DNA of 64,000 nucleotides from contig NC_011696.1 of the NCBI RefSeq assembly GCF_000150955.2, positions 62,001 through 126,000 of the forward strand, read 5' to 3'. Below the pieces are notes generated by a model. That model saw nothing but the letters and a program-made list of their open reading frames with translations, was not told the DNA's origin and searched no databases. This DNA is from Phaeodactylum tricornutum CCAP 1055/1. Its lineage: Eukaryota > Bacillariophyta > Bacillariophyceae > Surirellales > Neidiaceae. A program made the position numbers and the translations under genes. Within the stretch, counting starts at the first letter, position 1. Every line of letters starts with the position of its first letter. This document shows positions 1-64,000 of this stretch, piece by piece.

Positions 1-319
1 GCGTACAAGCAATTGAGGTTTCTCCTGGTGTGACGAAACCAGCTTCTAAAATGAACTGGGGAATCTGCGTCGTCTTTCCGGAACCAGTCTGACCTTCCAC
101 AACAACAATTTGATTATTCTTGACAGCTTCTACCAGATTATCTCTGAACAAGTAGACGGGAAGTGTTTGCCGAGTTTCGAGGATGGAGAGGTAGCGAGCC
201 GAATAAGGAGCTCCAGTCCATGGATTGATATTATTTGGCGTCTCACATTTGCTGCGCTTATTGGTGGAAGCTTCCCGGGATGATTCTCCCAAATCAATCC
301 TTTGCTTTCGACTCATCAT
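1..319 (-). CDS. PRP43: DEAH-box RNA helicase, DHX15/Prp43-like (N-terminal 106 codons, runs off left edge)
   Basis: The reverse strand opens with ATG-ATG at 319-314 (an in-frame stop lies upstream at 355-353) and stays open to the window edge. After a short charged leader, residues 31-60 (NPWTGAPYSARYLSIL, then RQTLPVYLFRDNL) match the conserved region just before the helicase core of DHX15/Prp43. The Walker A motif GQTGSGKTTQIPQ follows at residues 76-88. In the family this ATPase drives spliceosome disassembly and ribosome maturation with G-patch partners. The leader is short compared with human DHX15, as in yeast Prp43. Most of the gene lies outside the window, so the DEAH box and the C-terminal domains cannot be checked. 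Another DEAH spliceosomal helicase such as Prp22 or Prp2 is less likely given the NPxTG..YS.RY block. Confidence 0.85.
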   Translation of the reverse strand, partial: MMSRKQRIDLGESSREASTNKRSKCETPNNINPWTGAPYSARYLSILETRQTLPVYLFRDNLVEAVKNNQIVVVEGQTGSGKTTQIPQFILEAGFVTPGETSIACT

Positions 320-774
320 CCCGTCTCTACTGTACTCTTCCTCCGACAGAAATCAATGTCCTAACAATACTAAAATTTGTCAAGCTCCTGCTTCGGATTC
401 CTTTGGGTCCATTTGGCCATAGGACGAAGAAAGCAGTGGCTCGGAGGCAGGGCAGGACCAACGTGCAAACAGCAACCGACCACCTGCCTTGTCGGTGAAC
501 GACAAGATACGACGACATCTATGAGATATCATACATAATAGATAAACGTCAGACTGATGTTCGAACCGATAAAGGATCACACGTGAATAGGAATAGATAA
601 GGTTGGACTTATATTAAATGTAAATTGATTATGTCACATCACTCCTAGGGTGAACCGGTTGACGGATTGCCCGGCAGATTTTTAGCCAATTCTATGATCT
701 CTCGAAATCGAGAGGAGAAAAACTGCATAACGCCCTTTTTCTTCGAGGAACGAAGCAAATTATCGGCTGGCATC
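320..774. promoter_or_regulatory. Divergent intergenic region, helicase / ADCK2-like gene
   Basis: These 455 bp separate two divergent start codons and should hold both promoters. A palindromic CACGTG (E/G-box type) lies at 580-585. The small ORFs here show no family resemblance. An in-frame ATG at 694 could lengthen the downstream protein by 27 residues. Confidence 0.4.
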
Positions 775-2610
775 ATGGCCTCGCTTTTGGTCTATCGAAC
801 GAAAAAGTTGTTGCGCATACCGGTGTCCCCATCAAAGCTAGGAGTAAGAGAGTACCATGGGGGAAAGCAAACACTCGAATCCTGTAACGTTCGATCTCGA
901 AGATTCGTCCAACCGGATCGTATTGGCTCGCGACTGCCGTCCCGTTGGGGAGCTTCCAAAGAAGTCTTTCAACGAACGTCTGCTTATTCGACTATGGCGT
1001 TTTGGGATCCGCTAAAGTTCTCCAATCAAGACCTATACAAAAGTCAGCGTTGCGACTCCTGGAGTGAACCCAAATCAACCACAGTTCTCGCATACAGCAA
1101 TGTTGATACTGATACTCCGGGTCATTATCTCCGCCGCTTAGTTGCATGGATTCGACAGCTTTTGCAGTCTTGTTGGAATACTACCGTTTTAACTGCACGA
1201 GGGACTGAGGTTGCTCTTAGGCTCTCACCCTTGGCAATTTTGACGCCAGCATCAATCTTGTCGGCAAGGTTTTTGTCGCACAGCGTCGTCTCCGATGCAA
1301 GCTGGTGGTACTTTACCAGCGCCATGCAATCGCTGGGTCCGGCCTTTGTAAAACTCTGCCAATGGGTGGCAACTCGGCGCGATATTTTTCCTCCGCACGT
1401 ATGTGATCGTCTGTCTAGTTTACACGATCGTGGCATTCCACATTCGTGGAAATACACCGATCAAATATTGAGAGAATCATTCGGGAGTGGTTATGAAACT
1501 CGTGGCTTAAAGGTAGACAGCCAAAGCGTAATTGGTTGTGGATCAGCTGCGCAAGTGTATAGCGGCACGTTGTCAACTACGCTGAAAGATGGAACGGAGG
1601 AAAGAACGCCCGTTGCCATCAAGGTTTTGCACCCTCGCTTTGCTCAGTTGGTGGAACGAGACTTATGGTTTATGCAATCAATTGCAGATCTAGTGCACAG
1701 TTTGCCCTTTCAACATATCAAAATGGTGAATCTACCGCGAGCTACGCAAAACTTTGGCGCAGTATTACAGCGACAAGCCGACCTGCGGATAGAAGGGAAT
1801 AATTTGAAAACATTTCGGAACAACTTTTACAGAAATCGAGAAGATGAATACAACTCTGCCATACTTTTCCCCAAGCCAGTGGACGAGTGGACGACAAGGA
1901 CAATCTTGGTTGAGGATTTAGTCCGAGATGCGACTCCGATTTCGGACTACTTGCGGGATTCGTCGGATTCAGGGAAAGAAATACGGAAGGAGTTGGCTGG
2001 ACCTTTGCTACGTGGCTTTCTCAAGATGGTCTTTCTTGACAATTTTGTACATTGTGACTTGCATCCTGGCAATGTGCTTATTCAAACGTCGCAGGTTAAG
2101 CCAGAACCACCGACATTTCTTGGATTTCCTCTTAATCCCTTCTCGGACACGGGAGAGAAATTTGAAATAAAGCGAAGTATTGTCTTTCTGGATGCTGGTA
2201 TCGCCACGTCTCTAAGTTCAAATGATCAGCGTAACCTGAAAGACCTCTTCCGTGCCGTCATTACCAATGACGGCGAGCGAGCAGGACGTCTTATGGTGGA
2301 ACGAGCCAAATTTGAGCGTTGTAGCCTAGTGGAAGGCGGAGTCGACGCGTTTGCAGGTGGGATTCAGGAACTGGTTTCGGAATTTCACGATAGGCGAAAA
2401 GAAGGGTTGACACTTGGAGCTGTGCGTATTGGATCACTCCTTAGCCGCGTGCTGGATCTCTGTCGCGTGCATGGAGTGGAAATTGATCCGGCCATGGCAA
2501 GCATTGTTATTAGCACACTGGTTTTGGAAGGTTTGGGACGGTCATTGGAGCCCAGCCTGAATTTGATTGACTTTGCTCTTCCATTCGTACTAGGTCGAGG
2601 ACGTGTATAG
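775..2610 (+). CDS. ADCK2: ABC1/UbiB atypical kinase, ADCK2-like, mitochondrial
   Basis: This is a single-exon gene of 611 residues from the ATG at 775. The frame is open further 5' (ATG at 694, and no ATG at 667, which is TTG). I prefer 775 because MASLLVYRTKKLLRIP is a typical amphipathic basic mitochondrial presequence. ABC1-family marks are visible in order: a KxGQ-type block (FVKLCQWVATRRDIFPP, then HDRGIPHSW), a nucleotide-loop GSAAQVYSG, the lysine strand VAIKVLHPRF, the catalytic loop VHCDLHPGNVLI and a DFG-equivalent FLDAGIAT. The block around HDRGIPHSW and the overall spacing point to the ADCK2 subfamily rather than COQ8. COQ8 members support coenzyme Q biosynthesis; ADCK2's exact role is less clear. 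The canonical KxGQ glycine is Cys here (KLCQ). It lies in the same direction as the aminotransferase gene 250 bp downstream. Confidence 0.85.
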   Translation: MASLLVYRTKKLLRIPVSPSKLGVREYHGGKQTLESCNVRSRRFVQPDRIGSRLPSRWGASKEVFQRTSAYSTMAFWDPLKFSNQDLYKSQRCDSWSEPKSTTVLAYSNVDTDTPGHYLRRLVAWIRQLLQSCWNTTVLTARGTEVALRLSPLAILTPASILSARFLSHSVVSDASWWYFTSAMQSLGPAFVKLCQWVATRRDIFPPHVCDRLSSLHDRGIPHSWKYTDQILRESFGSGYETRGLKVDSQSVIGCGSAAQVYSGTLSTTLKDGTEERTPVAIKVLHPRFAQLVERDLWFMQSIADLVHSLPFQHIKMVNLPRATQNFGAVLQRQADLRIEGNNLKTFRNNFYRNREDEYNSAILFPKPVDEWTTRTILVEDLVRDATPISDYLRDSSDSGKEIRKELAGPLLRGFLKMVFLDNFVHCDLHPGNVLIQTSQVKPEPPTFLGFPLNPFSDTGEKFEIKRSIVFLDAGIATSLSSNDQRNLKDLFRAVITNDGERAGRLMVERAKFERCSLVEGGVDAFAGGIQELVSEFHDRRKEGLTLGAVRIGSLLSRVLDLCRVHGVEIDPAMASIVISTLVLEGLGRSLEPSLNLIDFALPFVLGRGRV

Positions 2611-2861
2611 CCTTGCTCACAGTAATGAGAACGAGTTTGTTCAGATCAATATTTCGTTATCACCGCTCTTTTGCTACCATTAGTAATCTAATGTTAGCCA
2701 CGTTGATCTTTTGTGAAATTTCGTCAGAACCCGTTTCTTAGTCACGGTTGGTGACGGCTTCGACAACCACACATCGCAAACTTATCGTTTCGCATTCTCA
2801 CAAACAAGGCTTGGTTCTGTTTCGAAAAATCAGAGCTTCGATTTTCACACCGCAAGCAACC

Positions 2862-4221
2862 ATGCTGAAGCAAATCTCTCAATCGTTCCTTCGTCCCACA
2901 GCTCGATGTGTGTCAGCGTCCTCAAGGGTTCGATTCATGAGCGCCAGTCCCTGGGCCGACTATGAAATGGCACCCTTTGACCCCATTATCGGCCTGAACG
3001 AGGAGTACAGCAAAGATGACTTTCCACAAAAAGTAATCGTTGGAGTTGGTGCCTACCGCGACGGAAACGGAAAGCCTTATGTGCTTCCCTGTGTCCGGGA
3101 AGCAGAGAAGAAGATGATGGAGCAGAACCTCGACATGGAGTATTCAGGTATCGTACGTATAAAGTGAACACGTTTCCCAGCATTCAAGCTACGACTAAGA
3201 TGCGCTAACGACACGTGTTTATCTTGCAAAGGCTGGAGATGCCAAGTTCGTGGAATTAGCACTCAAGTTTGGATACGGCAAAGACTCGAAACCTCTAGGA
3301 GAGAACCGCATTCAAGGTGTGCAGGCACTTTCTGGTACAGGCGGCCTCCGCGTTATGGGGGAGCTCCTGCGTAAACACGGCCACACCCATATTTATGTGC
3401 CGAATCCAACGTGGGGCAATCACATTCCCATTTTCGTCAACTCTGGATTGGAAGTTCGTAAATACAGGTACTATGATGCCAAGAACTCGGACCTCGACTT
3501 TGACGGTATGATTACCGACATCAAGGAAATGCCGACGGGGAGCACTGTACTACTGCATGCCTGCGCACACAACCCAACCGGTATGGACCCTACTTTGGAA
3601 CAATGGAAAGAGCTCAGTGATATAATCAAAACGAAAAAGCTTCTGCCATTCTTTGATTGTGCATACCAAGGGTTTGCTTCTGGAGATGCCAACATCGACG
3701 CTGCATCAGTCCGGATGTTTGTCGAAGACGGACACCTTTTAGCAATGGTCCAGTCGTTTTCCAAGAACTTTGGTTTGTATGGTCATCGAGTCGGTACGCT
3801 ATCAGTTGTTGGCGAGTCCGAAGCGGAAGCCAAGCGTGTGCAATCTCAGCTCAAAACCGTAATCCGGCCCATGTACTCCAACCCTCCGCGTCATGGTGCA
3901 CGTATCGTTTCAACTATCTTGTCGGACCCCAAGCTTACCCAAGACTTCCTGATTCAATGCAAGGAAATGGCAGACCGAATTCATACCATGCGTGGATTGC
4001 TTCGCAGTAACTTGGAGCAGGCTGGCTCGACACACAATTGGGAGCACATTACTCGACAGATCGGTATGTTTGCCTACAGTGGCCTTTCGAAAGACCAGGT
4101 ATTGGAGATGCGTCACAAGCACCATGTCTACTGTACTGCGGACGGTCGAATTTCCATGGCGGGTGTAACTTCTGGAAATGTGGACTACATTGCGCAAGCC
4201 ATTCATGCCGTTTCCAAGTAA
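2862..4221 (+). CDS. AAT: Aspartate aminotransferase, mitochondrial
   Basis: There are two exons, 2862-3152 and 3232-4221, with a 79-bp intron (donor GTACGT, acceptor TTGCAAAG) in phase 0, giving 426 residues. The join restores the family motif EYSGIAGDAKF. The start is the ATG at 2862: MLKQISQSFLRPTARC is Arg/Ser-rich without acids, a mitochondrial presequence. The mature enzyme begins near WADYEMAPFDPIIGLNEEY. Class I aminotransferase marks are GVGAYRDGNGKPYVLP, the HNPTGMDP substrate/PLP loop, and SFSKNFGLYGHRVG, whose Lys forms the PLP Schiff base. The product interconverts aspartate + 2-oxoglutarate and oxaloacetate + glutamate, for the malate-aspartate shuttle and nitrogen metabolism. 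Its 3' end faces the next gene with only 50 bp between stop codons. Confidence 0.95.
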
Positions 4222-4271
4222 TGGGAAAGGTACATTTCTAATCTAATTGATAATTTCAAACAAGCCAGGTA

Positions 4272-5216
4272 TTAGAGCTTTTGCAGAACTCCGGAGCATT
4301 GGCACGAAACGGGCCACATATTGTCAACCATAAAGCGACTTTGCTCCAAAACAAGCGCTTCGGTTTCTAGTGTAGCTGTTCGGATCCCAAATCCGGTCAA
4401 CAAAGCATCTTCCGTATACCGGTGCAGGTGGCAATTTTCCGCCAAACGCTGCTGAAGGGGATCCAACGTAGTTTGCTGCAATTCCAAAAATCGGTAGGGT
4501 TCATCTGGATTGACGGCGACGTGTTCGACGTAGGCTAATGTACCTCCTCGACGCAAGAGTCGTTTCATCTCAGAGATCGCCAAACCAGGGTTGTCGACGC
4601 TACAAAGCGTCAAACAGCAAACAATAGCGTCAAAGTGCCCACTTTCAAATGGTAATGTGGACGCTATACTTCCCTTTAATAGGTCCAGCTCAAATCGCTG
4701 CAATAGTTTTTCTTCGCGTCCCACATTGAGTCGTTTTTGCACTTTCTTAACGATATCTGGTTTTGGAAGCTGCAGATCTACGCCGGTAATGTGTATTCTG
4801 TGTAAAGGACTAGAAATTGCTTCAAAAGCCCGATCGTACAAGCCCCTTTGCAGTAGACGCAAGTCTTTCCCGATTCCTACTTCGAGAATTCGGAATGATT
4901 TGTTTTTTTGGTCACCGCTCGTGGTTGGGTTCCTGTTCGGTCTCGAGGATTGCGATTGCGAAGCTTCGTGGATGGCTCGAAAGATTGTCGCAGAAACTCG
5001 AGCTTCGTGCGCTTCGGGGTATTTGAGGTGTTGTAGCGATAGTGCATTGTAAGTAACACGTCCGTATCCGTAGGTGAAAATGGCACCCAACGGCAGTTTC
5101 CACAGAAAATCACTTCTTGTCGTAGTCGGTTCCACCGGCGGTGGTTTGGACGCCGAGAATCCGTTCACTAAGTCTAGGCAGCAAAGAGGGAACACAAGCG
5201 AAGGAAGTAGCTTCAT
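4272..5216 (-). CDS. SAM-dependent methyltransferase (type 11), plastid-targeted
   Basis: This is a single exon of 314 residues. The true ATG is at 5216; the frame extends 9 bp further to a GTG, which is not a eukaryotic start. The N-terminus MKLLPSLVFPLCCLDLVNG is a signal peptide, with predicted cleavage before FSASKPPPVEP. This is the Phe-at-+1 bipartite plastid presequence of diatoms. A second hydrophobic stretch follows (LPLGAIFTYGYG). The SAM-binding motif I reads ILEVGIGKDLRLL, and later FDAIVCCLTLCSV and a post-motif LRRGGTLAYVEHV mark a class I Methyltransf_11 fold like METTL7/UbiE-type enzymes. The substrate cannot be told from sequence; small lipophilic acceptors are common in this family. 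It converges tightly with the aminotransferase and is divergent from VDAC. Confidence 0.8.
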   Translation of the reverse strand: MKLLPSLVFPLCCLDLVNGFSASKPPPVEPTTTRSDFLWKLPLGAIFTYGYGRVTYNALSLQHLKYPEAHEARVSATIFRAIHEASQSQSSRPNRNPTTSGDQKNKSFRILEVGIGKDLRLLQRGLYDRAFEAISSPLHRIHITGVDLQLPKPDIVKKVQKRLNVGREEKLLQRFELDLLKGSIASTLPFESGHFDAIVCCLTLCSVDNPGLAISEMKRLLRRGGTLAYVEHVAVNPDEPYRFLELQQTTLDPLQQRLAENCHLHRYTEDALLTGFGIRTATLETEALVLEQSRFMVDNMWPVSCQCSGVLQKL

Positions 5217-5828
5217 TGTACCCACTGGTATGAGAGCTGTTCATGGGAGAGGTTGCCTGTCGATTTGGGCATCTCCCCGATCCCTCCAAAACGGGAAAGA
5301 TTCTTTCCTTTGTGCCTACCTACCCAATGGCAGAAGAATGTGGGATTTTGCTCACAGTAATGTAAGTTACCGTTCGCAGACATGAACCAGACTACCTACC
5401 TAGTTTAGGCTGCATTTATGTGGATTGGATCAATATGTCTCTTGCAGTGGATGATGTGATCACTGTCGTACCATCATTATTCTGACGTATGCAGTCCTGA
5501 AGTGATGACAGACGCCGACAGTATACATCCAACGTCCATCCCATTCAAAGATTCTGTGACACCTTGGGATGTCTTTTCAGCGGTAGACTCTGGCGAGCAC
5601 CCCAACGGACTGTGAACTCCGAAGTACTTGGCTACGAAGGTGCCACGAACACGCGGCTGTCAGCGCAGCATTGCAATTGCGACCCTGCCCGCTGCACATC
5701 CTTCGTGCGGTTGATGCTTCACTAGCTCTCTTGTACACACGCCTACACATAACACACACACACACGGAAAGCACAATCCCACACGTTGATATCCCACACT
5801 CTTCACATACCCCCGTATCTGCTTCATC
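5217..5828. promoter_or_regulatory. Divergent intergenic region, methyltransferase / VDAC
   Basis: These 612 bp have no supportable gene. They should hold both promoters and the VDAC 5' leader. Short ORFs on either strand here are not family-like. Confidence 0.35.
5752..5765. repeat. (AC)7 microsatellite
   Basis: A perfect AC dinucleotide run of 14 bp lies about 65 bp before the VDAC start codon, probably within the 5' leader or core promoter. It is a simple repeat with no sign of function. Confidence 0.8.
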
Positions 5829-6829
5829 ATGGCCACCAAGTTTGCTGATCTCTCCAAGGGTCCCAAGGGTAGGTAGTCAAAGTCGCAGCCGAAGAATGGA
5901 TTGAAAGGACCCAAGAAATTTTGATATTTTCGTCACACGAAACCTCTGTGCTTGACTACGAATACCGTGTTCCCGAAGTCGAGTCGGCTTGCCATTTAGG
6001 TTTTGCCAGAATGAGAAAGGACCTGTCTATACCGAGTGCTTGATCTTACATTTACCGTTATCCTCTTTTGGCAGATCTCTTGAATGACGACTACACGTCT
6101 TCTGTCGTGCTCAAGGCCAAGAAGAACGCCGGACCTGTTGCCGTTACCATCGAAACAACCCGCGGAGACGATGGTGCACTCACGTCCAAGGTCGGCACTA
6201 AGTTCGCTTACGCTAAATTCAACGTTGACAAGGGCCAGATCAAGGCCGATGGTGGCCGAGTCTTGGAGACATCCCTGAAGGTTACACCGGAGGTCAAGCT
6301 TTCCTTTTTGGCTAGCAAAGGTGCTGACTTGGGAGTGGATTACACCAAGGGCAACTTCTACGGAACCGGTGTTTTGGACGTTATGGACATGTCCTTGGTT
6401 AGCACGTCGGCTTGCTACGGTTTGAACTCGGGACTCAAAGTTGGCGGAGATGCCGCCTACAACCTTTCCGGAAGCAAGGGTCTCAGTGGATTCAACGTCG
6501 GTGCCTCATACACCGCTGGACCGCTGTTTACCTCTCTCACGGTCTCCTCGAAATCCGCCGCGACCATTGGCCTTCTCTACAAGGTCAATAGCGACCTTAT
6601 GCTGGCGTCTCAAACGGTCCATACCTCAAACAAGGTCTGCGACGTTTTGGGAGTCGGTGCTGCCTTTAAGGCCCCTGTCGGTACCATCAAGGCCAAGTTC
6701 AACAGCGGAGGTGTTGTGTCGGCCTGTTTGATCAGGGAAATTGCGCCGAAGGTTGTCATGACGGCCTCGGGTTCCGTCACCGGTGCGGACTTTTCGACCT
6801 TTAAACCAGGTTTCCAGATTGCCATGTAA
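5829..6829 (+). CDS. VDAC: Mitochondrial outer-membrane porin (VDAC, eukaryotic porin family)
   Basis: The tiny first exon, 5829-5868, encodes MATKFADLSKGPK. A 206-bp intron (donor GTAGGT, acceptor TTTTGGCAG) follows, then exon 2, 6075-6829. The product has 264 residues. The spliced N-terminus reads KFADLSKGPKDLLNDDY, the classic VDAC N-terminal helix. Without splicing exon 1 the downstream frame lacks any ATG. The body alternates short polar and hydrophobic strands, as expected of a 19-strand beta barrel (for example GADLGVDYTKGNFYGTGVLD). It ends at FKPGFQIAM, resembling the terminal strand of the family. It is slightly shorter than the usual 280 or so residues. VDAC carries metabolites and ions across the outer mitochondrial membrane. 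Codon use is strongly biased to C-ending codons (AAG, GTC, TTC), suggesting high expression. Confidence 0.93.
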
Positions 6830-6994
6830 ACATGACGTGTAACGAAGAACAAAGTATCGCAATTGCGATATGAGATTTTAAAAATTGTGCGTTACGAAAT
6901 TGCTTTGATACCCAGTAGGTGTCGTTCCCCAAAAAATTACTGCCTACTGTATGGTAGATCTTGCTCGGTATGTACGAGCACATGTACCAATGTG

Positions 6995-8212
6995 TCAAGC
7001 CAATACCCCGGTTCCTCGTGACAGCCTCATGGTGCTGGGTTCGATTCGGTTGATCCTTCGTTGATAATACGTGATCAAACCTAAAGTACCTGAGATAGTC
7101 AGACTGAGAAAGATCAATACCACAGACTGCTTGTGCGTAAGAATTCTTTGGACAATCTCCCGGGAAACCTTCGCGTTAATTTCACCCGTTTCCGTGTAGG
7201 AATTCCAAACAAGCTGGTCAATGAAATTGCAGCTCATGAATTCACCGGCCACTTGAGTTTCGTACTGATTTTCATCCAATGCCGTCTGAATGAAGCCGTG
7301 GCGAATACCGGTTTTGGATTCGCACTTGGCCGAAGCGGAGTACAGATCCTCGCACATTTCATTCACATCATCCGCATCCTGGGCATCGTTTTGATTGGCA
7401 TTGGCGCTACCGTTGTTGTTTTCCATGCATGACAGACAAACGTCACCATCGGAATAGCTCGTATGAGCAAGAAGGTGATACGAAAGCTGTGCACCGAGAA
7501 TCTCCTCAACGTCCACGTTACTTACGGATTCCATGCAACTTTCATCGGAAAAAAGACCAATTGCGATTGTCCCCGCACTACACCGAGGACCTATGTAGAG
7601 TCGCCCCCCTCCATCGTCAGTAGCGGCTTCACCGTCGTCTCGACCGTTTTGAGTATTTACTTGTTGCTGCTGCACTGTCTGACACTCGATAAACTGCGCC
7701 GCGTCAATGTATCCCAAGCTTTCAAGGTTGTTGAACTGATAGCACAGTTGGCCACATCCGGAGCAGTTTTTATCAGCGTCGTCGCAATGCTCCTGGCAGT
7801 TCTCACACATATTTTCGAAATCTTGTTGTTGATAATCCACAGTCGCTGCCAAGTATGTATCTAGATCAACTACGTAGTGACCGTATTGAGTATCACAGGC
7901 CCCGGAACAAGCGTCGGATGGGCAAAGACGAAATACGACAAAATGACGGACTGCCAAAGGCGAATAGCTGTTCTCATCAGTAGCAAGATCGTCGTCGTAC
8001 ATTTTCACATCCTGACACTTTTCGAACCGCAGACTGTAGGAAGACAAGTCGTAGGCAAAGTCGGGATTGTAGTTTGAGTAGTCGTACTGGGAAGTTCCGG
8101 TGTCGCTGCTTTGCAGAAAGCGACTAGAAGTTTCGGATATGAGGACCGCAAAAATCAGAAGCATCCCAAATATCCTCATGGCGTGAGTGATTGTGGACAG
8201 AGTTTTCGCCAT
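6995..8212 (-). CDS. Cys-rich secreted type I membrane protein, unknown function
   Basis: This is a single exon of 405 residues from the ATG at 8212; an alternative ATG at 8179 gives MRIFGMLLIFAVLISETSS, a clean signal peptide. The ectodomain is acidic and rich in paired cysteines, including FRLCPSDACSGACD, the cluster MCENCQEHCDD..NCSGCGQLC, and later VCLSCMENNNGS. It ends in a single transmembrane helix (VVLIFLSLTISGTLGLITYY) and a short basic tail RRINR. This topology (signal peptide, Cys-rich ectodomain, C-terminal TM, short cytosolic tail) resembles multi-copy secreted proteins I recall from diatom genomes, but I recognise no named domain. It is likely in the secretory pathway or at the cell surface. 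Its 3' end converges on VDAC with 165 bp between the stops. Confidence 0.75.
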   Translation of the reverse strand: MAKTLSTITHAMRIFGMLLIFAVLISETSSRFLQSSDTGTSQYDYSNYNPDFAYDLSSYSLRFEKCQDVKMYDDDLATDENSYSPLAVRHFVVFRLCPSDACSGACDTQYGHYVVDLDTYLAATVDYQQQDFENMCENCQEHCDDADKNCSGCGQLCYQFNNLESLGYIDAAQFIECQTVQQQQVNTQNGRDDGEAATDDGGGRLYIGPRCSAGTIAIGLFSDESCMESVSNVDVEEILGAQLSYHLLAHTSYSDGDVCLSCMENNNGSANANQNDAQDADDVNEMCEDLYSASAKCESKTGIRHGFIQTALDENQYETQVAGEFMSCNFIDQLVWNSYTETGEINAKVSREIVQRILTHKQSVVLIFLSLTISGTLGLITYYQRRINRIEPSTMRLSRGTGVLA

Positions 8213-8785
8213 GGAACGTATTTATTTGAATTGTACCTGCATTCACAGTCACTGTATCGCGTAACAGCTTTCGTGTTTCCAATCGCCGTTGAAAGGTTAA
8301 ATGATGCCACGGGCAATCGGTTCTTTCACTCATGCAACACAAATGACAAATGACTTACAGTTCCTGTTCTCGAACGAACCCCAACAGGCCAGAGGCCAAA
8401 GCAGAAAAAAGCGTCACGTCGGGGTAGGCCCAAATTGGATATTTGAAGTGTCCGTCCTCCGCCCTTTTTTCGCAAGTCGTTGGCGTGTCCGAGTTGCAGC
8501 ATGATTTCCCACGTGCGTTTTAGGAACTGTCGGCAGATATTTTACGAGGAATCCCGCTACGAACGAAAATCGAAGGGGATGGACAACGAGCAAACCTGCA
8601 AGCCAACGAACACGCACTTTGACACGGACCGGTCCAGCCCCACCATGATAATGACGATCACATTCAAAGGAACAGCACAAGATTGAACCACTGTTCAGAT
8701 AGCCACAAATTGTTAAGCGAAAACCGATTCAGACAACGAAGAAGAGCGTCCAGTAGAAGCGTCCCCCAGATACAGGAACTTGCTG
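8213..8785. promoter_or_regulatory. Divergent intergenic region, Cys-rich protein / transglycosylase
   Basis: These 573 bp between divergent starts have no supported gene. A CACGTG palindrome lies at 8510-8515. Overlapping small ORFs on both strands show no recognisable content. Confidence 0.35.
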
Positions 8786-11068
8786 ATGAGACGGCCTTTA
8801 GCTTGGTCGACTCATTTTGTCGGTCTGCTAGGTGGTTTTGTCGTTCTTTCAAATCAAACGGACGCAAGCTGGGTAGATCCGGACACGAAGCAAGCTCATT
8901 TGACGACGCAACCCCTCGCAAATGAAGACAACCGAGCGTACGAGCTAGTGAGTAGTCTTTACTGCGTTTTGGTTTTGGTTGTGCTGACTGGATATGTTTC
9001 GAAGTAGCTCATCCAATTCGATTTTCACTTGTTCCACGCTACAGGTGTTTTCGGATGAGTTTGAGCAAGCCGGGAGGAAATTTGCAGATGGGAGTGATCC
9101 TCGATGGACAGCAATCAACAAAAATGACTGTATGTGAATATTCAAAAGCGGTCGACAAGTATTGCCAGTTTCTCTTTTACTCACATTTTTCCATTCGTTT
9201 TGTAGATACGAACGAAGCCTTGCACTTTTACAGTCACGACAACGCGCACACGTCCAATGGGGTGTTGAATATTACTACCGTTGAAAAGGAAAACGTTTAT
9301 AAAGCATTTAACGAGCACACAAAGCAGTTCTACGCCGATAAGAAATATGTGCAGAGCGGGATGCTACAGAGTTGGAACAAGTTTTGTTTCGTTGGCGGCA
9401 TCGTCGAGTTTTCGGCAAAACTACCCGGAGATCCACACAAAGGAGGATTGTGGCCCGCTCGTAAGTCCAGGAAGTGCACTATCTGCTTCTCTTCGTCGTT
9501 TGGCTCCAACTCTGACCTTTTCTCGATCGTAATAAGTGTGGATGCTCGGAAACTTGGCTCGGGCAACCTATGTAGGTTCTTCCGACTATGTTTGGCCATT
9601 CAGTTACAACCAATGCAATCCCAAGACCCGACAGAGCCAAGAGATCAACGCTTGTTCTTTAGTAAACCATTACGGATTAGCTCCGAAAAGCGGTCGAGGT
9701 TCTCCTGAGATTGATATCCTGGAAGCGATGCAAGGCGAACCGGGAGATTTACCAAATACTTTCATCCAACGACCATACCAATCAACCTCATTACAAGTGT
9801 CACCTGGCATTGAAATAGATCGGCCTATTCTGGGAAAACGACCACACGAGGTTCGTTTGTATCCGTCGTTTTTCTTTTGTTTTTTGGTTCTCTTCCAACA
9901 GTCTGTATTTCTTGTTTTTCTTTTAGGGTCACTGGTACCCAGACTTAGAATATAGCAGTCAGAACAAATCAGACTTGAATCCGTTCTTTTACGGAGTCAC
10001 GCTGGTGCACAAGCCTAACTCTTACACGTACCAGTCAGACGCCCTGTCGGCAAACTTGCAGCTAAAAGCCACGCACTATAGCAAACAGCATGTCTACCGA
10101 GTCGAATGGGAACCACCGGCAGAAGACGGCACAGGAGGCTACATAAAGTGGTTTACCGATGGGGAGCTTATCTACGGGATTCATGGCAAAAGTCTTGACA
10201 TCATGAAGACGGAGATTCCTAGCGAACCGATGTATTTGTTAATGAATACGGCAGTGTCAAGTCACTGGGGCTTTCCTCAGCCATGCCCTGAAGGCTGTTC
10301 TTGCAAGTGCTTTGAATGCGGGAACCCAGAGTGTGCGTGTGCAATACCGTCAGGGTATTGCGACAATTTTCCTGCCTCCTTTGAGATCGATTATGTTCGT
10401 GTGTATCAGGCTATCAATGAATCTAAGCACATTTTGGGATGTTCACCAGAGGCACGGCCAACTGCAACGTTTATCGAAGGACATGCAAAGCGATATATGA
10501 CAGAAGGGCAGCGACGGCCGCTAGAACCCGTCGTGACAGGCGGTGGGAGCTGTTCTAGCCACAAAGACTGCGGAGGAATCGAGCGAGGCGTTTGCTCAGC
10601 TTCAGGTCTCTGTGAATGCTCGGAGTACTCAGCTGGTCCGCTGTGCTTAGCACATGCAGCCTTCTACGATTTTGATACCAGCAAACAACCAAAAATATTT
10701 TCATGTAAGTTCGCGTGCTTACCTTGTTCAGCAGGCTGGTAAACGACAATTTAACCACTCTTTTGTCCATCCGTCCACCTATAGATCGTCACATACACTT
10801 CCCATCGAGTCTCATGGTAGTGGTCAGTTTGCTGATTGGAGGCTTTCTGTTGTCGATGGCTTCGGCGGTAAGGGAAAAGTCGAAAGAGCCGAAATACAGC
10901 AACGTGAATGGGGGAACGAGTAATTTATCTTTCCAGACGACAGGATCTGGAGCTGGTGTCGGCTCTTACCAGAACCCAGATGGTGCAACTTTCACTGTAC
11001 CTGCAAATCAAAAGGATGTGACCTATTGCGTCATCGATGGACGACTAGTCGATCAAGACCATAACTAA
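8786..11068 (+). CDS. TGS: KRE6/SKN1-like beta-glucan (chrysolaminarin) transglycosylase, GH16 family
   Basis: I infer six exons: 8786-8947, 9045-9129, 9206-9460, 9537-9850, 9927-10704 and 10785-11068. Four introns are 76-80 bp and one is 97 bp, each GT..AG, giving 625 residues. The joins rebuild unbroken KRE6/SKN1 motifs: [54 protein letters not shown] and [12 protein letters not shown]. The GH16 catalytic signature EIDILE (nucleophile first Glu, acid/base last Glu) is near residue 225. DNA downstream encodes [10 protein letters not shown], the family's terminal strand, then an EGF-like Cys-rich segment ([21 protein letters not shown]) and a C-terminal TM helix ([15 protein letters not shown]). 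The N-terminus [20 protein letters not shown] is a signal peptide. In yeast the family makes beta-1,6 glucan branches. In diatoms homologues are proposed to add beta-1,6 branches to the vacuolar storage glucan chrysolaminarin. Confidence 0.88.
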
Positions 11069-11212
11069 CGTCGGATTTGCCATCGATAAGGCAAGAGTTT
11101 CCGCTTGAAACTTTATGTTTCTTAGGCACTATCAAGCTAAAAAGATAGATCTGTATTGACATTGGTGTTCTACTTCGATCTCTATGTATTTTGCAACAGG
11201 TCAAGGATCACA

Positions 11213-12597
11213 TCAATGAAGTAGCCTGTAGAGAGGAAAACTTGTATCAGCACGTTACCTTGTGAAACTGCCTTGTGATAAAACAATACACCCAGCTGAA
11301 TACTTACTTGACGCGAAACATACGGTCCCAATTTTTCCCCGTCATAAACAGGATATCCGGATCGCTTGAAACTGATATTCCGTTCAAAACATCGGCGCCC
11401 ATAGAATGCCTCTCTCGTTTGGGCCACAGCGAAGAGAAGTCTGCAAAGCAAAGCTTAAGGTTTAATAGAAGCAAAGCTACCCATCCCACCTCTCATACCA
11501 TAAAAGACCACGTACCGTATTCTTTTTCAACGACACCACTTTCTGGATGAATTACGAGCAACACATCTTCAAACCATACATTGGCTAAGACTCTTCCTCT
11601 CCAATATTCAAGCTCGTTTATATTTGTAGCAGGTGATCCGTCCTGTCGATACACTGAAATTCTGCGCACTTCCGTCAAAGTTAGAGCGTCCCAAAAATGC
11701 AGCTTGTTCGATCCATCACTTGCAATCAGCTCATTATTTCGGTGATCGTATGTGAGTCCCCAACCTTCATTTCGTGTAGTTGAGAAAGGAAAGGTTTCGG
11801 GCTCCTCCGTGAGATAGTTCGCGTTGTAAATGAACCCTGTTTTCGCCTTGTACGTCAGCTGAACCAGCCTATCGTTCATGAAGGTCATGCCTTCTCCAAA
11901 CAATTGGGGGCTCATAGGATAAGACTCCATTACCTGGCCCGTTGCGGGATCCAAAACCCGAACTGAGGACCGTCCATTCATGCCGGTTGATTCATATAGG
12001 AAGCCTTTGGCAAACGTTAGCCCTTCGCTGTAAAAACACCCATGATTCGCTCAGAGTTAGAATGATCAAGGAGTAGGATTTTTTTCTTTGATGGCTTACA
12101 TTAACAACGTACGTAAATGCCGACCTATCGTGACCTAATTTTTCAATGATTTCGTACTTCTGACCGTCTTTCAAAGTAACATTGGCCGCAAACCACGTTT
12201 GTGCAGTATCTTCTGGATCAATGTTTGTGGGATAGGTCTCTGATGTTTCTATTTTGTGGCGATTATTTAGCCTTTCAGCGGTATTCCCGTGCCCTTTCCG
12301 ATTCCGAATCTGGCCCATAGCTTCTGCAACTTTGGTGCCAGCGCTCTTCCCGATCGTTCCTTCTTCCGGTGTATAGACGCCCCCTCGTATCGTTATAAGT
12401 CCTTCCGGATCAAGGTAGATCTTACCAACTACCGCAACGAAGATAGTAAGAACCATAACCATCAAACAAATTGAGGGCCGTCGCATGCGGGAGCTGATGG
12501 TATGTGGGAAGGTAGTTTCTACAGCTTTCGCTGACACTAAAAGGCCGTCACGACCCGGAGGATCGGTCGAGCGCACCATTTCAACCTCGACATCCAT
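11213..12597 (-). CDS. Plant-type glutaminyl-peptide cyclotransferase, membrane-anchored
   Basis: Four exons in transcription order: 12597-12113, 12027-11516, 11440-11308 and 11225-11213 (introns 85, 75 and 82 bp), giving 380 residues. The joins give AFTEGLTFAKGFLYESTGMNG, KEYDFSSLWPKRERHS and FRVKLLH-stop. These match the beta-propeller cyclase family (Glu_cyclase_2, as in papaya latex) and not the zinc-dependent animal enzyme. Supporting blocks are NEGWGLTYDHRNNELIASDG, LEYWRGRVLANVW and VLNGISVSSDPDILFMTGKN. Residues 42-60 (CLMVMVLTIFVAVVG) form one TM helix after a short cytosolic N-terminus, so the catalytic part should face the secretory lumen. It converts N-terminal Gln of peptides to pyroglutamate. 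The last exon encodes only four codons, counting the stop, plus the base that completes the previous codon, and is easy to miss. It converges with the transglycosylase gene. Confidence 0.88.
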
Positions 12598-13980
12598 CGT
12601 TCGAGAAAATCACAAAAGGAAAGGACGGTGTAAGGGATTTCTTATTTTACAGTTACAGCTAATGCTTCTTGTGTTTGAATCTGGTCGTCGCTGTGTGCGA
12701 GAATTACTTGTCGTAGTTACCGGCCATTTAGAATAATGCAAAAGACACCTAACAGTACAACTGTAAAGTGAAACATGAGAAATAGCGGCAATTTACCCAA
12801 ACCTCAACCCTGAAAAAGGCATAACTCGCAGCTGGTTCCTCCAATTTTCCTTTCCCTGTTGTAAAGATTAGTCTGGCTCAGAACCTGCAGAAATGACCCT
12901 TTTGCGTCAGAATTTGGACCCGTTCGACCCACGACTTCCAGACAAACACCATACATACCTATTTATGCCAAATAATTTTTTCTGAAATTCCTTTTACGAT
13001 TGTGGAGATATAAGTTTGCCATTCAGTGCTGGAAACAGAAGGGAATCTTGAAGTACAATTCTTTACATTGCTAAGAAACGATTGTCATCAAAAATTCAAC
13101 TAGAGCCACAAGCTGTAAACCACACAGGCATTTAGCGCTAAGCCCGCCAGAAGTCCTCCTGCTCTAGATTTGCCTGGAGTTATGTAGAACCAGTACTTAG
13201 AGCTGCGTGCAGTACTGTAGCGCAATCAGCCATATGAAACGAAAATTGACAGTAATTGAGGGTCTCCACAAACAAGGAAGACAACCATAGTGAATCACAC
13301 CCATCGACATCGTCCAAGCCTAAATACAAGCACGCGAGTACAGAGAATCGAACATAAGCATCAAGTCTCTTTCCGGTACGTTGTCAACAGGCTAAAGTTA
13401 CATTCATCGTCTTCCCTCGCATCCCTCGTTCAGATTCATCCACTTCATGGCAATATTTTTTCGACACGGCCATGCAAAACACAAAACGATTGTTGTCGAG
13501 TACGGATGCTTCTTCGTGACTTCGATGGAACTCTCCTTGGTCGTGAAGTTCTCGACATGAGAACGTGCGTTAAATATTGCATACAGTAGGGGTCGAGTTG
13601 TCTATTTTGGTTGGTACCTTTTGTTTCGAAATTTTTAAAATCGCCCTTTCCATACACCGGCTCGCTTGTTTATCGCCGGCCATATTTTTCCAAAATATTA
13701 GCCAGGAATTCCTGTAAAAGCCGTTCAAAAATCAGCATCGAGACATCCACAGAATCGCATCAGTCTGATAAAGTGGCTCTTCCTTCATTAACTGTAGGAC
13801 TGTCGGCCCTAGAGGTTGGTCAATAAGAGCTTTGCCCATGTGTTTATTGGAAGTACACCAAGCATGAAAGGAGGCTAAGTGATAGTCTTCCTACATATTC
13901 ATGCTAATAGACATCCTATGCTCACACCAATTTGTCTCCATCATCTTTACCCTGCAGAAGCATAAATTAACCCCACTAAA
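12598..13980. other. 1.4-kb intergenic region, glutaminyl cyclase / HMG-box protein
   Basis: This is one of the two largest gene-free stretches here. It lies between divergent genes and so should hold two promoters. ORFs of 70-99 codons occur on both strands but show no conserved motifs, and their composition is AT-leaning like non-coding DNA. I see no transposon ends, tRNA or long repeat. An untranslated first exon of the HMG gene is possible. Confidence 0.35.
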
Positions 13981-14868
13981 ATGAAGGACGAAATGGGGAA
14001 AAGCAGTGAGAAGATGCCAGTCATTGTCAAGCGGCCCACTAAGAAGAAGCCCAAAGACAAGCCGAAGAGGCCTTTGAGTGCTTATAATTTCTTCTTCAAG
14101 GAAGAGCGCGAAAAGATTCTTCGTGTAGTCCTCGCCGAAGATCCGTCCGAGGTAGAGAACGATCCCGAATCCGAGGATCATATCGACGACGAGATGCTTG
14201 GAAGACTCCGGAAGGAAGGAGGAAAGGTCAGCTTCGAGGAAATGGGTAAACTCATCGGACAGAGGTGGAAGAAAATCGACCCCGATCGTCTCACGAGGTA
14301 TTCAGAGCTTGCTGCTGAGGACACCGAGCGCTACAAGAAGGAAATGCAGACCTACAACGGCCGTCAAGAGGCTAAAATGCGTAGCGAAGCGCTGAAGCCA
14401 CCAGCATCGTTTCCAGGAATGGCAATGGGTATGGACAAGGGTGGATCAGCAGCCAATAATCTTGGAGCTTATTCAGATGCTATGAGTGGAATGAGTTCTG
14501 CGTTCGCAAATGCCGGAGGTATGCAAGGATACCCTTATGGTGCTATGGATTTTGGAGCCGGTTATGGTGGAATGGGCATGGCCGGTATGTACAACCCGTA
14601 CGGTGGCTATCCAGGAATGCAAGGGGGCGGTATGGGCGGAGGGAATCCAGATCCCATGGCGCATCTTCAAGGTGGTGGTAATGCAAGCATGTATGGTATG
14701 ATGGGCGGCGGTGGATTTCAAGGTAGCATGATGGGATACGGAGGTGGTCAAGTAGGAGCCGGAGCCCCTGGTTCTGATCCACAAGGAGGATATCCTCCTC
14801 AAATGGACCCATCGCAAGCGAATATGTACGGCTATGGAGCAGGTCAGGGTTGGGGAGGGCAGCAATAA
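13981..14868 (+). CDS. HMG-box chromatin protein with Gly/Met-rich tail
   Basis: This is a single exon of 295 residues. A basic leader ([15 protein letters not shown]) leads into an HMG box: helix 1 is [20 protein letters not shown], and helices 2 and 3 are [20 protein letters not shown] and [17 protein letters not shown]. Between helix 1 and helix 2 sits an acidic insert of about 30 residues ([18 protein letters not shown]) absent from NHP6/HMGB boxes. The rest, from about residue 140, is low complexity and dominated by Gly, Met, Tyr and Ala ([20 protein letters not shown]), probably disordered. HMG-box proteins bend DNA and act in chromatin. The NHP6-like start (basic arm directly before PKRPLSAY) suggests a non-sequence-specific architectural protein. 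Its nuclear location is inferred from the basic leader. Confidence 0.88.
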
Positions 14869-15487
14869 AAATATATTGTCTTGGAATTTGGCAAGTAGCA
14901 GCTCCGGTTGACCGGGCGGTATCGTGTATATCTTGTGGTGCCACCCTTCTTTTTCAATTTCTGTCTCGTCATAATCACTGAAATCTTCCTTGGCATCTAA
15001 TGTAAATTTTCTATTTATATTAGGACTGTTGTAGGAGCCTCTCTAGGCACTGTCAATCACAGTACGTCAAAATTTGAAACTGCTTGTGCGTACAACATAG
15101 AGAAAGTTAGGTCACACACTCGACTACTGTATAGATAGCCACCGTACTTCCATAAAAATATGCATAGAGAAAGTTAGATCACACACTCGACTACTGAATA
15201 GATAGCCACCGTACTTCCATAAGTAATGCAGTACTCGACGTCAGTTCAAAATGTTTGATGCTAACCCGGACATTGGTTCTCGTCCGAATAGAACGGCAAA
15301 CGAAAAGTAAAAAAGAACAGAGCACGAGTGCCCGGCATCGTTCTGCAAAATCGGAATCTACGCTCTCCGTGTCTTGCAACCCGATGTCGATTGGTTGACA
15401 GGAAATGCGACTCTGACAGTAATGTAAGTAGCGTGTAGAAAGCGCCGAACACAACTGCAAAGGCTAATCACAAAGGTATTGTAAAGC
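14869..15487. other. Intergenic region, HMG-box / ATG101
   Basis: This 619-bp region lies between two same-strand genes. It holds the HMG gene's 3' end, a 67-bp tandem duplication (annotated separately) and the ATG101 promoter. No gene is supported. Confidence 0.4.
15096..15229. repeat. 67-bp tandem duplication (two copies)
   Basis: Two head-to-tail copies (15096-15162 and 15163-15229) each begin CATAGAGAAAGTTAG and run through ACTCGACTACTG and GATAGCCACCGTACTTCCAT. The first 57 or so positions differ at only two bases. The last 10 positions diverge. The close match implies a recent slippage or unequal-exchange duplication. It has no terminal inverted repeats or coding content. Confidence 0.9.
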
Positions 15488-16393
15488 ATGAACTGCATAG
15501 AGCATCATCTGCCGGAACTAGAGCTTTCTACGGGGCAAGTCAGAGACGCTTTGCAGTGTCTTCTGCACACCATTCTTTTGTGAGTGTGTAACCTTACTTT
15601 AGTACTACTGCGGGAAGAAATCTTTTTTTCGTTTATACTGCCGAGCTCACTAAATTCTTTTATATTGAAGCATTCGCTCTCCTGGCCCCGTGACGCCTTG
15701 TGATGTCCAGTGCGAAGATTTTGGCATCACGTACTCAAAGATTTCAAGCGATAGGGAATCGAAAAACTCTCTGGCATCGCCGAGCTCCTTCTCGATCGAG
15801 AATGATGTTGATCGAAAAGTCGACGACGCGATCGAATCTTTTCTTCGTAGTTTATCCCAAATTGGACCTGAGCTTTTGTCGGGCTGCTTGACTTTAAGTT
15901 TTTTCGAACGACGTGCATCACGGCAGCTTTTCGGCTTAGTGTCTCACGAAGAACGGGTTGTCTGGGAACAATGGATTTTACGGATAGTTGTTAACAACAC
16001 GCCTCGTCCACTTGGGAGTGATTCAGCTGCCATTATTGAGCGACAGCGGATTCAGGTAAACTACGCACGTCATTGTATCAGAAGTCTTGGTTATCGATTG
16101 CTTACAGGGTTTCTATTATTGTATTCGTTAGGACACCGCTAAAGGCATGCTCCGAGCAGTTCTCGAAAAAGCTTTTGAACTTTCAGCTGGGTCGCTGTAA
16201 GTTTGTGCAACGATGTCGCCAGAGCGGTCGAGGCCATATTCTAACAAAAGTTTAAATTGCTTACTGGTAAAGGTCTCATATCCCACCGACAATGTATGAG
16301 TTTGAAATCACTTCCTCGAAACGAGTCGACGACCGCGAGAGTGCGTATTCGCGGGCCACGACTATGCCACCAATTCTAAATCTGGGAAGCTAA
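15488..16393 (+). CDS. ATG101: Autophagy-related protein 101 (HORMA-fold subunit of the ATG1 kinase complex)
   Basis: Four exons, 15488-15579, 15671-16055, 16132-16196 and 16273-16393 (introns 91, 76 and 76 bp), give 220 residues, the usual ATG101 length. The first exon encodes MNCIEHHLPELELSTGQ followed by CLLHTILF, matching the family's LHTI(V/L)(F/L)HR block. Exon 2 gives CEDFGITYSKI, LSFFERRASRQLFGLVSHEE and VVWEQWILRIVV (the plant form has YWEQWYINLNV). The last exon gives SHIPPTMYEFEITSSKR, matching the plant HIPPIP..FPYEIT block. ATG101 stabilises ATG13 in the kinase complex that starts autophagosome formation. It is easily missed because exon 2 lacks a usable ATG. Its stop lies only 45 bp from the stop of the convergent gene at 16439. 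Confidence 0.85.
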
Positions 16394-16438
16394 AAAACAA
16401 AGACCCGAGTTGGCTGCAACAATTTGAATACATTTCCA

Positions 16439-19138
16439 TTAGTAAGCGGCTTGATATTCGTATCGCTCCACTTCCACTTGGAGCGGGCGACGAAAATGCT
16501 CGATTACCGCTTCCTCGACGGATTTCCCGGTTTCGTCGATTATAATATTATACAGAAAGTCATTTAGCACAGCCGTAACAGTAGAGGAGACATAGATGCC
16601 CTCAGAGCTATGAAAGTACTCCGCCTTCTCACCCACGTCCAGCGGAAGTACTGATCTGATCTCGTATTCATCCACGTAGTTGCTGTCGCCATCCGGATAG
16701 TCTATGTGGTATAACCCGTGGGCTGTAATCAAACTGAGTTCGCCTACATACCAGTACCCATCGACCACTCCTTCGACAAAGTCGCCGGATTTGAGCCATG
16801 CAAGCTCTGACGGAGGCTCAGGATTGCTGCCTATCCCAAGGTCTACGCCACGTCGCTTGAATTGCGCCCTCGTCACCGGCGGCTGTAACATTCGTGTCTG
16901 CCCAAAGAAGACTCTTTCCCTGTTTGCATTGACACCCAAAGGTAAAAGCGGGTTGCGTTGGACCAATCGACGACCACATGCAAGAACGAGATCCTCCAAC
17001 GATTTTAAGTACGGAAAGTTATGGGACTTCGACATCGCTGTGTCACGATAGACCCCAAATCGGCAGTCTCCTTTCAAAAGACGAATTCTATCCCTGACAG
17101 CTTTAGTACCTGGAGAGGAAAGTGCTGCAATTTCTTTCGCTGTGTAGTCCAAAGCTTCCTCTCTTTCCATTAAATACCAGTTTCCCTTCGGTCCTTGCAA
17201 GAGAAAACGGCCAAGCTCCATCTCGATCGTTTCAACTACAAACCCTATGGTTGCTTTCTTAAAGAGATCCGAATAGGAAGAAAAATACGGGGCAGCTTTT
17301 CTGACAGCCTTTCCGAATACACGATTACCGGGGTGACCATTGATATAGTCATCATACATAGCAAGATACTCCGAGCCATATCGATTCTCAATCAAAACAT
17401 CGTGCCGGGTCGGAAAAGTAGAAGATCCCTTCGCAACAACATCGTAATGTAGCTCATTTGTGAAAACACTGGAGTAGCGACGGTTAGCCTTGATATCGAT
17501 GGCCCATAGTGATTCGTCCACGTGGCGGCGAGCAAGTATCTCAGCAAGATAGACGACGCCGAGTATTAGTAACAGCCTTAAAATCGCATCAAAGAATTTC
17601 GCTGCGCGATTTTTCTTGCCAGACCAGCTTGCAACGAGCAAGAAAAAGGCAACGTAGCCTACTATCGCTGCAATAGAGACACGCTTCATGAACTCTTTAC
17701 AAATAAAAAAAGTTTCCAAAATAAAGTGGTACCACGCGTCTTGGGGACCGTGATCTTCGTTGAATTCTGCTTGCAGAAATGATGGGAGGAGAGGAAAGCC
17801 ACCAGCTTCTATAAAACTAGCCAAATCGTCCGGTATGAATCCATTGTAATCATTCAAGAGACGCATAGATGTACTCGAGATATAATCGGTGCCCCAATCA
17901 CTTTCATCAGGTTTGTAAAGACCAAGGGCACGAAGCGTCGCCCAAGGCTGGGTCATACGAGTATCGGCACGGGCAAGATCATACAAGGTATGTCCCCACA
18001 TATCCCAGCGCAGAGAAAAAGTGATGCCTTCCGACATTTGCCTGGATTCTACGCGTGGTTCAGGTTTGGGGGCAAACGTCAAAATTAGCATGACGCGGTC
18101 CTCTCCCTCGGGATCAGTATGAGCAGCACCGCGATGATACGAGTTCATGTTCATGAGAAGGGCATCGCCAATCCCCCAATACCCGTCGTCACCAACAACC
18201 TGGAAACCCTCTTCGTCACAAAAAAGATCCATACGGCCAGCTCCGCAATAGTGGCTACCAGGACAAGCCGAAGTTGCACCCATTTGCTTGGTCGTATTTT
18301 GCAGCTGGACGAACACAGAGTAGCTAGGGGCAAATGTCCGTGCATATTTTACTGCAGAAGCCGTTGGAATGACATCGTCGTGCCACCACTGAGCGACCGC
18401 TCCATACGAAGATGTAATCGCAGTCATTTCAATCAAGGCAGGATTAGGTCCGATAATCTTTTCCAATGAACGCCGTAGTTGGTCGTGATTAGCAAGCTCT
18501 TTCATCGCTTTCGCCACAGAAGGTTCCTCTGTCCCGAGTCCAAACGAAAATCTGTTGTTGCCTTCAATTACAAAGATACTCTCCATACTGGTCAAATTGC
18601 GATTGCGGGAGGAGACGAAAGAACGCAGATCTCGAGCAGTCGGGGTCGTCAGGACCGACTTGAAAATAGTGAACCCGTGCAAAAGCTGATGCTCATACGC
18701 TTCCTTGGGCGAGGCGTCTCGAGGCAAGAATAGGTCTGCTCCATTCTTGGTCGTCATGTCGTCGGCATCGCAGAAACGTGTATAATACGTGATGTCCTGC
18801 GTTGCGCGTTCTTCATCCCAAACCAGGGCCTGCATCTGAGGGTACAAATAATTATCGTGAACATGATGAATCCAGTTGAGAGAAAAGTACGTCAATAACA
18901 CCACAAGCAAAGGAATATCGCAGAAGAGCGTCCGTAGCGTGTATCCTAAGATCCAAAGAAATGACCTACTAATTGTCGGTGTCACAGCGTTTGGTCGAAT
19001 CAAAAGTTCCGCTGCAAAAGTATCGGATGAATCAGAATGAGTCTGAAAAGCCGGAGTTGTAGGATAAGATCGTTGACATGAGGTCTGGTCTTCAGCGATC
19101 GCAAAATTAGATGCGTGGGCCATCGTCGAAGAGTCCAT
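16439..19138 (-). CDS. Multidomain membrane protein with phytanoyl-CoA dioxygenase-like (PhyH) domain
   Basis: This is a single long exon of 899 residues from the ATG at 19138. The frame stays open upstream to a TTG at 19195, just after a possible splice acceptor (TTTCAG), so a 5' exon may exist. In order it has a hydrophobic segment (IPLLVVLLTYFSLNW) near residues 75-95. A PhyH-type 2OG-Fe(II) core follows, with the HxD pair in VAQWWHDDVIP, the distal His in NMNSYHRGAAH and the 2OG-binding Arg in EDRVMLILTF. Two further TM helices come next (SIAAIVGYVAFFLLVASW and ILRLLLILGVVYLAEIL). The long C-terminal part includes a Tudor/Agenet-like strand set (GDFVEGVVDGYWYVGEL, then YHIDYPDGDSNYVDEYEIR). 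PhyH relatives hydroxylate lipids or small molecules; the substrate here is unknown. The combination of parts is not one I recognise. Confidence 0.75.
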   Translation of the reverse strand: MDSSTMAHASNFAIAEDQTSCQRSYPTTPAFQTHSDSSDTFAAELLIRPNAVTPTISRSFLWILGYTLRTLFCDIPLLVVLLTYFSLNWIHHVHDNYLYPQMQALVWDEERATQDITYYTRFCDADDMTTKNGADLFLPRDASPKEAYEHQLLHGFTIFKSVLTTPTARDLRSFVSSRNRNLTSMESIFVIEGNNRFSFGLGTEEPSVAKAMKELANHDQLRRSLEKIIGPNPALIEMTAITSSYGAVAQWWHDDVIPTASAVKYARTFAPSYSVFVQLQNTTKQMGATSACPGSHYCGAGRMDLFCDEEGFQVVGDDGYWGIGDALLMNMNSYHRGAAHTDPEGEDRVMLILTFAPKPEPRVESRQMSEGITFSLRWDMWGHTLYDLARADTRMTQPWATLRALGLYKPDESDWGTDYISSTSMRLLNDYNGFIPDDLASFIEAGGFPLLPSFLQAEFNEDHGPQDAWYHFILETFFICKEFMKRVSIAAIVGYVAFFLLVASWSGKKNRAAKFFDAILRLLLILGVVYLAEILARRHVDESLWAIDIKANRRYSSVFTNELHYDVVAKGSSTFPTRHDVLIENRYGSEYLAMYDDYINGHPGNRVFGKAVRKAAPYFSSYSDLFKKATIGFVVETIEMELGRFLLQGPKGNWYLMEREEALDYTAKEIAALSSPGTKAVRDRIRLLKGDCRFGVYRDTAMSKSHNFPYLKSLEDLVLACGRRLVQRNPLLPLGVNANRERVFFGQTRMLQPPVTRAQFKRRGVDLGIGSNPEPPSELAWLKSGDFVEGVVDGYWYVGELSLITAHGLYHIDYPDGDSNYVDEYEIRSVLPLDVGEKAEYFHSSEGIYVSSTVTAVLNDFLYNIIIDETGKSVEEAVIEHFRRPLQVEVERYEYQAAY

Positions 19139-20062
19139 AGTTGAGTCAGCCAATATTTCGAAGAAATCGGCAACGTTCGCTCGAAGAAACAACAAGGAAA
19201 CGAATGTCCTGAAATGAGAAAGCGAAATCAGCTCCCTCCCGCTGTTTATGTAGAAGAAAGGGTATTACTATGAAGTTTTGGAAGTTTGTGTCGAGACTCT
19301 TGGGTTCGGATAAAGTAGTCAACGTTCCCAGAACGTTGATCCAGTATATCTATTTGGCTGAAGAGCGATCGGTAGCGAGGCTACGGATGGTTACTTTTGT
19401 TAACGGTAAAAGAAGACGCGTGACAAAAAATCGATAGGTGTTTTACTGCGCGCATGTCTGCTTTTCGAATGCGTTGAAAGTTGAATAATTAGATCTTGCA
19501 AGATCCGTTGAGACCGAAATGCTGTGACGGGGCTGGGAGATACATCGGAATTTCGGATTTTGATCGTCGAAGTGCGGTCGGGAAGCAAGCCGTAAAAACG
19601 CAAGCCCCTAACTACCCCTTATAATCTATGGCGACTAATCGAGAACGCGCTCTTTCATGAACCAACAAATTACTTACAATGAGATGGCAAGTGTGTGAAT
19701 CTCATAAACTCTCTAGCGTTGTGGAATGAATTCATGTGCAAACAGATTTAAATTTGATAGAACATTCTGGCGCTAAGGAGCACTATCCACACCAACGATA
19801 TTTCACTTATCGATTTATTTTGTATAAACGGGTTTGAACCACCTGTTTCAATAGACCCTTGTGTTTTCCTGTTGGCTGTGGGGGCTACACGCGTCCTGAA
19901 ATTCATTGCGAAAGTGCTATTCTCCTCCAATCAAGTCTTTCTCTTTCTGTGTGCGTCTTAAAGCCCGGACACACACACTCACTCCTGCTCATTGCTGCTC
20001 AAAGGATTGGGTCTGATTTGTTGTTTCTTGCTATAGTCGTAGACAGTGTGACTACATTGGCC
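19139..20062. promoter_or_regulatory. Divergent intergenic region, PhyH-like gene / small membrane protein
   Basis: These 924 bp have no clear gene. A 67-codon reverse ORF at 19400-19603 opens with ATG, but its protein is basic, Ser/Arg-rich and unlike any family I know. It could belong to a 5' exon of the PhyH-like gene. Otherwise this should be promoter and leader DNA. Confidence 0.35.
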
Positions 20063-20466
20063 ATGATTGATGCCGCATACATTCTTGCCTGGATGGGCAT
20101 CGTGTTGCTGCAAGCTGTAGCACATTACTCGGTCTCGGCACGAAAGCGATTCGATCCTCACCCGTTGGAGGCGACGGAAGATGTCTGCCTTGACGAAGTA
20201 CCTCCCCGGGAGCAATTAGCATCATCCATCGACGAACAGGACGAGCGCAGTGACGAAGACCTCGATGGCGAAGAGTTTGATCGACTACTATCTCAAACTG
20301 GAAGTGAAATGATGAATGTAAGTACGATCTTTTTCGATGAGGAAAGCGTCTCCGCTTGGGAGACGTGCCTGGTCCGGTTTCTCACTGCGCGCAATTTATG
20401 TATGATTCTCAGAGTTGCCGATCACTCGAAAGCATAGTTCAAGAAAAAATTTGCCATATTAATTGA
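20063..20466 (+). CDS. Small single-pass membrane protein with acidic tail, unknown
   Basis: From the ATG at 20063 the reading begins MIDAAYILAWMGIVLLQAVA, a hydrophobic helix that could anchor the protein. A short basic stretch (SARKRF) and a long acidic tail follow (DEQDERSDEDLDGEEFDRLL). At 20318 a GTAAGT donor interrupts the frame in phase 0. Splicing to TCAG|AGT at 20413 removes 95 bp, a typical intron length in this window, and yields 102 residues ending at TGA 20466. Unspliced, the frame would run to 20437 (124 residues). I prefer the spliced form on donor strength. I recognise no family. Confidence 0.45.
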
Positions 20467-20800
20467 CCGCTCCCTTCCATGCATGTTGCTTGCAAATACT
20501 ATTTGTAAAATGGAACTCACCGTCAAGAACTTATGCAAAATCTGTGAACGACACTATTTTTGTCAGCACGCTTTATGAAGGACGTCCAAAAATAACACTG
20601 TGTGAAGTCCACTCTTTGTTTTCGTGCTATTTGATAAGTCCGTCAGCAAGAAGCAATCCAGATGAACTCTACATGTTTCCGTGACACAGAGCTTACAGTA
20701 TGAAGGAATCATCGAAACAGACTCCTGTTCCAGCAAATTTCTAAAGCTACCAACCTAGTTGCTTAAAGTCAAACTTTGCGTCCTCTTTTACTTTTCGTTG
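20467..20800. other. Convergent 3' intergenic region
   Basis: These 334 bp lie between the 3' ends of the small membrane protein and the convergent methyltransferase. I see nothing beyond probable 3' UTRs. Confidence 0.3.
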
Positions 20801-21925
20801 TCATGGATTAAGCTTCAGTCTGTACACTCGTGCTCGATTTGCGTCTTCAACTGGGCAGCCTTGTATCTTTGAATTGAAGTCGACGACTTCCCACTGGAAG
20901 CCGGCCATTTTAGCTGCATTAACTACCACTTCTTGTGTCACGGTAGACCGGGGGATGTGGCATAGCCACAGCACACCATTCGGCTTCAGTAAACATTTTA
21001 CGGTAATAAAGAAGAGCACGGGCAATTCGTTCTTGTACAACACATCTCCTCCGAGTATACTATCAAATTGTACTTTTTCTGCTTCCAACCAATGCGGTCC
21101 GAATGCTCTGCAACTTTTAGCAAAAGATGGCTTCACGTTTCCCCAAACTAGTGTTTCAAGTCTCGTTTTAGCTAGGTCTATTTCGTTGAACGGATTGTCC
21201 AGATTTTGCTCCAGCAATTCAACAGCCTTGGGATCCCCATCAGTCAAAACAACAATTTCCGGGTTAAACAGCTTAGAGACAGACATTCCAAGAATTCCGG
21301 TTCCACTACCAAGCTCCAGTATTCTGTATCGAAAGTCAAGTATTCTTCAGCAAACGGTGACTTGTGCATTGCAAAGAAAAAGACGTTCCCGCCATCGAAC
21401 GTACCTTTTGGCCTGCAAGTCGCGTTTGGCAGGTTCATGCTGTTCCAGAACGTGAGCAAGTGCAAGAGATCCAGTCCAGACTTGCCGACCGCTAATTTCT
21501 TGTCGATCTGCATGCAGTGTTGCCATGTATTCGAGAGGAGGTGGAACAACGGAAAGTACTTGCAGCCTCACTTTCCCGTTAGCGATCACCACTTCCTCGG
21601 GCTCATATTCAGGTTCGTAGACGCTCAAATCATCCATGCTCTGATAAATGCGAAATCGATGGCTGGGAGGGTCTAATCTTTCGATCCAGTCTGCTTCAGC
21701 TAGATGCCTCATGATCCCGTTACAAAAGTTTGCACAATATAGCGAAGGCGGAACGATTGATTGGGATCCAAAATCAAGAGAAGTCTTGTGGGGGCGGCGA
21801 ATCACGTTTCTCGTGCTTTTTCGCAGCTCCTCTCGACCACGCAATTGTTGTGATTGAGAATGATCGCGGATGGGATAGGTCAAAGTCACCAACCAAAACG
21901 TAACGTTGAAGACAACGATGTTCAT
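20801..21925 (-). CDS. Lysine methyltransferase-like protein, Methyltransf_16 family
   Basis: Two exons, 21925-21405 and 21323-20801, with an 81-bp intron (donor GTACGT, acceptor GATACAG), give 347 residues. The join restores the SAM motif I: KRILELGSGTGILGMSVSKL. Before it, GRQVWTGSLALAHVLEQHEP is the Methyltransf_16 entry motif (vWd.al.La.yL). After it come VVLTDGDPKAVELLEQNLD and FDSILGGDVLYKNELPVLF (the family's D-D/E-x-x-Y region). Relatives (METTL21, METTL22, FAM86, VCPKMT) methylate lysines on non-histone proteins such as chaperones or eEF2; the target here is not predictable. The N-terminal 90 residues, including a hydrophobic start (NIVVFNVTFWLVTL), are not conserved, so a downstream start is possible. 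Confidence 0.82.
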
Positions 21926-22031
21926 TACTGGCCTGACTATGAGTTGACCAAAGCAATACCACTTAGTGAGCTATACTGTCTGCGACTACACTATCATTGC
22001 TATTTTAGTCTCTACAAAACACTGAAGAAGA

Positions 22032-23679
22032 ATGGATGAGACCCAAACAATCTCAGTCCTCCAAAATGGAAAACACGCGCTTCCGTATGATCCGTTACTC
22101 CATGACCAATCCACGTGTGTCCGCGAGGGAGATTACGTAGTCTTGGTTTTTGCGGACGCGCGACAGATGTTTGCCCAATGTACAAAACATTGGAATGGCA
22201 AAGGCCGTGTAGCCCCTCTGAAAATAAACAAACGCAATTTTGCGACAGGCGATCTAATCGGCCTCCCCTATGGTACTGTCCTAGAAGTGAGTGGCAGAAC
22301 TCTTGTTGCCCTTCCACCAACAGAGGACCTCGTCCCAAATTTCGACGGAAAGATTATGTCTGACTTCGAAAAGGACGTCGACGTAGACGAGACCGACGTT
22401 GAAATCGATCAAATACGAGACAACCGTAATTTGGTGGACAACAATGATGCCCAGGCACTTGATCATTTTGAGCTGTTACGGATGCGAGAATCTGGTGTTG
22501 ATGGCTCTAAAATCGTGAAGGAGATCATTCAAAACTCCTCTACCTTTGATCAGAAAACGGAATTCAGTAAAGCCAAGTACATTGCCCGCAAACAAAAAAA
22601 ATACCAACTGAGATGTCGAATAATTCGGTGTACACCGGCCTTTATCTGCGAAGCTCTATATGTCAAAGACCCGAAAAAGATAATGAACTTACGCGAGGAC
22701 ACTCTGGCGCAAATCTTGAGTTATGCCAACGTTAGCGCGGGTTGCCAAAGTCTGATTTTCGAAACATGTTTTGGCTTAGTGACTGGCGCTGTCGCATGTA
22801 GAATGGGTGGGTACGGCAGGGTTCTCTCCCTCTACAGTGGACAGCAGCCTTCCTACACGGAAATGATCCAACGCTTCAACTTGACATTTGCTGAGAATCT
22901 TAGCATAAAATGGCTACATAGTGGAGACGTGTTTGGCCAAGAAAACATCAGTGATGAAGACGACGCAGACCAGAAAGACCGTGAACAAGTGACTTGGCCT
23001 TGTCCACTTCAAGGTAAGTAAAGCACGCGTGACCTAGCTTTTGATTGATCGCATTAATTCCCGACTTTCTATGCATAATTTAGATCACACCAGGGAATAT
23101 TTGAAAACGATGAAAAACGACGAAGAAAGAGAATCTTTCTTGTTGAAGAGATCTGCACGTTTTACCAGAAAGATGACGCGCCATACTCCGGTGGAAGCAA
23201 AAGGGTGGTTGAAATCAAAACTCAGCGATTCACTGGTCATAGCCACTCGATATAATGCTACCGAAACACTATTGGGAATGCTCCCTTATCTTTCTCCGTC
23301 TTGCCCCTTTGTTGTTTTTTGCGAATTTTTGGAACCACTGACAGCATGCTTCAGAGAGCTGCAGCGACAGGATTTGGCAATCAACTTACGACTGAGTGAT
23401 ACGTGGGCTCGAGAATACCAAGTCCTTCCTGGACGAACTCATCCCAATATGAATATGACTCAAAGCGGTGGTTTCATCCTTACCGGCGTGAAGCTTGACG
23501 AGGAGACTGGGCATAACGATTTGGGTGAAGATCTCTTGAAGCAGATTCGAAGCGAGATCGGAGGCCGTAGAGGACGAAAATCTCCTAACCAGCAAAGTAT
23601 ACTTGCGCCAAAGAAAAGGAATGACGGCCAAGAACATCAGTCGGACGTAGCCTCCAAAAGGCAAAGAACCAAAGCATAG
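22032..23679 (+). CDS. TRM6: tRNA (adenine-58-N1)-methyltransferase non-catalytic subunit TRM6
   Basis: Two exons, 22032-23013 and 23084-23679, with a 70-bp intron (donor GTAAGT, acceptor AATTTAG), give 525 residues. The N-terminal beta-barrel domain begins VREGDYVVLVFADARQMF. A Gcd10-type middle region has SKAKYIARKQKKYQL. The Rossmann-like C-terminal half lacks a SAM motif (ETCFGLVTGAVACRMGGYGRVLSLY). A diagnostic tail reads LRLSDTWAREYQVLPGRTHPNMNMTQSGG, close to the TRM6 consensus L..S..W.R.YQVLP.R.HP.....GG. TRM6 binds tRNA and pairs with catalytic TRM61 to make m1A58 in the nucleus. The gene is divergent from the methyltransferase above, 106 bp start to start, so the two may share a promoter. 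An acidic segment (EKDVDVDETDVEIDQ) is an expansion. Confidence 0.92.
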
Positions 23680-23709
23680 CCAATCCTGGAGTTAATCAGA
23701 GCCGTAGAG

Positions 23710-25796
23710 TTATTCTCTGTCAAAAATATCTTTCAGAAGTTCCGCTCGAATTCGTGCTGCTCCACTTTGGGCATCCGCTAGAGTTGCGAAAAAATGCGGG
23801 TCAAACAGAGCATATAATTCTTGGCAGCCAAGACAAAGCGTGTACATCCAGCCTTGCTTGATAGCAGTGCATAGTTCGAAGAGAGATCCTTCACCTTCCA
23901 TGCTCGATGACAATCGGTGTTCCGCAACATCTTTCATTGCATCGTCGAAGGCAAGAATTGAATCTAGCGAGAGGCATGACGACAAAAAGTGTCTGGCGTC
24001 GGGGCTTGAGTAACTGGATTTGTCCCTCTGCAATCGCGTCGGTGATTTTGGCCTTGTTTTATCTTTACCAGTGAGCTTAATAAGTTTGTCCTTCAGTGAC
24101 AGCTTGCGAAGTGGGGCATCTTCATTCCTGTTTTCTTTCAAGATTGGACGATAGAGAATCAGCAGGTCTTGAGATCGATCCACAAAAATTACGACTTGTC
24201 CGGGTTCATTCCACTCGCGCACCGAGAAAAAAATTTCAGAGTCACCATCCTCCTTGGTGCTAAGCATTTCCGGTACTTCGGACGAGAGCCTTCGGAAAAT
24301 ATCTCGGTATATCGTGTTACGGTTCTGGATAGTAGAGGGTATATCACCACCTGTCTCCATATAAAAAAGAAAGGAGACCTTTTTGTGGTATAGCAAAAAC
24401 ACTCTCATTTCTTTCCAGCGCCCATTTTCGGGCTTAGTCTTAGACGCTCCTCTTATACACACTTGCGGTACCCAAACCATTTCGCCGTCTCTAGGGCCAT
24501 CAAAAGCGTTGCGTTCGTCTGTTGCGCTCAGCAAGGACAGTGACGGAGGGCCCAGAAAGTGAGTCTGCGCCAGTTGGTGATTGGACAAGCGGAAATTCCG
24601 CGGTTAGTGTTTCTGTATGGTACCGTCAGCAGCTTCAAGGTGCCCTTCATCTTCGGACTTACGGATGATTCGGTTTCCTTTGTACAAGCTACATGCTTCT
24701 CCATCTTAATTCTGAACTTTTGTATATAGCGAAATATCATTGCGGCGGTTTGATTTGAGACAGGGCCGTCCGTGTGTCTCGTGGCTGTTTGTGACCATGC
24801 CAGGTTACCTTCAACGAACAATGACACTCCAACAATACGAGGGCGGATTGTGTCGTAGTGACTATCTAGGAACCCTTGAATTCTCAGTGTCAACATATTT
24901 GCTACAAGGGGCCTTGACTCCATCGTCAGGATGTTGTAGCTGCGAGCGTCCGGTGACAGAGGCGGCGGTGCGGGTAGGGCTTCGACAATGCCACGGTAAA
25001 CACCGAGATACTGGGACGCAAGATTTGACGTTTCGCTCAAGAACTCATCGTAGTGCATAGATAGATCACTAGAAAGTCTACCAATAGGAAGTGTACCGTA
25101 AAGCTCATCGGTTTGAGCATCGAGCAACAAGACTTCGTCCTTGGTCAAAGAGTCCGTTCCCTTCCTCCGAAGGCTCTGTTGCTTTCGTCCCACTCGTCTT
25201 CGCAGACTATAGAGTCCCTCCATTCCTGGATATAAGCATGTCGATTTTGTCTTTGTGGTTCCCGCGCTTACATCTTGCTGCAATCGCCGATGAATTCCTC
25301 CATACCGGAGTAAGCAAAACAAATCATGAGATTTTCGAATTGCCTCCGCTACCGCAAATGGCGTTCCCCCGCGAGATGAAACCGAGTGTCTAGCGATTTG
25401 AGCCACGGCAACCAAATCCAGGTGTGTTTCTTCCAGCGTTACAAATGTGAGTGAACAATGGTCCAACAGAACCTCTCGAGTCCTATCGGTGTGGGACACA
25501 GTGGGCTCAATCGACGAAGGTAAAGAATAAAGCGCCGAGCAGAGTCCGGCAAATTGGATAGCTTCCGAGCTAGAGTTTGAGCGACCAGATGAGTCTGGTG
25601 CGTCTACGTTATCAGTAGTGTTCTCGCTGTAAAAATACAGAATATGCTCCGAGATTTCCTTGTCGGAAGCACTTTCGTCCAAGGGTTTTCCCAAGCAAAT
25701 GTGGTCGAGTGTGAGATGAAGAATCGCTAAACGTTGAATTGGTCCCGTTTTGGGATTGCAAGTATTGTCGTTGCTGGTAGCTTGCTTGGACTTCAT
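23710..25796 (-). CDS. CCZ1: CCZ1-like longin-domain vesicle-fusion protein
   Basis: Two exons, 25796-24663 and 24564-23710, joined in phase 0, give 662 residues. The 98-bp intron has a GTAAGT donor, a consensus branch sequence ACTAAC and a GCGCAG acceptor. The first exon opens with a longin-like strand set (QRLAILHLTLDHICLG, ILYFYSENT, then FAGLCSALYSL) resembling CCZ1's ..ILFYHP...GLCEA.. start. A second longin-like part includes FVEGNLAWSQTATR and IFRYIQKFRIKMEK. The C-terminus ends ELYALFDPHFFATLADAQSG, comparable with CCZ1's terminal strand (ELYvil......i.eve). CCZ1 with MON1 activates Rab7 on late endosomes, vacuoles and autophagosomes. Large Ser/charged inserts make alignment weak, and the HPS4/other longin-GEF families are alternatives. 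Confidence 0.6.
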
Positions 25797-26228
25797 ATCT
25801 GCGAGATGCCGTTATCAATGGATACGCAAATAGGGTATCCCCCGTTTTGTTAATCAATATGCGGATGCCATGGTCGGATGCAACGCCTTACTGTTAACTG
25901 GAAATAGATTTTTGCATCGTCTGCTGCTGTCGCGGGCTTTTTTGAAATTTCTGATCGCGTTTGAAAATTGGCTAACATTTAAAAACTATAATCTTGAATG
26001 TTGTTTAACAGTGGACGACTGTCATTGTGTAGAACCCGAAGCAAATTTTGGTACTTAGGCAACAATTGAGAACTCGTCCCTCGGTCGGGCATATTTCTCC
26101 GCCTCTCGTTACTACAGTGGACGACCCACATTCCGCACGGAAAGACTTGCCGTAGCCGCTATACACAGTAATCGGTTGTATATAACAAAGAGTAAGCTCT
26201 TTGACCGAGAAGACAGGAACGTAGCATC
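25797..26228. promoter_or_regulatory. Divergent intergenic region, CCZ1-like / prolyl hydroxylase-like
   Basis: These 432 bp separate divergent starts. I see no gene or strong motif, only promoter-sized DNA. Confidence 0.3.
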
Positions 26229-27624
26229 ATGCATTGGTACCAAGTCCAAATGCAGTTTACGCTGGTGCTAAGCTTTGCAATCTGCGGTCTCACACAAAGC
26301 GGTACATCATGGGACACTGTGCGGCTCGTGCCAGTGGAAGACCCAACCCAGTCTCCCGAAACCTCGTATCGCTCCGAGGACGACGCTTCGTTTGCGATAT
26401 ATTCGAGAAATCTGTCTTCTGTTCTGGGCGACAAGCAAACTTTTTACAACGACTTTATGGAAGGATGCCGCAAGGCTGTGATGGAATCAGGATCCGATCC
26501 TGATGTTGTGTGCGACAAAGATGATGGCCACCGAATGCGTATGAATGTCTACCAGCCTCAGTCGGTAGTCAATTACACCAAGACTGGATTTGCAAAAGTG
26601 AAAACCCCTCCCGAGGTCTTTCGTTTGCTCAAAGAGTTCTGGGATTTGAACAAAGAAAAATCCTACGTAGAATGGAGTGGGCCAACACCGTACCACAACA
26701 ATTGGGAAGTGCCACCGACGGTCATTCGCGTCGACAACACTACTTTAGAAACCGGCGGCATCGAATTACAAAGGGCTATATCAAATGCTGCGAAAGCTCT
26801 CATGGAGGAATGGACTGGGCAGCGTCTTTCCTATTCTTCGGTCTACGGTATTCGCATTTATCATAATCAATCCGTGCTGTCGCCACACGTGGATCGATTG
26901 CCACTCGTCAGTTCCGCCATTATCAACGTGGCGCAAGATGTCGACGAAGATTGGGTTTTGGAGGTATACGATCATGATGGAGTTGCCCATAATGTTACTA
27001 TGGAGCCAGGTGACATGGTCTTATACGAGAGCCATTCGGTCATTCACGGGCGGCCATTCCCTTTACAAGGTATGTACTCGTCTTTCATATGAATTCTAGG
27101 GGATTATGTCCGTCGTTGACTGACATCTCTCTCTCTCGAACCGCTTCGCAGGAAAATTCTTCGCCAATTGTTTTGTGCACTTTGAACCGCTTGGGCCGCT
27201 CGATCAATCTGAAATCAGCGTGAATAATGGTGATTTACCTCCATACCTTATTCCCGGCTCGCAGTGGGAAGCAGAATACCGCCTCAAACACCCAGACGGT
27301 TGGAGTGTTTTGAGCGATCCCATGTCTCTCATTCAAAGCGGAGATTTGCCTCTCTTGCGATATGTCGGCAGGAACAAGCCGGAAGTCCTTCATAAACCGG
27401 ACAAAATAGACTGGAGACCAATCCATGAGGTTTGCCGACAAGGAAATCTGGAAATATTGAAGTACTTGGTCGAGCAAGACGCTGACATACATGCCGTCAC
27501 AAAGGCATACGGTAATTCGGAGCCGCTTGACATTGCCAAACGATATCTGGCCTCCGATGATCCGGTAATTGAATATCTCGAGGAGAAACTACGGGCAGAA
27601 GAAAGCGATCATTCCGAGCTTTAA
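26229..27624 (+). CDS. Secreted prolyl 4-hydroxylase-like 2OG-Fe(II) oxygenase with C-terminal ankyrin repeats
   Basis: Two exons, 26229-27069 and 27152-27624 (82-bp intron, donor GTATGT, acceptor CTTCGCAG), give 437 residues. The N-terminus (QFTLVLSFAICGLTQSGTSW) is a signal peptide. The P4H core shows SSVYGIRIYHNQSVLSPHVD with the HxD iron ligands. After splicing, SVIHGRPFPLQGKFFANCFV supplies the distal His and the 2OG-binding Lys (family form H.G.PV..G.KW..N.W.H). N-glycosylation sequons occur (NYT, NTT, NQS, NVT), fitting an ER/Golgi enzyme. The C-terminal 85 residues carry ankyrin-like repeats (DWRPIHEVCRQGNLEILKYL, then AYGNSEPLDIAKRYL). P4H enzymes hydroxylate proline in secreted proteins such as cell-wall or collagen-like glycoproteins. 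The ankyrin tail is an unusual luminal addition that may bind the protein substrate. Confidence 0.82.
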
Positions 27625-27697
27625 ACCAGCCAATTAGTTTATTCTTTTTATAGCACGCTAGATGAAAGAGTTTGCCTAGTTTAAAAACCTTACTCGC

Positions 27698-29083
27698 TCA
27701 CTGGAAAGCATCATCTTCGTCGGTAAAAATTGAAGAAGGTTTAGATGAATTTTCGTTCTTTCTTTTGCTCTCCGTGAGTCTCTTCTCAGATTGATCGGAG
27801 CCTTCGCCGGTGCCCATGCTCGACCCCGAAAATACTCCCCTCAACGTCTTTTTTGTGGTTAATCGTCGGGTTTCTGCTTCCACAAAGTGACGAACAAGCT
27901 GCAACCTCTCTGTATGGTTTTCCGCTTCGAGGACCTTCTGCATTGTCAGCGTGGATTCCAGAACCAACGGTCGAAGTTCTATCGCCATTCGTTTTTGAAG
28001 CTCTTGTACTTCTACCTGGAGAGCCGGAGATAAATCATCAAAGCCAATAGCGCTTGGTAGCTCTTCTTCCGTAAGACCGCGTTCCTTTTTCAAGAACGCC
28101 TGAAGCTTCTCTTGAAAATCCCGTTGCAGTTCATTCTGACGTGCCATGAGTCGCTGATCGGCAAAACTCTGCCAAAGTCGTATTGTTTGCCACAAGCCAT
28201 CTTCTCCGGAGCCAGGTTTCACCGAAAGTGTCATTCCTGACGCTCGGGTGAAGCGAACATCTTCCTCAAGTTCATGTTGGATTTCAATCAAATCGGAGAA
28301 CGCGCTTTTCAACGCTTTCTCCTCCTTGGCGTTTCCGACTACACCATAGATACTGCTTGACGCCGATTCGCCTTCTTTAACACTGTCATCCGTTATCGTG
28401 CCTTCCACACGTAAGTATGTGTCTCGCGATTGCCAGGCTTCCGGATTCAACACCCGATGAAGCTTGACCCGACCAGTCACCTTGTGGTTGCAAATATACT
28501 TAATCTGATCCGCCGTCTGCTCGCTGACTTCTTTCAGATCTTCGAGTTCAAATAGTACCCCCGTCTGGGCAAATCGACCGGACTCGGAAGGGTGCGACAT
28601 ACTGACCACGAAGCGTTTGGTACCATTCATCAGAATATCGTTGTACATTTGACGATAGCGAGGTTCGAAAATATTCAGAATGTGTTCTGAATTGGGTGTG
28701 TAAACGATCCCTCCCAAAGGAAAGAGCGGCAAGATCTCGGAGTCTTTTCGTGTCAGTTCTGGAACACCATCTCCTTTAGCATTGGCGACGGTCGGAAGCC
28801 ACGACACGGACCGAACCCCCTTGGAAAGCGGTTCCGCGGCATCTTCGTCGAAGTCTTCTTCGTCATCGTCAACATCATCTTCTATCATTCGGAGTCGTGA
28901 GTGCTTCGTTCTCGTCGGCGTTGGACCGAAATTAGTTGCGGCCCAAGTAACATAGCTGTGCGACCACCGGTTACTCAGAAACGTAGTAGTGCGCCCATCC
29001 CAAGAAACAAAGGCTTCGGTAAACGACGAGAAAGAAATCGTTACCGTGGAAAGGAAAAGAAGCGCTTCACGGGAGAACTTCAT
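27698..29083 (-). CDS. LON N-terminal (substrate-binding) domain protein, plastid-targeted
   Basis: This is a single exon of 461 residues from the ATG at 29083; the frame continues upstream only to a TTG. The start MKFSREALLFLSTVTISFSS, then FTEA|FVSWDG, is a diatom bipartite plastid presequence (signal peptide, Phe at +1, then Ser/Thr/Arg-rich). After an acidic linker (DDVDDDEEDFDEDAAE) comes the LON substrate-binding domain: ILPLFPLGGIVYTPNSEHI, then NIFEPRYRQMYNDIL and RFVVSMSHP. No AAA+ or Ser-Lys protease domain follows. The C-terminal half is charged and helical (QRDFQEKLQAFLKKERGLTEEEL). Stand-alone LON-domain proteins occur in plant and algal plastids with unclear roles; substrate recruitment or a scaffold is the usual guess. 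Convergent with the prolyl hydroxylase gene. Confidence 0.82.
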   Translation of the reverse strand: MKFSREALLFLSTVTISFSSFTEAFVSWDGRTTTFLSNRWSHSYVTWAATNFGPTPTRTKHSRLRMIEDDVDDDEEDFDEDAAEPLSKGVRSVSWLPTVANAKGDGVPELTRKDSEILPLFPLGGIVYTPNSEHILNIFEPRYRQMYNDILMNGTKRFVVSMSHPSESGRFAQTGVLFELEDLKEVSEQTADQIKYICNHKVTGRVKLHRVLNPEAWQSRDTYLRVEGTITDDSVKEGESASSSIYGVVGNAKEEKALKSAFSDLIEIQHELEEDVRFTRASGMTLSVKPGSGEDGLWQTIRLWQSFADQRLMARQNELQRDFQEKLQAFLKKERGLTEEELPSAIGFDDLSPALQVEVQELQKRMAIELRPLVLESTLTMQKVLEAENHTERLQLVRHFVEAETRRLTTKKTLRGVFSGSSMGTGEGSDQSEKRLTESKRKNENSSKPSSIFTDEDDAFQ

Positions 29084-29558
29084 GGTGGTGAGCAAAGTGA
29101 AAATTGCCAATAGGAGCAGCCTGCTGGCAGAAGGTTATCTCAATGTCCAGTAAAGATCTCAGTGAGTAGGTAAATTGGTTGCTCCTACTGGAAAAGAGTT
29201 CTGGTGTAAATGCTTTTGCTGTGCTGTTCGTCTCGCTGGAGATTTCATCATGCGTCGTGACAGTCAGTCGACAAGGTGCGGGTGAAGATGTGAGCTTTCA
29301 GTTACTGAAAGTGACCGCGAGTGACGAAAATACTCCCAATACCTGTCTGGTTAAATATCCTATCATATATACCCGTGTTAGCCGTGTGTCGCATCAGACC
29401 TGATAATTATTTTGACTTTATCTCTAGGTTATGAGTACGTCTAGCGGACCAAGGACCATGCTTTGTTTGGCAAAAAAATGGGAAACCTCCACAACTGGAA
29501 CAAATGAAAAATAGCTCACTCACAGTCACTACTATTCTAACAAGAGTTAATATTGATC
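29084..29558. promoter_or_regulatory. Divergent intergenic region, LON-domain gene / UTP14
   Basis: These 475 bp lie between divergent starts. No supportable gene or repeat was seen. Confidence 0.3.
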
Positions 29559-32030
29559 ATGGGGAAACGCAAGCAGCATCAACAGTTACCGAAAATAGCA
29601 GATCACGTATCTGAATCGGAGGATGAGGAAATCGAGGAGGACGAAGCGTTCAATTCAGAAGATGAACGCAAATACGGCGGATTCTTCGAACGAGGTTTAG
29701 CACCAGAATCTTCCAAGACAGCAACAGTCGATAGTGACGCCGAATCGGAAGAAGATGAGGATAGCGACAATATAGCAGATAGAAACGGGTCGGAGGAAGG
29801 CGATGGAGGTCAATATATGCTTGATATGCTCGATATACTTGGTGAAGACAGCTCCAAAAAGAACTCGAGAGAAATCAAAACACCTCAAATGGCAATCAGT
29901 GTCAAAGAATCCGAGTTTTCTGCATCGGTCTTGCCATCGGCAAACCTTACGCTAGACTCACTGATGAAGGGATTGGAGGACACCAAAGGATTCGGAGTGG
30001 TTCAAAAAACCATGAAGAAAATTGCGCAGGGCCATGCCACGGCGGCACCGGTTGCCCGTGTTGTTTCCGAGCGTGCGCAACGCAAGGTTCACTATGAGCA
30101 GCAAACGAAAGAAGTTGATAAATGGATTGACGCGGTGCAGGAAAATCGACAGGCAGAGACTCTAGATTTTCGCCCGAAAGAACGATTAGAGATTTCCCGT
30201 GACGTCTTGGTGGACAAGTTTGTGCCGACGACCGATTTCGAAAAGCAACTTCACGAAGCGTTACAAGAAGCCGGGCAACTAGACGAAGAAGATATGCTCA
30301 GGGCGGAAGAACGGGCTCTACAGGATGACCTTGGTGCGAATGAGATTACCATGGAAGAATACAAGCAGAGAAGAGGGCAACTCGCCAAGATGCGTGCTCT
30401 CATGTTCTATCACGAACAAAAGCGCCACCATATGAACAAGATAAAATCGAAGAAATATCGTCGAATTCGGAAAAAGCAACGCCTTCGCGGGAAAGAAGGC
30501 GAACTAGAAGCCGAAATGGAGGAGAACCCTGATCTTGTCCGAGAGCTTCAGGAGAAAGAAGAAGTTGACCGAATGAAGGAACGAATGACGCTCGCTCACA
30601 AAAATACAAGCAAATGGGCGAGGCGGATCTTGAAGCGAGGCAAAAACGTTGATGTTGATACTAGACGAGCCTTGTCCGCACAGAATAAACGCGGAGACGA
30701 ACTTTTAAAGAAAATGTATTCAGGATCAGGCGAGGAAGACGGAGATGACTCAGACAGCGAAGATCTCATCGAAGCGGCTAGGAAAGTTCTGCAAGATACA
30801 GAAGAAGAAGAAGTTGCAGGGTCTTCTAAAGGCAAAGGGCTCCTGAACTTATCCTTTATGCAACGGGGAATTGAAAAGCAGCGGGAAAAAGCCAAAGAAG
30901 AGGCTCGTCAGCTTTTGCTCGAATTGGAGGCAAACGAGCGTATCGAAACAAGCGACAATGATGGTGACACTAATATGAACTCAAAAAAGAAGAAGAGAGT
31001 CGCCGGCGCTGCTGAGATGAAGGCTGTACTCAAGGAGGGAGCGCTTGTTGTTTCTTCCCTTCAAACTGGCGGTTCAGCTAGTGTAGCCATGAGTGGTGGC
31101 ATAGACATCAATTCTGACTTCGCAGATCAGAATGAAGCAAAGATGTCAAGCTACGCCAGTGAACATACTGCGGCCCTCTCATTGGGAAATTCGCCTAAAT
31201 ACATTCAGCCAAGGCAACTTGTGAAGCCGATGGAGAAAAAGGGCTCAAACACACAGGATCTCTGCCCACAACCCGATAACGAAGTAAATCCCTGGCTACT
31301 TTTGAAATCACAGGGAAACGAAGTCTCAGATACTGCTAGCATGACATCCAGACCGGGAATAGGTGCCAAACTATCGTTATCAAATCAAGCGTTGGTGATT
31401 GACCCTGAGAAAGCGGTTTATATGATGGAACAGAAAGGAGACACGGAGCTTTCTGTAAATAAGATATTCACGAACGATGTTGTGACCTCGACGGAGAAGA
31501 AAATAACTATGCTCACACAAGAAGAATTGGTGAGAAAGGCGTTTGCGGCTCCGTCGGACAAGGAAATTGAAGAAGAATTTGCAAACGAAAAAGATGCCAT
31601 TCAGGACTCTGAAGACCCTACTCGCACAAGAAAGAAAGATAAGCTTTCGAATACAGTGTCGGGATGGGGTTCTTGGACTGGGAAGGGAGCCCCTCCACCT
31701 AAGCCTCCGAAAAAGATTCCAAGGCACTTGTTGCCTCCTGAACAGAAGCTTTCGAAAAGAAAACGTGAAGATGCTACGAAGCCAAATGTGATCATCAGCG
31801 AAAAGCGGATAAGGAGAACCGCCGACAAGTTTATGATATCACAGATTCCGTATCCGTACACTTCGCGTGAGGAGTACGAACGAGCCATGGTTGGGGGGTT
31901 AGGAAGGGAGTGGAATGTTACAAGCAGCATGAAAGACATGACACGTCCAGAAATCATGACTCGATCGGGCAAAGTGATTCAGCCAATTTCGAAGAAAGTG
32001 AAGCAAAAACGCCCAGCTGCAAGATTTTAG
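29559..32030 (+). CDS. UTP14: U3 small nucleolar RNA-associated protein UTP14
   Basis: This is a single exon of 823 residues from the ATG at 29559 (the frame begins 6 bp earlier at a TTG). The N-terminus is acidic and Ser-rich (SESEDEEIEEDEAFNSEDE), followed by a charged helical middle (LMFYHEQKRHHMNKIKSKKY, then RRIRKKQRLRGKEGE, which matches the UTP14 KIKSKKYRK signature). The C-terminus has SGWGSWTGKG and PNVIISEKRIRRTADKFMIS, then QIPYPYTSREEYERAM and GLGREWN..., the most conserved UTP14 blocks. UTP14 belongs to the small-subunit processome in the nucleolus and activates the helicase Dhr1/DHX37 during 18S rRNA maturation. Convergent with the gene at 32150, 119 bp between stops. Confidence 0.95.
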   Translation: MGKRKQHQQLPKIADHVSESEDEEIEEDEAFNSEDERKYGGFFERGLAPESSKTATVDSDAESEEDEDSDNIADRNGSEEGDGGQYMLDMLDILGEDSSKKNSREIKTPQMAISVKESEFSASVLPSANLTLDSLMKGLEDTKGFGVVQKTMKKIAQGHATAAPVARVVSERAQRKVHYEQQTKEVDKWIDAVQENRQAETLDFRPKERLEISRDVLVDKFVPTTDFEKQLHEALQEAGQLDEEDMLRAEERALQDDLGANEITMEEYKQRRGQLAKMRALMFYHEQKRHHMNKIKSKKYRRIRKKQRLRGKEGELEAEMEENPDLVRELQEKEEVDRMKERMTLAHKNTSKWARRILKRGKNVDVDTRRALSAQNKRGDELLKKMYSGSGEEDGDDSDSEDLIEAARKVLQDTEEEEVAGSSKGKGLLNLSFMQRGIEKQREKAKEEARQLLLELEANERIETSDNDGDTNMNSKKKKRVAGAAEMKAVLKEGALVVSSLQTGGSASVAMSGGIDINSDFADQNEAKMSSYASEHTAALSLGNSPKYIQPRQLVKPMEKKGSNTQDLCPQPDNEVNPWLLLKSQGNEVSDTASMTSRPGIGAKLSLSNQALVIDPEKAVYMMEQKGDTELSVNKIFTNDVVTSTEKKITMLTQEELVRKAFAAPSDKEIEEEFANEKDAIQDSEDPTRTRKKDKLSNTVSGWGSWTGKGAPPPKPPKKIPRHLLPPEQKLSKRKREDATKPNVIISEKRIRRTADKFMISQIPYPYTSREEYERAMVGGLGREWNVTSSMKDMTRPEIMTRSGKVIQPISKKVKQKRPAARF

Positions 32031-32149
32031 CCCGTGTTTTGCTTTTGCTGTGAAAAACCTAGAACCAAAGAAGCATGGTCACATCTAAGGATACCATTGG
32101 AAACAAACGTTTTTATTTTTTCCAATACATACTATTCAATGCATTTTTA

Positions 32150-33301
32150 TCACTGTTCCAGCACTCCCAAATCAAGAAGAGATCGGATCTGCTCTAAGAG
32201 CGACGCTCTTTCGTCAAACTCAAGCTGTGACTCGCAAACTTTGGCTTCTCCATTTTCGTCCTTCACTTCGGTAATGATCGCCACCTCTAAACACGTTTTG
32301 CGTGAAAGTTCTCCGAAAACACCGGTTTTCTGACAGAGAAAGATGAACTCCTCTCCTTTCTTGTTTCTCGGTGTCTTTCGCAATGTCACACCCCACATAC
32401 TTCTTATAACTTCTGCATTTTCAGTAGCGAGACTCTCTTCCTGGAAGGAGTTCAAGCTGTTTCCAAAACCTAGTCCTAGCCTCGGATTCTGGCGTATCAT
32501 TTTGAGAAGCTTTGCTTTGCCATCGTCGTCTAAGACGGATTCTTCGAAAATCTCGTTACCTTCCTGATCTTTGTGAGTAGACGTGATTACACGTTTTCCG
32601 AGACAGGCGGCTCGATCCAATTCGCCGATTCCACCAGTTTTCAGGTCGAGGAATATAAGATCATCCTTGTTATCCTCGACACAAGCAAACTCACGGCATT
32701 TTAGCATGACTTCGTAAAGGCCAAGATCTGCCATTACATCGCAAAATTTTTTGAGCTTCGCTCCATAGTTGTCCATCTGCTCTAAAATTTGCTTGTCAAT
32801 AATCTCGGCCAGGGTTACCTTTCTCATGTGCTGCAAGCTTTCTCCGTAATATGTCAGTCGGCCATATTCTTCGAAATTGTCACGAATGAGAACAGCTCCC
32901 ATATGAAACTTGTTGTAGCCGCTGTCATTTTCCATTGAGACTGTAGAAGGAATCAAGGCATCTTTTTCTTCTATAACCGAAGCCATCATTTTAGACATTT
33001 CATTCAGGCAGTTTCTTGCCTTGACGGAAGAAAAATAACGGTCCGCTGTAAGGTCTCCGCTTTCTATGTACGCTTCAACTTTCTTTACCTGATTTGCGAA
33101 TGCCTCCATGCTATGAGAAAACTGTTCGTATGCCCCTTGGGCGTTCACTATATTGTCTTCTTCTAAGAATATTTCGAAGCGGTTGAGAAATGATCCCCTC
33201 CAACGCCTGAAGATTTTTGCAGTCTTGATGAATTCGAGCTTCTCTAGCATCAGCTTAAGATCATCATCAGACTTGAGTGGGTTTCCTGCAGAAGAGACCA
33301 T
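32150..33301 (-). CDS. Unknown protein with an internal tandem domain duplication
   Basis: This is a single exon of 383 residues starting with the ATG at 33301, with no signal peptide or TM helix. The N-terminal 200 residues are mostly charged helix (LEFIKTAKIFRRWRGSFLNR, FEIFLEEDN, VKKVEAYIESGD). The C-terminal part holds two copies of a module of about 62 residues. Copy A, residues 215-276 (32474-32659), starts LIFLDLKTGGIGELDRAACL. Copy B, residues 319-379 (32165-32347), starts FIFLCQKTGVFGELSRKTCL. Both continue with a V/I-I-T-hairpin rich in Lys/Glu/Asp and end in a helix with LL..IR...LGL. The copies are separated by about 42 residues. I recognise no family. It is likely soluble and cytosolic, as nothing in the sequence directs it elsewhere. 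Confidence 0.7.
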   Translation of the reverse strand: MVSSAGNPLKSDDDLKLMLEKLEFIKTAKIFRRWRGSFLNRFEIFLEEDNIVNAQGAYEQFSHSMEAFANQVKKVEAYIESGDLTADRYFSSVKARNCLNEMSKMMASVIEEKDALIPSTVSMENDSGYNKFHMGAVLIRDNFEEYGRLTYYGESLQHMRKVTLAEIIDKQILEQMDNYGAKLKKFCDVMADLGLYEVMLKCREFACVEDNKDDLIFLDLKTGGIGELDRAACLGKRVITSTHKDQEGNEIFEESVLDDDGKAKLLKMIRQNPRLGLGFGNSLNSFQEESLATENAEVIRSMWGVTLRKTPRNKKGEEFIFLCQKTGVFGELSRKTCLEVAIITEVKDENGEAKVCESQLEFDERASLLEQIRSLLDLGVLEQ

Positions 33302-33636
33302 GGTTTAGCTTATATTTGTTGCACTTCAGTGCTGTTCCTCGCTTTCCATGAGCTGTAGAATGACCCTCACGCAAAATGTGAGTTCCGGAGTCACACCCAA
33401 GTAGATTTCCATTCTGGCAGAGACACATAACGAAATGAAGACATCAGACATCGATGACTATTTTATCTGCGTGACGTACAGTAAGGGACATACTTTTATT
33501 CCTCACGAACTCGCAACAGCGGCCTACTCGACAATCTGCTGAAGGTACGAATATGTCCCTTGGAAAGCAAGCTATTAGTAAGTAGCAGCATAAACTTTCA
33601 GTTTATAACAAAGTGAGGAAACGGCTTATCTTGGAT
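33302..33636. other. Intergenic region between two minus-strand genes
   Basis: These 335 bp form the presumed promoter of the duplicated-module gene. A TGACGT hexamer (bZIP/CRE-type core) lies at 33472-33477, about 170 bp before that gene's start codon. Nothing else was seen. Confidence 0.35.
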
Positions 33637-34656
33637 CTACAAACTGTCCATATCCAGAAAGTCTAAATCGTCGTCCGAAAGATCTGGTTGCTTTTCGCTC
33701 TCTTTCGGTTTCGAGTCCTTCTTATGCTTTTTGTTTTTCTTTCGCTTTTTTGGCGTTTCTACTTCTGTAATGTTCGAGTTGCTCTCCTCCGCTGAAGCGT
33801 TCGTGTCCACAACGTCCGACGACGAGCTGCTCGTTGCCGGTACTTCGTCGTTAATCGTATCCGATGCTGAACGTTTCACCAACAGTTCGTTCGCTTTTTC
33901 TTCGTCTCCTTGCGCTTCTTTCAGGATTTTCCGTCGTTCCGCACGCGAGACAAAATCCAGCGGTCTCTCGTACTCAAAGTAATCATCCTCATCGGCGACA
34001 TCCTCCAAAATCCGATCGCGATCCATCACAAAATTTTCCTTGCCCTTGGCGCCACACGAAAAACAACCCAAACCGCCGATGCCCGTGTTCCCCTCGAAAA
34101 AGAATTCCCTGGTTTTGGCAATAAAAATAGTGGACCCACATTTTTTGCAGGTGAATGCTTTCAAATCTTTTTCTTGTTCTTTGCTGGTAATAATATTGTT
34201 CCAGTTAGGCTGACGATCCCACACGGGAATCTTGTACACATAGCGAGCACGGTACCATTTAATGCAAAACCCAACCGCGAACCAATAGTAGGGATTGCGA
34301 AAGCACCAGTCCCATCGAAATCCAGCCAGAGCCGCCAGTATTAAGTACGTTCTGGGGTTGTGTATTTTCTTGATCCGACCGAACAAGCCAGCAATCTGAA
34401 CTTGTTCGGGATCTAGTCCAGCTGCGGAAATCGTATCGAAGCGATGTATAAAATTACGTAGGCGAGACGATTTGGATAGCTTGTCTCCTTCCCGTCTTGG
34501 AGTTACGAACAGGGCCGATTCGATGGCTTTCGACCGCAAGGATGTCGTTTGTTGCAGGTCTAGTGTTGCTGTCCAGGTTATTAATTGTGGTGAAAATCCC
34601 AACACCCGTGTTACGCAGAGACACAGCAGGGTGCATTTGATATTCAACGAATTCAT
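33637..34656 (-). CDS. Plastid-targeted zinc-ribbon membrane protein, unknown
   Basis: This is a single exon of 339 residues (ATG at 34656). The start MNSLNIKCTLLCLCVTRVLG, then FSPQLITW, is a signal peptide with Phe at the cleavage site, i.e. a plastid presequence. Hydrophobic segments around residues 100-135 (TYLILAALAGF and YYWFAVGFCIKWY) could form one or two membrane helices. A zinc ribbon follows with two CxxC knuckles: FTCKKCGSTIF and LGCFSCGAKG, about 23 residues apart. The C-terminal third is acidic and then very Lys-rich (KKRKKNKKHKKDSKPKESEK), ending DLSDDDLDFLDMDSL. The layout suggests a plastid membrane protein with a soluble metal-binding head. Small CxxC plastid proteins often assist assembly of photosynthetic or RNA complexes, but no family is recognisable. 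Confidence 0.72.
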   Translation of the reverse strand: MNSLNIKCTLLCLCVTRVLGFSPQLITWTATLDLQQTTSLRSKAIESALFVTPRREGDKLSKSSRLRNFIHRFDTISAAGLDPEQVQIAGLFGRIKKIHNPRTYLILAALAGFRWDWCFRNPYYWFAVGFCIKWYRARYVYKIPVWDRQPNWNNIITSKEQEKDLKAFTCKKCGSTIFIAKTREFFFEGNTGIGGLGCFSCGAKGKENFVMDRDRILEDVADEDDYFEYERPLDFVSRAERRKILKEAQGDEEKANELLVKRSASDTINDEVPATSSSSSDVVDTNASAEESNSNITEVETPKKRKKNKKHKKDSKPKESEKQPDLSDDDLDFLDMDSL

Positions 34657-35190
34657 GGTATTTCAATTTGATCCTAGAATGGAGTCGCTCACAGACAACC
34701 AACCTCCTTTCGCCATTGATTTGTGAGAAACCAAAGGCGTCGTCTAACAAATCAGCTGTCCTATTGAATATCCCATCCAACGGGACACATAAATGGGTCC
34801 TGTTGTTGCCAAGTGCCAGCTGGAATACACGAAACGACCACGATATTGGAACGTTATACAAACGTTAACGAGGACAGTCGGTTCACGCAATCGGTGTGCG
34901 CACGCCGACCGGTCGACACGTACGTTCTCGTGGTCGGTTGGCGGCGCAGCGATCGTTGACTGTGATGCAGACGCAGCGTTGGTATCCGACGAGTCCGCAA
35001 GGGCGATTTTTTTTCGAATGTTGAACAGTCAGGCAGCACGACAATACCACGGATCCGCCCCACCGCAACACGGTCGTGACATCCAGAAGTTTCTGTGAGA
35101 GGTTCCGTTTGCCCTTAGTTGTTGGTTTCTTCCTTTCTCCTTGGTCGGCGTCTGTGTGCTCCATCATTATCTTTCGAATCGAAGGCCAAG
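34657..35190. promoter_or_regulatory. Divergent intergenic region, zinc-ribbon gene / FtsZ
   Basis: This 534-bp region is flanked by two plastid-protein genes and should hold both promoters. The open frame before FtsZ begins at a TTG (35119) and adds no credible coding. Short ORFs on both strands were judged spurious. Confidence 0.35.
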
Positions 35191-36606
35191 ATGCGGATTA
35201 GTTCCAAACTGATGGCTGTCTGGCTCACGACAACCGTCGGTATCGCTTCCGCCTTTCAGCCAGCGACACCTTCTCGTATTCGCCAAAGTCCACGGACAAC
35301 GGTCGTTCTAGCCATGTCCGATGACTGGAAGCCTCCGGCTCACTGGAAGTTTACGGGTTTCCGCTACAAGGATTCTGCCAGACAGAGTTCCTACGATACG
35401 GATGGTGGCCTCATGCCGGACGGTGGTCTCAGTCCCTGTGTCATTAAAGTAATTGGGGTGGGTGGTGGTGGCTGCAACGCGGTAGACCGAATGTTGGACA
35501 CGGCTGTAGGCGGCGTCGATTTTTGGGCCCTCAACACCGATGCCCAGGCTTTGGGCCGCTCGAAAGCTAAAGGGGCCAAAGTCTTGAACATTGGGGCCTC
35601 CGCAACCCGTGGTTTGGGCGCTGGTGGCAATCCGGAAATTGGACGCATCGCGGCAGAAGAATCACGCAAAGAAATTGCCGCCATGGTTACTGGGACAGAT
35701 TTATGCTTTGTTACATCGGGTATGGGAGGAGGAACTGGCTCCGGTGCGGCACCAGTGGTGGCGGAGGTTGCCAAAGAAGAAGGATGTTTGACCGTTGGAA
35801 TCGTGACCAAGCCTTTTGCCTTTGAAGGAAAAAGGAGAATGAAGCAAGCGATTGCCGCGATTGAGAGGTTGCGAGAGAATGTGGATACGGTCATCGTAGT
35901 GTCCAACGACAGACTGCTCGAGATTATTCCGGATGACACCCCAATGGAACGCGCTTTCGCTGTGGCGGATGACATCCTCCGACAGGGCGTCGTCGGTATT
36001 TCCGACATTATTGTTAAACCTGGTTTAATCAATGTCGATTTCGCGGACGTACGATCCATTATGAGTGGAGCCGGTACCGCGTTGATGGGTATCGGTATCG
36101 GTGCGGGAAAGACTGCTGCGGAAGATGCGGCGGCTGCTGCCATTTCCAGTCCCCTGCTCGACTCTACGATTGAGAATGCCAAAGGCGTGGTCTTTAACAT
36201 TAGCGGTGGACAGAATCTTTCTTTGAATGAAGTGAATCAAGCAGCCAAACTCATCTACTCAACTGTTGAGGCCGATGCCAATGTGATTTTCGGGGCTTTG
36301 GTAGACGACACATTGGAAGACAATATTTCGATTACTGTCTTGGCTACTGGATTTGTGGAACGGGGACGCGAACAGGAAATGAAGGTATCCTACAAGAAGG
36401 AATCGCCACTGGACGAATTGAACGACGTTCGCAACGGAAAAATGTCCAAGGCTAACACACCAACACCGGTATCTCAGGAGAAGCGACGAGAAGTTGAGGA
36501 CCCCCCTCCTCCAAGCCCGAAACGAGATCCCCTACCGAAAGAAAGTGGCGACAAGATTCCTTCTTTTCTCAAAAACTTGAAGAAGCGACGGTACAGAATC
36601 CGATAG
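35191..36606 (+). CDS. FTSZ: Plastid division protein FtsZ
   Basis: This is a single exon of 471 residues from the ATG at 35191. The leader [21 protein letters not shown], then FQPATPSR, is a textbook ASA|F plastid presequence. The GTPase core is complete: [28 protein letters not shown], the tubulin signature [12 protein letters not shown], and [10 protein letters not shown], then [12 protein letters not shown]. The C-terminal subdomain follows ([19 protein letters not shown], then [10 protein letters not shown]). A disordered Pro/Lys linker leads to a terminal peptide [14 protein letters not shown], resembling the bacterial/FtsZ2-type IPxFL peptide that binds ring anchors. FtsZ polymerises into the stromal ring that drives plastid division. 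Diatoms carry more than one plastid FtsZ; which paralogue this is cannot be settled here. A 269-codon antisense frame inside it is a codon-bias shadow. Confidence 0.96.
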
Positions 36607-36865
36607 TGCACCATTTCAAGGCAATTATATTATAGTATCGGCAGCATTCATCAAGCAGGAGGGGGATTTCGTTTATTGGCACGAGCATGTGCGGTATGCC
36701 ACAGTAGGGCTTCCAGAGACAACGTAAAGCGAAGAATTTTCCTCGAAGATCGGAATACAACCCTCACCATTAATTCATCCATATTAACTACGAGTAATAA
36801 GTCAGTTTCAAGACAACCACAAGGCTGCTCTATAGAATATTTTTACGTCGCAAGAAATCCAGCAT

Positions 36866-37705
36866 TTAGTTTCGCGCACGCTTGATGAGGGGCGCCAAAA
36901 TAGCGATCAAAATGATGAGAATGAGTCCTCCCAAAATCAAGGTCATTTTCAAATTCTTGCAGGCCATTTGCTTACGCAAGTCGTTGGAACGTTTCTTGAA
37001 AACGGAAGCTTGTTCGTTCAGCTGATCCGACTTGTCCGCCAAAGTCTCGGCCTGTTCCGTGTTCTTGAGCATGTCAGAAATGTTGTCCTGCATCTGGCTC
37101 TTGACCACGTCCACCTTTCCGAGCAAGGCCGAGGCCTTGTCCACCTTGTCCAGATCGTCATACTTTTCGCAAGTAGTCTGCATGATTTTCTTCGCCTTTT
37201 TTGTGAGGGCGTTGTCGGCCGCGGACGGTACTTCCGAACCAAACTTGCCCATAAACTCGGTGTAAAGCTCTTGCAACATCTGGATCGCCACGCGGGAGGG
37301 GTAATCATGTCCGGTGATAACTCCAAAGCCTAGATGAAAAGGAATTGGCAGCAGAAATAAGCGTACGGCACGTCATGGCATCAGTCTCATGAAGGCAATC
37401 GCGTACGACTACTTACAAACTCCAGCGGCGTCAGATCCGTACACGACCTGGTGTTGATCCGACTGAACGACCTTGAATCCACCAATCGATCCGGCCTCGG
37501 CTAAGCCTCCAGGAGGATCATTCTCAATGACCTTGGCGACAGCTGCGGCGTAGGATTGATCGCGTCCACCGTACAAGGACGTTTCGTCGGTCGCGGCGCC
37601 TCCGTGCGTCTCGTACTGGGCAGCGTGATCGTACTTGGCCAAGGTGACGGTGCTTCCTTCCGACAAGCGATACGCCAAAAGGCAACGAAGTTTGGTGTCC
37701 GGCAT
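36866..37705 (-). CDS. Longin-type R-SNARE (VAMP7/VAMP72-like) with Asn at the zero layer
   Basis: Two exons, 37705-37417 and 37329-36866 (87-bp intron, donor GTAAGT, acceptor ATCTAG), give 250 residues. The join gives AGVCFGVITGHDYPSRVAIQ. Residues 1-120 form a longin domain (LRCLLAYRLSEGSTVTLAKY; ending IQMLQELYTEF). The SNARE motif spans about 165-220 (VVKSQMQDNISDMLKNTEQA, then ETLADKSDQLNEQASVFKK), followed by a TM anchor (MTLILGGLILIILIAILAPL) and a basic tail. Aligned to VAMPs (VLERDQKL or VLDRGEKLE), the ionic zero-layer Arg is Asn186 (codon 37063-37061). Longin VAMPs serve endosome-vacuole and plasma-membrane fusion. The tail-anchored topology is intact, so the protein is probably functional despite the layer change. 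Confidence 0.88.
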
Positions 37706-38247
37706 GGTGAACTTGTAAGCAGAGTTACTGGTGTTACAGAGCGAACCTGTGTTTCGTTTCGGGGAAAAGACTTTGGTAAAAACAGGATTGTGTTGTTCCC
37801 TCGCGTTCGTGCCGGGATGAGAATGGTATTTTTCGTTACTCCTCTAGTGCTAGACTGCGCTGGACCGCGCACGGCTTGGCGGCCAAACGGTCTTTTTTGT
37901 CGTGCTGGCCTGGCCCGGCCCCGCTACGGACCACTTGAAATGTGCACAGACAATGACTACGAGCACTACACACCCAACTGGATACCGTAGCTTACAAGTA
38001 GGCGTACCCCGTACCAACAACATGAATTTACATTTAGAGTCAGGGTAACAGGGTACGGGTTCGCTTCGGGAGGAGTGGACGGAAAAGTGTTGGCTCCGCA
38101 AATACAATTACCGGATGTCACTTGTCCTGTCAGTCTCAATCCTAATATGAAGAGAAAATCACCAGTGATGCTAACTACAAATTCGATGGCTGCTAAAAAA
38201 TCATCACCATGCAAATTTACAATTGTTTCAATTGGCGCGGTGGACCT
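37706..38247. other. Intergenic region, R-SNARE / HflX
   Basis: This 542-bp region lies between two minus-strand genes, holding the SNARE promoter and the HflX 3' end. ORFs on both strands (60-144 codons) lack family features and overlap each other. Confidence 0.3.
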
Positions 38248-40205
38248 TCAGTCTTTTTTCACACTGTGTCGACCACGTCCCACAGCTACCCAATCGATGT
38301 CCTCTTCCCCGTTGGCGCTCACGCCAACGGAAGCCGAATGAATGTTTGCTTTCGGGATCAGACTGTAGGGCTCCAATCGGTTCGCCACAGCCTGTGGAAC
38401 AAGCGCGCGTACGTAGGTTCCCTTTTCTCTGTAGTCAACGACTTCGACATTCCCTTGCTCGTGTACTATATTCAATTCCTCTCCTTTCGAATACGGAAGT
38501 TCTACTTCAATGGGTACGAGCAAGCTCGACATGGCATCTTCCACCACAGACACGAAATCTTGCATGCCGTCTCCTTCTAAAGCAGAGACTGCAACTGTGA
38601 AATCCTCCAACGCAGCTTGACATCTCAACTCATCCGCCTCTACGGGATCAAGCAAGTCGATCTTGTTCAAAACGCGGACCATTGGCTTGTCGGAAGCTTC
38701 AATGTCCGCCAGTACGCTGCGAACGGATTGCTCTTGCTTACGCCAGGTAGGATTGGAAACGTCGATGACGTGAATCAGCACGTCTGCTTCCTGTACTTCC
38801 TCGAGAGTGGCGCGAAATGCCGCCACCAAATGCGTCGGCAGCTTCTGAATGAAGCCGACCGTATCTGTCAACAGTACTTCTGGGTGTGTCTTGTAGCCAG
38901 GTAACTTTACTTTCCGAGTTGTAGGGTCCAGTGTGGCGAACAACATGGATTCGGCCATGACGCCTGCTTTGGTCAAATAGTTTAGCATGCTTGATTTACC
39001 AGCGTTAGTGTAGCCGACCAGCGATAAGATAGGAAGACCTGTCCGCTCCCGACCCCGCCGATGCATCGCTCGTTGCTTTTGCACATCATCAATCTTTTGC
39101 TTCAAAGTAATGATACGATCCCGGACTAGCCGCTTGTCGATCTCTAGCTGCGACTCTCCCGGGCCGCGAAGACCAACACCACCAGCTCCGGATTGCCGTT
39201 CTAGATGCGTCCACATTCGGGTCAAGCGAGGTTTGCGGTACTCATGCAAGGCGAGGTCGACCTGCAGCTTACCTTCACGAGTTTTGGCATGCTGCGCAAA
39301 GATATCCAAAATCAGTGCCGTCCGGTCAATCACCTTGATTTCTCCTCCTTGAAACAGAAAATCGTTTTGCAGAGATTCTTTGTTGAAGGCATTCTCCAGC
39401 GATTTCTGCTGACCTGGTGACAACTCTGCGTCAAATACAATCGTGCAGCAGTCGTACTCTTTCATTTTCTCTTCTGCTTCCTTGACTTTTCCGGAGCCAA
39501 TGTACGTCCTCGGGTTGACATCGTTCAATCGTTGCGTCACCTCACCGACTAGCTCAAGTCCGGCAGTTTTTATTAATTCCCGCATTTCAATCAAACTCTC
39601 ATCTAGTGTGAAATATGGCTCCTCTGCGTCGTTGTCGACCTTTTGCTGTCTCGGGTATCCTTCGGGAATGGCATAGAATTCGGTTTCGTAGGCAAGGCTG
39701 GCCGCGATTTTTCTCTGGTTCTTCCGTCGCTTGTTGTTTTCCTCGACACCTACAAGGATGCACTTTTCCACCTTGCGTCGCATTCCATCAGCGTCCACGT
39801 ACATGCGGTCTTCCCTTTCTTCCAGTATATCCGACTGGTCGCGAGTAAAACCTGCAAACGCCGAGATCTCTTCGTTATCGTCGTCGTAGTCAATGTCATA
39901 AAAACCCATTGACGCACCATCCTCTAACAGTAAATCGTCGAGGTCGTCGTCGTCATCGGTACAAGAGGCACAGACGACGATTGTGTAGGATCTTTTGGAA
40001 CCAATCCATAAATCGGCCACACTGCTGTACTCGAACGTCGATGCCTGCTTAATTTTCCATTCAACTTCGGTCCGAAGGCATCGGCTTTTCCAGACAAAAA
40101 AGGGAAAGAGTCGTAGCCGACCGCCGTTAATATTGCTATGATGAAAACTTGCGTTCTACCGAAACCTGCATATCTCTGCAGATTGGAATTTTGGGACCAA
40201 TCCAT
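38248..40205 (-). CDS. HFLX: HflX-type GTPase, probably plastid-targeted (5' exon structure unresolved)
   Basis: The HflX frame is continuous from 40020 down to the stop at 38248. Its N-domain has [18 protein letters not shown] and [19 protein letters not shown], followed by [20 protein letters not shown] and a G-R-rich turn ([19 protein letters not shown]). The G domain has G1 [12 protein letters not shown]3 [10 protein letters not shown] and G4 NKIDLL. HflX binds the large ribosomal subunit and can split stalled ribosomes. The frame has no ATG near its start (40020 is GTG). In the overlapping upstream frame, ATG codons at 40268, 40247 and 40205 lead through a hydrophobic stretch ([11 protein letters not shown]) to [21 protein letters not shown], an ASAFAP-type presequence. 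The phase change between frames implies an intron near 39840-40045. A GTACAG donor near 40038 with an acceptor about 180 bp on (TTTGCAG) is one fit, not proven. Confidence 0.8.
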
Positions 40206-40878
40206 TCGGGCAACGAGTAGATTCCTTGATTGCGGACCATCCGTCATCTCTTTCGAGGATCCTTTCATGTAGCAATAACGTATTGCTTGTGAGTAGACCG
40301 ATGTTGCAAAGTCCAAGGCTGACGAGCTCGTTTTGGCGCTGGCAGATTTTTTCTAGTAGGAATTACAATCAATCACCGAATCATCGTTACAGAACTGTTT
40401 GATGGTAGATGTATTGTGTTTGTGGGACTCCATCATCTCGTGCGAAGCACGTACGCCCGGAACAAACGAAAAAGTAGGTCGTGATTGGTACCTACTACTG
40501 TAGCGCATACAAAAAATGAGAAGGGGCAGGTTGATAGGGAAACTGACAATGTGACATGTGGTTTCGGTTTGGCGGGATTCACCAGGGAGCGACGCCGTCG
40601 CACGGTCGATGCTGCACTGCATGTTTGTTGTGCGTGCGATCCATCCGAAACGGACAAATCGGCATCGCAAATGACAAAAGGTACACCTAACCGGCACCTT
40701 TAGAGAGGTAGAACGGTTACGAATGCTGCGGACAGTGAGCGAGTCTGTCGTATTCCATCACGACGGAGCCGTTTTCCGTCGGCTGTGTCGTTACACTCGT
40801 CTCATTTCTACAGCACTATAGCTTTTTTTCGTTTGGCCGTGATTGCTTCTTCACTACAGAACAACAATTCGATACACG
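40206..40878. promoter_or_regulatory. Divergent intergenic region, HflX / dysferlin-domain gene
   Basis: These 673 bp include the uncertain 5' end of HflX (alternative ATGs at 40247 and 40268) and the promoter of the DysF gene. No other gene is supported. Confidence 0.35.
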
Positions 40879-42453
40879 ATGGACGAGACCGCCATTCAGG
40901 ATGAAGGCGTGCTTCACGATGTTCTGCAAGAGCTGGATAAGGAGCGCACGAGACGTGCGGAACTGGAAGCGCAAATACGCGATCTACAATTAGGGCTCGC
41001 CGACAAAAAGAGTGTAGAGGAGGACCACCAAGTCATTTCTCGACGTGCGTTTGTGGCCATGGAAACGCAGGTGGCGGGTTATCAGGACATTGTACATGCC
41101 GTTACCAGCCACCGACCAGCCATTGCCGCTGCTGCAGCTGCTAGTCCTGATCAGTTTGGAAGCTCCAGCACAATTCCCAGACGCGGACACAAGCCTCCCG
41201 TCACGCTGCCGCTGCACGTTGTCCGTCTGTTGGAGACCATTCCTTGGGATATTCGAGCTCGGGAACACATTTTTGGACGGGAAGAAGTTTACGAATGGCA
41301 AGTTTACGATGATCGTGACAAACAGTGGCAGAGTCAATTGAAATATTTTCCGGTCATCTTCAAATCACTACCATTCACGAAACCAACACCGAGGAAGGCG
41401 GGAGAAGATGAAATTAACGCAGTTGACCACCACGACGATCCCGCAAACATTGCGGACCATCCACAGGGTCACAATTTGTTACTCTTCTTGGCTGGCGGTG
41501 GTCCCGACAAAAGCGCTTCAGGCTCTAGACATGGCGTTTTGACGGATGAACGCGTATCGCGTTTCCTTAACATTACGTCAGGTTATCCGCTACCTCAAGA
41601 TGGTGGCGTCTGGGAGTGGATTGGGGCATGGAGGTTGGAAAAACGGAGTCCTTCGTCATCTTTGCCACTAAATTGTGACAAGGACGGATGGTCGTACGGG
41701 AACGATACCCAGGATTTTCTAGTTAAAGACCGGAGATCAACGAATGCAATCTCGGACACACCTGGTGACAATAATTATCGGAAGCTTCGTCGGCGGAAAT
41801 GGTGTCGCCAGCGTATACTAGTGGATTATTTGCATGTATCGGAGCAAACGCGACAGTACCTTAAACTGTTAGCCGAGAATGCGCGATTGCAAACCACGTC
41901 TAGCAAAATCTGCAATCAACTTGTGGAAACGAAAGTTGTTTTGACCGAAACTGAAGACATGTTGATGCAAACAAAAACAGATCTTCAAAAAGAAGTTAAC
42001 ACGCTCAAGCAAAAAATAACCGAGCAGGATGATACTTTGAAATCACTTCAAGGCGGGAGCAACGATGACACCTGGGACTCGCAAGTCAACGGTGTCGTGA
42101 AGAATGACCAAGCCAACGAGCTTGGATCCAAATTAACGCAGTGGGTAACCTCATCAGTGCGAAAAAAGCCGCTGAAACCAAAAAGTGACTTGAAAGATGT
42201 ATCGCATAAGGACACGCTTGATGACACTATCGGCCAGTCGGTTGGTTTAAACGAAAGCCCTCGCTCATTTGACTGGAAGAAGCTAGGTCGCGGACCTTTT
42301 CGCAACAAAGTCAAAGAGCTCCAGGGCCGCAAGGTATCCTTTGGTAACAGTCAAAACGCCGCGGGGGAGCTCGTCACTGGTGAGGACAATGAAAGGGTGG
42401 CCGTTGTTTCACGGGATCTTGACGGCAGTCGCGCAAGGTCGTTGACGAGCTAA
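40879..42453 (+). CDS. Dysferlin-domain (DysF/PEX24-like) protein with coiled coil
   Basis: This is a single exon of 524 residues from the ATG at 40879. An N-terminal coiled coil comes first (LHDVLQELDKERTRRAELEA). Near residue 140 an N-terminal dysferlin motif begins, EEVYEWQVYDDRDKQWQSQL. Then come GGVWEWIGAWRLEK, KDGWSYGNDTQDF and KLRRRKWCRQRILVDYL, the Trp-rich strands and the terminal R-R-x-W-x-R of DysF-C as in PEX30/PEX24 and TECPR1. A second coiled coil follows (ETKVVLTETEDMLMQTKTDL). The basic C-terminus is probably disordered. There are no TM helices, unlike fungal PEX24/30. DysF domains bind membrane lipids (sphingomyelin in TECPR1) in peroxisome, ER or damaged-lysosome biology. 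The exact role here is open. Confidence 0.72.
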   Translation: MDETAIQDEGVLHDVLQELDKERTRRAELEAQIRDLQLGLADKKSVEEDHQVISRRAFVAMETQVAGYQDIVHAVTSHRPAIAAAAAASPDQFGSSSTIPRRGHKPPVTLPLHVVRLLETIPWDIRAREHIFGREEVYEWQVYDDRDKQWQSQLKYFPVIFKSLPFTKPTPRKAGEDEINAVDHHDDPANIADHPQGHNLLLFLAGGGPDKSASGSRHGVLTDERVSRFLNITSGYPLPQDGGVWEWIGAWRLEKRSPSSSLPLNCDKDGWSYGNDTQDFLVKDRRSTNAISDTPGDNNYRKLRRRKWCRQRILVDYLHVSEQTRQYLKLLAENARLQTTSSKICNQLVETKVVLTETEDMLMQTKTDLQKEVNTLKQKITEQDDTLKSLQGGSNDDTWDSQVNGVVKNDQANELGSKLTQWVTSSVRKKPLKPKSDLKDVSHKDTLDDTIGQSVGLNESPRSFDWKKLGRGPFRNKVKELQGRKVSFGNSQNAAGELVTGEDNERVAVVSRDLDGSRARSLTS

Positions 42454-42772
42454 CGGTGAGGGTGCAAGTATCCGCAATGCCATACAGTTGAGCAAATATG
42501 TTTGTTTCCAAGGCCGCCAGGTATCTCTGGCTTGCGACGTCAGCTCTGTACAGCTCTGTGCTTCTGGAAGAGACTTCTCGGGAACACTGCCAACACACGT
42601 CTATGTATTCCAGGTATTTTTTCTTTGGATACAGAGTTACGTTGCATTCCAAGGTTTACACTCCAGATCACAAATGACTACTGCACATTATCCTGTACAA
42701 GAGTAGGAACAATCTAGAATTTCGATTCAAATCTCTCTCATGAGGCTGCATTATATTTACCTAGTTTGACAA

Positions 42773-42812
42773 TGACAGTGTCTTAGCTTGACAGTGTCTT
42801 AGCTTGACAGTG
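42773..42812. repeat. 16-bp tandem repeat, 2.5 copies
   Basis: Unit TGACAGTGTCTTAGCT occurs at 42773-42788 and 42789-42804, then its first half at 42805-42812. The copies are perfect. It is a short slippage array, with no sign of a larger element. Confidence 0.9.
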
Positions 42813-42972
42813 AACAATTTGAAAGGGTGTTGAACCACAAGAGACGGTTGGGATGGGAAAGATCCAAAAAATACATGAAATAGTTGCGTGTCAGGGAGCG
42901 TGGCTAGGGAGAAGATGCGTCTGTCAAGGAGAAGGACAGCACGAGTCTGCATTTCTTTCTATCTTATTAATA

Positions 42973-42978
42973 TGACGT
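42973..42978 (+). promoter_or_regulatory. TGACGT hexamer, candidate bZIP/aureochrome site
   Basis: TGACGT is the core recognised by bZIP factors, including aureochrome blue-light photoreceptors of stramenopiles. It lies about 830 bp before the cyclin start codon. A single hexamer is expected by chance every few kilobases. Confidence 0.25.
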
Positions 42979-43334
42979 GATTGCGCACAGTGGACGTCCT
43001 TTTATTTAGAGGAGGTCAACTCTTCTGAACTTGGTTTAGATAGGCAGGCCAGAGAAAGAGAATATGTTTCCCGAAATACTGATACTTGCTTCTGACTCAT
43101 TGGGTCGGCCTTATTGAATTTTATCCGCTTATCAAAATCGTCAGTATATTTTCCGCTGATTCAGAAAGTGTTGAAGTTCGTCATTTGGGGAACGGAAGAA
43201 TTGGAACGTCGCTGTGACCCACCACAATCGCGGAACTCTTCACCATCGACATTTGTAGCGAATCAAACGTCGTACGCGAGCTAGAAAATGGAAATCCAGC
43301 GCACCGGAACCGATTTGCGCAAGCCACCTCGAAG

Positions 43335-43340
43335 TGACGT
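43335..43340 (+). promoter_or_regulatory. TGACGT(AA) site in the cyclin promoter
   Basis: TGACGTAA, a near-palindromic CRE-like bZIP site, lies about 465 bp before the cyclin start codon. Aureochrome-1a is known to act through TGACGT on a diatom-specific cyclin (dsCYC2) in Phaeodactylum. Whether this gene is that cyclin is not established here. Confidence 0.35.
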
Positions 43341-43615
43341 AATTCTGCTCAGTCAGATCTCGATAATCGACCTTTTCGGTGATTCTTTTGGGAGCTTGTG
43401 GCTATTGAGTTTTGCAGAGCTCGCATGGTAATATTGCATGTTTTTTCCGTATCACAACGAAACCTCAGGAGTACTAAATATTCTCCGAGTCAAAATGACG
43501 CATGTTCACAGGCGCTAGAGGCAGGAGGACAGCTCAGCTGCTTATGTGTCATTTGATTCCTGTACAATTTCTACGTCTCTTCTACGGCGGTTGAAGGCAA
43601 AGATCACATCCTAAA

Positions 43616-43774
43616 ATGAAGCAGATGATATCAGCGGTACATCTGTTCTGCGTGGATACCCGGCACAAAACCGATCCCTCTTCTGAAATCGCGAACGGAA
43701 AACCCGGTAAAAAAGTGAAGCCCTCAGAATTCGAAGGCATCGATTTGGGCACACATACCCTTCCCGAGCGGTAG
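43616..43774 (+). other. Possible upstream ORF (52 codons) before the cyclin
   Basis: ATG at 43616 to TAG at 43772-43774, ending 28 bp before the cyclin ATG and out of frame with it. If transcription starts upstream of 43616 this would act as a translational uORF. The peptide (MKQMISAVHLFCVDTRHKTD at its start) resembles nothing known. Confidence 0.3.
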
Positions 43775-43802
43775 AATCCAGTTCTTTCTGCGCTCCATCA
43801 CC

Positions 43803-44837
43803 ATGATGCAGATCTGGGAGGATGAGCTATTGGAGGTGGATCAACTGGTTCAGCAAAAGCAACGACCCGCACGGAAAGTACCCCTCGAACAAAATTGCGC
43901 ACTCCGTCGTTTGTTGGAAGTGCAGGCCATAATTCTGGAACAAGAAGACCACATCGTCTTTCGGAAAGCGAATACCGGGAGATGTACGCCGAATTTCGCT
44001 TGGCGGGAGATAGTCGCCCAATGGTGCTATGATGTCGCCGATCATCTGGCTGAGAAGCGCTCGGTTGTTTACGTCGCTATGAACATTGTGGATCGCTATT
44101 GTGTGTGGAAGGACATGAACGAAGAAATGAGCGAAGGTACCTACAAGCTCATTTCCATGACAGCAATGTTTCTAGCTGTACGTCTCTCAGGATCCAGAGA
44201 ACTTCGCCTTCAAGAGATTTCCTCCATGAGTCGCGGCTCTATCAAGATTCAGGACATTATATCGATGGGAACTTGTATGATCAAGCACTTGTCGTGGGAT
44301 CATCAGATGGTGACACCGCTGGATTTTGTTCACACAGCTTTGGAATCTTTCCCTGATGCCATCAGTACTGGAAGGAAGCAAATCTTGCTTGATTCAGTCC
44401 GGTACCTGACTGAGCTGTCAGTCTGCGACGTCCACCTCTCGCAATGCCCTCCATCGGAACTCGCGTTGGCAGCCCTGCTGAACAGCATACAATCTCAGTA
44501 TTGTGACGAACTCATGGCCTTTGCGAGATGTCTGGCGGCCGACATGACCACGGAAGCTGCAGACATTCCGGACATGTGTCGCAGGCTTCGAGATGTGTAT
44601 CGTGAAAGTGCTGAAAATTGCAGAAGCAACGATACCCCTCACGTTGTCCTTGACGAAGACGATCATCTCGACCTCAGAGTTCAGGCTTCCTGTCTTCCTT
44701 TAGGAATTGTCCGCAGCATTTCCGACGAAGATATTTTGGAGTCGCAACCTTGCAAAAGAAGACAGAACATTGCTCCCGCGTTTAGACAAGTTACTCGCTG
44801 CAAACGAGCGAAATTCGATCTCACCACCTTGGCGTAG
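43803..44837 (+). CDS. Cyclin, diatom-specific type (dsCYC-like)
   Basis: This is a single exon of 344 residues starting MMQIWEDELLEVDQL. The cyclin box N-terminal fold covers about residues 35-165: CALRRLLEVQAIILEQEDHI, WREIVAQWCYDVADHL (the W.V..V cyclin entry), SVVYVAMNIVDRYC (the A..Y.DR.. motif), and YKLISMTAMFLAVRLSGSRE, followed by IISMGTCMIKHLSWDHQMVTP, the family's E..IL..L.W....PT equivalent. A C-terminal cyclin fold is recognisable (SVRYLTELSVCDVHLSQCPP, then SELALAALLNSI). It lacks an A/B-type MRAIL signature and LxCxE, and its divergent box fits the expanded dsCYC class of diatoms. Those cyclins are proposed to couple cell-cycle entry to light or nutrient signals. The C-terminal tail is basic (CKRRQNIAPAFRQVTRCKRA). 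Confidence 0.85.
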   Translation: MMQIWEDELLEVDQLVQQKQRPARKVPLEQNCALRRLLEVQAIILEQEDHIVFRKANTGRCTPNFAWREIVAQWCYDVADHLAEKRSVVYVAMNIVDRYCVWKDMNEEMSEGTYKLISMTAMFLAVRLSGSRELRLQEISSMSRGSIKIQDIISMGTCMIKHLSWDHQMVTPLDFVHTALESFPDAISTGRKQILLDSVRYLTELSVCDVHLSQCPPSELALAALLNSIQSQYCDELMAFARCLAADMTTEAADIPDMCRRLRDVYRESAENCRSNDTPHVVLDEDDHLDLRVQASCLPLGIVRSISDEDILESQPCKRRQNIAPAFRQVTRCKRAKFDLTTLA

Positions 44838-45610
44838 TACTCGGGTACGACCGTCACAAAACAAATTGTACAAATGATCACGAGCAGCAACGTGTGTAAT
44901 CCCGCTCTCGTCTCTTTCTTTGGTCGAGAATTCTCTTTTTCTCTTATTATCTACCACTCCGACAAATCAACACGATGATAGACCACCCCAAGCACATACT
45001 TCAACCATATCGTGTAGTTCCTATTACGGCTCATCGAAATAACGCTTATATTCCGGGCAAGGATTTTTCTACTTCTTACGAAATTCGACTGAACGTTTCC
45101 CTACAGCACATAATTCATTAAATCAGGAATCAGTCTTTATAGCTTAAGGTTTTACAATTCATGGATTCCGAGTCATTTTGTGAGAGGATCGGGATTGTCG
45201 CCGATTTCCCATGGGAGTAGCCGTTCCGTTTCCCATTTGTAAAATGCAAGCTCAATTTTCTTGCATAGCCGACGAGCAATTCCAGGTCTAACAGCTTTTT
45301 TTGGTTCGTAGATCAGCACCACAGCTATTGGTCGTTACGACAAAGCATAGATTTCCTATCTTGGTCTAATAGCGAGTTTTGATTGACGACTGTCAAAATT
45401 AACGTGCCATGGAATTGAACCACGGAGCGCTATCCCCAAATCACGTCGTTTGACCTCGTCACATTTAAGGTATATCAAGCATATTCACTTATATCTTGAC
45501 AGACGACGTATTTAAAGATTAATTGTAAGCTCTTTGCCGATTTAGAGTTATTCGCAAATCATCTACATCAGGTCACACTTTAGGTTCCATTTTCCATGAT
45601 CGAATTCCAT
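44838..45610. other. Convergent 773-bp intergenic region
   Basis: This region lies between two convergent 3' ends, yet is five or more times longer than other convergent gaps here (44-165 bp). No ORF above 60 codons has family content. A T-arm-like sequence around 45410 failed as a tRNA. A non-coding transcript could sit here, but nothing in the sequence shows one. Confidence 0.35.
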
Positions 45611-47050
45611 TTACAGTTCAACATGGATATGTTTGTGGTCCCCAAATTTTGCGGAAATCTCGTGGTCTATCCAATAGTCCTTGTTGGCCGCGTCATAGGT
45701 CCGGAATGTGTGGTTGGGATATGTTGTATCCGTAAATGTCTCTCCAGCCTTTAAATGCCCGATCCTTACTTCACTACCCTCTCGGCCCATCCAATACAGA
45801 ACAACATCCTTGCTGACAACGTGAAAGGTAACTGCAACGTGAATGTCTTCTTCAAGGTCGTCTCCACTCAAATAGGCTTCCACTGCGTGCGCTATGGTTT
45901 CCACTTGATGATCCGAAAATGCAGGGATACTTGACAGAGCAACAGCTGAGTTTTCTGTAAGCCGTACAGAGTTAGTCGTTCGTGGGATAACCGAAACGCC
46001 ATGTTGCATAAGCCATGCTAAAATAACCTGAGCGGCAGTCAGGTCCTGATCGAGTTCGGAGGAGATTTCGCTGGCTACCTTTTGGATGTGATGAAATGCC
46101 TTGGGAGCTCGCTCCGGTTGAGATATAGTACCGTGTATAGCGTTATAGACTTGGATGTGAATGCGGTGTTTGTGACAGTACTCAACTAGCAAGGCGTCGT
46201 AGAGTAGCGACCATACGTTGACTTGTAGAATATGTGGATGTATTCTCGCGAAATTTTCCATGATTTCGATATCGTGTAGATGAAAGTTGGAGACCCCAAT
46301 ACTGGCTATTGGATACTTGTCGGATAGATACAAATCCTCTAGATATTTCCAGCTCTCTTTCCAAGCATTGTCGGGATCTTTCGTTGGATCAGGTCCAGCA
46401 TCCTTGACATGATCTGAAAGCTCGCGTTCTTCTCGCTGGCAGTTCATCCAAGGGATACTGTCAAAGCAGCGAGGCCAATGGAGTTGGAAATGGAGCTTGA
46501 GATCAATCTTGTCGTTGTCCAGAGCAGTCTGCAAAGACTTTAGCGACTCCTCGACAGAGAGCTTGGTACGTCCATAGCCTAAATGTGTGTACCATACCTT
46601 AGTCACGACGTGGACTTCTACTTTCCCTTCTCTGTTTAGTTTCGCAACCCCTCTATTAATCCCCTCTGCAACTAAATCCTCATTATTGCTGGCATGTGCC
46701 GTGTCAATAAGTCGAGTTCTTTTGTCATCCTGAATAGCGGCCATTACCATCCCTGGAATCATTTCGTGTTGCAAATTTCCAACGCCGTATCCAACTAAGG
46801 GAATCTTGTTGTTGTTGGCAAGAGTGGCGAAAGGTAGACCATCGGAGAAGCTAATAATGCTCCCTACCTGAGCCTCTGAACCCATGGAACTTGTGGCTTT
46901 GGATGGAGCTTCCGTCTTACCTCCCTCTTCCCCCTCTTTCTTCGTGGGCTGTAGTATGCGAGAGAAAAAGCTTCCATTGACCACATGCACGCCGTCAATG
47001 AACAAAAGTGCCAACATAAATGAAAGTGAAGCGCCTCGAGGTCGGTTCAT
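45611..47050 (-). CDS. Aldo-keto reductase-like protein with C-terminal VHL-like beta domain, secretory
   Basis: This is a single exon of 479 residues from the ATG at 47050 (the frame extends to a TTG at 47101). MNRPRGASLSFMLALLFIDG, then VHVVNG, is a signal peptide. The AKR barrel begins IPLVGYGVGNL. The tetrad positions read Asp116 (DTAHASNNED), Lys151 (VTKVWYTHLG) and His191 (FQLHWP), but the Tyr position is Ser121. The NADP-binding loop is present (VIPRTTNSVRLTENSA), and so is IGVSNFHLHDI. After residue 400 comes VVLYWMGREGSEVRIGHLKA, then GETFTDTTYPNHTFRTYDA, which resembles the VHL beta domain (vv.LfW....G.E..y..L.pG.s...TY.GH.W...DA). With Tyr lost, reductase activity is doubtful; cofactor binding may persist. 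Role unknown; a binding or chaperone role is inference. Confidence 0.75.
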   Translation of the reverse strand: MNRPRGASLSFMLALLFIDGVHVVNGSFFSRILQPTKKEGEEGGKTEAPSKATSSMGSEAQVGSIISFSDGLPFATLANNNKIPLVGYGVGNLQHEMIPGMVMAAIQDDKRTRLIDTAHASNNEDLVAEGINRGVAKLNREGKVEVHVVTKVWYTHLGYGRTKLSVEESLKSLQTALDNDKIDLKLHFQLHWPRCFDSIPWMNCQREERELSDHVKDAGPDPTKDPDNAWKESWKYLEDLYLSDKYPIASIGVSNFHLHDIEIMENFARIHPHILQVNVWSLLYDALLVEYCHKHRIHIQVYNAIHGTISQPERAPKAFHHIQKVASEISSELDQDLTAAQVILAWLMQHGVSVIPRTTNSVRLTENSAVALSSIPAFSDHQVETIAHAVEAYLSGDDLEEDIHVAVTFHVVSKDVVLYWMGREGSEVRIGHLKAGETFTDTTYPNHTFRTYDAANKDYWIDHEISAKFGDHKHIHVEL

Positions 47051-48145
47051 GATTACTGTAAAGGGCAAGGAATTCGGCGCAAATGGTGACAGCGAGCGCA
47101 ACTCAATCCATCCACAAAGCTATGAAAAGGTGTTGATGGAAATGCCAGATTCAACGAAAGAGGTGAGGAAATTTGTTTGTGTGGTTATTTACTAGAAAGC
47201 GAAGTTCCTTTGCTATGACCGATGACCGTTTTCAATGAATCCATAGTTTCGACATCAGAGGAGCGCGGCATTATGACCACACTCCACTTTTAATGTCACA
47301 TTTACGAAACAACTGTTTACCTGCTAATAACGCTCATGTTTAAAGAAATATAAGAGGCAGACAGAATTCTATTAGTGAGCGTTTCTCTTGGGTATTTTCG
47401 ACCATTTGATACTTTTTTTGTTCCAACTGGCCATATAATTGTCTGCGGCACGAAGACGCTCGAAAGATTGATTTTTGGGACTCCCAATGTAAGGATAACT
47501 CAAGTTATCTTTCGGTATATGTGCTGTGCAACAAAATTTTGATCGCAGATCTCTTTGGTAGTCCTGTCTATAGCCCTGGTGAATCCGCAACATTCCGTTT
47601 GACCCTTTATCTAACATGGTTTCTAACGCGACTCTGTCTACCTTTTGACGGTGACCTTAATTCCATCATCTGCTGTGGTAGTGTAGGACTTGGGACATGG
47701 TCTGCAAGAAAATTCACCGAATGAGGAACATTTTAAACAGAGCACTCGAAAATAAATCGAGAGGCGGCCAACAACCTATAGTAATGAAAAGCAAGATGAT
47801 TCATCGTCAATAGTATGCGGCCGGCTGGGAGTTCCGCATTGCCTTCTAGAGTCGCCGTATTCTGACAGTGACGACCTTGGATGATCTCCGGGTTTTGTTT
47901 GCTTTTTATCACATGCGCGAGAAAAAGCCCCTGTGTCGAAAGGGATTTGGATTTGGTTTTCGAAACGAAAAGCGTTGCAAGCTCAAAAGCAAAAGTACTG
48001 GGGTCCTTCCTGTGTTCTCTCGAAAATTTCTCTCGTGCACGCAAACTCGTCAACACTAGAGGCATTTACAGTCGTGGCCAAAGAGTGTGAGCTGCTCTTG
48101 CGTCTACCGTCTCCGGTATTAAACGACTGCTGGAGTATACAATTT
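47051..48145. promoter_or_regulatory. Divergent 1.1-kb intergenic region, AKR-VHL / ATG4
   Basis: The ATG4 frame stays open upstream to 47933 (a GTG), so an upstream exon or longer N-terminus cannot be excluded. Apart from that I see promoter-type DNA only. Overlapping 60-110 codon ORFs near 47900 on both strands are frame shadows of one another. Confidence 0.35.
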
Positions 48146-49819
48146 ATGAGCATCGTTCGGAATTCCACCGCGGATTCCTCGGTTGTGTTGGTAACTGCGC
48201 CTGGATGGTCCGAGAGGTCTCGTTCGGATGGGTTGGTCCAGGTGGAAGCGGTGCGGTCTGAAAACGTCGATATTCCTAAAACAAACTTGATTAAACACTT
48301 TGTCGAGTCTAGGTTCGGCGGTGAAACAAAGGATGGTCATTTGACAGAAATGAAGGAAATGCCGCTGAAGGTCACGCCGTCTCCGAATCAACAAACCGAG
48401 GCGGATGCAGACTTTGACGCCTGTCAACAATACAACTGCGAAACGAGTGGAGAAAACGAAAAGGAGGAAGCTAGTGATCTTAATGGTCCTTTCGGTACTA
48501 TGAGTGCGTTTGCTTCCGCGGTTATGTCCTCTATCCTGCTGGATGGCAATAATTCGGAAAGTCCGCAATCAAACCCTTCTGTTGAAAGCGTTTCAATGTC
48601 TTTTGTGCTTGGAAAGACATACCATCCGCTACACGACTATTCCATTCGTCGAGATGATGAAAGGTCGCTCTTCTGGTTTACGTACCGCTGCGACTTTCCG
48701 GAGATTGCCCCCTACAACATTACAAGTGATGCTGGATGGGGTTGCATGCTAAGGTCGGCACAGATGATGCTGGGTCAAGCCCTTCGCTTGCATTTCAAGT
48801 CGCGGGATTGGCGACCTCCGCAACTTTTGGCACGCAGACGGCAGGATTCATTTATTAGAAGCGTTTTGACCTGGTTTGCGGATTATCCTTCTTCAAGTGA
48901 GAGCGTATACTCACTGCATAACATGGTAGCAGCTGGACTTTCCAAGTACGATAAGCTTCCAGGGGAATGGTATGGACCAGGTACAGCTTGCTATGTGATG
49001 CGCGACTTGGTACATATTCATGAGAAGCAACAAGCTTTGGGAAAAACTCGTCTTGATCGGCGCATATTTCGGGTCTATGTTGCTCCACAAGGTACCGTAT
49101 ATCGAGATACTATTCATGCCTTCATGACGACAGAAGCTAGAGTACGGATCGAAGAAAAAAAGAAAGTGAAGGAGCAAACTCAACCTCAAGCTCATCCCTT
49201 AGATTTGGAATGGGAAGAAGAGCTCATGGAATCGGCGAACACTGTTGAATGGGATACAGCACTGTTGCTATTGGTACCGTTGCGGCTTGGACTGACTAGC
49301 TTAAATGAAGAGTACGTGCAATCTCTTGCCCACACCTTCAGCTTGCCACAATCGGTAGGTGTTTTGGGTGGTCGTCCGCGTGGAGCCCGCTGGTTTTACG
49401 GAGCGCAAAAGGACGGGAGTAAAATTTTCGGGCTGGATCCTCATACGGTACAAACAGCACCCGGTCGACAGACGGCACGCGTCAACGGTCAAGCTTCGTC
49501 GGTCGTTGAGCTATCTGACGACTACTTACGATCATGCCACACAACCTGCCCTGAAATGTTTCCTTTTTGCAAGATGGACCCAAGCATTGCACTTGGATTT
49601 TATTGTCGGACGAGAGCTGATTTGAATCACGTTTTGAATTCCATGGGGGCTTGGCAAAAAGAACATTCATCTATTCCAGAGCTTTTTAGTGTTTTGGATA
49701 GGGCTCCAGATTACTCGGCCAACGTCGACGATCTTCTTTTGGGAGGGGATTCCTCAATGATGGAGACTTCTGGCTTTGAAGACGAAGCAAGTGACGCAGA
49801 TGAATACGTTATGCTGTGA
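48146..49819 (+). CDS. ATG4: Autophagy cysteine protease ATG4 (peptidase C54)
   Basis: This is a single exon of 557 residues from the first good ATG at 48146. A nonconserved Ser/Glu-rich leader of 140 residues precedes the catalytic domain. That starts FVLGKTYHPLHDYS and has FWFTYRCDFPEIAPYNITSD, then AGWGCMLRSAQMMLGQALRL with the nucleophile Cys200. The Asp-His pair is in FGLDPHTVQTA (Asp431, His433), preceded by SVGVLGGRPRGARWFYGAQK, the C54 L...S.GI.GG.P..s.YF.G signature. A charged insert (EEKKKVKEQTQPQAH) lies between, and the acidic tail ends DADEYVML. Near-terminal short motifs in ATG4 often bind ATG8. The enzyme trims pro-ATG8 at its C-terminal Gly and removes ATG8 from lipids. With ATG101 (15.5 kb) it is the second core autophagy gene of the window. 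Confidence 0.93.
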   Translation: MSIVRNSTADSSVVLVTAPGWSERSRSDGLVQVEAVRSENVDIPKTNLIKHFVESRFGGETKDGHLTEMKEMPLKVTPSPNQQTEADADFDACQQYNCETSGENEKEEASDLNGPFGTMSAFASAVMSSILLDGNNSESPQSNPSVESVSMSFVLGKTYHPLHDYSIRRDDERSLFWFTYRCDFPEIAPYNITSDAGWGCMLRSAQMMLGQALRLHFKSRDWRPPQLLARRRQDSFIRSVLTWFADYPSSSESVYSLHNMVAAGLSKYDKLPGEWYGPGTACYVMRDLVHIHEKQQALGKTRLDRRIFRVYVAPQGTVYRDTIHAFMTTEARVRIEEKKKVKEQTQPQAHPLDLEWEEELMESANTVEWDTALLLLVPLRLGLTSLNEEYVQSLAHTFSLPQSVGVLGGRPRGARWFYGAQKDGSKIFGLDPHTVQTAPGRQTARVNGQASSVVELSDDYLRSCHTTCPEMFPFCKMDPSIALGFYCRTRADLNHVLNSMGAWQKEHSSIPELFSVLDRAPDYSANVDDLLLGGDSSMMETSGFEDEASDADEYVML

Positions 49820-49938
49820 CTATAGTAGAGGGCTTTTTATTATTGATACAAGACATTGTCATGGCTTGCAATGTTGGTTTGTCGCTGCTGGAAAAATTTC
49901 GTCTATACTGGTGGACTCGAAATAATATGAATGCTGTA

Positions 49939-51555
49939 CTATCTGAAATATCGCTTCACCTCCACCTCTTCGTCAGGATTTTGAACAACTTCCTCGCTCG
50001 TCCTTTCTTGGTTCTCCAATATATGTTTGGGATGTTTTTGCGTACACACAGATTGCCATGCTACTAGAATGGGCACATCAACAACTTCATGCAAAGTTTT
50101 CGGGTTGCGCATAGCCTGCATCAGAATTAATCCCTGCTGCGGACTGAGCAAGTGCATGGCTTGATCGAAGGCGCCTTGAGAAACTACCCGATTTGCTCGG
50201 GTCGCTTGTAGGTTTGTTAATGGTACATAGCGCAAAGGCGTGCGACGGAGGGCCGGCTTGGGGTCGTAATCTAGCTGCATCGTGCGCGCAAACGGAAACA
50301 ACTTGCAATCATCACGTTGGACACGAGCAATCTCGACCTGAGCGGCTTGTTTTTGTTCATTGGAATCGAAGTAGATCATATCGACCACGTGCTTCTGTAG
50401 AGCGTATCGAATCAAACTGCAATATCCCAGTCGAGAGGTATCGTAATGGACCTTCACGATCTTGTGGCGATCAATAGCACCGGCTTGTGTCGCGGTCACC
50501 CCTTCTAGGCCTGCCAATTCGACTTCCGCGACAGCCGGATTTGTAGTCCCCAAAACTGCGACACTCTGGTCCGCAGCGGACTCCTCCAGAAGCAACAGGA
50601 GATAGTTTGGTACAATCGTTGCGTTCGATGCTTGTAGAGCTCGTACCATTGCTTTAACGGTACAACCCAGTGTTAATTCATCGCCGCGGACGGGTGGAAC
50701 TAGATTGACAGACGTGTCCTGACTAGACAAAAAGTAGACCCAAGTCCGACATGATTTTTGCGTCGCCGTCCGTTCTGGCTGATTCCAAGAAACTTCGGGA
50801 GGAAAAACGGTGGTGAAAAAAGACGTCGCAGCTTCCACTATAAGTGGATGCGAAAAAATATCGTATCCAGCTTGGCGGTCACCAGGAATTTCGGCTTCGA
50901 TCATCAGAATAGGCTTGTTGGAGGCATTGTTCAATGCGCTTGCGGTAGCTGACGCAAGAGAGTTAAAGGCGAATCGCAGGCATCCAAGTTCCTCATGTTC
51001 GTGAGGCTCGAGCACGTACGATGGCACATCGAAGCTACTGTTAGAAGTAGGCAGAGGCATATGAAGCAGACTAGCAGGGCGATTTGCAAGCAACGAAGGA
51101 GGCGATTCCAAACACGGAATCGACGTCAAAGACACGCCAGGTTGCGCCAAGGCAAGCATCTGGTTGCAATCGGTAAGGGATGTGGTGGTGGAGTTCCCGA
51201 GAGTAGACCAAGACTTATTGCTGGTCGCACTCGCAATGGTGCTAATCGTGGGGTCATCCGCTTTTGCTTTAGTGCGTAGTATAGGGGACTTTCCTGTAGA
51301 CTTCATGATTCTGCTGAGTCGTAATTCTGTCTTTTCCTCGCAAGGAATCGAAGGAAAGAGTGCTGCGGTGGATGTCTTTCCCTTGTTTCCGAAGAAGCCA
51401 GATCCTTTCTTCTTGCGCGAGCTTGTAGTTGTTGTAGTACCGCTACTGGGCGTACTTGCAGTAGTGTTAGTCCTACTGGATGCCGTGTCGTCGACGGAGC
51501 CCAACGTTATTGCCGCCGCAGAGTCTTTTGAGGGACGAAAACGCGGAAATGGCAT
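49939..51555 (-). CDS. Protein with thioredoxin-like fold segment, no CxxC, unknown
   Basis: This is a single exon of 538 residues (ATG at 51555). The first 160 residues are low complexity, Ser/Thr-rich with basic patches (SSGTTTTTSSRKKKGSGFFG). At about residue 205, NASNKPILMIEAEIPGDRQAG and FSHPLIVEAATSFFTTVFPP have the thioredoxin-like pattern of a buried strand and helix (kPilm.....p....g..ifshp.I), but no CxxC. A second strand set (RTWVYFLSSQDTSVNLVPPV) follows. A strongly conserved-looking C-terminal block includes LQLDYDPK-like and LRRTPLRYVPLTNLQATRAN, then SPQQGLILMQAMRNPKTLHE. It has no signal peptide and no TM helix. I cannot name the family. It is convergent with ATG4 and divergent from the channel gene. 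Confidence 0.65.
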   Translation of the reverse strand: MPFPRFRPSKDSAAAITLGSVDDTASSRTNTTASTPSSGTTTTTSSRKKKGSGFFGNKGKTSTAALFPSIPCEEKTELRLSRIMKSTGKSPILRTKAKADDPTISTIASATSNKSWSTLGNSTTTSLTDCNQMLALAQPGVSLTSIPCLESPPSLLANRPASLLHMPLPTSNSSFDVPSYVLEPHEHEELGCLRFAFNSLASATASALNNASNKPILMIEAEIPGDRQAGYDIFSHPLIVEAATSFFTTVFPPEVSWNQPERTATQKSCRTWVYFLSSQDTSVNLVPPVRGDELTLGCTVKAMVRALQASNATIVPNYLLLLLEESAADQSVAVLGTTNPAVAEVELAGLEGVTATQAGAIDRHKIVKVHYDTSRLGYCSLIRYALQKHVVDMIYFDSNEQKQAAQVEIARVQRDDCKLFPFARTMQLDYDPKPALRRTPLRYVPLTNLQATRANRVVSQGAFDQAMHLLSPQQGLILMQAMRNPKTLHEVVDVPILVAWQSVCTQKHPKHILENQERTSEEVVQNPDEEVEVKRYFR

Positions 51556-52461
51556 CTGTTCTAACGATGCGTTGTATTTTTATTCCATGCGCTATGCAGT
51601 TTCGCTTCAAAAAAAATTGGGCTTGGTTCGGAACGGGTCGTGGTATTTTTTTTTTTTACGCGAACAGAGGAGATGATGCAAGATGACCTTTCCTTTCTAA
51701 AACAAGGTCAATGTCAATGAGGAGACCCAAAGTAATAGAGTCGAGTAATGTGGACGCTGTGGCTGATATGGCTGAGGTTGTCGAACTCGTACGTAGCTTG
51801 GACAAAAAGTGTTACTACCATGGTGCTGGGACGGTCTCGCTTTCCGCCTCACTGTCCGCGCGATGCAAGCCTTCGTCTCTTTCCGTTAATTGTCACGTTT
51901 GCTGTAAATCACTATCTTGCGAAAGACTGCACGGAACAAAAAGTTTGATCCTTACAATTCCTTCATAGGTGAGAAAAGTGACTCACTACTTAAATAAATC
52001 GGAAAAGCATTTTTTTCATTATCATTTGATTTCGCTGGTTAATTGTCGAAAAGTCCCTAAGGTTTGAAAACTTGATAATTGCGGTGTAAGATGTAGGTAG
52101 GACCTACATATTTGCATCTTTCGAATTCCAGTGGCCTTTATCGGCCGTACCATCGCGTTAGATTTTTCAAAGGTGGAATCTGGAATGACATTGCGAAAAT
52201 CCTTTCTTATTTTCAATAAGCAGAATGGTCACACCTGTAAATGTCGTCGTATTATGTTTCGCGGCAGATGTCGTTCGAGAATGACCTTGACGGGCCTTAA
52301 GCGGCGAGACACGTAATTCTGGCTTCCACTGGAGACTACCCAATGGAATACCGTATGGAGGGATTTCCAGTCTAGATCGGGAACACCGTCCATCCAACAA
52401 AAGGAAAGCTTTCAGGGCATACAAATAGATCCCACCAACTTGCACTGTCTTGTTACTGAAT
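51556..52461. promoter_or_regulatory. Divergent 906-bp intergenic region, thioredoxin-like gene / channel gene
   Basis: A 12-base T run occupies 51646-51657, probably 5'-leader or promoter DNA of the minus-strand gene (90 bp from its ATG). A small plus-strand ORF at 51711-51968 begins with ATG and ends in a Ser/Cys-rich run without family features; I do not call it a gene. Confidence 0.35.
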
Positions 52462-55170
52462 ATGGAACGCACTGAAGACGCTGGCGATCGGGCCGAGTCT
52501 CCTGGACAGCCTAGCGAAGGTCCTGCGAATGCCCCAACCGAGGGCGTTGACGAGATCAACGACTTTGAGCAGGACAATTTGACCGCGCATAGTTTGGAAG
52601 AATCGCACTGGACCGGCACCGAAACTGTAGTTTCCCAGGACGACGTACCGGACGCACTTTTGCTCAACTTGTTTTGTGCCCGCGCCAAGGCTCCGAAAGA
52701 AACGGAAGACAGCCTGATCGAAGCGGAAGAATCTTGGCAGCCGGTACGCGAATGGCTCGGCTCGCACGACGCCGAGCAAGTGCGGGCGGCGGCGGAACAA
52801 CGCGGTGAAAATGGACTCACAGCAATTCACTTCGCCTGCCGAAACGTGCCGCCTTTGGATGTGATCGACGTCTTCTTGTCCATTGCGGCCGACACGGTAC
52901 AGTGGCCCGACGGCTTTGGTTGGTTGCCCATTCACTACGCGTGCGCCAGTGGATCGGAAGAAGCCGTAATCAAAGCCCTGGCGGAACATTTCCCGGAAAG
53001 TAAGACGGCAACCGATGGCAGAGGTCGGACGCCCTTGCATTTTGCCTTGGGAGATAAGCCGGCGAGTCCGGATGTCATCTTTTTGTTGAGCTCTTCCGGC
53101 GCGGCGTCGTTTCCAGACGATATTGGCATGTTGGTGCGTCCTGGATTAATGTGAACCGTTTGTGTTGCTCGTTGAACTCTTCTCACCGTGACTGTATCAT
53201 CATTGCGTTACTTCTTCAGCCGTTACACTATGCCTGCGCTTTCGGCGCGTCCGAAGAAGTCCTGTACGTCCTTACGGATGCCTATCCCGAGGCCATCACG
53301 TCACGTGATAAGCGCCAGCGAACACCGTTGCATTTTGCTCTGTCCAACGCCGGTCGCAAAACTGTACCTGCAGCTGTTCGTCTCCTTTTGTCTCTGGATC
53401 GACGAATTGTCAATTCTGTCGAGGGTGGACCGTTGCCGCTCAGCGTCTTGGCAGCGTACGCAGCCATAGTCCGGAACGAAGACGAAAATCGGGACAAGCG
53501 AGAATCGGTCCAACGCTGTTTGGAACATCTACTCCACGCTGAACCGGAACCCACCGCTGATTTCTTTACGGCGCTACAGTCTTTACCTGATTGGCTGTCA
53601 GAACGGGCTGTGGTCATGCCTGTGGTGCAGATTTTATTAAACGAAAAGATTTCGCAACGGTTTCCCACCGCAGTCCTTATGATGGATTTTTACGTATGTA
53701 CGTGCACAACTGTAATGCTCACTCGGTACCAGAATATCGGGTAGCAATGACGCTTATGTTGAGATTCCTTACACATCTCAATTGTTCGTTCTTTTGTTCC
53801 GTTTGACGATTGCAGTGACTATGGTTATCATTTCCTATTCACATAACGTGGTGAATTCCATTCAACGTCGGTTTGATGATGACGACACAAACGATACAAT
53901 TGCAACCAAATCGTTGATTCCTCTCTACTTGGGCGTCGCATACTTTGCACTGCGTGAAGTCGTCCAAATCATGTCGCTGTTGAGCCTCAAGGTCTTCAAG
54001 CTATGGCTTTACGATCCAAGTAATTATCTCAACGTGGCGTTCATCGCTTTGGTTTTGAGTTGGACGGTTGTCATGGATAGCGGAGCTGGCGATCGCGACA
54101 CTTTTCGAGTCGGCGCTGCCGTGTCGGTCACCATTTTATGGGTCAAGCTCCTCGCATATCTACGCAATATGCTGATTGACTTCGCCGTCTTTGTTGGTGG
54201 GGTGTTTTACGTTGTACGACGTCTAGCAGCCTTTCTCTTGGCTTTAGGACTTATTCTGGTTGCGTTCGCGCAAATGTTCTACACGGTTTTTCAACAGACA
54301 GACTACTGTCGAAATCAACCGCAAAATGATTTGGACTACGACCTGATACTGGCAGAAACTCGGTGCGATGCCAGCACGCTACGTCCGTACTGTGGCTTTT
54401 GGACTTCTTTTCTGAGCGTATACACCATGTTGCTAGGAGAAGTAGACGAGGACGACTTCGAATCGTCTGGGGTGGCCATGGCACTATTCGTCATCTTTAT
54501 GTTCTTGGTCGTAATTTTGCTTGCAAACGTGTTAATTGCTATCGTTACGGACAGTTACAAAGTGATTCAATATCAGCGTGCTGCCATAGTGTTTTGGACA
54601 AATCGCTTGGATTTCGTCGCAGAGATGGATGCCATAGCAAATGGACCCTGGAAGAGCCGCGTCAAGAAATCCTTGGGCATGTTGGATCAAGATGAAGATG
54701 GAGCGCAACAACGGGATGTCTTTGGAAAGGATCTATGGAAACAGATTATGGATTTGTTTGAAGACGACTCGTTTGACGGGATGTCAACGGTGGACTTTAT
54801 TGCTTTCGCGCTCCTTCGGGTGGTTGCTTGCGTCTTTATCATTCCTATGTGGCTGCTACTGGGCATTGTTACTGTTGGGTGGTTTTGGCCTCCACAAGTT
54901 CGGGAAGCGGTCTTCACAAGTAAGGTGTCAAAGCACTCCTCTGACACTGCAAAAGAGGACGAATTACGTCGAACACAAGTCAAGCAGCTTCAACAAGACG
55001 TGATTGAGATGCGGGACGACCTCTTACAAGAACTTGCTTTGGATCGGACCCAAATTGTCCAGATGAAATCGCAAGTAGCTGAGCGAAAACTGGAGATAGC
55101 CAACGAAATGAAGCAAGTGAAGAGGCTCGTCACTATGTTGTTTGAGAGGCAAATTGCCTTCTCAGCATAA
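52462..55170 (+). CDS. Ankyrin-repeat TRP-type cation channel
   Basis: Three exons, 52462-53133, 53220-53697 and 53816-55170 (introns 86 and 118 bp), give 834 residues. The second donor is GTACGT at 53698, chosen because the earlier GT at 53694 would create an immediate stop. The N-terminal half carries ankyrin repeats (GLTAIHFACRNVPPLDVIDV, GWLPIHYACASGSEEAVIKA, RGRTPLHFALGDK, PLHYACAFGASEEVLYVLTD, RTPLHFALSNAGRKT). The C-terminal half has about six TM segments (LIPLYLGVAYFALREVV, VAFIALVLSWTVVMDSG, FLLALGLILVAFAQMFY), a pore-loop-like TSFLSVYTMLLGEVDEDDF, and a last helix running FLVVILLANVLIAIVTDSY, the TRP/polycystin hallmark. The C-terminal coiled coil (LRRTQVKQLQQDVIEMRDDL) probably supports tetramerisation. 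It likely passes cations (possibly Ca2+) in response to mechanical, osmotic or chemical cues; the gating stimulus is not readable. Confidence 0.85.
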
Positions 55171-55241
55171 AATAAATTGCCTTTTTGTTTTAAGTCGTAA
55201 CAATGAACAAGTAAAAATAAATTTTCTATACCATTTGCATC

Positions 55242-58200
55242 TTAGATCCCAAGACCGTCAGATACAACCAGTTTAACAATAAGCTGCATTTCCTTTGTAG
55301 CTGCAACGTCAAAGCTTGGGTCGGCAGCTTTCTTTTCGAGGAGCTCGTCGACTTTTAAGCGCAGGCCGCCTACCAACGAGCCAATTCGAGCATTTGCCGA
55401 CAGCTTGGCCCAGCCATCCACCACAATCACTCCTTTGGAAGCTTGCACGTCGAGTTTGCCTCCAAAGAGCAACAAAGCGTACGCGCTGCATTCGGTGACG
55501 TCTCTCAGAAACGCTTTCGAGGTCCGTACCAAAGAAAAGTAGACAAGCCAAGGACAACCATACGAACAAGTTGCAAAGCTAGACGAGGATGGATGCATAA
55601 AGACACGTTCTTCTTTTCCGTTCCATGAGTTTCCGTTGGATTTTGCGGAAGCGTCGACAGAAGTTCGGACATAGAATTTCAGCTCTTTCGCTTGGCCATC
55701 TTTCTCCCTCGCGCCTTCGGCAGTCTCGTGATAGACAGTAGCGGGTCGTACCACCTTCACGAGTTGAGCTGGTGACATGGCAGCAACTGCGCACGTACGA
55801 ATGATCCGCCATGAGTGTCCGTTTCGGTCGGAGTCAACAGAAGAAATATACCCAATCGAAGCCAGTGCTGTATCAAGCTGACGGAATAGCTGCAACATAT
55901 CGCGCATACCAGGAATACTAAGACCAAGGGAATCACAGAAACGTTTCCGAGAACCACCCCCCGAGTCAAGATTTTTCCATTTCAAAAAGACGCTTGCAAG
56001 AAGTGCATGATCACTGTTGCCAACAATTGTAAACAGATTTCTTCGCCCTTCTAAAATTTGATGGTTCTTCATTTCCTCGATCCCTGCTCGCTCGTCAATT
56101 TTGTCTTTCCCTCTTTTGCGAGAAACATCGATTTTGAGAAAGGGGCTTCTACCAACGCTCATTGCAGCTGCCATAGCTAGGGCTGCTTCTCTGCAACCTA
56201 AGATTGATCCTAAAATCAAAACTGTTTTAAAAAGGGAAACGAGTGAGCACTGGACAAAACCAAACAGACGCAAGTATTGAGTTCGGACATACTTTTTCCA
56301 ACCATTGGAGGAGCGGGTATGCCTGCTAAATGAGTTCCTAGAGGGGTCAATTTGAGATCTTCCCCGGAAGGCGTTGCAATAGCACCTAGCTGACGAAGGC
56401 TATCAATAGCTGCAACAAATGAAACTTTGCTGGGAGGATCAAGAAGACTCTCCATGAATAGTCCTTTTGCACTACTTTCGACGCCAAGAAAAAGCAAAGT
56501 CAGAAGGGTTTGATCCAAGGCGCATCGTTGGATTTCTGGCTCTCCATGATCTCGAAGCCCGTCATATGTTGATCGAGAAATCAACTTGTAACATTTACCC
56601 TCCCGAACGCGCCCTGCTCTTCCTCTCCGTTGCTTAAGACCTGCGAAAGGTAAGAAAGGTGTTGAGATGCGAAAGTACATACAATAGAGGACGTTTTTAT
56701 CATTCACTTACTTGCTTTCGAGCAAAATTGCTCAAGCAAAAGCGGCATACGATTCGCAGCATCGTAAGACGATTGCTTCTCACGAGCACTGTCGATTACA
56801 ATAGTGCAATCGGGAATTGTAATTGAGGTCTCCGCCACGTTAGTCGAAAGAATTACTTTCGTCAGTCCCGTAGCGGCTGGCTTGAACACTAGGTTCTGCT
56901 CCCGGGGCTGCAATCCGCCATGGAGTTGAAGAAGCAGTAAAGGAAACCCATCCGTCCAACGCTTAACCGCCTCCTGTGCTCTGTTAATTTCGGGAGCACC
57001 TGCCAAAAATACGAGAATAGAACCATCGCTACCGGCGCTGCTATTCGCTATAAGATGCTTCACTAGTTGGCCCAACATATCGTAGTCCACCAAGGTTTCG
57101 TCAATTCTTCTCACAAGATCTTCGACTGGAAATCCGTGGCTTGTAAGCTCTTTCGGTGGAAAGTCAACACTTTCCAGGTTGCTTTCTTCCATCGAGGTCT
57201 CGTCTTTATCTATGGAACCTGATGAATCACCATTTCTCTTCTTCTGTTTTCGGGGGATATATCCAGTCATCAGCAATACATCTTCCAACATATAGTCTTT
57301 GACAGGATAGGTGCGTCCTGGAATATGGATACGAGGAGTATTCTCCCCAAAATAGGCTGCAAAACGACCGGCATCCAATGTCGCACTCATGAGAATAACG
57401 CGAATGTTTTTTCGGCTTCCTATACTTTGCTTCAATAGTCCGAGGAGTACATCTGTATCTAAATGGCGCTCGTGAACTTCGTCAACAACAACGTGTGTGA
57501 TACAGTCTAGGGCTCCTTCAGTCTGTAGTTGGCGCAGGAGGACTCCAGTTGTGCAAAACAAAAGCCGGGTACTTTCGCCCATTGCAGAGTCCCCCCGAAC
57601 GACATATCCCACGCTACCAACTCCTGCCTGTTGTTCGCCTCGTTCTTCAGCCACCCTAGTAGCCACACCTGTAGCTGCCAATCTGCGAGGCTGACAAACA
57701 ACGATCTTTGCATCATTTGGAGATTCTTCCAAAATAAATTGAGGTATCTGACTAAAACAATAGAGTCGATCAGAAACAAAGTCAGAACTGATAGCAAATG
57801 AAACTGACACTGGGAAAAAGTTTTTTGGTCGAACTTACGTCGTCTTTCCACATCCTGTATCCCCAGTAACGAGAACGACTCGACCACGCTGGTTCGGACC
57901 GATCACGTGAGAAAGACTTGAATCAAGACAAGTTACGACGACTAACAAATACTGACCTTATCCGCTTCTCTCATAACGCGGAGAAACTCCGTTCGAGCGG
58001 AAGCTGCCGGTAGAGACTTTCGTATCGAATTCAAAGATCTCGGTATGTTTGGGTGTGCCACAGCTGGCCGGGTATCTGTAGGGAGCTTGCTCCAGAAAGG
58101 ACTTCGTTCGCGAGCACGACGGATCACTCGAGACTGGAGCTTGCCCCTTTCCCGACTGGGCTCTAGCGCTCTGTCGTCTAACGAGCGCTTGATTGTACTT

Positions 58201-59948
58201 GTTATTTCACTGTCGATATCGAGCAACGATACCAGCGATTCTGTTTTCAGCCTCTCGACATTCTGCAATAAAGACAACACAAGACCATGGATCTCGAAAA
58301 AGACAGGCTCGCCTGGTTGAAACGAGGAAAGGAACTTGGCAATTTCATAGTGAATGCTTGTACCGACCTGTCCGACAGTCCATTTACCCGAAAGCAATAC
58401 CTTTTCGGGCAGTCTACTAGGGTAAAGACCTTCCTCCACAACAACGCAAAGTGAAAGCCCCCATTCTTTGAGCATCACTGAATTCGAAACAAAGGTGCCT
58501 TCTCTGACAGAGCTGAAATCAGAACCAAAAATTGCCTGCAATGCTTCGACCTCTTCGTGTGTAGATTCTACATTACTGTCTCTTTCGATAAGAGGTGTAT
58601 TCAGCTGATGACACGTAGCACCCACTGCCTCATGGACGATTTCCCATAAGACGTCTTCAGGTTCTCTTGTGCCTCTGGAAGCCATTTTACAGAGCTCGTT
58701 AGCTTCTGGGACTGTCAGACCGTAGTGTGCAGCGACTACAAGAGTTTCTGGAGGACAGCCATCTGTACCCGAAGAGTTGTGCTTAGTCCCGGTTTGTTTT
58801 AAAGAGTCAGGAACAACTACATCGAGAGTACGTCCTCGAGGATCGAAGCCTTCAGGCAGTTGGTCTTCGTTCAAGTGCACCAATAACCACTGAAGACAAG
58901 CTTCGTAGGCCTTTTCCCATTCGTCCTCCGTGAAAGCGGGGTTCTTCCCCACAACTTCGTCGAATGCAGAACGTGATTGACGTTTCGTAAAGCCTTCATG
59001 GCAGAGACGATGTTCCACATATTCCTGAGCGTCATCGTCCACAGCATCTACTGTATTATCTTCTCCATCATCATGCTGCAAGAAGTTCGTGTCGCCACGT
59101 AGCAAGCGTTCGATCTCTTTCCGAATTCTTGCGCCCATAAATACGGGATGATTCTGGTTTGCCATGCGTATATTTTCATGACGTCGAATGCGTGCGTTTC
59201 GCTCGCGGGTCTTCTCCTGTAACATATTCCGACGCTCCGCAGAACTTGCATATGAAGTCCCCCTGATCAGATTGGCTGACGCTTGCGCGCACCCCGGACT
59301 TGGTTGTGTTGAAATGGCGCTAGGTTTAGCAACCCTGGTGAGAGCAGAACCCGAAGTGACGCTCGCCTCATTTGACACGTCTTTACTAGCTGTTTTTAGT
59401 GCGTTGATTGCGTTTAACCAAGTCAACTTGTAGGGATCGGGAAGCTTTCTTTCGTGCGGCAAAGTCGGTGTTAGTTGAAGAAGTGCCAGTAAACAGGCTT
59501 CTTCTTTGGCTTGTTCCTCGTTTACCACCGAGGAAGCGGGTACAAAGAAGAGATCCTTTTGAGTATCTTTTCCGTCTGGAAGTATGACTCTGTACCTAAA
59601 TTTACCTTTCGCTTTGTCAATGTTCTTGTACTTGGGACAAATACGCTTTTGACGCTTGCACACTTCCTCCAATAGTTGGGAAGGAAGGCACTGCCATTGG
59701 GCAACTTGAGTTTTTCCGACATCGGTTGTCCTGGCTTCCTGACTCTTCAAGGCTATCTGTCCAGATGCACCCTTCTGCTTGTGCCCTTTTCCACCCCACG
59801 TCTGGCTCTCGGGATCCCACTTGTGACCCTTGGAGGGTCGGGGAGGTCGATTTCCACAAGTACAAGTAAAAGGATGATCGCAAGTACACTTAGGTGCTGT
59901 CGCCAACGCCGTCTTGACATCGTTTCCCTTCTTATTGGATTTTCCCAT
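55242..59948 (-). CDS. DExH-box RNA helicase, DHX57/DHX29-like, with RWD domain
   Basis: Five exons in order: 59948-57957, 57888-57839 (50 bp), 57751-56712, 56640-56293 and 56221-55242, giving 1469 residues. The joins restore EADKRGRVVLVTGDTGCGKT, then TQIPQFILEE (Walker A), CSKASLKQRRGRAGRVREGK (motif VI) and VGKILILGSILGCREAALAM. The helicase core also has DEVHERHL, LMSATL and TNVAETSITIPDCTIVIDS, followed by HA2/OB-fold parts. The N-terminal 660 residues begin with a Cys cluster (CTCDHPFTCTCGNRPPRPSK). They contain a double-stranded-RNA-binding-like stretch (KYKNIDKAKGKFRYRVILPD), a UBA-like helix set (YGLTVPEANELCKMASRG) and an RWD domain (EEVEALQAIFGSDFSSV). DHX29 aids 43S scanning on structured mRNAs. 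DHX57 has a UBA-RWD-helicase layout much like this. Exon 2 is a 16-codon micro-exon carrying Walker A. Confidence 0.88.
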
Positions 59949-60528
59949 ACTCCATTAATCGGCAGCTTCTCGGTACAGCTGTTTCCGTCTATACTTTTTC
60001 GTTGATCGCTTCACTCTCCAATTGCCGACCATCGTACTTCGTCCCGAAAATATCAGTGGGCTTGACGGACGCTTTGTTTCCCCCAAAGTAACCTACCTAT
60101 ACGTCTGATGTGAAGTGAAATCTGAGCCCAGTTTAGTGTTTTCAAAGTTAAAAATAAATATAGTTCAAAATATACAAAAACGGAGGCTACTAGCTAGACC
60201 CCAAGATCGACATCACACCTCTCCACGTAAGTTTAGTCGTGTTTGCTCTTTCTAACTGTAAATTTTCATCTTCTTTGTCCGCCAGCGATCGCGAAAAAGA
60301 TACCTTTAGCACTCCTTAGCGTCATTTTATGAAAAAGAAATTGTTCGTGTGTATCATAAAAATGTATAAAAGATATTCTGTTGCCGCTTAGGATAGCTAA
60401 ACTATCTGTGAAACACTTACCTAATTCAACCCACTTGAGACCGGAGCTGCACTCTTGTCATACCATAACATCAGAGACATAGTTTGATTCGTTTGCTTTC
60501 TTTGCCTTACATCGGAATCTTCGTAAGC
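59949..60528. promoter_or_regulatory. Divergent intergenic region, helicase / small plastid protein
   Basis: These 580 AT-rich bp lie between divergent starts. I see no ORF of note or repeat. Confidence 0.3.
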
Positions 60529-61177
60529 ATGAAGAGTGCTGCTTTTCTCCTCTTTTTATCGGCTGCCGCGGCGTTTGCCCCTCAAAGACGAACCCAGTCG
60601 TTCATATCGTCGAAGAACAGTGAGTGTCATTGACAGAAAAGGATGTCATATCTTGCAAATTGGAATTGGATTGTCTTGTCACGACGAAGGTGATGACGTT
60701 GTCAGCTATTCTCTCATTTTTGCGGTCTTCGTCTCTCTAGTGGGATACGTGCCTGATGGAATGTCACCTGAGGAATATCGTAAGCTTCGTCAAAAGGAAC
60801 AAGATAAAGTGAAAAACAAGCGCTTCGGTGCTTTCGGACCACAAACTTTCAAGTCTCGATCCATGCAGGCCTTCCAGAAGGATTTAGAGGAAGGCAAAGG
60901 CGGTCACTTAATGCCAGTTTTTAATGCAAAGGAAAAACTAAAATCGGGCAAGATCAAGAAGGAGGATATCCCCTATATGCAGCGTCTTGGTGCGTGGGAC
61001 AACAGTGACGTGCAGAACGCGAAGAAAAAACAGTGGAGAGGATCGGACAAGAAGTACAATCAGAACGCGGATCAGGGAGGTATTGGATGGTCGGGCAATA
61101 CCCCTGTGCGTGGTCCGCAGTCTATTTCGAAGTCAGAGCAGAAAACTCCGAAGAAGAAGTTCTTCGGACTTTTCTGA
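60529..61177 (+). CDS. Small plastid-targeted basic protein, unknown
   Basis: Two exons, 60529-60619 and 60741-61177 (121-bp intron, donor GTGAGT, acceptor TCTCTAG), give 175 residues. Exon 1 encodes MKSAAFLLFLSAAAA|FAPQRR, then TQSFISSKN, a perfect ASAFAP-type plastid presequence; the exon 2 frame alone lacks it and opens misleadingly upstream. The mature part is hydrophilic and basic: YVPDGMSPEEYRKLRQKEQD, FGAFGPQTFKSRSMQAFQKD, PVFNAKEKLKSGKIKKEDIP, and YMQRLGAWDNSDV, ending KKKFFGLF. It has no TM helix, Cys pair or named domain. The regular motif spacing (GPQ.F.SRS, MPVFNAKE, DIPYMQR) looks like a conserved short plastid protein, possibly ribosome- or complex-associated, but that is inference. 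Convergent with the glycosyltransferase gene, 63 bp between stops. Confidence 0.78.
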
Positions 61178-61240
61178 CGCATCTTGAAGACTTTCAGTTT
61201 GGAAATAAGAAATGGGCAGTACAAAGTAATGTAATCCAAT

Positions 61241-63980
61241 TTACGACTCTAGTGCAGGTTCCGCAGGACAGAGACCATATAGAAGCGCATGCAATCGATA
61301 CATCGCTTCATCTTTAACGTAGTGAAATGCCACACTGTGTGCTGCGCAATGGTCCAAACCTTCTTTGATGTTGATGGAGTATTTGGCGTACCAGTCTGTG
61401 CTCTTGTCGGTCGGGAAACGGTAACCGTAGTGGTGACCTGGCATAAACGGCATATATCGCTCCCCACCATTTTCGTCCTTCGTCTCGTATGGGAATATGT
61501 TATAGTGTCTAAACGTCCTCGCCACCATTGTGTCCTCTGAAAAGGTGTGGGCGTGAGAGAAAAGATTGGGAAAGCCGTCGACTACCAACGTTTTGAGCGC
61601 CGCCTTATTCATGGTATAACCGGAACCACCAGAGTTGAAAATGTCGTTCATATCTCCCATGTAAGCGAAGCGTCGACCCAAAAAAAGAGGAACTTGCGTC
61701 GTTTCTGTACCATCGGGTAAGTATATTCCACCATTCGCTGCGGTCTTGATCTCCTCGCTTTCAAGATACAGGCGTAGGTTCTCGACCAAGATATACAGGT
61801 CATCGCCGCCCATATGGAACCAGTCGTACTTTTCGTAGTAATTGTCATAGATGTAGCTTAACATACTCCGTATTTTCTGCCACATATTACTGTAGTCCTC
61901 CGGGCCTTCGTGCGGAATGTCGACAGTATTCAGTGTGGCATCAGTTTTGTTGGATGCAACAATAAAGCCATCACATTTTTGTCTATGAAAAGGATAGAGA
62001 TGAGGACTCAGCAGTTCCATTCAAGCACTTAAATCACATATGATCTTACCCCCACGTCTCGGCAATCCTCTGGATTCGAGGGTGTGCACTCTCGATCGAG
62101 TAAATTCCGCAAAATATTTTGTCACGCTTTTGTAGAGACTTTTCGGCTTCAGCGTGCGCCTTAAAATCGATTTTTACTTTTTCATGCAGCATGCGGTAGT
62201 TGTTGTCTCGTTTGCTACAGGCTCGTGCCAGATCATCTCCCATGAAGTTGATTGCAGGTGGGTTTTTGCGCAAAGCCGTCTCATCGTGTGTATACCCAAA
62301 GTTACCGTCAGTGTCTCGAGCCCCCCTGTGAGGGTCTTCGCGGTGACCGTTTGACATATCCACATATGCAATCTCTACAGGCCTCGCTCGTTGGACGATT
62401 TCAAGGCACTCTTTGCAGAGAGGTTTGGTAGGCTTTTTTTGGTCGTGCCTTTCTGGAATGACAAACTCCTCCTCACTCCCATCCACCTCTTGCCTTTCCT
62501 TGTCATTACGTTCACCATGCAATGGTGTTTTGCCTGGTACAACTGGTGTCTTTTCGTTAGCACGTTCGGCCGTGTTTGCATTACCTTCTACGGCATCAGC
62601 CGACTTCGCGCTTGTTTCGCTATTTGCTGCCATAGGTTTCCCTTTAGGCAGTTCCTCCGATGCTTGTAAGACGTTTCCTAGCTCTGGATTGACGCGGTCG
62701 ATAAACCACTTAAAGTCACGGCATCTGGACGTCATGGCTGTGAATCCTGGTTCTTGCCTCGCAGCGGATTGGAAGGTTTCCCATTCCAGATACGTCATAT
62801 CTGGATTGGCTGTCTTGGTGTAGGCGTTGAAAAACTTTTTTGCAAGCGTTTCGTCCATCCACGCTGCTGCAAAACGAGCCGCCTGTTGAGGAAGCAAGGA
62901 TGCCGCAGGAGGCGACGCGTCTATGCTTGTAACTTTTGCGTCCTCCAGCATGTCGATTCCATCAGCGCACAACCAGAGGTTCATTGCTAGATCCAGATTC
63001 GCAGGCCAGGCTTCTTGAAGCGATTCATCGTGAATTGGTAGGTTCAAATACGTATCGAGTCGCAAAGCAATAGCTGCCCCGTTTAATGCCGGTGTTGGAT
63101 AAGAGTCGCCGTTGTTCTGATTCATGTCTTCCGCACTGGACTCGGAAATGACCGCCGCCAACGTTTCATCAAAAGACGTTCGCTTACCGGGTCCCTCAAG
63201 GTTAAAAGAGACTGCGTTGGCCAACTTCATTGCCACGGTAGAATCTTCCTTACCCAAAAGAGGCGGAGGAACAATGAGAGCTTGTGTGACGGGTAACAAC
63301 CATCGCCGTGATTCCAGCTGAGTACCGCCCTCCATCAACAAGAGCAACAAATCTTCTTGCGGAGATTTTAAGGCCGCTTGTTCGTGCTTCTCGGATAACA
63401 AACGAATAAATTCGACACCATCCGCACGCGACGCCGTTACACCCCTTTGCCTGGCGTTGAAAATAACGTGTACCTTGCGGCCATGCGCTTCCTCTTCCTT
63501 GGGCTGTGTCGCACCGGCATTGTGCAAGTCGGGTGTTTGGCCATGCCAGTGAGGAATAGTGCCACCGTCAATCTTTTGCAAGTCCTGGACCAAGGTCAAG
63601 TCTTCCGCCATGCCGTCGACGACGACGGTTACCACAAAGATACGATCCATGTCTGTTTTGGAAAAGACTGATTCGACGGAAGCGATAAGGTTTTGCCGAT
63701 CGCGACCGACGACAACTACGGCAACGCGAGGGTGCGTAGGGCCGTACCCCATGATATCGACGCGATCCAGAGCGTTGCGAATCTCCATGCGCAAATTATT
63801 CGAAGCAGGCACCGAAGCGTTCCCGGGAATAGATGTTTTTACCCGAGGCGAAGAGGCCGCAAACAAGGCCATAATCATTAATGGCCAAAAACACGCGAAG
63901 GCGAGGAACAGCCGTGCTGTCGTCGAGTCGCCTTGTCGAAGACCATGCTCGCCAGCCTTTCGCTTCGAATTCAAAGACAT
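61241..63980 (-). CDS. Fused glycosyltransferase: degenerate GT27 (pp-GalNAc-T-like) domain plus GT31 (core-1 beta3-Gal-T-like) domain
   Basis: Two exons, 63980-62050 and 61982-61241 (67-bp intron, donor GTAAGA, acceptor TTCATAG), give 890 residues. The N-terminus is type II: RLFLAFACFWPLMIMALFAA near 24-43. Residues about 84-440 align along polypeptide GalNAc-transferases: VAVVVVGRDRQNLIASVESV, VHVIFNARQRGVTASRADGV, TPALNGAAIALRLDTYL, LQEAWPANLDLAMNLWLCAD, AAWMDETLAKKFF and CRDFKWFIDRVNPEL. The metal-binding DxH is EGG (LLLLMEGGTQLESRRW), and the later His is absent. A Lys/Glu linker follows. Residues 622-880 match C1GALT1: HPRIQRIAETWGQKCDGFIV, YYEKYDWFHMGGDDLYILVE, NLRLYLES, FNSGGSGYTMNKAALKTLVV, AFHYVKDEAMYRL. 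DDD is GDD, keeping two acids. Probable Golgi enzyme adding beta3-hexose to a protein glycan. Confidence 0.85.
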
Positions 63981-64000
63981 GGTCGGTAATGCTAGGGCAC

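What the first reader, a model, noticed from the sequence alone, without database searches (positions are those of the whole stretch)
61241..63980. One polypeptide joins a metal-dead GalNAc-transferase-like domain to a core-1-galactosyltransferase-like domain
Mucin-type O-glycan initiation (GT27) and first extension (GT31 C1GalT) are normally separate proteins. Here both folds follow one TM anchor. The GT27-like half (62661-63728) keeps the fold marks, including the AxWMDE and FKWFI.RV.PEL blocks, but has EGG for DxH, lacks the WGGE acid and lacks the later His. The GT31 half (61260-62117) keeps its main motifs. This suggests the first domain became an acceptor-binding module (as a lectin or pseudoenzyme) guiding the second. 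I know of no described enzyme of this design.
Basis: partly seen in the sequence, partly recalled or inferred. Interest (0 to 1): 0.78.

Follow-up and report, generated by a model that had tools for sequence, protein, structure and literature searches.

The report
Dead GalNAc-transferase domain fused to galactosyltransferase
In a diatom genome, one gene joins a sugar-transferase domain that seems to have lost its catalytic parts to a second, apparently working one; animal enzymes also lean on dead relatives, but this pairing was not found described, and its function is untested.

Summary
The fusion is real in the sequence. A minus-strand gene (63980-61241, 890 aa; genome recalled from contig sizes as Phaeodactylum tricornutum) has one hydrophobic anchor, a GT27-like domain (~84-440), a linker and a C1GalT-like GT31 domain. 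One 657-codon frame runs from the anchor into the GT31 domain; a 67-bp intron lies inside that domain. The GT27 assignment is secure for residues 267-434 (E 6e-5; 0 of 2000 shuffles) but not for the first half, so 'EGG for DxH' rests on position. The later metal His, the WGGE acid, W331, three peptide contacts and most of the flexible loop are lost. The GT31 half matches Drosophila C1GalT1 (E 2e-29) and keeps the catalytic base, C-terminal His and several acceptor residues; its DxD reads GDD, as in 8 of 9 paralogues compared. A GalNAc-T1 search of the genome found only this gene. Two other C1GalT genes carry a dead GT31-like domain in front. Other diatoms could not be searched and both structure predictions failed. 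New variant of a known kind.

The parts
61241..63980 (-). whole gene, ATG to stop, 890 aa (900 aa if an in-frame ATG outside the window is used)
63855..63911 (-). single strong hydrophobic segment (residues 24-42), predicted type II signal anchor
   Evidence: hydropathy scan, best 19-residue mean 2.3
62661..63731 (-). GT27-like pseudo-GalNAc-transferase domain (residues 84-440)
   Evidence: only residues 267-434 are statistically secure
63324..63332 (-). EGG (217-219), where DxH is expected; by position only
63000..63002 (-). A327 in place of the WGGE glutamate (T2 E334)
62925..62927 (-). S352 in place of the metal-ligand His (T2 H359)
62967..62969 (-). Cys338, at T2 C345
62721..62723 (-). Cys420, at T2 C423; with Cys338 the only Cys in residues 70-445
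62850..62861 (-). WMDE block (374-377)
62418..62660 (-). charged low-complexity linker (441-521), where GalNAc-Ts have a short linker and a ricin-type lectin domain
   Evidence: sequence; passages of the T. gondii GalNAc-T paper
62136..62417 (-). LCxEC module and stem (522-615), shared with four chromosome-25 paralogues
62050..62135 (-). start of the GT31/C1GalT domain, exon 1 part (616-643 and two bases of codon 644)
61983..62049 (-). 67-bp GT-AG intron, phase 2
61241..61982 (-). GT31/C1GalT domain, exon 2 part
   Evidence: E 1.9e-29 to Drosophila C1GalT1
61799..61807 (-). G703-D704-D705, aligned to Drosophila D181-D182-D183 (DxD)
61532..61537 (-). E793-D794, xED motif with the catalytic base (Drosophila D255)
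61391..61393 (-). W841, aligned to acceptor-contact W300
61322..61324 (-). H864, aligned to the metal-ligand C-His H324

Best explanation
A type II secretory-pathway glycosyltransferase with one working domain and one dead one. The C-terminal C1GalT-type GT31 domain is the catalytic part: by homology it transfers a sugar, probably galactose from UDP-Gal, in beta-1,3 linkage to a GalNAc-like acceptor, with D794 as base and D705 and H864 holding the metal. The N-terminal domain descends from a polypeptide GalNAc-transferase but has lost most of its metal, donor and peptide sites. It now serves mainly as a built-in structural partner that helps the catalytic domain fold, pair or stay in place, doing in cis what the dead relatives COSMC and CHPF do in trans. 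Shown: architecture, homology (first half of the GT27-like domain excepted) and residue losses. Inferred: catalysis, sugar, acceptor, and the scaffold role.
For: Single ORF through both domains. GT27 homology of 267-434 with W331, E334, H359, F280, W282, F361 and most of the flexible loop gone, while the WMDE block and the two Cys stay. C1GalT1 homology with E-D base, C-His, W300, Y304 and S220 equivalents kept. Two other C1GalT genes of the genome carry a dead GT31-like domain in front, so dead-domain-plus-C1GalT exists with two different kinds of dead domain. Precedents: COSMC lacks DxD and is a chaperone (passages of PMC9065035; of PMC7185993); CHPF/CHPF2 do not transfer sugar but are required for complexes with CHSY1/3 (passages of PMC12748766).
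Against: No direct evidence for a scaffold role; it is by analogy. Loss at functional sites (1 of 10 invariant positions kept) is not significantly heavier than elsewhere (22 of 58; Fisher p 0.15). The catalytic domain lacks the first DxD Asp, acceptor contacts R152, Y213 and Y218 are changed, and 2 of 6 Drosophila Cys are kept, so its activity is not certain. Eight of the other ten C1GalT genes show no such partner, judged by their ORFs and by the dead-domain search, so it is not generally needed. The fold of the first domain could not be modelled.
Confidence: 0.42

Rival explanations
1. Acceptor-guiding module: the dead GT27 domain still binds the acceptor protein or a glycan and presents it to the C1GalT domain.
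For: The GT27 fold holds mucin-like peptides, and some GalNAc-Ts use a second domain for guidance (passages). Among the ten C1GalT domains compared (the window's and nine paralogues) the window's alone keeps Drosophila Y304 and Y325 and scores best against Drosophila C1GalT1, a C21 copy close behind.
Against: Peptide contacts F280, W282, F361 and most of the flexible loop are gone; no other GT27-like sequence was found in the genome to make Tn; sister genes use a GT31-type dead domain in the same place.
Confidence: 0.25
2. Relic: an ancestral bifunctional enzyme (GalNAc initiation plus Gal extension) lost initiation; the N-terminal domain is now little more than a stem.
For: The two domains correspond to consecutive steps of one pathway; the only GT27-like sequence found in the genome is this one.
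Against: A 357-residue frame without stops and retained marks and Cys pair suggest a constrained fold. The GT31 half groups with four unfused paralogues (local support 0.933), so the fusion may be young and never bifunctional.
Confidence: 0.2
3. The N-terminal domain is an active, metal-independent transferase with remodelled chemistry.
For: Some GT-A families lost DxD and work without metal (GT14, prokaryotic GT6; passage of PMC7185993).
Against: W331, E334 and H359 equivalents are all lost, and nothing seen replaces them.
Confidence: 0.05
4. Gene-model artefact: two adjacent genes read as one.
For: No transcript data were available; the linker is long and of low complexity.
Against: Exon 1 has no stop between the domains and already encodes the first part of the GT31 domain.
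Confidence: 0.05

Closest known systems
Polypeptide GalNAc-transferases (GT27)
   Same: type II anchor; second half of the catalytic domain including the WMDE and C-x-x-F-x-W blocks and two Cys
   Different: DxH not found in place, C-His, WGGE acid, W331 and peptide contacts lost; no ricin-type lectin domain detected after it; a C1GalT domain stands there instead
C1GalT1 / T-synthase (GT31)
   Same: whole exon-2 domain, catalytic base, C-His, W300, Y304, S220
   Different: GDD for DDD; R152, Y213, Y218 changed; 2 of 6 Cys of the aligned region kept; fused to another GT domain
COSMC (C1GALT1C1)
   Same: a dead GT serving, here only proposed to serve, a C1GalT
   Different: COSMC is itself GT31 and a separate protein; here the dead domain is GT27-like and fused
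Chondroitin synthases and CHPF (GT31 + GT7)
   Same: two GT-A domains on one type II polypeptide, some copies dead
   Different: GT31 is N-terminal there and its partner is GT7; they share a middle domain, which was not looked for here beyond Pfam
Tandem GT31(dead)-GT31 proteins of the same genome (C25:456k, C19:113k)
   Same: dead GT-A domain in front of a C1GalT domain
   Different: the dead domain is GT31-type, not GT27-type

Membership tests
GT27 polypeptide GalNAc-transferase | sequence homology to the catalytic domain | tested here: met
   second half only, E 6e-5, 0 of 2000 shuffles; first half not secured
GT27 polypeptide GalNAc-transferase | DxH metal motif at its place | tested here: inconclusive
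   EGG by position; that region is not statistically aligned; the one DxH string in the domain, DLH 151-153, lies upstream of the expected place
GT27 polypeptide GalNAc-transferase | C-terminal metal His (T2 H359) and WGGE acid (E334) | tested here: not met
   Ser and Ala
GT27 polypeptide GalNAc-transferase | ricin-type lectin domain after the catalytic domain | tested here: not met
   no Pfam family in exon 1 up to E 10, and this gene is not among the 12 ricin-lectin places of the genome search
GT27 polypeptide GalNAc-transferase | GalNAc transfer to Ser/Thr | not testable with these tools
   needs an assay
GT31 C1GalT | sequence homology over the catalytic domain | tested here: met
   E 1.9e-29
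GT31 C1GalT | DxD metal motif | tested here: not met
   first Asp is Gly, third kept; G-D-D in the window gene and 8 of 9 paralogues compared, V-E-D in one
GT31 C1GalT | xED catalytic base and C-His | tested here: met
   kept in 10 of 10 domains compared, the window's included
GT31 C1GalT | GalNAc-contacting residues S220, Y218, D255, W300, Y304 | tested here: inconclusive
   4 of 5 kept, Y218 is Phe
GT31 C1GalT | Cys of the three conserved disulfides | tested here: not met
   2 of the 6 Drosophila Cys in the aligned region are Cys here (read); that these six are the disulfide Cys is inferred from the legend
GT31 C1GalT | core 1 synthesis | not testable with these tools
   needs an assay
chondroitin synthase (GT31-GT7) | N-terminal GT31 and C-terminal GT7 | tested here: not met
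   order GT27-like then GT31

The most novel reading that the evidence does not exclude
The gene descends from a single polypeptide that both started mucin-type O-glycans and added the first galactose; this diatom lost the first activity and turned that domain into an internal partner of the second, while other diatoms may still carry an intact DxH version.
Probability: 0.15. Interest if true: 0.8.

Novelty: new variant of a known kind. Interest (0 to 1): 0.5.

Why it matters
Dead glycosyltransferases that support live ones are known as separate proteins (COSMC, CHPF). Here a dead domain of a different family is built into a C1GalT-type enzyme, and the same genome holds two more C1GalT genes with another kind of dead domain in front. 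That makes the partner hypothesis testable by cutting one protein in two. It also bears on whether diatoms make mucin-type O-glycans: the genome shows eleven C1GalT-like genes but no canonical GalNAc-transferase in the search done. Pfam and NCBIfam gave no match above cut-off for either half, so automatic annotation may well miss it.

Tried and rejected
Structure: AlphaFold2 from the single sequence gave mean pLDDT 39.3 for the N-terminal domain and 31.3 for exon 2 alone. Both are too poor for a fold search, so none was run; the fold claims rest on sequence.

Relatives elsewhere: N-terminal domain in viral contigs, GTDB genomes and phages, none; profile of three GalNAc-Ts in viral contigs and GTDB, none confirmed; C-terminal domain in viral contigs, none. 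These scans start from short peptide patterns, so distant relatives can be missed. The collections hold prokaryotes, viruses and plasmids and the only eukaryote genome at hand was the window's own, so conservation of the fusion in other diatoms is untested.

A canonical GT27 elsewhere in the genome: the GalNAc-T1 catalytic domain matched only this gene, E 0.0034. PF02709 (Glyco_transf_7C) gave one place, in another protein on C9. PF00535 (Glycos_transf_2) gave 11 places, none on C28; they were not examined one by one. Ricin-type lectin domains gave 12 places, none on C28.

hhalign on the first half against three GalNAc-Ts gave score 15.7, inside the shuffle range (largest of 200: 22.8). Composition of the halves (GC3 0.55, 0.47, 0.55) told nothing about origin. 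A weak Pfam hit of exon 2 to a BPTI-like family (16.2 bits, cut-off 27) was rejected as chance.

My notebook says 11 other C1GalT genes; the right count is 10 others (12 rows minus the window gene and one row that is the dead domain of C25:456k).

Full report
What is there. The gene lies on the minus strand, 63980 to 61241. Exon 1 runs to 62050, a 67-bp GT-AG intron follows (62049-61983), and exon 2 ends at the stop at 61241, giving 890 residues. An in-frame ATG ten codons upstream lies outside the window. The open frame that holds exon 1 covers 657 codons in the genome and has no stop between the two domains. In the junction stretch tested, eleven GT-AG pairs keep the frame open; only the 67-bp one restores ETWGQKCDGF, a block that paralogues read without an intron as TWG or TWA, one residue, then KCDGF or GCDGF. 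The genome (27.45 Mb, 88 contigs; window contig 387,582 bases) matches Phaeodactylum tricornutum by size, from memory; the taxonomy tool only gave that species' lineage.

The first domain. Neither Pfam nor NCBIfam recognises exon 1. Against solved structures, residues 267-433 match GalNAc-transferases with E 1.4e-4; 15 of 18 rows up to E 10 are of that family, counting 8uhv, which is labelled only 'Glycosyl transferase' and taken from recall as Toxoplasma GalNAc-T3. The domain alone gives 6e-5 and 16 of 19 rows. A model of four GalNAc-Ts scores residues 263-447 at 32.7 bits; the best of 2000 shuffles reached 8.5 (1138 of them scored at all). hhalign gave score 60.1 against 26.3 for the best of 200 shuffles. 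The first half is not secured: 100 of 2000 shuffles reach the score of block 81-140 and 5 of 2000 that of block 167-245, and hhalign on the first half stays inside the shuffle range, although the string KVHVIFNARQRGVTASR resembles the GalNAc-T block KVRVLRNDRREGLMRSR. Conversely, the mouse GalNAc-T1 domain (row 1xhb) searched against the whole genome finds only this gene, E 0.0034.

What the first domain has lost. GalNAc-T2 holds its manganese with D224, H226 and H359 and recognises peptides with F280, W282 and F361; the flexible loop is 362-373 and W331 moves with it (passages of PMC4432651). Aligned here, H359 is Ser, E334 is Ala, W331 is Ala, F280 is Ala, W282 is Ile, F361 is a gap, and the loop is shortened. 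EGG at 217-219 takes the place of DxH by position only. Of 68 positions of the second half invariant in the four GalNAc-Ts, 23 are kept: 1 of 10 at functional sites and 22 of 58 elsewhere, a difference that is not significant (Fisher p 0.15). The only two Cys of residues 70-445 fall on T2 C345 and C423; that these form a disulfide in T2 is recalled.

The second domain. Exon 2 matches Drosophila C1GalT1 with E 1.9e-29. In that enzyme D181 and D183 are the DxD motif, D255 the base, H324 the C-His, and S220, Y218, D255, W300 and Y304 contact the acceptor (passages of PMC9065035). Here D183, E254-D255, H324, Y325, S220, W300 and Y304 are kept; D181 is Gly, Y218 is Phe, Y213 is Met and R152 is Tyr, and 2 of 6 Cys of the aligned region are kept. 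In the ten domains compared (the window's and nine of ten paralogues; one copy on C21 was left out of this call) G-D-D is found in nine and V-E-D in one; the base and C-His are kept in all ten; Y304 and Y325 only in the window's. By BLAST score it is the closest of the ten to Drosophila C1GalT1 (117 bits, 31.7%), with a C21 copy close behind (110 bits, 35%). GDD may still bind metal, since GnT-I is recalled to use mainly the last Asp of its EDD; this is not tested, and in chondroitin synthase both outer Asp of DxD are reported to hold the metal (passage), which speaks against it.

Relatives in the genome. The GT31 search gave 12 rows: the window gene, ten other genes, and one dead domain. No paralogue of the first domain was found; the other six matches of exon 1 begin at residue 519 or later. 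In a FastTree of the eleven domains with the Drosophila one, the window's groups with four C25 genes (local support 0.933), which share the LCxEC module but whose ORFs have no room for a GT27-like part. So the GT27-like domain was probably added in front of a C25-type gene. Two other genes, at C25:456k and C19:113k, carry a GT31-like domain in front of the C1GalT domain; the C25 one matches the C19 one (E 5.7e-7) and the window's C1GalT domain (E 7e-7), and both lack the DxD first Asp, the E-D base and the C-His in the alignment. Thus three of eleven C1GalT-like genes have a dead GT-A domain in front, of two kinds.

How it most likely works. I think the C-terminal domain is the enzyme and the N-terminal one a structural partner in cis. 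Precedents are COSMC, a chaperone of C1GalT1 without DxD (passages), and CHPF/CHPF2, which do not transfer sugar but are needed for the chondroitin polymerase (passages of PMC12748766). The acceptor-binding idea is weaker because the GT27 peptide contacts and most of the loop are gone, because no other GT27-like sequence was found to make the Tn acceptor, and because sister genes use another kind of dead domain in the same place. It is not excluded. All functional steps are inferred.

Novelty. Paper searches for C1GalT with diatoms (2 papers), P. tricornutum with GT31 or O-glycosylation (20 of 73 listed), GalNAc-transferase with diatoms, GT27 with diatoms (20 of 106 listed), GT pseudoenzyme fusions (15 of 18 listed), the enzyme's full name with Phaeodactylum, COSMC-type fusions and mucin-type glycans in P. 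tricornutum (10 of 1,085 listed) showed no title or abstract opening that describes this fusion. I read passages only, of PMC7773692, PMC12748766, PMC11074326, PMC7064563, PMC9065035, PMC7185993, PMC3797821, PMC4432651 and PMC6994419. The library lacks most subscription papers. I rate it a new variant of a known kind.

Limits. Both structure predictions failed; no other eukaryote could be searched; no transcript data were at hand. The fusion could be confined to one species.

Noticed in passing
L032:2089-4365 (C25:456k) and L034:1641-3905 (C19:113k): Two tandem proteins with a dead GT31-like domain in front of a C1GalT-like domain; no Pfam match up to E 1.
   Followed up: partly
L031:1265-2764: A C1GalT-like paralogue with HGVED where the others have xGDD, possibly inactive.
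   Followed up: no
L035:1869-8434: Three similar C1GalT-like copies in tandem on C21, two of them with a short repeated NES(A/P)VIV stretch before the domain.
   Followed up: no
G000:C16:721700-725695 and C23:499570-503691: Two very long open frames (2109 and 2867 codons), each with at least three ricin-type lectin domains.
   Followed up: no
window 57942-59948, minus strand: Neighbouring ORF with weak matches to RWD and DHX29 domains, below the curated cut-offs; an ORF that looks helicase-like by eye follows at 56704-57810.
   Followed up: no
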